From positions 1 through 35,597 of the forward strand of contig CASYFC010000014.1 of the NCBI GenBank assembly GCA_949482135.1: 35,597 nt of DNA. The letters run 5' to 3'. Both the position numbers and the translations under genes were made by a program. Every line of letters starts with the position of its first letter. Positions within the stretch are counted from its first letter, which is position 1. This DNA is from an uncultured Clostridia bacterium (lineage in GTDB: Bacteria > Bacillota > Clostridia > TANB77 > CAG-508). The notes below the pieces were generated by a model. The model did no database searches, was not told the DNA's origin, and was given only the letters and a program-made list of their open reading frames with translations. Shown here piece by piece: positions 1-35,597 of this stretch.

Positions 1-79
1 TACCTTTTTCTTTCCATTTCTTATAAAATTTCCAAAAATATATTATTATTAAAACTGCAAAATCTACTAACTCTTTCAT
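1..79 (-). CDS. Truncated small membrane protein (5' part only)
   Basis: An ATG at 79-77 lies 8 nt from a good ribosome binding site (AGAGGAGA, 88-96, minus strand). The frame stays open to the window edge and gives 26 residues starting MKELVDFAVLIIIYFWKFYK. The segment is hydrophobic with basic residues after it, as in a single membrane anchor. Its leader (95-115) is nearly identical to the leader of the YdeI-like gene at 34752. The product is not recognised, and the rest lies outside the window. Confidence 0.55.
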   Translation of the reverse strand, partial: MKELVDFAVLIIIYFWKFYKKWKEKG

Positions 80-94
80 ATTTTTAATCTCCTC

Positions 95-115
95 TACAAA
101 TTACTATTTGTTTAA
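95..115 (-). promoter_or_regulatory. Promoter-proximal leader with a 16-nt palindrome, shared with 34718-34738
   Basis: The minus strand contains ACAAATAGTAATTTGT, a perfect 6-4-6 inverted repeat, just before the ribosome binding site of the truncated gene. The full 21 nt here is identical to 34718-34738 on the plus strand. In both places a TATAAW box sits 4 nt upstream of the shared block. It could be an operator of a common regulator or a 5' hairpin of the transcript. Confidence 0.5.
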
Positions 116-129
116 CTAATTTATATCAT

Positions 130-166
130 AAAAGCAAGCAGATATCAAATAACTGCTTGCTTTTAT
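130..166 (-). terminator. Bidirectional-looking terminator downstream of the XRE gene
   Basis: AAAGCAAGCAG (131-141) pairs with CTGCTTGCTTT (153-163), followed by U-rich sequence on either strand. It lies after the XRE gene ending at 214 and before the next minus-strand transcript. The right arm and flank (153-175) are repeated almost exactly at 5928-5950. Confidence 0.7.
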
Positions 167-187
167 AAATTGTTATTGTTTTAAAAA

Positions 188-216
188 TGAAATTTTTCGA
201 GCGTCCCTAAATTTCA
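188..216 (+). repeat. REP-like 29-bp hairpin repeat, copy 1
   Basis: The copy matches TGAAAY-N9-GTCCCT-N2-ATTTCA, and its ends can pair (TGAAAT with ATTTCA). Four further copies lie at 8025, 8067, 10538 and 10623. The stop codon of the XRE gene at 214 is the TGA of this repeat read on the minus strand. Confidence 0.75.
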
Positions 217-723
217 ATCTTTTTTTCTAGTTAAAAAAATTCCGATAATTAATCCGATAAAAATAATGGGTGCTATTCGGATAAATAGCCATTCAAAGGA
301 ATGTGAGGTAACTCCTAAAACAGCATATTCAATTTTAGTATAATCCCAATTCAAATAAGGACTATTTAACAAAAATAAAGATATGAAAGTTATAATTATA
401 ATTACACATAATAAAATAAATAGACAATGAATTGCTTTTCTTCTTTCATTCTTCCTTTGTGATAATTGTAAATTTATTATTTCTAATTTTTCAGAAATTG
501 CTTTTATATCATCAACTTTAGTTTCAACAACATTTTCTCCAAGTAAAATACTAACAGGTGTTTCAAGAGCTTCTGATATTAATATTAGCATTTCTGCATC
601 AGGAACTGATAATCCTTGCTCCCATTTAGAAATTGTTTGTCTTACTACATTTAATTTAATAGCAAGTTCTTCTTGTGAAAGTCCTTTTGATTTTCTTATT
701 GATTTAATGTTTTCCTTTAACAT
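214..723 (-). CDS. XRE-family regulator with two C-terminal membrane helices
   Basis: A 169-residue protein. Residues 1-60 form a Cro/CI-type helix-turn-helix (LSQEELAIKLNVVRQTISKW, then the GLSVPDAEMLILISEALE recognition/dimer part). Two hydrophobic helices follow at about 100-122 and 140-165, with a basic tail. The start is placed at ATG 723: AAAGGAG (733-739) is about 9 nt upstream of it, whereas the TTG at 732 would touch the ribosome binding site. Membrane-tethered XRE proteins of this layout are common in Bacillota and probably couple an envelope signal to transcription; targets are unknown. The stop codon lies inside a REP-like repeat, so the native C-terminus may have been changed slightly. 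Confidence 0.85.
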   Translation of the reverse strand: MLKENIKSIRKSKGLSQEELAIKLNVVRQTISKWEQGLSVPDAEMLILISEALETPVSILLGENVVETKVDDIKAISEKLEIINLQLSQRKNERRKAIHCLFILLCVIIIITFISLFLLNSPYLNWDYTKIEYAVLGVTSHSFEWLFIRIAPIIFIGLIIGIFLTRKKD

Positions 724-804
724 TTTAAACAACTCCTTTCCTTACAAACTATTATATAGAGAAGAGTCCGTTGCTACAAGCAATGCATATTAACATTAAA
801 CATT

Positions 805-1028
805 TTACTCAAAAAAATCTTTCAAAACAATTTCCATACAAATATTATAAAATTCATTTGCTTCTTCTTCAGATACATTTAATTTTTTATAAAATCTATT
901 TTTATTTTTTCCTTATTCTTTCTTCCAACAACACCATTTTGATTTAAAACATCATAAATAGCATTACACTCATCAATATTTTTATTAGTTTTCTCTACTA
1001 ATTTACTTATACATTTTTCTTTATTCAT
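805..1028 (-). pseudogene. Small unknown protein, interrupted by a one-base frameshift
   Basis: The ATG at 1028 overlaps the end of the upstream XRE/membrane gene (stop 1021-1023), a typical translationally coupled pair. The first frame gives 49 residues (MNKEKCISKLVEKTNKNIDE onward) and stops at 879. The adjacent frame then continues as KLNVSEEEANEFYNICMEIV and ends at 805, so an undamaged gene would encode about 74 residues. The break is in an A run reading A-AAA-AAT. One missing A is the simplest explanation. The run also fits a -1 slippery heptamer, so programmed frameshifting cannot be excluded. The family is not recognised. The pairing suggests an accessory of the upstream regulator. 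Confidence 0.55.
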
Positions 1029-1935
1029 TTTCATTCCCGTACATTTTTCCTCTCGAATCTAATTGAAGTTCATATCCATATTCAAAAATATATGCCATAC
1101 TAAATATGATTAAAACAAGTATAAGATCCATAAGTTCAATTCCAACATTCATATCTATTTCTGCAAAAGCTTGGAATAAGACTCCACAAACTGTTGGAGT
1201 AATTATTGCTATAATTAAAAACATTGCTATTTTTCTTATGTACTTTACATTTTCCAAAGTAAATGGTGTATCTTCATTGTGAATATTTATAAATAATTTT
1301 TCTATATTTCTTAATATTATAAATGTTATTCCTAAAAAAGCAATTAAACAAATCCCTACAATTTCAGCACTTACTACCAAAAATGTTTTTGAACGACTAT
1401 TATAATATTCTTGTAAATCTGAATCTGTATCAACATAAATTGATGTACTTTTTCCAGTTTTTTCCTCTGTAACTATTACATTTTTTTCGTCGATTTCATA
1501 TTTATAATTTTCACCAAAAAAACTAATATTATTTTCTGTAATTTTTATTCCATTAGCAACAATTGGTAGTAGTAATAACAGTACTGCTAAAATAATAACT
1601 GACAAAACTATTGTTATTTTCCCAATTCTTGCAGTTACATAAATAGCTTTACTAATACCTTTCATTTTCTTTTGCTTTTCAGCTTTAAATTTAACTACAC
1701 TCATTTTTATTTCTTCATCTAATGAATTTATGTCTGTTAAGTTTTCTTGTACCAATTCATTTATATTACAATGAAATATTTCACATAAAGTCATAATATT
1801 ATTCATTGTAGGATAGCTTTCTCCTCTTTCCCATTTTGATATACTTTGTCTTGATACATCAACTTTTTCTGCCAATTTTTCTTGTGACATCTTTTTTGAT
1901 TTTCTTAAATTTTGTAAATTATCTCCAAACTTCAT
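1021..1935 (-). CDS. XRE-family regulator fused to a multi-pass membrane domain (DUF2975-like)
   Basis: A 304-residue protein. Residues 1-65 are a helix-turn-helix (MSQEKLAEKVDVSRQSISKW). Membrane segments follow at about 104-128, 182-206, 238-258 and 264-286, with a short extracytoplasmic loop (ITENNISFFGENYKYEIDEK) between the first two. This four-helix arrangement resembles the DUF2975 family, which is often fused to or paired with XRE proteins; that assignment is from pattern only. AAGGAGGAA precedes the ATG. Two inverted repeats at 1989-2049 may be its own operators. The small frameshifted gene at 805-1028 is coupled to it. Confidence 0.8.
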   Translation of the reverse strand: MKFGDNLQNLRKSKKMSQEKLAEKVDVSRQSISKWERGESYPTMNNIMTLCEIFHCNINELVQENLTDINSLDEEIKMSVVKFKAEKQKKMKGISKAIYVTARIGKITIVLSVIILAVLLLLLPIVANGIKITENNISFFGENYKYEIDEKNVIVTEEKTGKSTSIYVDTDSDLQEYYNSRSKTFLVVSAEIVGICLIAFLGITFIILRNIEKLFINIHNEDTPFTLENVKYIRKIAMFLIIAIITPTVCGVLFQAFAEIDMNVGIELMDLILVLIIFSMAYIFEYGYELQLDSRGKMYGNENE

Positions 1936-1988
1936 TAGATTACTTCCTCCTTGTAGTTAATTTTAGGATTTTTTTAATTTGTTTTCTA

Positions 1989-2049
1989 GCAATTTACAGT
2001 TGCAAAACATATTTTTTAATATATTTTTTATTGCAAACTTTTAGTTGCA
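1989..2049 (-). promoter_or_regulatory. Two related inverted repeats, candidate operators of the XRE/DUF2975 gene
   Basis: Read on the minus strand, 2032-2049 is TGCAACTAAAAGTTTGCA, a near-perfect palindrome, and 1989-2004 is TGCAACTGTAAATTGC, a diverged copy. They are about 44 bp apart, upstream of the regulator's start at 1935. This placement suits autoregulation. No experimental support is possible from sequence alone. Confidence 0.4.
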
Positions 2050-2114
2050 TTCCAGTTAAATAGCTATTTATATAAATTACTAGATTTTTTGAAAAATTAC
2101 TGTTTTCTCCTTCA

Positions 2115-2795
2115 TTACCATACAAATGGTATTACTTTATATTTAACTTTATTTTTATATTGTGAATATCCTTCTAAATCTTTTTCTAGAACTTCTTCTT
2201 CATTTTTAATTCGTTTTGCAATAATAAAGGGATACATTAAAAAAATTATAAATGAAAAAATTGAACCTAAAATTAATGGCATTGACAAAAATAGTAGTAT
2301 AGTTACTGCATACATTGGATGTCTTACTATTCCATACAAACCAGTATCAACTACTTTTTGATTTTCCTGTACTTCTATAACTCTAGATAAATATGTATTT
2401 TCTCTTAATACTTCTGCATATAAAATATAAGCTAATATAAACACAATAGCAGAAATAATTACTACACTATTAGGAATTATAATCCAATTATATCTATAAT
2501 TTAATCCTGCAATTATAAATCCCAATATAAACATCAAAACACTTAATGCAATTACTTTCTTTTGCTCTTTTTCTGTTTCTTTTGCTTTTATTCTTTTTCT
2601 TAATAATTCTGGATTTTTTATCATTAAAATAATTCCTGCAATAAACATTGGAATAAATAAAAGTCCCATAAATATCCATGCATTCCAATAATAAATACTG
2701 TTAGCTGGTATAAATAAAAGACACCCAACAATTAATATTCCTAAAGTGAATTTTATCATTGCTTGAAAAAATAATTTTATAATGTTTTTATTCAT
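2115..2795 (-). CDS. Isoprenylcysteine carboxyl methyltransferase-like membrane methyltransferase
   Basis: A 226-residue protein with about five hydrophobic helices. The C-terminal half has the ICMT/PEMT signature: GLYGIVRHPMYAV (about 149-161), then a helix, then the EEEVLEKDLEGYSQYKNKVKY tail with E and Y residues typical of the family's S-adenosylmethionine pocket. It is probably an integral membrane methyltransferase acting on a lipid or small molecule; the substrate cannot be read from sequence. Its ATG overlaps the stop of the upstream alkylguanine transferase gene (ATGA, 2792-2795), and it has an AGGAGG site, so the two are translated together. Confidence 0.8.
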   Translation of the reverse strand: MNKNIIKLFFQAMIKFTLGILIVGCLLFIPANSIYYWNAWIFMGLLFIPMFIAGIILMIKNPELLRKRIKAKETEKEQKKVIALSVLMFILGFIIAGLNYRYNWIIIPNSVVIISAIVFILAYILYAEVLRENTYLSRVIEVQENQKVVDTGLYGIVRHPMYAVTILLFLSMPLILGSIFSFIIFLMYPFIIAKRIKNEEEVLEKDLEGYSQYKNKVKYKVIPFVW

Positions 2796-3331
2796 TTATA
2801 TGTACCTCCTTTAGGAACAAAATATTTATCCATATTATTTCTTTCATGTGTTAAAAGTGCTATTTTATTTTTTATTCCTCCGCCATATCCTGTTAAATTC
2901 CCATTGGCTCCAACCACTCTATGACATGGAATAATGATACAAATAGGATTCCATCCCACAGCACCACCAACTGCCTGTGCAGACATTCTTTTTAAACCTC
3001 TTTTTTTAGCAATTATTTTTGATATGTCATTATATGTCAAAGTTTCCCCAAATTTAATAGAATTCATTATATCAATTACTTCTTGCCTAAATGTTGTTAG
3101 ATTTACTATTTTATATTGAGGCATAAACTTTGGATTTTCACCACTAAAATAAATATCTAGCCATTTACTCGTTTCTTTAAATATCTCCAAATCTTTTTCT
3201 TCACAATTTATTGTATGTTTAAAAGAATCTTTTGAATCTTCAAACCATAAACCAGTTAAATTTTCTCCATCACTATTCATTATCATATTTGAAAACCCAT
3301 CTGGAGTATTATAAATATATTTATAAGTCAT
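2792..3331 (-). CDS. ogt: Methylated-DNA--protein-cysteine S-methyltransferase
   Basis: A 179-residue protein that transfers methyl groups from O6-methylguanine or O4-methylthymine in DNA to its own cysteine. The active-site motif IIPCHRVVGANGNLTGYGGG is present, with the acceptor at about Cys136. The preceding helix-turn-helix (TYNDISKIIAK then RMSAQAVGGAVGWNP) is the DNA-binding part. The N-terminal domain (MTYKYIYNTPDGFSNMIMNS) has the usual fold-filling length. It overlaps by 4 nt with the ICMT-like gene downstream. No Ada-type regulatory domain is fused, so this is the simple Ogt form. Confidence 0.95.
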   Translation of the reverse strand: MTYKYIYNTPDGFSNMIMNSDGENLTGLWFEDSKDSFKHTINCEEKDLEIFKETSKWLDIYFSGENPKFMPQYKIVNLTTFRQEVIDIMNSIKFGETLTYNDISKIIAKKRGLKRMSAQAVGGAVGWNPICIIIPCHRVVGANGNLTGYGGGIKNKIALLTHERNNMDKYFVPKGGTYK

Positions 3332-3347
3332 TTTAGCACCTTACTAT

Positions 3348-3839
3348 TTATCTTTCTAATTCTTCATTTTTTAATTTATTTCTTCCTAATCTTTTTATAA
3401 TTTCATTTATATCTTTAGGAAGTAATCCTTCTCCAAAATTATGCCCATTTCCATTTGATATTTTTACTAACTTTTTTATTAGTTCATCATCATAAGAATC
3501 AAATACTTCATCATCTACAATAACAAAATCTTCTACATCAGGATGTTCCAATAAATATTGCTTTATTTCTAATCCTCTTTCATTTTGTATAAATGGAGTT
3601 GAATCTGCAGGAATACCATACTCTAATAATAATTTTTTTAATTCTTGTGCATTTCTCGTATATCTCCATGATGAAGTTAATACGACTTTGGCCATAGTTT
3701 CATTTATTACCATATTTAACATTTTAATTTTTTCTATATCTATTTCTGATTGTATTCCAACTATATTTAAATTCTTAATTTTATCAAAATATTCATCTGA
3801 ATTTAATACTCCATCAATATCTAAAAAAATAACTTTCAT
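3348..3839 (-). CDS. HAD-superfamily phosphatase-like protein (HAD_SAK_2 type)
   Basis: A 163-residue protein. Residues 1-12 read MKVIFLDIDGVLN, the HAD motif I with nucleophile Asp7 and acid/base Asp9. Motif II is LTSSWRYTRN (about 54-63). The acidic motif IV is DFVIVDDE (about 104-111). It has no large cap, as in the HAD_SAK_2 group known from nucleic-acid repair polyproteins and phage proteins. It sits 16 bp upstream of ogt, so it may share its transcript. The substrate is unknown; phosphatase or kinase/phosphatase activity on nucleotides or RNA ends is only a family-based guess. Confidence 0.8.
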   Translation of the reverse strand: MKVIFLDIDGVLNSDEYFDKIKNLNIVGIQSEIDIEKIKMLNMVINETMAKVVLTSSWRYTRNAQELKKLLLEYGIPADSTPFIQNERGLEIKQYLLEHPDVEDFVIVDDEVFDSYDDELIKKLVKISNGNGHNFGEGLLPKDINEIIKRLGRNKLKNEELER

Positions 3840-3881
3840 TATATACTCCTATTACAAGTCATACTTTTCTAATTTATCTCT

Positions 3882-4313
3882 CTATAAACATATTATTCCA
3901 TAAGTTATAAACGGACTCGCATATATTGTTATATATATTAATGTTATCCAAGGTTGATAATCAATGTAGAATTCTTTAAATGTTAAAGACCATGGATGTT
4001 TTATTAATACCCATCCAATCACATCAAATACAACTGTTATTGTTCCCCAAATAAGTGATGTATAAATAACATTTTGAAAACTTACTGTTTCAAACGCACT
4101 AAAATAAAAGTAGGCAAATATTGGAAATATAATTATATTATATAATGGATGCCAAGGTTTTGTTTTTTCATATCCTTCCCCCATTCCGGGACTATCTTTC
4201 ATTGATTTCATATGTAACACAACAATATTAAAAATAGTATGTAATACACCTATACTTGTAACTATTAAATATGCTATCCAATAGTATAACATTGAGACTC
4301 CAAATTTTTCCAT
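3882..4313 (-). CDS. Conserved four-helix integral membrane protein of unknown function
   Basis: A 143-residue protein with four predicted membrane helices (about 8-32, 56-76, 80-102 and 118-140). It has conserved-looking polar stretches: GMGEGYEKTKPWHPLYNII between helices 1 and 2, and DVIGWVLIKHPWSLTFKEFY before helix 4. I recognise the type as an unnamed membrane family of Bacillota but know no function. The start has an AGGAGAAAT site. It lies 16 bp after the large unknown protein gene at 4330-5829. Confidence 0.7.
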   Translation of the reverse strand: MEKFGVSMLYYWIAYLIVTSIGVLHTIFNIVVLHMKSMKDSPGMGEGYEKTKPWHPLYNIIIFPIFAYFYFSAFETVSFQNVIYTSLIWGTITVVFDVIGWVLIKHPWSLTFKEFYIDYQPWITLIYITIYASPFITYGIICL

Positions 4314-4329
4314 ATTATTTCTCCTATTT

Positions 4330-5829
4330 TTATAATTCTAAATCATCTTCGTCTTTTGAAATTTCATGCAATTCATTTTTTCTCTCTTGCATCATTTCTT
4401 CTTGAAATTGTTTTAATTGCTCTTCTGAAGCTTTCATAGCAAATTTTGGAAATTCTTTTGCAACACTTTCTTGTAATTCAGCTATTTTTTCAAGAAAAAC
4501 ATTTGGTGAATCCTTATAATCACGATATATATCAACATATTCTAAAAATTTCCCAATAATAACTTTATCTTTTGTTCTATTTGGAACATCCATTCCAAAA
4601 TTTTCTCTTCTTTCTTCTGGCAAATTATTATATATAAATTGTATAATATCAATTGAATTGGCTGGCTCTTTTCCATCTAATGATAATAAGCTAACATCAG
4701 AGGCTTTAATTCTTACACCTTTTGGTTTATTAGTTCCTTGTAACCCCATACTATCATCTATAACTAAAGTATGGCAATTATGTGGATTTTTATGAAAATC
4801 TACCCAAGAGATTGCTTCATCATTATAATCTATTCGTGTAAAATTTGCTCCAACTAATGAAATTGGATTTACTTGGCCTACTATTTCTTCAACTACTAGT
4901 TTTTTCGATTCTCTTCCTATCTCTATTGCCAATTTAGCTCTTAATTGTTTAACTTTTCCTATTAATTGTTTTAAATTTTCTTGTTCTCCAATTTCTTTTT
5001 CTTTTTTTCTATCTGATAAAACATCTACTAGCTTATCAATTCCATAAATAGTTGTTTGAGGAGCTGATATCGATAAGATCCCATCTTCTTGAGAAGCAAG
5101 CATATCTCCAACTTTTACAAAGGTTTCTTTTTTACGAGCAACCTTTATTTTATCTTTTTCGTTGGATTCATGAGTATTTAGTAATATCATCTTTTCTTCA
5201 TAACTAGAAATTTCTGATGCAACAATTTCTTGTAAACTCTCATTTTCTTCACTTGTAAATATACCGTTTATATCTATTGTTATTCCTGAAATTTCGTCTA
5301 TTCTTTCATTTATAGAACTTACTTGAGAATCAATTTTATCTTCATCTATTGGTCTTTCATATTGTGGTTCTATTAAATTAAATACAAAATAATTATTTCC
5401 TATCATATATCTTCTAGCAAATTCAAATGCCTCTATTATACTGAAATTTTGTTCAGTTCTTAATGGAGAACTCTGTGATTCAGTTAAAAATATATTTTTT
5501 TCCTTATCATTTTGGAAAGCTTTTAATTGCGCTTCTCCTGCAACATGTATTACTCTATTAAAAATTTGCATTGTACCATCTATAGATCTTGAAAAATACG
5601 TTTTTTCCACTGCAGATTTTCCCAAATCTCCTTCTGCATTTGCTCCAATTGTTGGCCTCAATCCAGTTGCAGATATTGATGCAATATTTTTTTGAGAAGT
5701 AAAATGAAATCCTAGTTTATCTAAATCTGATAATTCAATTTCTTGTGGATCTCTAAAACCCTCACTTATATATTTTTTTTCATCTGAGTTCTCTTTATGT
5801 GAATCCTCTTTTATTGTATATAATTTCAC
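4330..5829 (-). CDS. Large unknown protein with an ADP-ribosyltransferase-like N-terminal motif
   Basis: The start is set at GTG 5829, which follows AAAGGAGAGG at good spacing, rather than the ATG at 5877, which lacks a ribosome binding site; this gives 499 residues. Residues 41-59 read FHFTSQKNIASISATGLRP and residues 77-81 TYFSR. The H-[FT]-T-x2-N-I-x2-I-x3-G-L pattern followed by a Y-[FL]-S strand resembles the first two motifs of DarT/PARP-like and KptA-like ADP-ribosyltransferases. A long charged coiled-coil-like middle (about 175-325) follows, then a second folded part (about 335-470) with NCHTLVIDDSMGLQGTNKPK, and an acidic tail. No signal peptide is seen. ART activity is inference; no antitoxin-like partner is adjacent. 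The promoter region holds a strong hairpin at 5907-5939. Confidence 0.6.
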   Translation of the reverse strand: MKLYTIKEDSHKENSDEKKYISEGFRDPQEIELSDLDKLGFHFTSQKNIASISATGLRPTIGANAEGDLGKSAVEKTYFSRSIDGTMQIFNRVIHVAGEAQLKAFQNDKEKNIFLTESQSSPLRTEQNFSIIEAFEFARRYMIGNNYFVFNLIEPQYERPIDEDKIDSQVSSINERIDEISGITIDINGIFTSEENESLQEIVASEISSYEEKMILLNTHESNEKDKIKVARKKETFVKVGDMLASQEDGILSISAPQTTIYGIDKLVDVLSDRKKEKEIGEQENLKQLIGKVKQLRAKLAIEIGRESKKLVVEEIVGQVNPISLVGANFTRIDYNDEAISWVDFHKNPHNCHTLVIDDSMGLQGTNKPKGVRIKASDVSLLSLDGKEPANSIDIIQFIYNNLPEERRENFGMDVPNRTKDKVIIGKFLEYVDIYRDYKDSPNVFLEKIAELQESVAKEFPKFAMKASEEQLKQFQEEMMQERKNELHEISKDEDDLEL

Positions 5830-5906
5830 TTTTCCTCTCCTTTTATTTACTAGTTTTTTATGTTTTAATAATATCATTAATAAAATAAGTTATCAATTAC
5901 AAATTA

Positions 5907-5950
5907 ATAAGCAAGCAGAATTTAATTCTGCTTGCTTATATAAATTGTTA
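5907..5950 (-). terminator. Strong hairpin terminator with a block repeated from 153-175
   Basis: ATAAGCAAGCAGAATT (5907-5922) pairs perfectly with AATTCTGCTTGCTTAT (5924-5939). It lies after the hydrolase pseudogene ending at 6028. CTGCTTGCTT plus 13 flanking bases (5928-5950) matches 153-175 with one mismatch. The next 40 bases (5951-5990) form a relatively GC-rich block that I cannot assign. Confidence 0.7.
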
Positions 5951-6027
5951 CTTCTCCGCAAGTACTCTGGCATATTGGAGGTTCTCACCTTAAAAATATC
6001 TATCTATCCATTTTTTCATATAGTTTA

Positions 6028-6919
6028 TCATAAAAAATTAATAATATCATTATAAACTTTTTTATTGTTCTTCTCAGCTAAAATTTCATGTCTCATATTT
6101 TCATAATCTATCCTTTTAATTTTATTAAAACCAGCATCACATAAAACTTTATATGAATCATCTGAGCCTCGACTCCCACCTATACATGGGTCATCCAATC
6201 CTCTTACTAATAATAATTCCATATCCTTATTTACATTATGATACATCTCAGGCTTATGCATCATTACTACAAGATGAAATAAATCATTATATGCAGAGCA
6301 AGTAAAACCAATTCCACAATATGGATCATCTATATAGGATTTCACACTTGCTTCATTATAACATATCCAATCATATTTAGTTTTTGGTTTTTTAATTACA
6401 TGATTAAATGTATCTTTACTTACATTTAAAATAAACTTTGATTTATATTTAGGTCCATGTATAGCAGTCATTAAATTAGTAAAAAGAATTCCAGTATAAG
6501 CCCCTTTTTGATAATTGGGATAACCTGAAAGTATAACTTTTTTATATGCTTTTGAATTTTCTTGAAGGAGCACACGAGCTATTATTGACCCCATAGAATG
6601 TGCAAATAAATTAATATTTTTATTTGGGAAATACTTTTGTATAAAACTTGTTATAAATTTTTGGTCTTCTATTAATTCTAAATATCCTTCTTTTTCTTTA
6701 AAATAACCTAAATTTTCGCAAGATTTTCCATGTCCTCTCATATCTGAACTTACTACTGAAAAACCATTTTCGTTTAAAACTTTTATAAATTTCTCATAAC
6801 GTCCTTGATGTTCCTCCATTCCATGTATAACCTGCACAACAGCTTTTGCATTTGGTACTTCAAATATATGGAGTTCTAAATTATATCCGGTCTCTAGCTT
6901 TAATAAATTGTTTTTTCAA
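6028..6919 (-). pseudogene. Alpha/beta hydrolase (monoacylglycerol lipase-like), N-terminally frameshifted
   Basis: The main frame contains VIHGMEEHQGRYEKF, SDMRGHGKS and the nucleophile elbow LFAHSMGS, then LLVRGLDDPC (acid) and MRHEIL (His), so the catalytic triad is complete for a serine-aminopeptidase/monoacylglycerol lipase-type hydrolase (COG2267). The open frame has no ribosome binding site for its GTG at 6837. The true start appears to be TTG 6919 after AGAGG (6928-6932), giving LKKQFIKARD, which then shifts frame at CCGG (6887-6890) and continues as GYNLELHIFEVPNAKAVVQV. Removing one C restores a protein of about 297 residues. It is either a recent pseudogene or a sequence error. Confidence 0.75.
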
Positions 6920-6985
6920 AACATGCACCTCTATTTTTGAAAATTTCTAACAATATAATTATGCCTTTATTCTGATAAATTAAAC

Positions 6986-7017
6986 AAAAATAAGCCGAGA
7001 AGTTTCGACTTATTTTT
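6986..7017 (-). terminator. Terminator downstream of the DUF1893 gene
   Basis: AAAAATAAG (6986-6994) pairs with CTTATTTTT (7009-7017), with an inner partly paired CGAGAAGTTTCG. On the minus strand the hairpin is followed by T-rich sequence. It closes the MerR-headed gene cluster, whose last gene ends at 7033. Confidence 0.7.
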
Positions 7018-7032
7018 ATTATTTTATAAAAT

Positions 7033-7446
7033 TTAATTATCATATTTTGTCATTTCATCATAAATTTTATTAATATCTTTCTCGTCCTTGTACTTATTTT
7101 CCATAGGACACATTCCATTTTTTGCATTATTAATAACATATTCTGTTAAAGCTTTATATTCATATTTTATATGATTTTCTTCTAAAACTGGAATCGCATA
7201 CTTACTCATAACATCTGCATATATTTCTTTAACTCCTGCAACTGTTAAAATTGAGCCTGCTACTTTTCCAATTACTTTATCAGCTATAATAGAGTCTTTT
7301 AATGCTTCTTTATTTTCTTTTAAAATATCTTTTATATCATTAATCCTATTTTGATAATATTCTTTGCATTCTCCACTTGAATATAAAACTACTAAACTTG
7401 CGTTTTTTTCATATAACTTTTGTTTTACAATTTCTAAATTAGTCAT
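7033..7446 (-). CDS. DUF1893 family protein
   Basis: A 137-residue protein. It shows the DUF1893 pattern: an N-terminal ASLVVLYSSGECKEYY strand, then SIIADKVIGKVAGSILTVAG, VKEIYADVMSKYAIPVLEEN, and the terminal cysteine motif NAKNGMCPMENK. DUF1893 proteins have a cytidine-deaminase-like fold, but no activity is established. The ATG overlaps the stop of the ECF transporter gene by 8 nt, a coupled arrangement. This suggests that it handles or senses the molecule imported by that transporter. Confidence 0.85.
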   Translation of the reverse strand: MTNLEIVKQKLYEKNASLVVLYSSGECKEYYQNRINDIKDILKENKEALKDSIIADKVIGKVAGSILTVAGVKEIYADVMSKYAIPVLEENHIKYEYKALTEYVINNAKNGMCPMENKYKDEKDINKIYDEMTKYDN

Positions 7447-8005
7447 TTTTTAAATTCATTCCTTTATTTATTATTTTAACTAAAATTGGAACAAATAATA
7501 GTTGTAAAATAATTCCTGGGATTCCCATTTTTACACTTTCCATTACTGAAATTCCATAGCTTGATAATCCTAAGATGTTAACTACTGAGAATAAAATTCC
7601 TGCATATAAAATTCTTCCTAAAACTAAAGTTATAACTAATGATATATAAGAATTAATTTTTTTGTTAAATACACTTAGTAAGACTCCATATATTACAAGT
7701 TCTATTAACATATATGGAAGCCTTGCAAAACTTGGCATTCCTGTTAATAAAAAGCTAAATAATATAGAACTTCCTGCAACAACTGTACTGCTAATAGTTC
7801 CAAAAGTTAATGCTGCAATTAAAACACAAATATGCATTGGTAAAAATGTTGCACCTGCTCCAGCACCTCCTAGAATATGAAATATTCTAGGAATAGCCAC
7901 TCCTAAACCACTTAATAAAACTGTTCCTACAGCATATTTTACCTTCTTATTTAATAAGACTTCTGATAAACGATTAGTCTTTTTTATATTTTCTACTTTT
8001 TCCAT
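7439..8005 (-). CDS. ECF transporter S (substrate-binding) component
   Basis: A 188-residue membrane protein with about six hydrophobic segments. The first helix region has AVGTVLLSGLGVAIPRIFHI, then GATFLPMHICVLIAALTFG, then LTGMPSFARLPYMLIELVIY. These match the folate/pantothenate-type S components of group II ECF importers, which borrow a shared EcfAAT module encoded elsewhere. The substrate is undetermined. The start follows GGAGGAT. The gene is coupled to the DUF1893 gene, and an inverted pair of REP-like repeats lies between it and the Fe-S aldo-keto reductase upstream. Confidence 0.85.
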   Translation of the reverse strand: MEKVENIKKTNRLSEVLLNKKVKYAVGTVLLSGLGVAIPRIFHILGGAGAGATFLPMHICVLIAALTFGTISSTVVAGSSILFSFLLTGMPSFARLPYMLIELVIYGVLLSVFNKKINSYISLVITLVLGRILYAGILFSVVNILGLSSYGISVMESVKMGIPGIILQLLFVPILVKIINKGMNLKND

Positions 8006-8024
8006 TTTTTAATCCTCCAAAAAT

Positions 8025-8095
8025 TGAAATAAAGGGACACTTCAAAAATTTCATTTAAGTTTTGAGTGAAACAAAAGGACCGTCCCTAAATTTCA
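8025..8095. repeat. Inverted pair of REP-like 29-bp repeats (copies 2a and 2b)
   Basis: Copy 2a (8025-8053) lies in reverse orientation and copy 2b (8067-8095) in forward orientation, separated by 13 bp. Both match TGAAAY-N9-GTCCCT-N2-ATTTCA. Together they form a long imperfect palindrome like a REP doublet. They sit in the only non-coding gap of the MerR-headed cluster and could attenuate or stabilise its transcript. Confidence 0.75.
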
Positions 8096-8099
8096 CAAA

Positions 8100-9236
8100 C
8101 TATTTTAATAATTCTGTAAAATTATACATCGCTTCTGATATTTTTAATTGTTGAGGGCAAACAGCCTCACAAGATTTACATCCTATACAAGCACTTGGTT
8201 TTTTGTCATCTGGTAATGCACTTATAACCATTGGAGCAATAAATCCTCCACCAGTAAATACATGTTCATTATATAGAGCCAAAATCTTTGGAATATCAAT
8301 TCCTTTTGGACAATGTGCTGTACAATATCTGCAAGAAGTACATGGAAGTGTTTTTCCATTTACCATTTCTCTTGCCATTTCTATTAATGCATTCATTTCA
8401 TCATTATTTAATTTTTTATCTTCTTCAAAAGTTTCAATATTTTGCTTTAGTTGCTCCATATTTGACATTCCTGAAAGTACCATGGTAACTTCTGGAATAG
8501 ATTGCAAAAATCTAAATGCCCAAGCTGGTACTGTTTCATCTGGTCTTAAAGTTTTAAGTTTTGCTTCATTTTCTTCTGAGAGTTTTGCAAGTTTTCCGCC
8601 TCTTAATGGCTCCATAACCCAAACAGGTATATTAAGTTCTTTTAATAATCTTAGTTTAGCTTTTGCATCTTGGAATTCATAATCTAAATAGTTTAATTGT
8701 ACTTGGCAAAATTCCATATGCTCTCCATATCTGCTATCTAAGAATTTTTTCATAACATCAAAACTTCCATGTACTGAAAATCCTAAATGTTTAATTCTTC
8801 CATTTTCTTTTTGTTTTAATAAGTAATCTAAAATTCCATATTTTTCATCTAAGTATGGATCAACATTTCTTTCATAAACATTATGAATTAAATAAAAATC
8901 AAAATATTCCATTCCTGTTTTTTCTAATTGTTTTTCAAAAATTTCTTTCATTTTATTCATATTAGATAAATCATATCCTGGAAATTTAGTTGCTAAATAA
9001 AAGCTTTCTCTTGGATATTTTTGCAGAACTTTACCTATTACAAGTTCTGATTCTCCATTATGATAACCCCATGCTGTATCAAAATAGTTTATGCCTTTAT
9101 TTATTGCATATTCTACCATTTTTGCTGTTTCTTCTTCATCAATTGGTGTATCTCCATTTACCCCTTTATTAGGTAATCTCATTGTTCCTAAGCCTAGGCT
9201 TGATAATTTTAATCCTTTAAAATCTTTGTAAAGCAT
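8100..9236 (-). CDS. Aldo/keto reductase with C-terminal ferredoxin-type 4Fe-4S motifs
   Basis: A 378-residue protein. The TIM-barrel N-terminal 280 residues carry the AKR tetrad: Asp53 and Tyr58 (YFDTAWGYHNGESE), Lys84 (ATKFPG) and His118 (FYLIHN). The C-terminal part holds CTSCRYCTAHCPKGIDIP and CIGCKSCEAVCPQQLKIS, each a C-x2-C-x2-C-x3-C-P cluster motif. This is the COG1453 type of oxidoreductase found in anaerobes. The NAD(P)H-dependent carbonyl substrate is unknown. It lies 23 bp downstream of the cupin/CMD gene and probably belongs to the MerR-controlled operon. Confidence 0.93.
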   Translation of the reverse strand: MLYKDFKGLKLSSLGLGTMRLPNKGVNGDTPIDEEETAKMVEYAINKGINYFDTAWGYHNGESELVIGKVLQKYPRESFYLATKFPGYDLSNMNKMKEIFEKQLEKTGMEYFDFYLIHNVYERNVDPYLDEKYGILDYLLKQKENGRIKHLGFSVHGSFDVMKKFLDSRYGEHMEFCQVQLNYLDYEFQDAKAKLRLLKELNIPVWVMEPLRGGKLAKLSEENEAKLKTLRPDETVPAWAFRFLQSIPEVTMVLSGMSNMEQLKQNIETFEEDKKLNNDEMNALIEMAREMVNGKTLPCTSCRYCTAHCPKGIDIPKILALYNEHVFTGGGFIAPMVISALPDDKKPSACIGCKSCEAVCPQQLKISEAMYNFTELLK

Positions 9237-9259
9237 TGTTTTTCCTCCTTTTAATTTTA

Positions 9260-9994
9260 TTATAATTTACTATATTCCTCATCTGTTACAGGTTCGCACC
9301 ACTCATTTTTTGTATCTTCTCCTGGTACTTCAACTGCAATATGACTAAACCAGCTATCCTTAGTTGCTCCATGCCAATGTTTTACATTTGCTGGTATTGT
9401 TACAACAGTTCCAGGAACTAATTTTCGAGCTTCTTTTCCTTCTTCTTGATACCATCCTTCTCCTTCAACACAAATCAAAATTTGTCCTCCAGCTTTCATT
9501 GAATGATGTATATGCCAATTATTTCTACATCCTGGCTCAAATGTTACATTTGCTAAAAATACTGCTGATTCTCCTGGTGTATTTAATGGTTTTAAATAAG
9601 AATTACCAATAAAATATTGTGCAAAGGCAATATTTGGCTCTCCCATTCCAAACATTCCGCCATGTGTTCCTTCAGTATTATCATCTGCATACACTTCATT
9701 TACTAATGAAAATGCACTCCATGCTTTAGGCCATCCAGAATAAAATGCAAGTTGTGTTACAATTTCTACTGCTTCTTCTTTTGTTATACCATGTTTTTTA
9801 CCCATAATAAAATGAGATTTTAATTGTGGAAATAACCCTTGTGCCATTAAAGCAGATATTGTAATCATACTTCTATCTCTTAAAGATAATTTATCTTCAC
9901 GAGACCACACTTCTCCAAATAATACATCATCATTCAATTCTGCAAATTTAGGTGCTATTTCTCCTAAATTCTCTCTTCCTGCTGTTTGTTTCAT
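9260..9994 (-). CDS. Carboxymuconolactone decarboxylase-like domain fused to a cupin
   Basis: A 244-residue protein. Residues 1-105 resemble the CMD/AhpD helical fold (RDRSMITISALMAQGLFPQL, then MGKKHGITKEEAVEIVTQLA) but lack an obvious CxxC. Residues 125-235 form a cupin with metal ligands in NNWHIHHSMKAGGQIL and VKHWHGATKD. CMD-cupin fusions often accompany MerR regulators and aldo-keto reductases, as here, and are thought to act in carbonyl/quinone or reactive-metabolite stress. AAGGAGGATAAA precedes the ATG. Confidence 0.9.
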   Translation of the reverse strand: MKQTAGRENLGEIAPKFAELNDDVLFGEVWSREDKLSLRDRSMITISALMAQGLFPQLKSHFIMGKKHGITKEEAVEIVTQLAFYSGWPKAWSAFSLVNEVYADDNTEGTHGGMFGMGEPNIAFAQYFIGNSYLKPLNTPGESAVFLANVTFEPGCRNNWHIHHSMKAGGQILICVEGEGWYQEEGKEARKLVPGTVVTIPANVKHWHGATKDSWFSHIAVEVPGEDTKNEWCEPVTDEEYSKL

Positions 9995-10032
9995 TATTTT
10001 ATCCTCCTTAAAATTTTTAAATATTTTTTCTG

Positions 10033-10416
10033 CTAAATTGTTTCTGTAAAATCTTTCTTTTTTCCAGAAACAATATCATTATATAGTTCAATTTTATAAT
10101 CCAATCTTTCTAATGAAACAGTAATATTTTTTTGTTTTTCTAATAACTTTTCTCTTTGTTCTTCCAATATTTCTTTTCTTCTTTTAGCTGTACTTTTTCC
10201 TTTTTCAAATAATTTCATATATTCTAATAAAGCTTCAATTTCAACTCCTGCATCTCTCATACATTTTACAAATTCAATTCTTCTACATGAATTTTCATCG
10301 TAATTTCTTATACCACTCTTGTTTCTTGGAACATTTGAAAGCATACCGATTTTTTCATAGTATCTTAAAGTATCTTGTGTTAAATTATATTTTTTACTTA
10401 CTTCTGAAATAGTCAT
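10033..10416 (-). CDS. MerR-family transcriptional regulator
   Basis: A 127-residue protein. The N-terminal winged helix reads MTISEVSKKYNLTQDTLRYY EKIGM, followed by the second helix-turn-helix (NYDENSCRRIEFVKCMRDAG) and a long dimerisation helix (about 80-118). There is no cysteine-rich metal-binding tail. It belongs to the AdhR/NmlR-like group that regulates stress oxidoreductases. It heads the cluster with the CMD-cupin and aldo-keto reductase genes. Its promoter carries the matching operator (10498-10515), so autoregulation is likely. Confidence 0.93.
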   Translation of the reverse strand: MTISEVSKKYNLTQDTLRYYEKIGMLSNVPRNKSGIRNYDENSCRRIEFVKCMRDAGVEIEALLEYMKLFEKGKSTAKRRKEILEEQREKLLEKQKNITVSLERLDYKIELYNDIVSGKKKDFTETI

Positions 10417-10488
10417 GTTTCCCTCTCTTTCATCAATTTCAACTATTGTTTGATTTTTTGTTCTTATATTTCCATTACATTTTTTCTT

Positions 10489-10519
10489 ATAGTATCACTT
10501 AGAGCTAACTCTAAGTCAA
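10489..10519 (-). promoter_or_regulatory. MerR-type promoter with 19-bp spacer and palindromic operator
   Basis: On the minus strand the -35 is TTGACT (10514-10519) and the -10 TACTAT (10489-10494), separated by 19 bp. Within the spacer is CTTAGAGTTAGCTCTAAG (10498-10515), a 7-4-7 palindrome. An over-long spacer holding such a palindrome is the hallmark of promoters that MerR proteins activate by untwisting DNA. It lies about 70 bp upstream of the merR-family gene. Confidence 0.85.
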
Positions 10520-10537
10520 TAGTTTTTTATAAAAAAA

Positions 10538-10566
10538 TGAAATTTAATGAACGTCCCTGAATTTCA
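10538..10566 (+). repeat. REP-like 29-bp hairpin repeat, copy 3
   Basis: The copy matches TGAAAY-N9-GTCCCT-N2-ATTTCA. It lies between the MerR promoter and the terminator of the permease gene. Confidence 0.75.
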
Positions 10567-10580
10567 CCTACATTTCACAA

Positions 10581-10614
10581 AAAATGAGTCCAAATTTAAC
10601 TTTGAACTCATTTT
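10581..10614 (-). terminator. Terminator of the ABC permease gene
   Basis: AAAATGAGT (10581-10589) pairs with ACTCATTTT (10606-10614), with an inner CAAA/TTTG stem. On the minus strand it is followed by a run of T. It lies 35 bp past the permease stop, flanked by REP copies 3 and 4. Confidence 0.75.
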
Positions 10615-10622
10615 ACTTTAAC

Positions 10623-10651
10623 TGAAATCTTTCGTCTGTCCCTATATTTCA
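10623..10651 (+). repeat. REP-like 29-bp hairpin repeat, copy 4
   Basis: The copy matches TGAAAY-N9-GTCCCT-N2-ATTTCA. The TGA stop of the permease gene (10649-10651) is the first triplet of this repeat on the minus strand, as at copy 1. Confidence 0.75.
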
Positions 10652-13024
10652 GTTTTCTCTTAATCTATCTACTATTGATTCTTTATTAAATATTTTTATA
10701 CAGCATATTGCAATAATAGAAGGCACAAAAATTGAAATTACTAAATATAAAACCATTGCTAATATAGGTAAATTAAATTCCATATAATTCATTCCAAATT
10801 TTTCGAATATTTTTATTGCAATATAGGCAAAACTTGGTCCAATTATACTACTTGCTAAGCAATTTGGTATTGCAAACCATATATTCTCAGAAATAATCAT
10901 TTTATTTACTTGTTTTTTTGTCATTCCCATTGATTGTAATATAGCAATTTCTTTTCTACGTGTAACTGTATTTGTAATAACTGTATTTATTAAATTAATT
11001 ATGCTAAATATAATTACAAAAATTGAAATTCCTATAAGAGTATTTTTAAAAATACTTGCTGATTTTTCAGCCTCCTCATGCCACTCAGAATATGTAATAC
11101 ATGATATATCTTCATAATTTTTTATAATATTTTTAACTTTATTATCTATATCTTCATTATAAATATGATTTTTAGTACTAACTTCTAAATATCCTGTACT
11201 ATCAAGTCCTTCTGAAATTTGATCATATATATTTTGTGGTACTAATACCCAACCTATTGATCTTGCATATTTAGAGAATGCTGAATCTCCAACTCCACCA
11301 ATAGTCAGTTCTATTTGTTTATCTTCACCATTAAAGTAATGAATTGTTACTTTATCACCAGCTTTAGGAGTATAACCATATACTTCTTCAAAAACATCAC
11401 TATAACTAAAATATATTTCTCCATTTTCTGTTAGCTTTTTTATATCTCCAGTTCCAGTTTTTAAAGATTTATTCATTGCTTCTTGTAGGTTTTCATTCAT
11501 TGCCTCAATTTCTTCATTAATAATATCTTTTTTAGTATCTATTTTTAAAAGGTAAGTTTTTCTAGCATTTACATGGTCTACTTCTTCTAAACTTTCTAAA
11601 TCCTTTTTTATTTTTGTAAGATTATTACCTTTACTTATTAAATCATACAATCCATTTTTTCTATCATTTATAGATTCTCTAGAAAAATTCATATAATATT
11701 CACAATCTCTAAAATAGCCATTTCTTGCATATTTTTCAACATTTATTGAACCTGTAAAAGTTAATGCTCCGATAAATAATGATCCACCTATAATTAAAGA
11801 TATAAGTGTAATATTAGTCTTTTTTTTGCTTTTATAGAATTCAATTTTTCCTAAAGAACTTGGTGTTAAATTTCTACACAATTTATTTGAAGTATTAACC
11901 TTTTCATCATTTCCAGTATATCTTAAACCTTCTATTGGAGATACATTACTTGCTCTTTTGGCTGGTTTTGTTACAGATATAAAAACTGCTACTGTTCCTA
12001 AAACACTTGATACTATTGCTAATTTAAAAACATTTAAAATGTTCCATCCATTTGAACTTATAAAATATGAAATTATACTACCAATTATGATTCCTAAAGG
12101 TATTGCAATTTTACAGTACTCAAGTCCTTCTATTTTTATAAGTTTTTTTATTTGCTTTTTAGACATTCCAATAGCTCTTAATTGTGCATATTCTTTAACT
12201 TTAGAAGATACTGATAAATAAAATATACTATAAATTACAATTCCACCTATTATAAGAATTACAACACTTAACCCAATAAATGTTTGAAGCTCTGGCATAT
12301 TTATAGAAAATGTATCAACAAATTTATTATTTGGATTTATATTTTTTCTTTCAATTCCATTTGTTTTTCCAATTTCATAAAAGAAATCTTTAATATATGT
12401 TGAACTTGGTATTTTCATATCTGGAGATACTTTTATTAAAGCATCAAGTGTACTGTTTTTAAATAATGTTCCTGATTCTGAATATTCTTTTGAAAATAAT
12501 GCAGGGTAATATAGAGATTTTCCATAGTCAATAAACCCTGATATAATGAATTTTTCTCCTAATATTTCGATGCTTTCTCCTATATTTTCTTCTATTCCAA
12601 ATTCTTTTGCTACCAATATATCTATAACAATCTCATTTTGTTTAATTGGAAAATTTCCTTTTAAAAGTTTATATGTACTCATTTCTTGAACTTCATAATC
12701 ATAATATATAGGTTTAATTTTTATATTTCCAATTTCTTTTTCAAAACCACTTCTATATTCCATCACACAGCGTATATTTTGGTTAGATTTCAAACTGTTT
12801 ATCTGCTCTTTGCTAACATCATAATATGCACAATCTTGCATTCCTTTTACAATTTCACGTTCATAAGTTTTGTAATTCAATGATGCAAGCCCAATTACCA
12901 TAATAAAACAAATTGCTAAACTTATAGTTACTGTCATAAATATATTTTTTAATTTAGATTCTTTTAAAGAAGCTTTTGCAATATTATGAATTACTTGGTT
13001 ATTGTTATTTTTTAATAAATTCAT
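10649..13024 (-). CDS. ABC transporter permease with two FtsX domains
   Basis: A 791-residue protein. It has an N-terminal membrane helix (about 29-48), an extracytoplasmic MacB-like domain (about 50-240), and an FtsX helix block (about 248-352). A second helix lies at about 402-424, a second large external domain at about 430-645, and a second FtsX block at about 655-785. Conserved cytoplasmic loops AQLRAIGMSKKQIKKLIKIE and EIAILQSMGMTKKQVNKMII couple to the ATPase. The length and duplicated layout fit peptide-antibiotic or lipoprotein-type (MacB/LolCE/Bce-like) exporters. The ATPase gene lies 18 bp upstream and the kinase/regulator pair beyond it, so a role in sensing or resisting antimicrobial peptides is plausible but inferred. 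Confidence 0.9.
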   Translation of the reverse strand: MNLLKNNNNQVIHNIAKASLKESKLKNIFMTVTISLAICFIMVIGLASLNYKTYEREIVKGMQDCAYYDVSKEQINSLKSNQNIRCVMEYRSGFEKEIGNIKIKPIYYDYEVQEMSTYKLLKGNFPIKQNEIVIDILVAKEFGIEENIGESIEILGEKFIISGFIDYGKSLYYPALFSKEYSESGTLFKNSTLDALIKVSPDMKIPSSTYIKDFFYEIGKTNGIERKNINPNNKFVDTFSINMPELQTFIGLSVVILIIGGIVIYSIFYLSVSSKVKEYAQLRAIGMSKKQIKKLIKIEGLEYCKIAIPLGIIIGSIISYFISSNGWNILNVFKLAIVSSVLGTVAVFISVTKPAKRASNVSPIEGLRYTGNDEKVNTSNKLCRNLTPSSLGKIEFYKSKKKTNITLISLIIGGSLFIGALTFTGSINVEKYARNGYFRDCEYYMNFSRESINDRKNGLYDLISKGNNLTKIKKDLESLEEVDHVNARKTYLLKIDTKKDIINEEIEAMNENLQEAMNKSLKTGTGDIKKLTENGEIYFSYSDVFEEVYGYTPKAGDKVTIHYFNGEDKQIELTIGGVGDSAFSKYARSIGWVLVPQNIYDQISEGLDSTGYLEVSTKNHIYNEDIDNKVKNIIKNYEDISCITYSEWHEEAEKSASIFKNTLIGISIFVIIFSIINLINTVITNTVTRRKEIAILQSMGMTKKQVNKMIISENIWFAIPNCLASSIIGPSFAYIAIKIFEKFGMNYMEFNLPILAMVLYLVISIFVPSIIAICCIKIFNKESIVDRLREN

Positions 13025-13041
13025 TTTTTAACTCACTCCTT

Positions 13042-13707
13042 CTAATAAATCTTTCCATCTTCAATTCTTATAATTCTATCTGCCATTTGGGCAATTTCTT
13101 CATTATGAGTAATCATAACTATTGTTTGATTAAAAGCTTTACTAGTATTTTTTAAAAGCCCAATTACTTCTAATGATGTCTTTGTATCAAGATTTCCAGT
13201 TGGTTCATCTGCTAGAATTATAGATGGCTTAGTTGAAATCGCTCTTGCTATTGCCACTCTTTGTTGCTGACCACCTGATAATTTATTAGGCATTGTTTTA
13301 ATTTTCGAAGTTATTCCTAACAAATTAATAATTTCATTTATAAAATCTTTATCTATTTTATTTCCATCTAGTTGAATTGGAAGTACAATATTTTCATACA
13401 CATTTAGCATTGGAACTAAATTATAATTTTGAAATATAAATCCTATCTGTCTTCTTCTGAATATTGTTAATTCTTCATCTGACATTTTAGAAATTTCATT
13501 TCCATCTATTTCAATTTTTCCATAACTTGGATTATCTAGGCCTCCAATCATATTAAGTAATGTAGATTTACCACTTCCTGAAGTTCCTACCACTGCTACA
13601 AATTCTCCTCTATTTATTTCTAGAGAAACTCCATCTAGAGCTTTTACTAAAGCTTCACCACTACCATAATACTTTTTTAATTCTTTTACTTTTAAAATAC
13701 TTTCCAT
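13042..13707 (-). CDS. ABC transporter ATP-binding protein (LolD/MacB type)
   Basis: A 221-residue ATPase. Walker A is GTSGSGKSTLLN, the Q-loop region IGFIFQNYNLVPMLNVYENI, the signature LSGGQQQRVAIARA, Walker B IILADEPTGNLD, and the switch His is in MITHNEE. The start is set at ATG 13707, 8 nt after AGAGAGG; the ATG at 13743 lacks a ribosome binding site. It energises the FtsX-type permease encoded 18 bp downstream. A terminator at 13775-13804 separates it from the kinase gene, so the transporter pair needs its own promoter, presumably the target of the regulator. Confidence 0.95.
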   Translation of the reverse strand: MESILKVKELKKYYGSGEALVKALDGVSLEINRGEFVAVVGTSGSGKSTLLNMIGGLDNPSYGKIEIDGNEISKMSDEELTIFRRRQIGFIFQNYNLVPMLNVYENIVLPIQLDGNKIDKDFINEIINLLGITSKIKTMPNKLSGGQQQRVAIARAISTKPSIILADEPTGNLDTKTSLEVIGLLKNTSKAFNQTIVMITHNEEIAQMADRIIRIEDGKIY

Positions 13708-13774
13708 TTTCATTACCTCTCTTCCATGAATTAATAATATCATACTAATATTTCAAAAAAGTCTCAGTTCAAAA

Positions 13775-13804
13775 AAAGATTGTTTCAGTTTTGAAACAAT
13801 CTTT
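13775..13804 (-). terminator. Terminator of the response regulator-kinase operon
   Basis: AAAGATTGTTTC (13775-13786) pairs with GAAACAATCTTT (13793-13804), 12 bp with a 6-nt loop, and is followed by a T run on the minus strand. It overlaps the last base of the kinase stop codon. Confidence 0.8.
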
Positions 13805-14697
13805 TAAAGTGGCAAAAAAATTGAAAATTTGCTACCTTCATTTATTTTTGATTTTACTTTTATATATCCATTTTGAGCTTCAACAATTTTTTTGACTAAA
13901 TATAGTCCAATTCCAACACCTTCAATATCCTTAACTTTTCTTTCTCTAAAAAATCTTTTAAATATATTATTTATATTTTCTTCATCAAAGCCAATTCCAT
14001 TATCTATAATATCTATTTTTAAAAATGTTTCTAATTTTTCTAAATTAATAATAATTTTTCCATCTCTATTTGTATACTTTATTGCATTTTCAAGTAAATT
14101 ACAAATTGCTTCTAAAGTCCATTTCTTATCATATTCTAATATGCAATCTTCCCCAATTATCTTAATTTCTATATTCTTATTTTCTGCTAAGATTTCAACT
14201 TGCTCTTTTGCTTGATTTATGCATTCCTTAATTTTTGCGCTTTGTTTATTTAAAACAATCATATTAGTTTCAAGTCTTGACATTTTAGTTAAAGAATTCA
14301 TTAGAAATTCTAGCTTATCAACTTGATTTGATATAATATTTAAAAATTCATTCTCCTTGTCTTTTGATAAATCATTATTAATAATTGTATCACTATACAT
14401 TCTAATATTTGAAATTGGAGTTTTTACCTGATGAGTAATATCAGATATCATCTGTTCTACTTCAAGTTTTGTTCTATTTGAATTTTCTGTTTTTCCCTTA
14501 ATTACTTCACTTAACTTATATAATTTTGAATCTATTTTTGAATCTAAAGTTTCTTTATTAATATTATCTTTTTCATATTTTCCATTTATAAAGTTATCAA
14601 TATTGTTTAACATTTTATTTGTAAATTTTAAATATTTATATCTGAAAAATAAATAAATTAACATTATAGAAATAATTAATATAATTACTTGTAACAT
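13804..14697 (-). CDS. Membrane sensor histidine kinase
   Basis: A 297-residue protein. One membrane helix (residues 2-18) is followed by a short linker, a HisKA domain with phospho-acceptor His89 (SDITHQVKTPISNIRMYSDT), and an HATPase domain with an N box (LLENAIKYTN), G1 (DNGIGFDEEN), F box (FKRFFRER) and G2 (GVGIGLYLVKKI). There is almost no extracellular sensor region. This is typical of kinases that sense through a partner ABC transporter, and such a transporter is encoded directly downstream. Its cognate regulator, 4 nt upstream, is frameshifted. Confidence 0.93.
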   Translation of the reverse strand: MLQVIILIISIMLIYLFFRYKYLKFTNKMLNNIDNFINGKYEKDNINKETLDSKIDSKLYKLSEVIKGKTENSNRTKLEVEQMISDITHQVKTPISNIRMYSDTIINNDLSKDKENEFLNIISNQVDKLEFLMNSLTKMSRLETNMIVLNKQSAKIKECINQAKEQVEILAENKNIEIKIIGEDCILEYDKKWTLEAICNLLENAIKYTNRDGKIIINLEKLETFLKIDIIDNGIGFDEENINNIFKRFFRERKVKDIEGVGIGLYLVKKIVEAQNGYIKVKSKINEGSKFSIFLPL

Positions 14698-14700
14698 TTT

Positions 14701-15373
14701 TTACTCCTCTAAAAACTTATAGCCTACACCATAAATTGTTTTTATATATTTATCATTTTCATCATCTAATTTTGAACGTAATCTACTAATATTAAGAGTT
14801 AGTGTATGTTCATCTACAAAATTTTCTTTATTGTCCCATAATTTCTCAAGTAATATTTCTCGTGTAAGTATCATATTTTTATTTTTAACAAAAATATTTA
14901 ATAAATCAAATTCAGTTGGAGTTAAATAAATAATATTATTATTTTTCTTAATCATTCTATTATCAAAATCAATAATCAGATCTTTAATTTTAAAAGTATT
15001 ATCTTGATTTCTATTACCTCTATTTAAAATAACATCGATTCTTTTTAATACAATTTTTATATTAAAGGGTTTTGTTATATAATCGTCTGCTCCGAATTTC
15101 AAATCCTTCTAAAATTTCTTCATCTAAATTATGTGCAGTTAGAAATATAAAAGGAATATTGTATTGCTCTTTAATTGTCTTAGCAAATTCAAAACCATTT
15201 CCATCTGGCAAATTTACATCTAGTAAAATTAAATCTATTTTATTTTGTTTTATAATTTCTTTTGCATCTTTTATACAATACGTGCTTAATGCTTTCCAAT
15301 TATTATTTTGAATATTAAAACATATTCCTGCATTTAACATTTCATCATCTTCTATAACTAATATGCTAGACAT
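14701..15373 (-). pseudogene. OmpR/PhoB-family response regulator split by a one-base insertion
   Basis: The first frame (15373 down) carries a receiver domain with the acidic pair Asp9/Asp10, phospho-acceptor Asp52 (LILLDVNLPDG) and FLTAHNLDEEILEGFE. The second frame resumes with GADDYITKPFN (conserved Lys) and a winged-helix output domain (LTPTEFDLLNIFVKNKNMIL, YIKTIYGVGYKF). The frames join at TCCG on the plus strand (15091-15094), where one extra base sits. Without it the protein would have about 223 residues. The start has AAAAGGAG. Kinase, ATPase and permease genes are intact, so an error in the assembly or very recent damage is likely. Confidence 0.85.
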
Positions 15374-15394
15374 TTTTTTCTCCTTTTATTTAGT

Positions 15395-16168
15395 TTAACT
15401 TTTAAAATCAATATCTAATTCTATAGGACAATGGTCACTTCCCATTATTTCTGGATGAACTTTAGCATCTATAATTTTTTCTTTTATTCTATCAGAGGTA
15501 ATAAAATAATCTATTCTCCAACCTATATTTTTTTCTCTAGCTCTTCCCATATATGACCACCATGAATAACAATCAATTTTATCTGGATATTTATATCTAA
15601 AAGTGTCTACAAAACCTGAATTCAGCAAATTGGTCATTTTACCTCTTTCTTCATATGTGAATCCTGAATTTCCTACATTTGATTTAGCATTTTTTATATC
15701 TATTTCGTTATGTGCTACATTTAAATCTCCACAATATATAACTGGCTTTATTTTATCTAGTTCCACTAAGTATTCTCTAACTACATCTTCCCAAACCATT
15801 CTATATGGAAGTCTTTCTAATTCTCTTTTTGAATTTGGAGTATAACAATTTACTAAATAATAGTTTTCAAATTCTAAAGTAATTAGTCTCCCTTCATTGT
15901 CATGTTCTTCTATTCCTAATCCATACTTAACACTTATTGGCTCTTCTTTTGTAAAAATTGCAGTTCCTGAATATCCTTTCTTTTCTGCACTATTCCAATA
16001 TTGATGATAACCTTCAAATATTGAATCCATAAATATATCTTTTTGTTCTAATTGCATTTTAGTTTCTTGCACACAAAATATATCTGCATCTATTTCATCA
16101 AAGAAATTTTTGAATCCTTTATTTACTACGGCTCTTAAGCCGTTAACATTCCAAGATATTAGTTTCAT
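15395..16168 (-). CDS. xth: Exodeoxyribonuclease III (AP endonuclease)
   Basis: A 257-residue protein of the exonuclease/endonuclease/phosphatase fold. It cleaves DNA 5' of abasic sites and removes 3' blocks in base excision repair. Diagnostic motifs are LISWNVNGLRA at the N-terminus, FCVQETKMQ (metal-binding Glu), YCGDLNVAHNEID (catalytic Asp/Asn), WSYMGRAREKNIGWRIDYF and GSDHCPIELD at the C-terminus (catalytic His). The length is that of the family. The start follows AGGAGGAAAT. It lies 12 bp from tcdA upstream, probably one transcript. Confidence 0.95.
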   Translation of the reverse strand: MKLISWNVNGLRAVVNKGFKNFFDEIDADIFCVQETKMQLEQKDIFMDSIFEGYHQYWNSAEKKGYSGTAIFTKEEPISVKYGLGIEEHDNEGRLITLEFENYYLVNCYTPNSKRELERLPYRMVWEDVVREYLVELDKIKPVIYCGDLNVAHNEIDIKNAKSNVGNSGFTYEERGKMTNLLNSGFVDTFRYKYPDKIDCYSWWSYMGRAREKNIGWRIDYFITSDRIKEKIIDAKVHPEIMGSDHCPIELDIDFKS

Positions 16169-16180
16169 ATTTCCTCCTAC

Positions 16181-16876
16181 TTATTTAGAAATTAAATATT
16201 TAACAACTTCACCTGCAATTATTAAACCTGCAACTGATGGAACAAAAGATATACTTGCTGGTGATTGTTTTTTTCCTTCTTCTTTTTGTATTACTTTTAC
16301 TGGCTCTTCTTTTGAATATACAACTTTTAGTTTTTTTATTCCTCTAGCTTTAAGTTCTTTTCTCATTACTTTAGCAAGTGGACATACTTCTGTTTTATAG
16401 ATATCTGTTACTTCAAATCTAGTTGGATCTAGCTTATTTCCAGTTCCCATACTTGATATAATTGGAATATTTAATTTATTTGCACGCATTACAAGTTCAA
16501 TTTTTGCTGTAACATTATCTATTGCATCTACAATATAATCTACTGTTTCATCTAATATTCCTTCACTTTCTGGCATAAAAAATTCTTCATAAATTTCTAC
16601 TTCTGCATTTGGATTTATTTCAAGAATTCTTTGTTTGCAAACTTCAACTTTAGATTTTCCAACAGTTTTATGAGTAGCAATTATTTGCCTATTTAAATTA
16701 GTTATATCTACTTTATCTTTATCAACTAATACAAATTTTCCAACTCCTGCTCTTGCTAATCCTTCAACAACATAAGAACCTACTCCTCCAATTCCAAATA
16801 TTTCTACTTTTGATTTATTTAATTTCTCAATTTTTTCTTTACCAATTAATAATTCTGTTCTTGAAAATTGTTCCAT
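16181..16876 (-). CDS. tcdA: tRNA threonylcarbamoyladenosine dehydratase (E1-like)
   Basis: A 231-residue ThiF/MoeB/E1-like enzyme that uses ATP to cyclise t6A37 of tRNA to ct6A. Residues 26-45 read IFGIGGVGSYVVEGLARAGV, the nucleotide-binding loop. VDKDKVDITNLNRQIIATHK is the adenylation region, and SSMGTGNKLDPTRFEVTDIY the conserved TcdA segment. The C-terminal SFVPSVAGLIIAGEVVKYL helix is typical. Its function is in tRNA modification in the cytoplasm. Confidence 0.93.
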   Translation of the reverse strand: MEQFSRTELLIGKEKIEKLNKSKVEIFGIGGVGSYVVEGLARAGVGKFVLVDKDKVDITNLNRQIIATHKTVGKSKVEVCKQRILEINPNAEVEIYEEFFMPESEGILDETVDYIVDAIDNVTAKIELVMRANKLNIPIISSMGTGNKLDPTRFEVTDIYKTEVCPLAKVMRKELKARGIKKLKVVYSKEEPVKVIQKEEGKKQSPASISFVPSVAGLIIAGEVVKYLISK

Positions 16877-16907
16877 CTTTTTTCACCTCTAGTAATATTT
16901 ATATCAG

Positions 16908-16937
16908 AAAAGCAGATAACTTTCAATTATCTGCTTT
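16908..16937 (-). terminator. Terminator of the zinc ribbon gene
   Basis: AAAGCAGATAA (16909-16919) pairs with TTATCTGCTTT (16927-16937), with T-rich flanks on the minus strand. It lies between the zinc ribbon gene and tcdA. Confidence 0.7.
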
Positions 16938-16948
16938 ACATTTATCAA

Positions 16949-17152
16949 TTAATTTGTGAAAAAGTCTAATATATTCATTCCCGCATCTGTTACTGATTTA
17001 TAAATTTCTGTATATCCACATTTAGTGCAACTTACTGTAATAAATCTTTTATTTTGAACATCAAATATTTTAGCAAAATTTCCTCCAGTTGCTTGAAATT
17101 GATCTTTTTCATATTCAGTATTTCCACATTTTACACATTTCCAATCTGACAT
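16949..17152 (-). CDS. Small zinc ribbon protein (DUF2082-like)
   Basis: A 67-residue protein with two cysteine pairs, WKCVKCGN (Cys6/Cys9) and VSCTKCGYTE, that should form one zinc ribbon around a GGNFAKIFDVQNKRF strand pair. The pattern matches the DUF2082 family annotated as nucleic-acid-binding zinc ribbons. The start follows GAGGAGGAATT. It is a single-gene transcript by the terminator downstream. Function unknown. Confidence 0.85.
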   Translation of the reverse strand: MSDWKCVKCGNTEYEKDQFQATGGNFAKIFDVQNKRFITVSCTKCGYTEIYKSVTDAGMNILDFFTN

Positions 17153-17272
17153 AATAAATTCCTCCTCTATGTAATTATACTACTATTATATCAAAATTCA
17201 TATTAATAATTTATTAACTTAGAATCTTTTATTTCTAAAATTTATATTTTTTAAAATATATTGTCGTTATTG

Positions 17273-17301
17273 TTGACTTTTTATGTAAATTGTTTTATAA
17301 T
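17273..17301 (+). promoter_or_regulatory. SigA-type promoter of the sortase gene
   Basis: TTGACT (17273-17278), a 17-bp spacer, and TATAAT (17296-17301). The expected transcript start near 17308 gives a leader of about 65 nt to the ATG at 17372. Confidence 0.8.
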
Positions 17302-17371
17302 TTTGTATGCTAGGCATAATTTTTATGAAATTAATTTTAAATATTATATAAAGGAGTGTGAATTTTATTTA

Positions 17372-18388
17372 ATGAATAGGGTAAAAAATCGCACAAAAGA
17401 TGATTCAAAATCCCTAAAGATTATAAAAATTATTTTAATTATTTTAATAGTAACTATAACTTTACTATATATTACATGTAAACCAGTTTACAAAGTTGTT
17501 ATAGCTGGAGAAACTGTTGGATTTGTTACTAATAAAGAAATTATTACACAAGAAATTGATAAATATTTAAATGAAACTAATGAAAATATAACACATAGAG
17601 AATTAAATGTTTCTCCTGAATATAAATTCCAACTTATAAGAAAGGATATAAAAACAGATGAAGCTTCTGTTTTATCAATTGTCAAAAATAATGTAACTAC
17701 AACTTATAAAGCTTACTCTGTAAACTTTAATGGAGAACAAAAAGCTATTATTGCAAATCAAGAAGAAGCCACTAATTTAATAAATGAAATTAAGTCTGAC
17801 CTTAATGATGAAATTGAATTAAACTTTGATATTGTTGAAGTTTATTCTGATGAATTAAATGTATCTAGTGAAGATGTTGCAAAACAGTCTTTAAATGAAG
17901 TTAAAATAGAAAAAGTTTCAGAATATGAAAAGAAAAAGGCTGAAGAAAAAGCTGCAAGAGAAAAAGCAGAAGCTGAGCGTAGAGCCAAAGAAGCTGCTGC
18001 TATTACTCCTAATACTTGGAGATTAGAAATTCCTAAGATTGGTTTAAGAGGAAATATTGCAGAAGGAACAGATCCAAATGTTTTAGAACATCTAATAGGT
18101 CATTTTTCTGAAACAGTAGCTGATAATGGTAATGTTGGGCTTGCTGCACATAATGCTGGGCATAGCGCTAATTACTTTGCCAATATAAAAAACTTAGGAG
18201 CTGGTGATTTAATTTATTATATACATGGTGGAGTAAAGAAAACATATTCTGTTGTTTCAAAAGATATAATAAGTGTTTACGATTGGAGTAAACTAGGAAC
18301 AACAGCAGATGAAAGAGTAACTCTAATAACTTGTGTAGACGGTGATACTGAAATAAGGTTATGTGTTCAAGCTGTAAGAGTAGATTAA
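17372..18388 (+). CDS. Sortase-family transpeptidase with a long N-terminal extension
   Basis: A 338-residue protein. A basic N-terminus and one membrane helix (about 18-36) are followed by two similar segments of about 85 residues beginning YKVVIAGETVGFVTNKEIIT and YSVNFNGEQKAIIANQEEAT. Then comes an Ala/Lys/Glu-rich helix (about 183-210) and a sortase beta-barrel (215-338). The catalytic triad is visible as His260 (GLAAHNAGH), Cys321 (TLITCVDG) and Arg329 (EIRLCVQAV). It is the only sortase here and no LPXTG protein is nearby, so the substrate is unknown. ATG 17372 is the first in-frame start after AAGGAG (17351), with rather long spacing. The extension is unusual for a class D-like enzyme. 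Confidence 0.85.
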   Translation: MNRVKNRTKDDSKSLKIIKIILIILIVTITLLYITCKPVYKVVIAGETVGFVTNKEIITQEIDKYLNETNENITHRELNVSPEYKFQLIRKDIKTDEASVLSIVKNNVTTTYKAYSVNFNGEQKAIIANQEEATNLINEIKSDLNDEIELNFDIVEVYSDELNVSSEDVAKQSLNEVKIEKVSEYEKKKAEEKAAREKAEAERRAKEAAAITPNTWRLEIPKIGLRGNIAEGTDPNVLEHLIGHFSETVADNGNVGLAAHNAGHSANYFANIKNLGAGDLIYYIHGGVKKTYSVVSKDIISVYDWSKLGTTADERVTLITCVDGDTEIRLCVQAVRVD

Positions 18389-18395
18389 TATAAAA

Positions 18396-18424
18396 GAAGT
18401 ATTATATTCAAAATATAATACTTC
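18396..18424. terminator. Bidirectional terminator between convergent genes
   Basis: GAAGTATTATATT (18396-18408) pairs perfectly with AATATAATACTTC (18412-18424) over a 3-nt loop and is followed by a T run on the plus strand. It serves the sortase gene and probably also the convergent XRE gene. Confidence 0.85.
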
Positions 18425-18434
18425 TCTTTTTTTG

Positions 18435-19397
18435 TTATTCATATAGAATTTTATCTTTATATTTTTCAAGTGGCTCTTCTATTTCTTTAAGAGTATCCTG
18501 CACATAGTTATACGTATATGTTGACAAACTGTGACTGCCATCATATTCCGATGTTATATCATAATATTCTATTAAACAATCATTATTAAGTTTAATTTTT
18601 ATAATATATTCATCTGAAGATGCTCTGATTTCACGATTTATAATAGAAACATAGTACACTCTTGGATTTAAAGAAGATAATAAAATTTCTTTAAAACTTG
18701 AAGGAATTGCTGACAAGGTATTTTCTCTTATTATGTTTTCTGATTTATCAAAATATTCTTCTTCATTATCTATTCTATCTTTGTTATCTTGATATTCAAA
18801 CATTTCTGTATCTTTATCATAAATTAAACTATATGATGTTTTTTTGTCTTTATCTATAAGTTCTATACTATATGAATCATAATTTAATTCCCCATTTTTA
18901 TAATCTTGTTTTCTACTTAAAACTCCAGATGTTTGTTCTATTTTATTTCCAAATTTATAGGTACGCCAAAATGATCTTGTTACTGGATTATAGTCACTAG
19001 TATTCCTAAAACCTAGTGACATATAATAATTTTCTTCTGAAAAACTATTAGCTATTAAGTAAAATCTATAAAAAGCTATAAATTTATACATGCAAATTAG
19101 TAAATATATTAATAATATTACTAAAAACACTTTTAATATAATTTTTATTTTATGCTTTTTATTCTTAGTTGGAACTTTTGGATTTAGTTCCATATTTTCT
19201 ACTTCATCATCTAACAAATATTCATAAGTTACATTAAATTTTTTAACTATTTCTTGAATTTTATCTATGTCTGGTTTTGATTCATCATTCTCCCATTTAG
19301 AAACAGCTTGTCTTGATACATTTATTTCATTACCAAACTCTTCTTGTGAAAGACCTTTTTCTTTCCTTAGTTTGATTATTTTCTCACTTAACTTCAT
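18435..19397 (-). CDS. XRE-family regulator with one membrane helix and an external domain
   Basis: A 320-residue protein counted from ATG 19397, which lies 8 nt after AAGGAAGG; the GTG at 19406 would overlap that site. Residues 1-65 are a helix-turn-helix (LSQEEFGNEINVSRQAVSKW). A basic stretch (KNKKHKIKI) precedes a single membrane helix (about 87-108), and about 210 residues without recognised motifs should lie outside the cell. This is a one-component transmembrane regulator design: an external domain wired to a cytoplasmic DNA-binding head. A 12-bp inverted repeat near its promoter (19416-19449) may be its operator. Confidence 0.8.
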   Translation of the reverse strand: MKLSEKIIKLRKEKGLSQEEFGNEINVSRQAVSKWENDESKPDIDKIQEIVKKFNVTYEYLLDDEVENMELNPKVPTKNKKHKIKIILKVFLVILLIYLLICMYKFIAFYRFYLIANSFSEENYYMSLGFRNTSDYNPVTRSFWRTYKFGNKIEQTSGVLSRKQDYKNGELNYDSYSIELIDKDKKTSYSLIYDKDTEMFEYQDNKDRIDNEEEYFDKSENIIRENTLSAIPSSFKEILLSSLNPRVYYVSIINREIRASSDEYIIKIKLNNDCLIEYYDITSEYDGSHSLSTYTYNYVQDTLKEIEEPLEKYKDKILYE

Positions 19398-19415
19398 TTG
19401 TATCACCTTCCTTTC

Positions 19416-19449
19416 AATTTAATTATGACTTGCAATTCATAATTAAATT
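19416..19449 (-). promoter_or_regulatory. Perfect 12-bp inverted repeat next to the XRE promoter
   Basis: AATTTAATTATG (19416-19427) and CATAATTAAATT (19438-19449) flank a 10-bp centre, just upstream of the ribosome binding site of the transmembrane XRE gene. A minus-strand TATAAT box overlaps its upstream arm. This suits an operator for autoregulation, though AT-rich palindromes also arise by chance. Confidence 0.4.
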
Positions 19450-19522
19450 ATACTAAAATTTTAGGTTCTATTCTACCATTTTCACCTTGATATCTGTCAA
19501 CTAAACCTTACATTTTTCAATT

Positions 19523-19831
19523 TTACTTAAATTTAGTATATTTACTAACATCTAGTTTGTGTGATAATAATTCTTGCAAATTATTTTTTCTTATTAGTTC
19601 TTCTTTTTGAGATTTTGATAAGGTCTTTTTTATATGATATTCCAATTTTGAAGCTGATACTCTGTCTTCTGCTATCCAAGCACTTTCGATTTTCTTTACA
19701 CTATGATTTAAAGTATATTTTGCACATTTTTTGTCTTTAGTAATGTGTTCTTGAAATCTTCTTTCTAAGTCTGTAGTTATACCTGTATATAAAGAGTTAT
19801 CTTCACATCTTAACATATAAACATAATACAT
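19523..19831 (-). CDS. GIY-YIG nuclease-domain protein (UPF0213 type)
   Basis: A 102-residue protein counted from ATG 19831, which follows AAAGGAGT. It starts MYYVYMLRCEDNSLYTGIT, the GIY-YIG strands in the form YVY...YTG. Then come ERRFQEH (catalytic Arg region), a basic middle, and EYHIKKTLSKSQKEELI containing the family Glu. The length is that of the stand-alone UPF0213/YhbQ/YazA group. Its role is presumed to be in DNA processing, but it is uncharacterised. Confidence 0.9.
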   Translation of the reverse strand: MYYVYMLRCEDNSLYTGITTDLERRFQEHITKDKKCAKYTLNHSVKKIESAWIAEDRVSASKLEYHIKKTLSKSQKEELIRKNNLQELLSHKLDVSKYTKFK

Positions 19832-19889
19832 TTTTTTACTCCTTTTATACAGGTATAATAACATATTTTATATTTTTTATCTATACTAC

Positions 19890-21461
19890 TTATTTAGTAA
19901 AATCTATAATTTCTAAATTATTAATTTTAGCTGTATTATCATCTTGATTTGGAATTTCTAAGTTAACTATCTCTCCTACTTTTTCGGTTACACATCCAAA
20001 TAATAGTGTAAATTCTATATTATTTAAATTATCTAAAGACATTTTGTGTAAGTTAAGACCAGCTACTCTATCTATATTTCTAGAAAAAATAATTTTATTT
20101 TCTTTGCTATTAACTCCTTTAATTTCTTCTTCTACAGGGAAGATATAATTCATATCTTCATTTTTTTCTCTAATTAGTATTCTCCATTCATCACCTAAAG
20201 ATCCAATTTCATTATAATAAAATACAATATTTTCATCATCTGCATCTATTTTTTCAATTGTAAATGTTCCACCTAAGCCACTTTTTGCAGAATATTTTGC
20301 ATCTCCTACTTTTACTGAATACCATGTAGCTTTATTATACATTTCTTTCTCTTCTGTTTCACCGTTTTCATTTACTTTTCTATCTTCAAAAATTCTACTT
20401 TTTATAGGAGTTACTTTTATTTTATTACTGTTATTTTCTGAACTTATTAATATTATATAGTTTTCTTCTTGTATTATTTTATCAGTTTCTTTAATTTCAT
20501 ATTCTGGCTTTTCTTTCAAATTTCCATTCTCATTTACATATATTTTCTTACCAGCTGTACTTCCATCATAAATAATTTTTGATATAGAATTATCATTCTC
20601 ATCTGTAACTAAAAAGCTATTATATTGCATTGGATTTTCATTGTATTCCTTATATGTTATATCTTCAACTATCTTTTTAGCTGTTATAAATGTCTGAAAT
20701 TTAGTATTAGCAATTTTTTCAATAATAACCTTTGTATGACTATCAATTTTTTGTTCGGATATTACTGTTTCCTCTTCATTTCCTTTTAATTCAACTTCAG
20801 TTTTTATAGTTTTTCCTATTTTTATAGCTTCATTGTCCCCACTTTCAAATCCATAGATTGTTCCAGAAGAAATCTCATCTATTGCTATTTCTAAATTCAA
20901 ATTATTTTTATTTACATCCATTATATTTATTATTTGTGTGTATGCATATTCATTTTCAGAAATTTTGTCAACATATTCATTAACATTTGTGATTTCTTTT
21001 GAATTTACAGAAACTTTTTCTTCAACCTTTAAGTCGTATCCTAGTCCTTCAACGTATTCTATTGGTTTTGTCATCTTTTCCAAGGCTTTATCTTTTAATT
21101 TAATTTTATACTCAGCAATAATATACGCTTTATCTCCTGCCATGCTTTCCAAAGTTATATCACAATATTCATTTTCTATTGATTTATTTATTTCAACTAT
21201 ACTATTTTCATAATTTTCACTTAATTTTAGAAATCCCATTTTTTCCATATTTAAGTTTCCACTTATTCCAGCATATGCTGTTGCACTTAACGTTCCAACA
21301 ATAAATACTGTAGCTACTTTTTGTAAGCTAATTAGTTTATGTTTCTTTTTTGGTTTTAAAGCTTCAAAATTAGCTTCAATACCACTATTTTTTGAATTTT
21401 CATATTTTAAATAAATTGAATCTTTAAAATATTTTCTTTTTTCTTCTATATTTTTATTCAT
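19890..21461 (-). CDS. DUF4179-type anti-sigma-like membrane protein
   Basis: A 523-residue protein. A charged cytoplasmic N-terminus of about 45 residues (MNKNIEEKRKYFKDSIYLKY) is followed by one membrane helix (about 46-66, VATVFIVGTLSATAYAGISG) and a long external region rich in beta-strands. This is the DUF4179 layout found next to ECF sigma factors, where the N-terminus is believed to hold the sigma factor until an envelope signal arrives. Its ATG overlaps the sigma gene stop by 8 nt, which supports a sigma/anti-sigma pair. Confidence 0.85.
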   Translation of the reverse strand: MNKNIEEKRKYFKDSIYLKYENSKNSGIEANFEALKPKKKHKLISLQKVATVFIVGTLSATAYAGISGNLNMEKMGFLKLSENYENSIVEINKSIENEYCDITLESMAGDKAYIIAEYKIKLKDKALEKMTKPIEYVEGLGYDLKVEEKVSVNSKEITNVNEYVDKISENEYAYTQIINIMDVNKNNLNLEIAIDEISSGTIYGFESGDNEAIKIGKTIKTEVELKGNEEETVISEQKIDSHTKVIIEKIANTKFQTFITAKKIVEDITYKEYNENPMQYNSFLVTDENDNSISKIIYDGSTAGKKIYVNENGNLKEKPEYEIKETDKIIQEENYIILISSENNSNKIKVTPIKSRIFEDRKVNENGETEEKEMYNKATWYSVKVGDAKYSAKSGLGGTFTIEKIDADDENIVFYYNEIGSLGDEWRILIREKNEDMNYIFPVEEEIKGVNSKENKIIFSRNIDRVAGLNLHKMSLDNLNNIEFTLLFGCVTEKVGEIVNLEIPNQDDNTAKINNLEIIDFTK

Positions 21462-21999
21462 TATAGCAATCAGCCTCCTTCATTAATATTTGTTTTAATT
21501 TTCTTCTTCCTCTATAAATCAAACTTTTCACTTGAGATAAAGACATATTTAATATTTTAGAAATTTCTTTATATGATAATTCTTCTATATCTACCAAATA
21601 TATCAATTGATTCTGTGGATTTGGCAGTTTATCTATTGCAGATTTTAATTTTTCATTTTTCTCTTTTTTAAAAACAATGTCTTCTATTTCCTCTTCTGTA
21701 AAAAGATATTCATTATCTTGCAAATATGAAATTTTGCTTTCTTTTTTTATATAGTTTATTGCTCGACTTTTTGCAATTATATAAAGATATGTCTTCAGTG
21801 AATATTTAAAATCATATTTTTCTTTATTCATAAGAATATAAACAAAAACATCTTGTGCTAAATCTTCTGCTACATCTATTCTTTTAACAAATCTATAAAT
21901 AAAGTAAATAATTTTTTCCATGTATTTGTCCACTATATATTCAAAAGATTCTTTATCTCCGCTTAAGAACTTCTTATATAGTTTTTTATCTTCCTCCAT
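21454..21999 (-). CDS. ECF-family RNA polymerase sigma factor
   Basis: A 181-residue sigma-70 family protein with only regions 2 and 4. Region 2 includes YMEKIIYFIYRFVKRIDVAE, DLAQDVFVYI and KTYLYIIAKSRAINYIKKES. Region 4 includes LPNPQNQLIYLVDIEELSYK and the helix-turn-helix ISKILNMSLSQVKSLIYRGR. Overlap with the DUF4179 gene implies co-translation with its probable anti-sigma factor. Such pairs usually control envelope-stress genes and their own operon. The start follows AGGGAGGAA. Confidence 0.93.
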   Translation of the reverse strand: MEEDKKLYKKFLSGDKESFEYIVDKYMEKIIYFIYRFVKRIDVAEDLAQDVFVYILMNKEKYDFKYSLKTYLYIIAKSRAINYIKKESKISYLQDNEYLFTEEEIEDIVFKKEKNEKLKSAIDKLPNPQNQLIYLVDIEELSYKEISKILNMSLSQVKSLIYRGRRKLKQILMKEADCYNE

Positions 22000-22131
22000 T
22001 TTTTCCTCCCTTTGAATATAAGATCTTAATTCTAATTATAATACAATTTTGAAATAACAAAAGTTGCAGTTTATTTTTCAAATTTATTTTTTTCTTTATT
22101 ATTAATTAACATTTTCTATATATATTTTGGT

Positions 22132-22447
22132 ATGGGTACTCCAAGCTTTGAACAATTTTCTAATAAAGATATTAGTTCTATAAAACATACATAAATTAAA
22201 AAATTAAGAAAAGATAACGGATATACTCAAGAAGAGTTAGCTAATCTACTACAATTACAGTCCAAATCAAGTATAGCTAAGATTCTAATTATACCCAATC
22301 TGAAATAGCTAATTTTTAGTTCTTGATATAGATATGAGTGAATATACATACCCTAATCAAAAACAAATTGAACATATAAAGCAATTTGCTAAATTTATTT
22401 TAAAAGATAATAAAAAGAAAAATAAATACACAAAAAAGTCTCACTAA
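22132..22447 (+). pseudogene. Decayed XRE-family regulator
   Basis: From an ATG at 22132 the plus strand encodes MGTPSFEQFSNKDISSIKHT, a stop, and then in the same frame IKKLRKDNGYTQEELANLLQ, clearly the first half of a Cro/CI helix-turn-helix. A shifted frame continues NYTQSEIANF. A third frame gives DIDMSEYTYPNQKQIEHIKQ and a basic tail to the stop at 22447. At least one nonsense and two frameshift changes are needed, so this is a genuine pseudogene rather than a single sequence error. Confidence 0.7.
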
Positions 22448-22465
22448 TATTAGCGAGACTTTTTT
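22432..22465. terminator. Bidirectional terminator between the XRE pseudogene and asnS
   Basis: AAAAAAGTCTC (22432-22442) pairs with GAGACTTTTTT (22455-22465), with an inner CTAATATTAG palindrome. It has T runs on both strands, and it serves asnS on the minus strand. Confidence 0.85.
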
Positions 22466-22479
22466 ATTCAACCATTTTA

Positions 22480-23871
22480 CTAAAATTCACAATTCTTTGG
22501 TGTTCTTGGGAAAGGAATAACATCACGAATATTTTGCATACCTGTAATGTACATTATTAATCTTTCAAATCCAAGACCAAATCCAGAGTGAGGAACACTT
22601 CCATATTTTCTTAAATCTAAATACCACCAATAGTCTTGTTCATCCATATTTAAATCTTTTATTTTGTTTTTTAAAATTTCTAAACTATCTTCTCTTTGGC
22701 TACCACCAATTATTTCTCCAATTCCTGGTGCTAAAAGATCAGCTGCTGCAACAGTTTTTCCATCTGGATTTAATTTCATGTAAAATGCTTTTATTTCTGC
22801 TGGATAATCTGTTACAAATACTGGTTTTTTGAATATTTGTTCACTTAAATATCTTTCATGTTCTGTTTGAAGGTCTGTTCCCCAAGATACTTTATATTCA
22901 AATTTATCATTTACTTTTTCTAATTCTTTTATAGCATCTGTATAAGAAATTCTACCAAATTCTGAATTTACTAAATTATGAAGTCTTTCAAGTAATGTTT
23001 TATCTATAAAATTATTGAAGAATTCCATTTCTTCTGGACAGTTCTCTAATACATAATTTATAACATATTTTAGCATGTTTTCTGCTAAATCCATATCATC
23101 TTTTAAATCTGCAAAACAAATTTCAGGTTCTATCATCCAAAATTCTGCTGCATGTTTTACAGTATTTGAATTTTCAGCTCTGAATGTTGGTCCAAATGTA
23201 TAAACATTTCTAAATGCAAACGCATATGTTTCTACATTAAGTTGTCCACTAACTGTAAGATGTGCTGGTTTTCCAAAAAAATCTTTTGAAAAATCTACTG
23301 TTCCATCTTCTAGTTTATCCACATTTTGTAAATCAAATGTGTTTAAATTAAACATTTCTCCTGCACCTTCTGCATCACTTCCTGTGATTATTGGTGTATG
23401 AACATATACAAAATTGTTTTCTTGAAAAAACTTGTGTATTGCATATGAAGCAGCTGAACGAACTCTAAATACTGCATTAAATGTATTTGTTCTAGGTCTT
23501 AAATGAGCTATTGTTCTTAAATATTCCATTGAATGTCTTTTCTTTTGTAATGGATATTCTGAATCTGAAAGTGCAATAACTTCAACACTTTTTGCTTTTA
23601 CTTCAAATGGTTGTTTTGCATTTTCTGTTTTTACTAAATCTCCAACTACTGTAATTGATGAGCTTAATGTTAATTTGCAAATTTCATCAAAATTGCTTAA
23701 TGTATTATCAAAAACAATTTGTAAATTTTTGAAAAATGACCCATCATTAATTTCTATAAACCCAAATGTTTTAGAATCTCTAACTGTTCTAACCCATCCA
23801 GATACTTTTATTTCTTTTGAATAATAATTTTCTGATTTTCTATATAAATCTTTAATTATAACACTTTCCAT
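22480..23871 (-). CDS. asnS: Asparaginyl-tRNA synthetase
   Basis: A 463-residue class IIb aminoacyl-tRNA synthetase that charges tRNA-Asn. An N-terminal OB-fold ([20 protein letters not shown]) binds the anticodon. The catalytic core has motif 2 ([20 protein letters not shown]), [14 protein letters not shown] and motif 3 ([20 protein letters not shown]). [20 protein letters not shown] is characteristic of AsnRS rather than AspRS. There is no T-box leader; the gap to the next gene is only 60 bp and holds a simple promoter. Confidence 0.97.
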
Positions 23872-23900
23872 AAGTATTCCTCCACTATTAATCTTGAAAC

Positions 23901-23929
23901 ATTATATAAGAATATTTATAAATTTTCAA
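23901..23929 (-). promoter_or_regulatory. SigA-type promoter of asnS
   Basis: On the minus strand TTGAAA (23924-23929), a 17-bp spacer, and TATAAT (23901-23906). The leader to the ATG at 23871 is short. Confidence 0.75.
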
Positions 23930-23931
23930 TA

Positions 23932-24801
23932 CTATTTGTTAAATACAAATCTTTCTGTTTCTTCTACAAATTCGAATCCGACTTTTTCATACACACTTTT
24001 TGCTGCTTCATTTGTTGATAAAACATGTAAAGCAATATAGCTATATCCGTCTTCCAATAGTTTTTTTGATAATGCATATATACATTTTTTACCATATCCT
24101 TTTCCTCTAAACTCTTTTGGAGAAATAACAGCACCAATTGTGCATCCATTTATTTGTTTTCTAACAGTTACTGCATGACAAAAAATGTTTTTTTCATTTA
24201 TATCTGTTAAAATAAATAATCCCTTTTTAAAATAAATATTTGCAATTCTTAAAGCTTCTTCATCTGAACAAGCCTCAACTCCAGATATATCTGTATGAAT
24301 ATCTTTAACAATTTGACTCATTTTTCCCATATCTGCATTTTCAGAATTTAACTTAATTAATTTTTCATTTTCTTCTAAAAAATGTTCCTGTTTTAATTTT
24401 TTTAATGCTAAAGTATATACCATACTATTTTCAACAATCGTTTTTTGAGTTTTTTTACTATAAGATTCAGCTATTATTGATGAACATTTTTTATCTCCAA
24501 ATATTTGATTTAAATTAATATTCAAATCTATAATATTATCTGTTAAAAATTCTATTTCTTCTATTGATATGCATCCAGTAGGGCAATAATAAAGCAATCC
24601 TTGCTTATCATCATCTGCTAAAAATATAATTTTTACTTCATTATCGTTTTCAATTCTTCCAAGAAACCACTTATTAACTTTTTCATCATTATGCTCAAGA
24701 ACAATTCCTAACATAAGCTCATTTTTGGCTTCTTCTTTTAATAGAATTTCTAGATTTTCATTTAAAAAATCTTTTTTACTTTCATATTTTACAAACTTCA
24801 T
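23932..24801 (-). CDS. GNAT-family N-acetyltransferase (two-domain)
   Basis: A 289-residue protein. The C-terminal 130 residues form a GNAT domain with the acetyl-CoA pyrophosphate loop in GAVISPKEFRGKGYGKKCIY and the C-terminal strands SYIALHVLSTNEAAKSVYEK. The N-terminal 150 residues resemble the degenerate first half of FR47-like or tandem GNAT proteins (NKWFLGRIENDNEVKIIFLA). The acetyl acceptor is unknown. It is convergent with none and shares the minus-strand run with asnS. Confidence 0.85.
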   Translation of the reverse strand: MKFVKYESKKDFLNENLEILLKEEAKNELMLGIVLEHNDEKVNKWFLGRIENDNEVKIIFLADDDKQGLLYYCPTGCISIEEIEFLTDNIIDLNINLNQIFGDKKCSSIIAESYSKKTQKTIVENSMVYTLALKKLKQEHFLEENEKLIKLNSENADMGKMSQIVKDIHTDISGVEACSDEEALRIANIYFKKGLFILTDINEKNIFCHAVTVRKQINGCTIGAVISPKEFRGKGYGKKCIYALSKKLLEDGYSYIALHVLSTNEAAKSVYEKVGFEFVEETERFVFNK

Positions 24802-24847
24802 TTAAATACCATACAGTAAATTTATTATACTCTTCCTTTCTTTATTA

Positions 24848-27248
<2,401 letters not shown>

Positions 27249-27414
27249 TATAAAATTTTCCTTTCTTAATATATCTTGTAATAAATTTTTTATTTATATT
27301 AATATTAGAATAATATCATACATCTTTGATGAATACAATAAATACGTTATATATTATAAATTCTTCTATATATATGATATAATAATTTATAAATTAAATT
27401 ATTTTAAAAAAGTA

Positions 27415-27443
27415 TTGACTTTTTCAACTTATCGAGTTATAAT
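27415..27443 (+). promoter_or_regulatory. Promoter of the tRNA-Pro gene
   Basis: TTGACT (27415-27420), a 17-bp spacer, and TATAAT (27438-27443), ending 22 bp before the mature tRNA. Confidence 0.85.
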
Positions 27444-27465
27444 AATCGATGTCTGTAAAAGATAT

Positions 27466-27541
27466 CGAGGTGTAGCGCAGTTGGTAGCGCGCGTGGTTTG
27501 GGACCATGAGGTCGCAGGTTCGATCCCTGTCACCTCGACCA
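27466..27541 (+). tRNA. tRNA-Pro (anticodon UGG)
   Basis: The acceptor stem CGAGGTG (27466-27472) pairs with CACCTCG (27531-27537), followed by an A discriminator and an encoded CCA. The anticodon arm is CGTGG-TTTGGGA-CCATG with anticodon TGG. The T arm is GCAGG-TTCGATC-CCTGT. The folded length is 76 nt with CCA. The 3' end of this gene borders the mobile element and is a plausible integration target, but no second copy of it occurs in the window. Confidence 0.97.
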
Positions 27542-27544
27542 TAA

Positions 27545-27576
27545 AAATACTGAAAACAGCGGTTTTCAGTATTTTT
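27545..27576 (+). terminator. Terminator of the tRNA-Pro gene
   Basis: AAATACTGAAAAC (27545-27557) pairs with GTTTTCAGTATTT (27562-27574) over a 4-nt loop, followed by more T. Confidence 0.85.
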
Positions 27577-27602
27577 TGTTTTTATTCAAAATTATTTAGT
27601 AG

Positions 27603-27644
27603 TATCTCAAAATGCCTAGAAATAGGCATTTTATCATTTGAGAT
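27603..27644. other. Nested hairpin downstream of the tRNA
   Basis: AAAATGCCTA (27609-27618) and TAGGCATTTT (27623-27632) close a GAAA tetraloop, and an outer ATCTCAA/TTGAGAT pair (27604-27610 and 27638-27644) extends it. It may be a second terminator or part of the element end. No gene is seen from 27577 to 27838. Confidence 0.5.
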
Positions 27645-27682
27645 TATTTAAAGTTATTTAGACCAATACAGCGTTACAGAGT

Positions 27683-27796
27683 TTTTGTTAGATTTATTGT
27701 TAGACTTGTCAAAAAAACTGTCTAACAAAAACTAAATCTATGTAATCACTGAGTATAAAGGAGTACGTGGATTTTTATTAGAATTATTGTTAGACA
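27683..27796. repeat. Five TTGTTAGAC-like boxes, candidate integrase arm sites
   Basis: TTGTTAGAT (27685), TTGTTAGAC (27697), the inverted GTCTAACAA (27720), TTATTAGAA (27775) and TTGTTAGAC (27787) occur in 111 bp. The first two and last two form direct pairs, each with a 12-bp period, within two near-identical 24-bp blocks. Tyrosine integrases of this type bind such short direct repeats beside the attachment core, so this marks the likely left attachment region. Confidence 0.5.
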
Positions 27797-27838
27797 ATAG
27801 TATTTAAAATTATATGTAATTATTTAAGAACATAAAAA

Positions 27839-27859
27839 GGGAAGTATTTATTACTTCCC
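27839..27859 (-). terminator. Terminator of the mob gene cluster
   Basis: GGGAAGTA (27839-27846) pairs with TACTTCCC (27852-27859), followed on the minus strand by a T run. It lies 15 bp after the DUF6809-like gene. Confidence 0.75.
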
Positions 27860-27873
27860 AAATTATATTAACT

Positions 27874-28143
27874 TTATTCTCTCATTGATTCAATCATTAA
27901 TTTGTTTGACAAATTATAGCCATAAGCAAAAGCTTTTTTTCTTTCTAAATCAATTAAATCTGCCTCTTTAGATAAGTACTCATCAAATATTTGATAATCT
28001 TCTTTAGATATAGTGTTTTTAAGTAATTCATCAATTCCGTTAATTTCATTCCACAAAGTATCTATTTTGTCGTCATTTTCTATATCATCAACAATCATTT
28101 CTTGTAAATTATCGTACAAATCTTCTATTTTACTTTTATTCAT
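27874..28143 (-). CDS. Small DUF6809-like protein of the mobile element
   Basis: An 89-residue acidic, helical protein. It starts MNKSKIEDLYDNLQEMIVDD and has ISKEDYQIFDEYLSKEADLI and a C-terminal KKAFAYGYNLSNKLMIESM helix. The order IEDLY / EL...L / E...F / F.GY..G.+LM.E resembles the DUF6809 family found in clostridial integrative elements. No function is known. AAAGG precedes the ATG, and the gene lies 20 bp after the relaxase gene, so it is likely co-transcribed with it. Confidence 0.6.
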   Translation of the reverse strand: MNKSKIEDLYDNLQEMIVDDIENDDKIDTLWNEINGIDELLKNTISKEDYQIFDEYLSKEADLIDLERKKAFAYGYNLSNKLMIESMRE

Positions 28144-28163
28144 TTTTCACAACCTTTCATTAT

Positions 28164-29132
28164 TTATTTTCTTACATTCTCCCAAAAGTTTTGAACTATA
28201 CTTTTAAGCCTTTCTATTGGGAAATCAAATAAAATATGAACACACTCGAAAGTTTTATTTATAAAATTCTTTAATGTTTGAACTTCGCTTTTTAGTTTTA
28301 AATTTTCTCGCTTTAATTCTTGATTTTCTCTTTGTAGTCTTTCTGTTTTAAACATTGTTTCATCAACTATATTCTTAATTTTAGTATATCTTTTAGCAAC
28401 AGTATTAAATTTTCTAATAACTCTTTTATAATTATCTTTTAATATTTCAACATTATCTGTTATTACTTCTTGCTCTAAATTATTTGTTTCTTTAAACATT
28501 TCTTGAACTTCATAGTTTGTAACTTTCTTTAATTTTTCTATTGGTATATGTTCATTTTCTTCTTTGTTTCCACGTTCTAAGTCAAAGCCCGACTTAATCA
28601 TATATGAATAAAAATTATCTTGTAAAATCTTATAACTATTTTTACCTTTCCAAAACTCTGAACAGGAGATTTTATCGATTATTTTTCCACTTTTTGAATC
28701 TTTTTTGTGGACAACTGGTATAAAAACTAGATGTAAATGTGGTGTGTTTTCGTCATTATGAATTTTTGCAGAAAGTATGTATTTTTCCCCTAAATCTTTA
28801 TAATTCTTCACAAATTCAAAAGCAGTTTTAAAATATCTTTTTGTTTCTTCTTCACCAATATTCTCAAAGAATTCTTTATCAGAAGTAATGATATACTCAC
28901 AAGCTACATTACTATTTTTCTTAATCCACCCCTGTAAATTATTTTCTTCTTTTATCTTTCTAAATGCTTTACTATATGGCATATTACAATTCTTTAAAGA
29001 ATAATTATTTATTGCTTTTTCTTTAGTAATATCTTTATTTGAATAATTGGTATTTTTTCTTTCATTATGTCTATAAATTCCGTTTAAATTATTTATTGTG
29101 TACTTTGCATTTCGTATAATAGCATAGCTCAC
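28164..29132 (-). CDS. MobV-family relaxase (Mob/Pre)
   Basis: A 322-residue protein that should nick the element at oriT and carry the strand into a recipient. The N-terminus MSYAIIRNAKYTINNLNGIY is followed by RHNERKNTNYSNKDI, placing His22 exactly where pMV158 MobM has its catalytic histidine. The metal-binding ENTPHLHLVFIPV motif is present (about 128-140). The C-terminal third is a long coiled coil (about 225-295), usual for dimerising MobV proteins. The start is GTG, 10 nt after AAGGTAGG. The GTGTG around the start resembles the MobV nick region. Confidence 0.92.
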   Translation of the reverse strand: MSYAIIRNAKYTINNLNGIYRHNERKNTNYSNKDITKEKAINNYSLKNCNMPYSKAFRKIKEENNLQGWIKKNSNVACEYIITSDKEFFENIGEEETKRYFKTAFEFVKNYKDLGEKYILSAKIHNDENTPHLHLVFIPVVHKKDSKSGKIIDKISCSEFWKGKNSYKILQDNFYSYMIKSGFDLERGNKEENEHIPIEKLKKVTNYEVQEMFKETNNLEQEVITDNVEILKDNYKRVIRKFNTVAKRYTKIKNIVDETMFKTERLQRENQELKRENLKLKSEVQTLKNFINKTFECVHILFDFPIERLKSIVQNFWENVRK

Positions 29133-29150
29133 ACTTTAAAAACCTACCTT
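29125..29150 (-). other. Candidate oriT nick region of the MobV relaxase
   Basis: On the minus strand TTAAAGTGTGAGCTATGC spans the relaxase start. The AAAGTGTG core, directly upstream of the mob gene, resembles the AGTGTG nick sequence of pMV158-type origins. The match is short, and no clear stem-loop flanks it. Confidence 0.3.
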
Positions 29151-29628
29151 TCTTTACTATTGGATTTATAATATCTTGTTACCATAGCAATAGATTCTTG
29201 TATTGAGTTGTCTAATACTTCGCCTAAAGGTGAACATTTAACCAATCATGATAAAATTCGCTTAAAATGTCTTTTTGTTTTAATAAAGCACTAACTTCTA
29301 ATGGGTATAATTCCATACTTTTTAAACTATCTTTTATTTCTTCCTTTACAGTTATTTCATAAGCACTATTTAATATTTCTTGAGGGGATTTTGTTTTTGT
29401 ATTTTCACAAAAATTTGTAAACTCCTTATCTAGTTTTTTGTCTAGGCTGTTCTTTTCTTCTAATTGTTTTATATCTGCTTTTATAATATTATTATATTTT
29501 TTATCTATTGTAATTCCATTCTTCAATTTTTCAATCAGTTCTATTTTTTGCTTTGGTAATTCAATTATTCCTTCTTCATTTGCTTTTAATAATTTATCTA
29601 AATCTTGTATAGATATGTTATTACTCAT
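29144..29628 (-). pseudogene. DUF3848-like protein, probably frameshifted near its 3' end
   Basis: The open frame (29224-29628, 134 residues) starts MSNNISIQDLDKLLKANEEG. Its second half is KSPQEILNSAYEITVKEEI, then KDSLKSMELYPLEVSALLKQ, then ILSEFYHDWL, matching the DUF3848 pattern of clostridial plasmids and integrative elements. It then stops as NVHL. In the adjacent frame the sequence goes on with CSPLGEVLDNSIQESIAMVT and RYYKSNSKER and ends at 29144, next to the relaxase ribosome binding site, as expected for an operon. One missing A at about 29237-29239 would explain the break. If the shorter frame is real, the CDS is 29224-29628. Confidence 0.55.
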
Positions 29629-29649
29629 ATTTTTATTTTCCTTTCATTT

Positions 29650-29850
29650 ATAAGTAAGCCTTCGTAGCTTTACTTATATTATAATTCTTATTATTCAGTC
29701 TAATTACTCGTTAGCATTTTCATGCTCTAACATACAGAGAAACAAAGTTTCTCTGTATGATTAAGGGAACAAACTTCCCTTAATAAACCCTTTTCAAGAT
29801 TATTTAAAATTATTTAAAAATCTTGATTTAGGAAACCTCTGTCGGTTTCC
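29650..29850. repeat. Run of six hairpins, several perfect, in a gene-free stretch
   Basis: Consecutive inverted repeats occupy the gap 29629-29909. They are ATAAGTAAGC/GCTTTACTTAT (29650-29677), GCAT/ATGC with flanks (29711-29730), CATACAGAGAAAC/GTTTCTCTGTATG (29731-29759), ATTAAGGGAA/TTCCCTTAAT (29760-29784), TCAAGATT/AATCTTGA (29794-29826) and GGAAACC/GGTTTCC (29831-29850). AAACCCTT repeats (29786 and 29852) flank the last two. The density exceeds what one terminator needs. A folded ssDNA origin, a transfer origin or a structured RNA are options. Confidence 0.6.
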
Positions 29851-29909
29851 CAAACCCTTCCACTATATTTATAGAATTGATTAAATACAATTTAAACAAT
29901 TTTATAAAT

Positions 29910-30179
29910 TTATCTTTCTTCATGCATTTCATAAAAATTCGTATTTTTTCCTTTGCATATTCCGTCTATAAATGCCTCGATTTCATTCCAAGTTTTAAAG
30001 CACCTTTTATCGTCAATAGCATACCAATCTTTACTAGTATTATTTTTATCAACAATAGCTATTGCTTTGTTATAGGTGTAATCACTTGATATTGTCAGTA
30101 ATAATAATTGCTTATCACTATCTGAAAGCATATATGTATTTAATCCATCTATTCTTTGTTTTATATCTGATTTATTCAT
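29910..30179 (-). CDS. Small unknown protein coupled to the integrase gene
   Basis: An 89-residue protein starting MNKSDIKQRIDGLNTYMLSD, with a strand-rich middle (LLLLTISSDYTYNKAIAIVD) and CFKTWNEIEAFIDGICKGK near the end. I do not recognise the family. Its ATG overlaps the integrase stop (ATGA, 30176-30179), so it is translated with the integrase and may be a recombination accessory, by context only. Confidence 0.65.
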   Translation of the reverse strand: MNKSDIKQRIDGLNTYMLSDSDKQLLLLTISSDYTYNKAIAIVDKNNTSKDWYAIDDKRCFKTWNEIEAFIDGICKGKNTNFYEMHEER

Positions 30180-31618
30180 GCTAATTGTCGCTCTCCTTTA
30201 TTTTTTCTATTAAAAAATTGTTCTAAAATATATTCTGTTTGTATTAGCGTTGCAGTTTTTTCATAATCCTCATCATAATCAAAGTCTGCATCTCTTTGAG
30301 ATAATTGTTTTAAAATTTTTACGTTTTCTTCATATTCAGGAAATGATATAACTCCAGTTCTTAATTGTTCATGTTCAATTAAATAGATTTCTTTTAAAAT
30401 TCTTTTTCTTCTATTAAAGTAATCTTCTGAAAAATAAATATCATCTTCAATTATATTTGGTATATTTTTTCTAATAATCTCATTATCTTTATAGTAATTA
30501 TTAACTTTTTCAAGTTCATCTTCTTTATATTTATTAAATACAGAAGTATAAATATTTAAAGTAACTGAAACATCTTTATGTCCCATTAACCTTTGAATTG
30601 CAACAGCTCTCATTCCAGCTTCAACACATCTAGTGCCATAAGTATGTCTTAAGCTATGTGTTGATATTCCTGTAATGTCTAATTCAGATAATCTCTTTTT
30701 AAGAATTCTGTTTACATTTCTATTATCTACATAACTACCTTTAGGACTAATAAATAACTGATGATCCTTTTGATTTTTTGAAATTTCCATTTGTTGTATT
30801 ATAGAATTTCTTATAAATTCTGGAATAGGCACTTCTCGTATGCCTGCATAAGTTTTTGTAGTGTTTCCCATTGTTACTTTTCCGTCTTTATCAACTGTTA
30901 ATGTTTTATTTACTCTAATTAAATTTTTTCTTAAATCTATATCACTACTTTTTAAAGCTAGAGCTTCTCCAACACGAAGTCCTGTATACATTTGAATTAG
31001 ATATACATTTTTATATGGTTCTTCCTCAATTTGTCTATCTAATAAATAATCTGTAAATGTTTTTTGTTCTTCAATAGTCATTGCTCGAACTTCTTTATCA
31101 GCTTTTGTGCTTTTGGGTTTAATTACATCTAGCATTGGATTTTTAGTAATATAACCTTTATTCATTGCTAAAGTATAACTTTGAGTAAATTGTTCCATTA
31201 ACTTTTTTATATAAGAATTACTATAATCTTTTAATGAATTTATATATGTTTGAATATCATTACTTGTGATATCTTCTATTTTTTTATTAGCTATATCGTT
31301 TTTTTCTATAATCTGTATTGTTTTCAATACTCTTGCATATTGATTTTCAGATATTGAATTCATATCTAATTTTCTTTGAACATTTGCCCTCATCAATTGA
31401 CTTAAAGGAATTCCATTATTTTTAATAAAAATTTCATTTCCTTTTTGACATTCTAAAGAACTTAAAAATTGCTTGCCTTCTTCTTCATTTTGTACAGTCT
31501 TTTGTTTTCGAACTTCTTTATGTGTTTCAGTATCAGTTATATAATAAGCAACAAACCATTTCTTTTTACTTTTATTAAAGAAAACGCTACCTGTTTTACT
31601 TCCTTTTGGTCTACCCAA
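30176..31618 (-). CDS. Tyrosine-type site-specific integrase
   Basis: A 480-residue protein that should integrate and excise the element. An N-terminal AP2-like arm-binding domain (GRPKGSKTGSVFFNKSKKKW, then VAYYITD) is followed by a SAM-like core-binding domain (about 70-165) and the catalytic domain with Arg215 (YTGLRVGEAL), His321/Arg324 (STHSLRHTYGTR), His347 (LMGHKDV) and nucleophile Tyr357 (NIYTSV). A C-terminal extension of about 110 residues after the catalytic Tyr is longer than usual. The start is TTG, 6 nt after AGGAG. The arm-binding domain fits the direct repeats at 27683-27796. Confidence 0.95.
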   Translation of the reverse strand: MGRPKGSKTGSVFFNKSKKKWFVAYYITDTETHKEVRKQKTVQNEEEGKQFLSSLECQKGNEIFIKNNGIPLSQLMRANVQRKLDMNSISENQYARVLKTIQIIEKNDIANKKIEDITSNDIQTYINSLKDYSNSYIKKLMEQFTQSYTLAMNKGYITKNPMLDVIKPKSTKADKEVRAMTIEEQKTFTDYLLDRQIEEEPYKNVYLIQMYTGLRVGEALALKSSDIDLRKNLIRVNKTLTVDKDGKVTMGNTTKTYAGIREVPIPEFIRNSIIQQMEISKNQKDHQLFISPKGSYVDNRNVNRILKKRLSELDITGISTHSLRHTYGTRCVEAGMRAVAIQRLMGHKDVSVTLNIYTSVFNKYKEDELEKVNNYYKDNEIIRKNIPNIIEDDIYFSEDYFNRRKRILKEIYLIEHEQLRTGVISFPEYEENVKILKQLSQRDADFDYDEDYEKTATLIQTEYILEQFFNRKNKGERQLA

Positions 31619-31627
31619 TAAAAACTC

Positions 31628-31927
31628 CTATGTTCTTTTTTGCATTTTCCAAATCATATAAGATAGAAGCATTATTTGATTACTTTTTCCAACATTGATT
31701 GAAGGGAAGTCATCTCGTTGAAATAACCTATATGCTATTGACCTACATATATGTAAATCTTGCATAACAACTTCTACACCAATCATTCTAAAAGGATTTT
31801 TTAGTTTTCTAATACTTTCAATTGCCATAAAATCTTGAGGAGTTAAAGGATTACGAACATTTATATTTATTTTTTTATCTTCTGTATTTTGAATTTCATC
31901 TATCATTTTATTATTTAATTCTTCCAT
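31628..31927 (-). CDS. Excisionase-like DNA-binding protein
   Basis: A 99-residue protein. The second half, VMQDLHICRSIAYRLFQRDD, then FPSINVGKSNQIMLLSYMIW, has the helix-turn-helix followed by the F-P-x2-x-V-G-K turn seen in Xis/MerR-like excisionases. The first 45 residues are acidic and probably unstructured. It lies 9 bp upstream of the integrase gene, the normal xis-int order, and has a strong GGGAGGAG site. It likely directs excision. Confidence 0.75.
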   Translation of the reverse strand: MEELNNKMIDEIQNTEDKKININVRNPLTPQDFMAIESIRKLKNPFRMIGVEVVMQDLHICRSIAYRLFQRDDFPSINVGKSNQIMLLSYMIWKMQKRT

Positions 31928-31945
31928 GATTTATCTCCTCCCACA

Positions 31946-32432
31946 CTAATTTTTAATGCTTTCTATAAACTTCAAAATTACTGTTTGAATAGATAAAATC
32001 ATTTTTAAAGTTTCATCATTCAAATTTTTATTATCTTCTTTAGATAACTTTAAAGGTATATTTATATCTTTTAAGAATTTGAATTTACTAGAAGGTAAAT
32101 CATTATAATTAAAACTTGACTTTTCTAAAAAAGTTACATATTCAACAGCTTGTGCTTTAGATATTGATTTAAAATCTTTATCTTCTTTGTAAACTATAAT
32201 AATGTTTCCTTTTATTGTTTCAGGTATATTTAAAAATTCTCTTGTAATCGATATGTTAGGTTTTAAATTATCTCTATTTTTCCTACAAACAATAACTATA
32301 TCTTTATATGGTATTTCTTCAATTTTACCGTCCTATTATTTCTTCAAATTCAGATATATCATTTTTTATCTTTTGAAGTGCTGGTGATTTTCCAACTTCT
32401 TTATAAACAACTATAATTTCATTAGTTTTCAT
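31946..32432 (-). pseudogene. DUF3846-like protein with a one-base insertion
   Basis: From ATG 32432 (overlapping the stop of the small gene upstream) the frame reads MKTNEIIVVYKEVGKSPALQ, then KIKNDISEFEEIIG, and then stops. The adjacent frame continues GKIEEIPYKDIVIVCRKNRD and runs to a stop at 31946. The pattern E-V-G-K-x-P, then I-x-N-x(4)-E, then G-G-K-I-E, matches DUF3846 proteins of clostridial mobile elements. The break is at ACCG on the plus strand (32327-32330), where removing one base rejoins the frames into about 161 residues. Its function in the element is unknown. Confidence 0.65.
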
Positions 32433-32607
32433 CAGTATCACCACTTTCACTATTTAGATTTATTAGATATATTTTGTATGCAAAATCATCTAAATATTGC
32501 TTATTTTTAGGGTCGTCCAAACTTATTACATCTTTAGTAAATAAATTATCAGACTTTTTTAATTTTTTCTTTTTATCATTTGTTGTTGGTTTTGATATTT
32601 TTCTCAT
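32422..32607 (-). CDS. Small basic/acidic protein at the head of the element operon
   Basis: A 61-residue protein starting MRKISKPTTNDKKKKLKKSD, with a basic N-terminus and an acidic, helical C-terminus (YLDDFAYKIYLINLNSESGD). The family is not recognised. TAGGAGATTT precedes the ATG. The next gene's ATG overlaps its end by 11 nt. It is the first gene of the minus-strand operon leading to xis and int, directly behind the palindromes at 32631-32658. Confidence 0.6.
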   Translation of the reverse strand: MRKISKPTTNDKKKKLKKSDNLFTKDVISLDDPKNKQYLDDFAYKIYLINLNSESGDTDEN

Positions 32608-32630
32608 TTTTAAATCTCCTAAAATATATT

Positions 32631-32748
32631 TAGGTTACCGGTAGCCTAGATAGGCTTAAGCTTGATTTAATGATACAACGATTTTAAAACTTAAAACGTA
32701 AATGATTAGATAAAGTTAGTTAAAAGCATAAATGATTAAAAATGATTA
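32631..32748. promoter_or_regulatory. Overlapping palindromes and three AAATGATTA repeats: operator region of the element
   Basis: TAGGTTACCGGTAGCCTA (32631-32648) is palindromic but for one base pair and shares its right arm with AGCCTAGATAGGCT (32643-32656). Farther out, AAATGATTA occurs at 32700, 32730 and 32740, spaced by whole helical turns (30 and 10 bp). The region lies between the element operon and the XRE repressor gene, so it probably holds the operon promoter and regulator sites. Confidence 0.5.
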
Positions 32749-32795
32749 AATTTTTGATTTACAAAAACCTTTGAATGTCTTGAAATATAAGAAAA

Positions 32796-32827
32796 AGCGA
32801 ACGCAAAATTTAATTTTTACGTTCGCT
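32796..32827 (-). terminator. Terminator of the element XRE gene
   Basis: AGCGAACG (32796-32803) pairs with CGTTCGCT (32820-32827) around an inner AAAAT/ATTTT stem, followed on the minus strand by TTTTTCTT. It lies 31 bp after the XRE gene. Confidence 0.8.
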
Positions 32828-32858
32828 AATAAAAACGACTTTTAAGATTTTAAAAAAT

Positions 32859-33560
32859 CTATTTTTTAAATATATCTAAATACAAAGCATAATTCTTTTT
32901 CAAATCTTGTAATTCGCTATCTGTTGGTTTTAATGCTTCAAACATTTCGTCAGTAAATTCTATATCTTTTTTGCTAAAATAACATTTTCTTATACTAGGC
33001 TCATATTGAGCATTAGTTCCAAAGTATGCACCTAACATTAGCTCATCTGTGCCATAGCATACTCTAATAACCATTTCGCATATATCTAATCTCATTTGAT
33101 TAGGTTTATAATTTTCGTAAGATAGAAATGCAACCATATCATCAGCTAACATATAACCAGTAGAATAAATTGATTTATCATGAGAATTTACAAAGTCTAC
33201 TTCAATTCTATCTGCTTTTTCTCTAATTTTTATAATCCATTTATCCTTATTAAACTTTTTGGTATTAGGATTATATGCGTTAAAATAAACATATAAAGTA
33301 TCTGTTCCAAAAGGATTTTTTACATTCTTTTTATTAGAAAAAGCATGATTTCTATTGAATAAATCTGATTCGTATATGCCTAACTCATCACAAATTATAT
33401 TTATTTCTTCTGCATTAGGTAATAACTCTCCACTTTCAAATCTACAAATTGTTGCTCTGCTCTTATTTATTAAATCTGCAAGATTTTGTTGACTTAATCC
33501 TTTTTCATTTCTATATTTTCTTATATTTTCTCCAAATATTTTTGCATCAAAATTTGACAT
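32859..33560 (-). CDS. XRE-family repressor of the element with an unknown C-terminal domain
   Basis: A 233-residue protein counted from ATG 33560, which follows TTGGAGG. Residues 5-65 are a helix-turn-helix (LSQQNLADLINKSRATICRF). Residues about 85-215 form a separate strand-rich domain (TDTLYVYFNAYNPNTKKFNK, then EVDFVNSHDKSIYSTGYMLA) with no motif I recognise and no membrane segment. Position and transcription away from the element operon suit a lifestyle repressor. It is divergent from the structured RNA at 33715, with promoters 41 bp apart, so it may also control that RNA. Confidence 0.85.
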   Translation of the reverse strand: MSNFDAKIFGENIRKYRNEKGLSQQNLADLINKSRATICRFESGELLPNAEEINIICDELGIYESDLFNRNHAFSNKKNVKNPFGTDTLYVYFNAYNPNTKKFNKDKWIIKIREKADRIEVDFVNSHDKSIYSTGYMLADDMVAFLSYENYKPNQMRLDICEMVIRVCYGTDELMLGAYFGTNAQYEPSIRKCYFSKKDIEFTDEMFEALKPTDSELQDLKKNYALYLDIFKK

Positions 33561-33610
33561 ATAAACCTCCAATATTTCCATACAAAATATATAATAAAAA
33601 CACTAATATT

Positions 33611-33639
33611 ATTATAACATTATTTGACATATTTTGCAA
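33611..33639 (-). promoter_or_regulatory. SigA-type promoter of the element XRE gene
   Basis: On the minus strand TTGCAA (33634-33639), a 17-bp spacer, and TATAAT (33611-33616). It is divergent from the RNA1 promoter. Confidence 0.75.
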
Positions 33640-33679
33640 TTTAAAAGAAACAGCTTTACCGCTTAACGACTGCGATACA

Positions 33680-33708
33680 TTGATTATTAACGTAAAATAT
33701 GCTATAAT
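33680..33708 (+). promoter_or_regulatory. Strong promoter of RNA1
   Basis: TTGATT (33680-33685), a 17-bp spacer ending in TGC, and TATAAT (33703-33708). The TG one base before the -10 makes it an extended -10 promoter. The expected transcript start is near 33715. Confidence 0.8.
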
Positions 33709-33714
33709 ATAAAT

Positions 33715-33980
33715 ATATTAACCTATTTATAGGTAGATTTTCAATTTCTTATGAATATCTGCCCAAGCAATGCTTGATTGTATACATTAGTAAAAGTCGA
33801 GCATTGAGGGCTCGATTATTTATAAGAATTCCGCCGAATTGGGATTCATAATGTATACAGTATAAATAGAGACTTCAGGAAAGGTAGGATCCCAACAATG
33901 AAATTCTCAAGAGAAATGTGCCCACGGAAGTGGCGGATGTTAATCCAAGTGGGGAAAACATTTTTCCCCATTCTTTATTT
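33715..33980 (+). ncRNA. RNA1: structured RNA of about 265 nt, family unknown
   Basis: A strong promoter and a terminator (TGGGGAAAA/TTTTCCCCA, 33950-33970, then TTCTTTATTT) bracket a dense set of helices. ACCTA/TAGGT (33721-33734) and CAAGC/GCTTG come first. An 11-bp stem TGTATACATTA/TAATGTATACA (33779-33789 and 33849-33859) encloses TCGAGC/GCTCGA and AATTC/GAATT hairpins. TTCTC/GAGAA, CCAC-GGAA-GTGG with a GNRA loop, and GGAT/ATCC follow. TTGGGAT (33839-33845) can pair with ATCCCAA (33889-33895), long range. It lacks tmRNA, RNase P, 6S or SRP signatures. A raiA-type or other large-RNA family assignment cannot be tested here. Confidence 0.65.
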
Positions 33981-34005
33981 ACAAATTATAAAAAGTTATA
34001 TATAA
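33898..34005 (+). CDS. Possible 35-residue ORF within RNA1 (doubtful)
   Basis: An ATG at 33898 follows AGGAAAGGTAGGA and opens 35 codons to a TAA at 34005, starting MKFSREMCPRKWRMLIQVGK and becoming hydrophobic (TFFPILYLQIIKSYI). In its favour, RNA2 is complementary to exactly this ribosome-binding region. Against it, the RNA1 terminator lies inside the frame, the frame ends within the RNA2 promoter, and two CGG codons and a GNRA hairpin suggest RNA structure rather than coding. Confidence 0.15.
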   Translation: MKFSREMCPRKWRMLIQVGKTFFPILYLQIIKSYI

Positions 34006-34006
34006 T
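33978..34006 (+). promoter_or_regulatory. Strong promoter of RNA2
   Basis: TTTACA (33978-33983), a 17-bp spacer, and TATAAT (34001-34006), starting right at the end of the RNA1 terminator. The expected start is near 34013. Confidence 0.8.
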
Positions 34007-34012
34007 AAATTG

Positions 34013-34119
34013 GTAATTATTCTAAATGCCTCAATCATTTAGATAATTATAAAGTTTTAAAAGCAATTTTAAAACGAGGAAAGGTACGAATTGTTGGGAT
34101 CCTGTACCTTTCTTTTTTT
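34013..34119 (+). ncRNA. RNA2: three-hairpin small RNA complementary to RNA1
   Basis: About 107 nt made of three stem-loops. They are TAATTAT-CTAAATG with CATTTAG-ATAATTA (34014-34049, one bulge), a perfect GTTTTAAAA/TTTTAAAAC closed by a GCAA tetraloop (34054-34075), and the terminator GAAAGGTAC/GTACCTTTC (34079-34087 and 34104-34112) followed by seven T. The 16-nt terminator loop contains ATTGTTGGGATCC. This, with the right stem, is complementary to RNA1 33879-33899 (13 pairs, 2-nt bulge, 8 pairs). It carries no ORF. The layout is that of a trans-acting antisense RNA. Confidence 0.7.
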
Positions 34120-34120
34120 G

Positions 34121-34247
34121 TTGCACAGAGTGCACTATTTTGTTAATTTCTTAAAATTTAGCCAATTTTCTAACATTTCAAAGTATTTTTAATGTAAAAA
34201 TCGCAAATTTGTTGCACTGTATGCACATTTTGTTGCATATAGTGCAA
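34121..34247. promoter_or_regulatory. Three TTGCA-N5-TGCA boxes upstream of the Spo0A-like gene
   Basis: TTGCACAGAGTGCAC (34121-34135), TTGCACTGTATGCAC (34212-34226) and TTGCATATAGTGCAA (34233-34247) share the form TTGCA-N5-TGCAM with dyad symmetry. The third lies 11 bp upstream of the -35 of the next gene, and the first begins right after the RNA2 T-tract. They look like operators of one regulator. Confidence 0.55.
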
Positions 34248-34258
34248 TTTTTTATTTT

Positions 34259-34287
34259 TTGAAGAGTTTACATAATTTTGATATACT
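34259..34287 (+). promoter_or_regulatory. Probable promoter of the Spo0A-like gene
   Basis: TTGAAG (34259-34264), a 17-bp spacer, and TATACT (34282-34287). It is downstream of the TTGCA-N5-TGCA boxes. Confidence 0.5.
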
Positions 34288-34319
34288 TTATTTAAAGTTA
34301 TAGAAAGGTATGTAAAAAT

Positions 34320-34679
34320 ATGAATGAAGTTAGTCAAAAATTAAGTCCAACACAAATTTTACAAATTACTAATACTTTACGAACTATTGGACTAAAAAGC
34401 TCTCATATAGGAACAAAATTGATAAATAAATCTATTCAATACATTTTAATAAACAATTTTGACTTCTTTACTCTTGAAGAAATTTACAGCTATTTACACA
34501 GTATCTATAACTTTAATGAAAGAACAATAAAAAGTAATATAAATAATGCTATTACAAATAGAGATATAAAAAAATCAAAAGATAATTTTCAAAAAGTGTT
34601 CAACTATGAATATGATTCGTATACTTTTGAGCCTAAATCATTTTTAGAAGAAGTAAGTCGAATTATATATATGTCATAA
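34320..34679 (+). CDS. Stand-alone Spo0A C-terminal-like DNA-binding protein
   Basis: A 119-residue protein. Residues 14-80 follow the Spo0A output-domain pattern: ITNTLRTIGLKSSHIGTKLI, then NKSIQYILINNFDFFTLEEI, YSYLHSIYNFNERTIKSNIN and NAI. These correspond to the lead helices, the connecting segment and the recognition helix, and the tail (YTFEPKSFLEEVSRIIYMS) matches Spo0A's last helix. The receiver domain is absent, and sequence identity is visibly low. Such orphan domains are probably DNA-binding regulators free of phosphorylation control. AGAAAGG lies 11 nt before the ATG. Three palindromic boxes upstream may be its own or a partner's sites. Confidence 0.65.
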   Translation: MNEVSQKLSPTQILQITNTLRTIGLKSSHIGTKLINKSIQYILINNFDFFTLEEIYSYLHSIYNFNERTIKSNINNAITNRDIKKSKDNFQKVFNYEYDSYTFEPKSFLEEVSRIIYMS

Positions 34680-34707
34680 AGTGGTATTTTTTAATTAAAG
34701 TTTATGT

Positions 34708-34738
34708 TATAATACTCTTAAACAAATAGTAATTTGTA
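34708..34738 (+). promoter_or_regulatory. TATAAT box and conserved leader palindrome of the YdeI-like gene
   Basis: TATAAT (34708-34713) is followed by the 21-nt block 34718-34738 containing ACAAATAGTAATTTGT. The block is identical to the leader of the truncated gene at 1-79. The block runs directly into AAGGAGG of the YdeI-like gene. Confidence 0.5.
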
Positions 34739-34751
34739 AGGAGGATATACA

Positions 34752-35312
34752 ATGAAAGATATAATCGAATTTGCTAATAGAGAAGAATTTAGAAATTGGT
34801 TATATGAAAATTGTTTATTAAAAGATGGTGTTTGGCTTTTATTTAGAAAATCTGGAGAGCCAAAAACAATAAAAGCAAATGAAGCACTTGAAGAAGCACT
34901 ATGCTTTGGATGGATTGATGGGCAAATGCAAAGTATTGATGATAAAACTTATAAAAAATATTTTTCTATGCGTAGAGATAACAGTAAATGGTCTGAAAAA
35001 AACAAAGCATTGACAAAAAGCCTTGAGGAACGAGGACTTATGACTGAATATGGTAGAAAGAAAATAGAAGAAGCAAAAAATAATGGGCAATGGAATGCTC
35101 CAAAATCTATGGAAATAACAGAAAAACATATTTTAGAGTTATCTACTATATTAAAAGAATATGAACTTGCTTATACAAATTTTCAGTCAATGTCTCCATC
35201 AGTAAAGAAAACTTATGCTAAAGCCTATTTTGATGCCAAGACTGATGATGGAAGAAAAAAAAGAATTGCTTGGATGGTAAATAGACTTAATAAAAATCTT
35301 AAACCAATGTAG
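34752..35312 (+). CDS. YdeI/OmpD-associated (OmdA) family protein
   Basis: A 186-residue protein with the YdeI pattern: FANREEFRNWLYENCLLKDG, VWLLFRKSG, ANEALEEALCFGWIDGQMQS and KYFSMRRDNSKWSEKNKALT. The C-terminal OmdA part has LKEYELAYTNFQSMSPSVKK, then the terminal KKRIAWMVNRL helix typical of family members. The family is widespread; B. subtilis YdeI is tied to antimicrobial peptide resistance, but the biochemical role is unclear. It has a strong AAGGAGG site, and its leader is shared with the gene at 1-79. Confidence 0.9.
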   Translation: MKDIIEFANREEFRNWLYENCLLKDGVWLLFRKSGEPKTIKANEALEEALCFGWIDGQMQSIDDKTYKKYFSMRRDNSKWSEKNKALTKSLEERGLMTEYGRKKIEEAKNNGQWNAPKSMEITEKHILELSTILKEYELAYTNFQSMSPSVKKTYAKAYFDAKTDDGRKKRIAWMVNRLNKNLKPM

Positions 35313-35370
35313 TAAATAACAAATTACAATAAGTAGGGAAAATAAAATGTTGTAGAGGAGAAATTTATAT

Positions 35371-35597
35371 ATGAATAAAACAGCATGGATATTTTCATAT
35401 AAACTAAAAAAGGGTATAAGTGAAGAACAATTTATAGAATTAACGCAAAAATTACATGATGAAATTATTTCTAAAGCAAAAGGATTTATTTCTTGGGAAC
35501 ATTACTTACAAGGTGATATATGGACTGATTTTGTTCTTTGGGAAACGGAAGAAGATGCAAATAATGCAACAACAATTGGGAAAGGTAAAGAAGTAAC
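35371..35597 (+). CDS. Small protein with a dimeric alpha-beta barrel look (3' end outside window)
   Basis: The ATG at 35371 follows GAGGAG at 10 nt. The 75 visible residues (MNKTAWIFSYKLKKGISEEQ, FIELTQKLHDEIISKAKGFI, SWEHYLQGDIWTDFVLWETE) alternate strand-helix-strand as in the antibiotic-biosynthesis-monooxygenase/dimeric alpha-beta barrel superfamily. GFISWEHYLQGD and DFVLWETEEDA are suggestive, but no specific family is clear. It is probably co-transcribed with the YdeI-like gene 58 bp upstream. Confidence 0.6.
   Translation, partial: MNKTAWIFSYKLKKGISEEQFIELTQKLHDEIISKAKGFISWEHYLQGDIWTDFVLWETEEDANNATTIGKGKEV

What the first reader, a model, noticed from the sequence alone, without database searches (positions are those of the whole stretch)
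33680..34119. Tandem RNA/antisense-RNA module: RNA2 loop is complementary to RNA1 over 21 nt
Two consensus promoters on the same strand (33680-33708 and 33978-34006, both with 17-bp spacers) each drive a short structured transcript ending in an intrinsic terminator. RNA2's terminator loop and right arm (34090-34112) are complementary to RNA1 33879-33899: 13 contiguous pairs, a 2-nt bulge and 8 more pairs. The same RNA1 segment can pair internally with 33839-33845, so RNA1 could switch between self-masked and antisense-bound states. A same-strand, back-to-back regulator/target RNA pair beside an integrative element repressor is unusual, and I cannot assign it to a known family.
Basis: seen in the sequence. 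Interest (0 to 1): 0.8.

Follow-up and report, generated by a model that had tools for sequence, protein, structure and literature searches.

The report
RNA-silenced frameshift peptide on mobile DNA
A mobile DNA element of uncultured Clostridia carries a messenger RNA for a tiny peptide whose start signal is matched by a second, neighbouring RNA, and which can apparently only be read in full if the ribosome skips one base at the rare codon CGG.

Summary
In detail: two promoters, two structured RNAs, 14-nt exact complementarity (33886-33899 with 34090-34103; 0 of 1000 shuffles). Relatives explain it. I read 43 copies (31 distinct peptides) from Clostridia assemblies, usually between a divergent Cro/CI-type repressor gene and a Spo0A-C-like gene. 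RNA1 is a messenger: the paired stretch is its Shine-Dalgarno/AUG, and RNA2's terminator loop is antisense to it. Site sequences vary widely while cognate pairing persists (-26.1 against -11.8 kcal/mol swapped; 0 of 100,000 permutations). A leader segment also pairs with its own start site in relatives, weakly here. In 26 of 31 distinct peptides the ORF needs a +1 shift at an in-frame CGG; the other five lack CGG and are in frame. After CGG, codon differences are 33 synonymous to 9 in the +1 frame, 0 to 35 in frame zero. CGG is the rarest sense codon in the window genome's sample; no CCG-anticodon tRNA was found in two genomes. No transcript or product has been measured. What the 11-24-aa peptide does is unknown; a regulatory or toxin-like role is inferred.

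The parts
32859..33581 (-). divergent Cro/CI-type repressor gene (240 aa); its C-terminal ~160 aa matches no known family in these searches; usual neighbour of the module
   Evidence: HTH_3 E 3.9e-10; tblastn hit in 34 of 38 module loci; profile of 18 relatives matches mainly the HTH part in the PDB
33680..33708 (+). RNA1 promoter, TTGATT-17-TATAAT with TG before the -10
33714..33976 (+). RNA1: leader + short ORF + terminator (ends approximate, not mapped)
   Evidence: fold z -6.5; leader model finds relatives
33732..33763 (+). leader helix 1 (33732-33738 with 33757-33763)
   Evidence: fold, 6 of 6 pairs of the family helix have changes on both sides (42 distinct rows, alignment fitted to the model, 5 rows wrong-strand)
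33764..33776 (+). leader helix 2, CAAGC/GCTTG
   Evidence: 4 of 5 pairs with changes on both sides
33797..33815 (+). leader helix 3, TCGAGC/GCTCGA, followed by a T-rich stretch
   Evidence: poorly aligned (47.6% of cells paired)
33838..33848 (+). anti-start segment of the leader, can pair with the start site; weak in this copy
33877..33899 (+). pairing site: Shine-Dalgarno region and first two bases of the AUG, target of RNA2
   Evidence: duplex -34.2 kcal/mol; 14-nt exact run
33898..33924 (+). short ORF, frame-0 part, MKFSREMCP
   Evidence: AGGA 33886-33889, 8 nt, AUG 33898-33900 (sequence)
33925..33927 (+). CGG codon, proposed +1 frameshift site
   Evidence: in-frame CGG in 26 of 31 distinct peptides
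33926..33943 (+). short ORF, +1-frame part, GSGGC then stop TAA
   Evidence: +1-frame codon conservation in relatives
33948..33972 (+). RNA1 intrinsic terminator
33978..34006 (+). RNA2 promoter, TTTACA-17-TATAAT
34012..34118 (+). RNA2, antisense RNA: two AT-rich hairpins then the terminator hairpin (ends approximate, not mapped)
   Evidence: fold z -5.6
34077..34114 (+). RNA2 terminator hairpin; loop 34089-34102 and right arm are antisense to the RNA1 start site
34320..34679 (+). Spo0A-C-terminal-like DNA-binding protein (119 aa), usual downstream neighbour
   Evidence: Spo0A_C E 8.2e-6; PDB 1lq1 E 3.3e-8 and 1fc3 E 1.3e-7 with a 14-sequence profile; tblastn hit in 36 of 38 module loci

Best explanation
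RNA1 is a messenger RNA for a very short, mostly Gly/Pro-rich peptide (11-24 aa). In most clusters a leader segment about 50-80 nt upstream can pair with the Shine-Dalgarno/AUG and mask it. RNA2, made just downstream from its own promoter, carries in its terminator loop a sequence antisense to the same Shine-Dalgarno/AUG and so keeps the messenger untranslated (supported by covariation, not shown by experiment). In most copies, this one included, the ORF is split: translation must move +1 at an in-frame CGG (33925-33927), a codon that is very rare in the host and for which no cognate tRNA was found. The simplest mechanism is that the empty A site lets tRNA-Gly read the overlapping GGA or GGU (inferred). 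The module sits in the control region of a family of integrative elements, between a divergent Cro/CI-type repressor and a Spo0A-C-like protein. The peptide is most likely an effector of that switch, for example an inducer that acts on one of these regulators, held silent by RNA2 (inferred; about 0.4). An addiction-toxin role is next (about 0.3). The confidence below is for the RNA control plus the +1-shift peptide, not for the peptide's role.
For: Antisense: 41 of 43 copies have an RNA2 (three of these hairpins were set by hand) and fall in 19 site clusters; cognate duplexes average -26.1 (sd 6.9), swapped ones -11.8 (sd 4.1) kcal/mol, 0 of 100,000 permutations as good; the cognate RNA2 is the best partner for 13 of 19 sites and the cognate site for 17 of 19 RNA2s. 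The window and its own genome's second copy (L064) do not cross-pair: -34.2 and -28.4 cognate, -6.3 and -11.9 crossed. Self-masking: leader:site -19.7 (sd 2.6) cognate, -12.0 (sd 3.2) swapped, 0 of 100,000 permutations; own leader best for 10 of 19. Coding with a +1 shift: of 31 distinct peptides 26 have an in-frame CGG (25 by the script, plus L163 with CGG as codon 15; recount), and 23 of these 26 continue as G[S/C/T/W]PG; the other five have no CGG and are open in frame zero, for example L152 MKNRIFLDGGSPGGFP... beside L065 MKNIFLDG^GCPGGSP... Over 19 related pairs, changes in the first 15 nt after the C fall on +1-frame codon positions 3:38, 1:8, 2:2; codon differences are 33 synonymous to 9 not in the +1 frame and 0 to 35 in frame zero. 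In 9 of 26 no ATG, GTG or TTG exists in the +1 frame that could start it separately. CGG: 8 of 62,639 codons, the rarest sense codon, in low-GC ORFs sampled from G000. Arg anticodons found are TCT, ACG and CCT only, in G000 and G033. Synteny.
Against: No transcript, peptide or frameshift has been measured. The 19 pairs and 43 copies are related, so counts are not independent events. Six of 19 sites have a swapped RNA2 at least as strong as their own, and exact runs in L044, L167, L169, L170, L172 and L181 are only 5-8 nt. Before the CGG the frame-0 signal is weaker: changes 3:24, 1:18, 2:8, 18 synonymous to 21 not. The window's peptide is atypical (MKFSREMCP^GSGGC, no PG after the shift) and its self-masking the weakest. 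L156 has lost RNA2. In G033's smaller sample CGG (3 of 19,190) is only fourth rarest. CGG is not shown to be unread: in a pyrophosphatase on a GC-rich contig of G019 both CGGs align with an Arg in one of the two homologues shown. The tRNA lists come from incomplete assemblies (no Ala or Ile tRNA in either, no Ser in G000). Nothing here tests what the peptide does; the structure job for the repressor never finished.
Confidence: 0.8

Rival explanations
1. Immunity-type switch like P22 sar/ant or P1 c4/ant: the peptide is an anti-repressor of the neighbouring Cro/CI-type repressor and RNA2 prevents its translation in the quiet state. (This is the favoured role within the best explanation.)
For: Position opposite the repressor; integrase and excisionase-like genes beyond it in the window and in three loci fetched with longer flanks, L071, L073, L074; antisense RNA at the start site. 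The sar/ant and c4/ant designs are recalled; the papers were seen only in the listing.
Against: No test of peptide binding; the repressor's C-terminal part matches nothing clear; known anti-repressors are much larger proteins (recalled); two module loci with free flank lack a repressor hit (L157, L165).
Confidence: 0.4
2. Type I toxin-antitoxin module: the peptide is a toxin, RNA2 the antitoxin RNA, and the pair keeps the element in the population.
For: Structured messenger with a maskable start, small antisense RNA pairing with the start site, mobile-element location, two non-cross-pairing copies in one genome. Clostridial type I pairs are often in prophages (PMC6563280, passages).
Against: The peptides are 11-24 aa, GRAVY -1.18 to 0.80, and their longest run free of D, E, K, R, N, Q, H and P is 9 residues; C. 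difficile type I toxins are described as 34-59 aa with a transmembrane part. Regular company with two transcription regulators is not usual for them (recalled). Toxicity was not tested.
Confidence: 0.3
3. The short ORF is not translated; RNA1 is a purely structural RNA and the GGAC-GGNN-GUCC stretch is a hairpin.
For: In the window the stretch is CCAC-GGAA-GUGG, two pairs flipped against the GGAC/GUCC of others; some copies could form it (sequences).
Against: Several copies break that hairpin by a change that is synonymous in the +1 frame (GTCC to GCCC; sequences); changes fall on +1-frame third positions; copies without the C are in frame.
Confidence: 0.08
4. The downstream part is started separately in its own frame, with no frameshift.
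For: 9 of 26 distinct CGG copies have an ATG in that frame.
Against: 9 of 26 have no ATG, GTG or TTG in that frame; the antisense-bound start is the upstream AUG; CGG-free copies join both parts in one frame.
Confidence: 0.05

Closest known systems
Type I toxin-antitoxin modules with a trans-acting antisense RNA (tisB/istR-1, zorO/orzO, shoB/ohsC recalled; clostridial type I pairs, PMC6563280, passages)
   Same: Small peptide messenger with a folded leader, short antisense RNA gene close by, pairing of about 20 nt near the start (recalled for the named pairs), mobile or prophage-like setting
   Different: Peptide is shorter, Gly/Pro-rich and not membrane-like; most distinct copies need a +1 frameshift; usually next to a repressor and a Spo0A-C-like gene; toxicity unknown
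Phage immunity switches with antisense control of an anti-repressor (P22 sar/ant, P1 c4/ant; recalled, papers seen in listing only)
   Same: Antisense RNA covers the start of a gene placed in a control region beside a Cro/CI-type repressor
   Different: Product is 11-24 aa, RNA2 lies downstream in tandem, leader self-masking, frameshift
+1 frameshifting at extremely rare codons before GGA in glass-sponge mitochondria (PMC2267718 and PMC5009743, passages)
   Different: Mitochondrial respiratory genes there; here a bacterial mobile element with RNA control, and GGU is used as well as GGA
Ty1 +1 frameshift CUU-AGG-C (PMC5009743, passages)
   Same: Slow Arg codon and abundant tRNA-Gly for the overlapping +1 codon
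   [quoted passage not shown] that is not possible at GGA, GGT, CCA, ATA or ATT followed by C, only at GGG (P-site codons)

Membership tests
Type I toxin-antitoxin system | antisense RNA pairs with the messenger of a small peptide | tested here: met
   by covariation over 19 site clusters; pairing itself not measured
Type I toxin-antitoxin system | small hydrophobic, usually membrane-spanning toxin | tested here: not met
   GRAVY -1.18 to 0.80, longest run free of D/E/K/R/N/Q/H/P 9 residues, 31 distinct peptides
Type I toxin-antitoxin system | peptide is toxic when the antisense RNA is absent | not testable with these tools
   needs expression
Antisense-controlled anti-repressor (sar/ant, c4/ant) | antisense RNA at the start site of a gene beside an element repressor | tested here: met
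   repressor hit in 34 of 38 module loci
Antisense-controlled anti-repressor (sar/ant, c4/ant) | product inactivates the repressor | not testable with these tools
   no binding data; structure job unfinished
Programmed +1 ribosomal frameshifting | conserved coding in frame 0 before and in +1 after one fixed codon | tested here: met
   strong after the CGG, weaker before it (18 synonymous to 21 not)
Programmed +1 ribosomal frameshifting | slow or unread A-site codon | tested here: inconclusive
   CGG rarest in G000's sample, fourth rarest in G033's, no CCG tRNA in G000 or G033; but assemblies are incomplete and two CGGs in one GC-rich gene align with Arg
Programmed +1 ribosomal frameshifting | measured frameshift product | not testable with these tools
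   none available
Any Rfam 15 family (raiA, ROOL, GOLLD, 6S and others) | match at gathering score | tested here: not met
   window; only a tRNA elsewhere; 8 further module loci
Integrative mobilizable element | tyrosine integrase and relaxase on the same shared block | tested here: met
   Phage_integrase and Mob_Pre; block 27834 to about 34735 shared at about 93% with G036 and G052
Integrative mobilizable element | attachment sites at the ends | tested here: inconclusive
   longest direct repeat between 27440-27900 and 34650-34800 is 9 nt

The most novel reading that the evidence does not exclude
CGG works as a code lock. In this bacterial family CGG has practically no decoding tRNA, and an integrative-element family uses the empty codon as a programmed +1 frameshift signal, so that its peptide can be made only in hosts with this codon gap, under double RNA silencing. 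It would be a natural bacterial use of an unread sense codon as a frameshift signal; none was seen in the listings, which cover open papers only.
Probability: 0.35. Interest if true: 0.93.

Novelty: new variant of a known kind. Interest (0 to 1): 0.85.

Why it matters
It gives a natural, repeatedly rewired RNA-RNA pair (three sequences that change together: leader segment, start site, antisense loop), useful for studying how antisense specificity evolves. It also gives a compact, conserved candidate for +1 frameshifting at a sense codon in bacteria, which bears on what happens at codons that lose their tRNA and on how mobile elements depend on the host's code. Such a gene is easily missed by annotation because it is tiny and split between frames.

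Tried and rejected
Rfam families: none at gathering score on the module (sub-threshold only). DNA relatives in phages and plasmids: none. Repressor protein: none in phages, HTH-part hits only in 9 plasmid records. Viral contigs: the two pattern hits L029 and L030 look unrelated on reading, protein scans none. Covariance model R1, from the window's own group, found only close copies (3 of 385 genomes); R2, from the diverse leaders, found 12 of 96, 27 of 385 in the order, all in one family and 6 of 48 genera, and 2 of 391 in the class, both in that family. These counts include the window's own genome and the sets overlap; over 40 genomes the tool uses stricter filters. Rejected or set low: structural-RNA-only reading, separate start in the +1 frame, P-site slippage as the rule, ribosome hopping (P-site codons CCA, ATA, ATT cannot re-pair with GGA), assembly error (same pattern in dozens of contigs). 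Attachment sites not resolved.

Rows dropped before counts: L013 (5' half of RNA1 lost next to an IS3-type element; its ORF is like the window's), L157 (RNA1 breaks off before the ORF), second views L071-L074, L134-L146, L148-L151, and same-contig or identical copies L173-L178, L180, L182-L185. L162 (identical to L161) is counted among the 43 copies. L156 (no RNA2 seen) and L164 (contig end) are left out, L044 out. By my reading, these loci fetched for Spo0A-C-like hits gave no ATG-linked antisense loop: L046, L048, L052, L054, L056, L057, L059-L063, L067, L069, L076-L083. One search's first table took out-of-frame CGGs in some rows and was replaced; searches show three peptides (L058, L068, L171) cut by one residue, mended. 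A8 holds 5 weak wrong-strand rows, and sliding the partners by -1 still gives 64.9% paired cells against 74.2%. One search was given 23 of 30 loci; the other seven lie inside the stretches scanned, and the remaining matches were checked.

Full report
What was checked. The two promoters, the two structured RNAs and the complementarity are in the sequence as described. RNA1 and RNA2 fold better than all 200 shuffles each (z -6.5 and -5.6), and the longest exact complementary run is 14 nt, 33886-33899 with 34090-34103, which none of 1000 dinucleotide shuffles reached. A promoter scan by itself is no evidence here, since it found fewer sites than shuffles give.

Where it is. The window is a contig of a low-GC genome held as G000 (91.9% complete). 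The module lies in a block from 27834 to about 34735 shared at about 93% with G036 and G052, and from 29669 on with G016, whose contig starts there. The block carries a Mob_Pre relaxase, a tyrosine integrase and a Cro/CI-type repressor. In 4 of 52 same-genus genomes the RNA1-RNA2 stretch is 92-96% identical. In one of these, G023, only the 3' part is left: an IS3-type element stands in place of the window's 29725-33801, that is the integrase, the repressor and the 5' half of RNA1.

How the relatives were found. The 119-aa protein downstream (Spo0A C-terminal-like) has relatives in 30 of 96 genomes, the own genome and close copies included. Upstream of many of them lie modules with the same layout and very different sequence. 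A covariance model of the RNA1 leader built from 15 of these found the leader in 27 of 385 genomes of the order, all in one family, and in no other family among 391 genomes of the class. A protein search with the repressor added named records, metagenome-assembled genomes called Clostridia bacterium, uncultured Clostridium sp. or uncultured Tenericutes bacterium; two are titled as from water-deer rectum, the sources of the rest I did not establish. In all I read 43 copies with 31 distinct peptides; four of the copies (L179, L181, L186, L187) come and their place in the family was not tested. The repressor gene was hit in 34 of 38 module loci and the Spo0A-C-like gene in 36 of 38. Four of the 38 are second views of one place. 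Of the four repressor misses L168 is at a contig end and L044 has a replaced leader, while L157 and L165 are true misses at this sensitivity; the two Spo0A-C misses are L156 and L163.

RNA2 is antisense to the start site. In the modules RNA2 ends in a terminator hairpin with a large loop (three set by hand), and the loop is complementary to the Shine-Dalgarno/AUG of RNA1. The sites fall into 19 clusters; cognate duplexes average -26.1 kcal/mol and swapped ones -11.8, and no permutation of 100,000 matched the cognate sum. This is not perfect: 6 of 19 sites would bind some other module's RNA2 at least as well, and six copies pair through exact runs of only 5-8 nt. L156 has no RNA2.

RNA1 can mask itself. 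A leader segment about 50-80 nt upstream of the AUG pairs with the same site, again in step with the site's changes (-19.7 cognate, -12.0 swapped, 0 of 100,000 permutations; own leader best for 10 of 19). In 7 of 10 copies folded whole, this pairing takes more than 80% of the start site; in the window and its close relative L011 it takes almost none, and in L058 about 40%. Two leader helices show changes on both sides in 10 of 11 pairs; the alignment was fitted to that structure, which favours it.

The ORF is split at CGG. From the AUG the frame runs 7-14 codons to an in-frame CGG in 26 of 31 distinct peptides; skipping one base there gives a continuation to a stop, and in 23 of the 26 it reads Gly-[Ser/Cys/Thr/Trp]-Pro-Gly. 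The three others are the window's group (MCP^GSGGC), L171 (PG changed to AG) and L163 (the CGG lies after the CP, as CP^GG). Five distinct peptides have no CGG and are open from AUG to stop: L050, L070, L147 and L152 are of the same sort, L186 is barely alike. Among 19 related pairs the changes in the first 15 nt after the C sit mostly at third positions of the +1 frame (38 of 48) and are mostly synonymous there (33 of 42), while none of 35 codon differences is synonymous in frame zero. Before the CGG the frame-0 signal is weaker (third positions 24 of 50; 18 synonymous, 21 not). Nine of 26 have no possible start codon in the +1 frame.

Why CGG. In ORFs sampled from G000 it is the rarest sense codon (18 of 64,633, or 8 of 62,639 in ORFs of at most 33% GC); in G033's smaller sample it is fourth rarest. 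In G000 and G033 the Arg tRNAs found have anticodons TCT, ACG and CCT; by usual pairing rules none reads CGG. Lack of any CGG-reading tRNA is reported for another clade and for Mycoplasma capricolum (PMC8629427, passages). I do not claim that CGG is wholly unassigned: both assemblies lack Ala and Ile tRNAs, and two CGGs of a pyrophosphatase on a GC-rich contig of G019 align with Arg in one or other homologue. In two conserved low-GC genes the CGG was the last codon, or the third codon ahead of a likelier start. The P-site codon varies (GGA, GGT, GGG, CCA, ATA, ATT; [quoted passage not shown] direct reading of GGA/GGU by tRNA-Gly in the vacant A site fits all (inferred). The parallel is the +1 shift at UGG or CGG before GGA in glass-sponge mitochondria (PMC2267718, PMC5009743; passages). 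An unassigned stop codon in recoded E. coli is known to provoke frameshifting (PMC6207430, passages).

Function. Shown by sequence comparison: co-varying antisense and leader complementarity, conserved split ORF, usual neighbours. Inferred: that RNA2 silences translation, that the shift occurs, and what the peptide does. The peptide is short and not membrane-like, which speaks against a classical type I toxin; its regular company with two DNA-binding regulators suggests a regulatory effector of the element, of the anti-repressor kind. The repressor's C-terminal part, the obvious candidate receptor, matches nothing clear among solved structures, and its structure prediction did not finish.

Literature. 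Nine searches of open papers listed nothing that from title and abstract start describes such a module; subscription papers are not held, so this is weak evidence of absence.

Noticed in passing
window 34121-34248: Three TGCAC...GTGCA-like palindromes precede the Spo0A-C-like gene; several relatives read by eye have palindromes at similar places with other sequences (TGCG..CGCA, TGTACG..CGTACA), as if each Spo0A-C-like protein had its own operator.
   Followed up: no
L034 9552-11970 (G023): An IS3-type element stands in place of the integrase-to-RNA1 part of the mobile block, leaving the ORF, RNA2 and the Spo0A-C-like gene.
   Followed up: partly
window 34680-34760: Right after the Spo0A-C-like gene a conserved promoter-like stretch (TATAATACTCTTAAACAAATAGTAATTTG) is followed by different genes in the genomes compared, like a cargo slot; here a YdeI/OmdA-like gene.
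   Followed up: partly
window 33764-33776 and 33797-33815: The leader's helix 2 (..GCAATGC..) and helix 3 (..GCATTG..) are complementary to each other, by eye also in relatives with changed letters; a possible alternative pairing or attenuator, since helix 3 is followed by T-rich sequence.
   Followed up: no
L064 1517-2008 (G000:C9): The same genome holds a second module with a different antisense sequence that is not predicted to cross-pair.
   Followed up: yes
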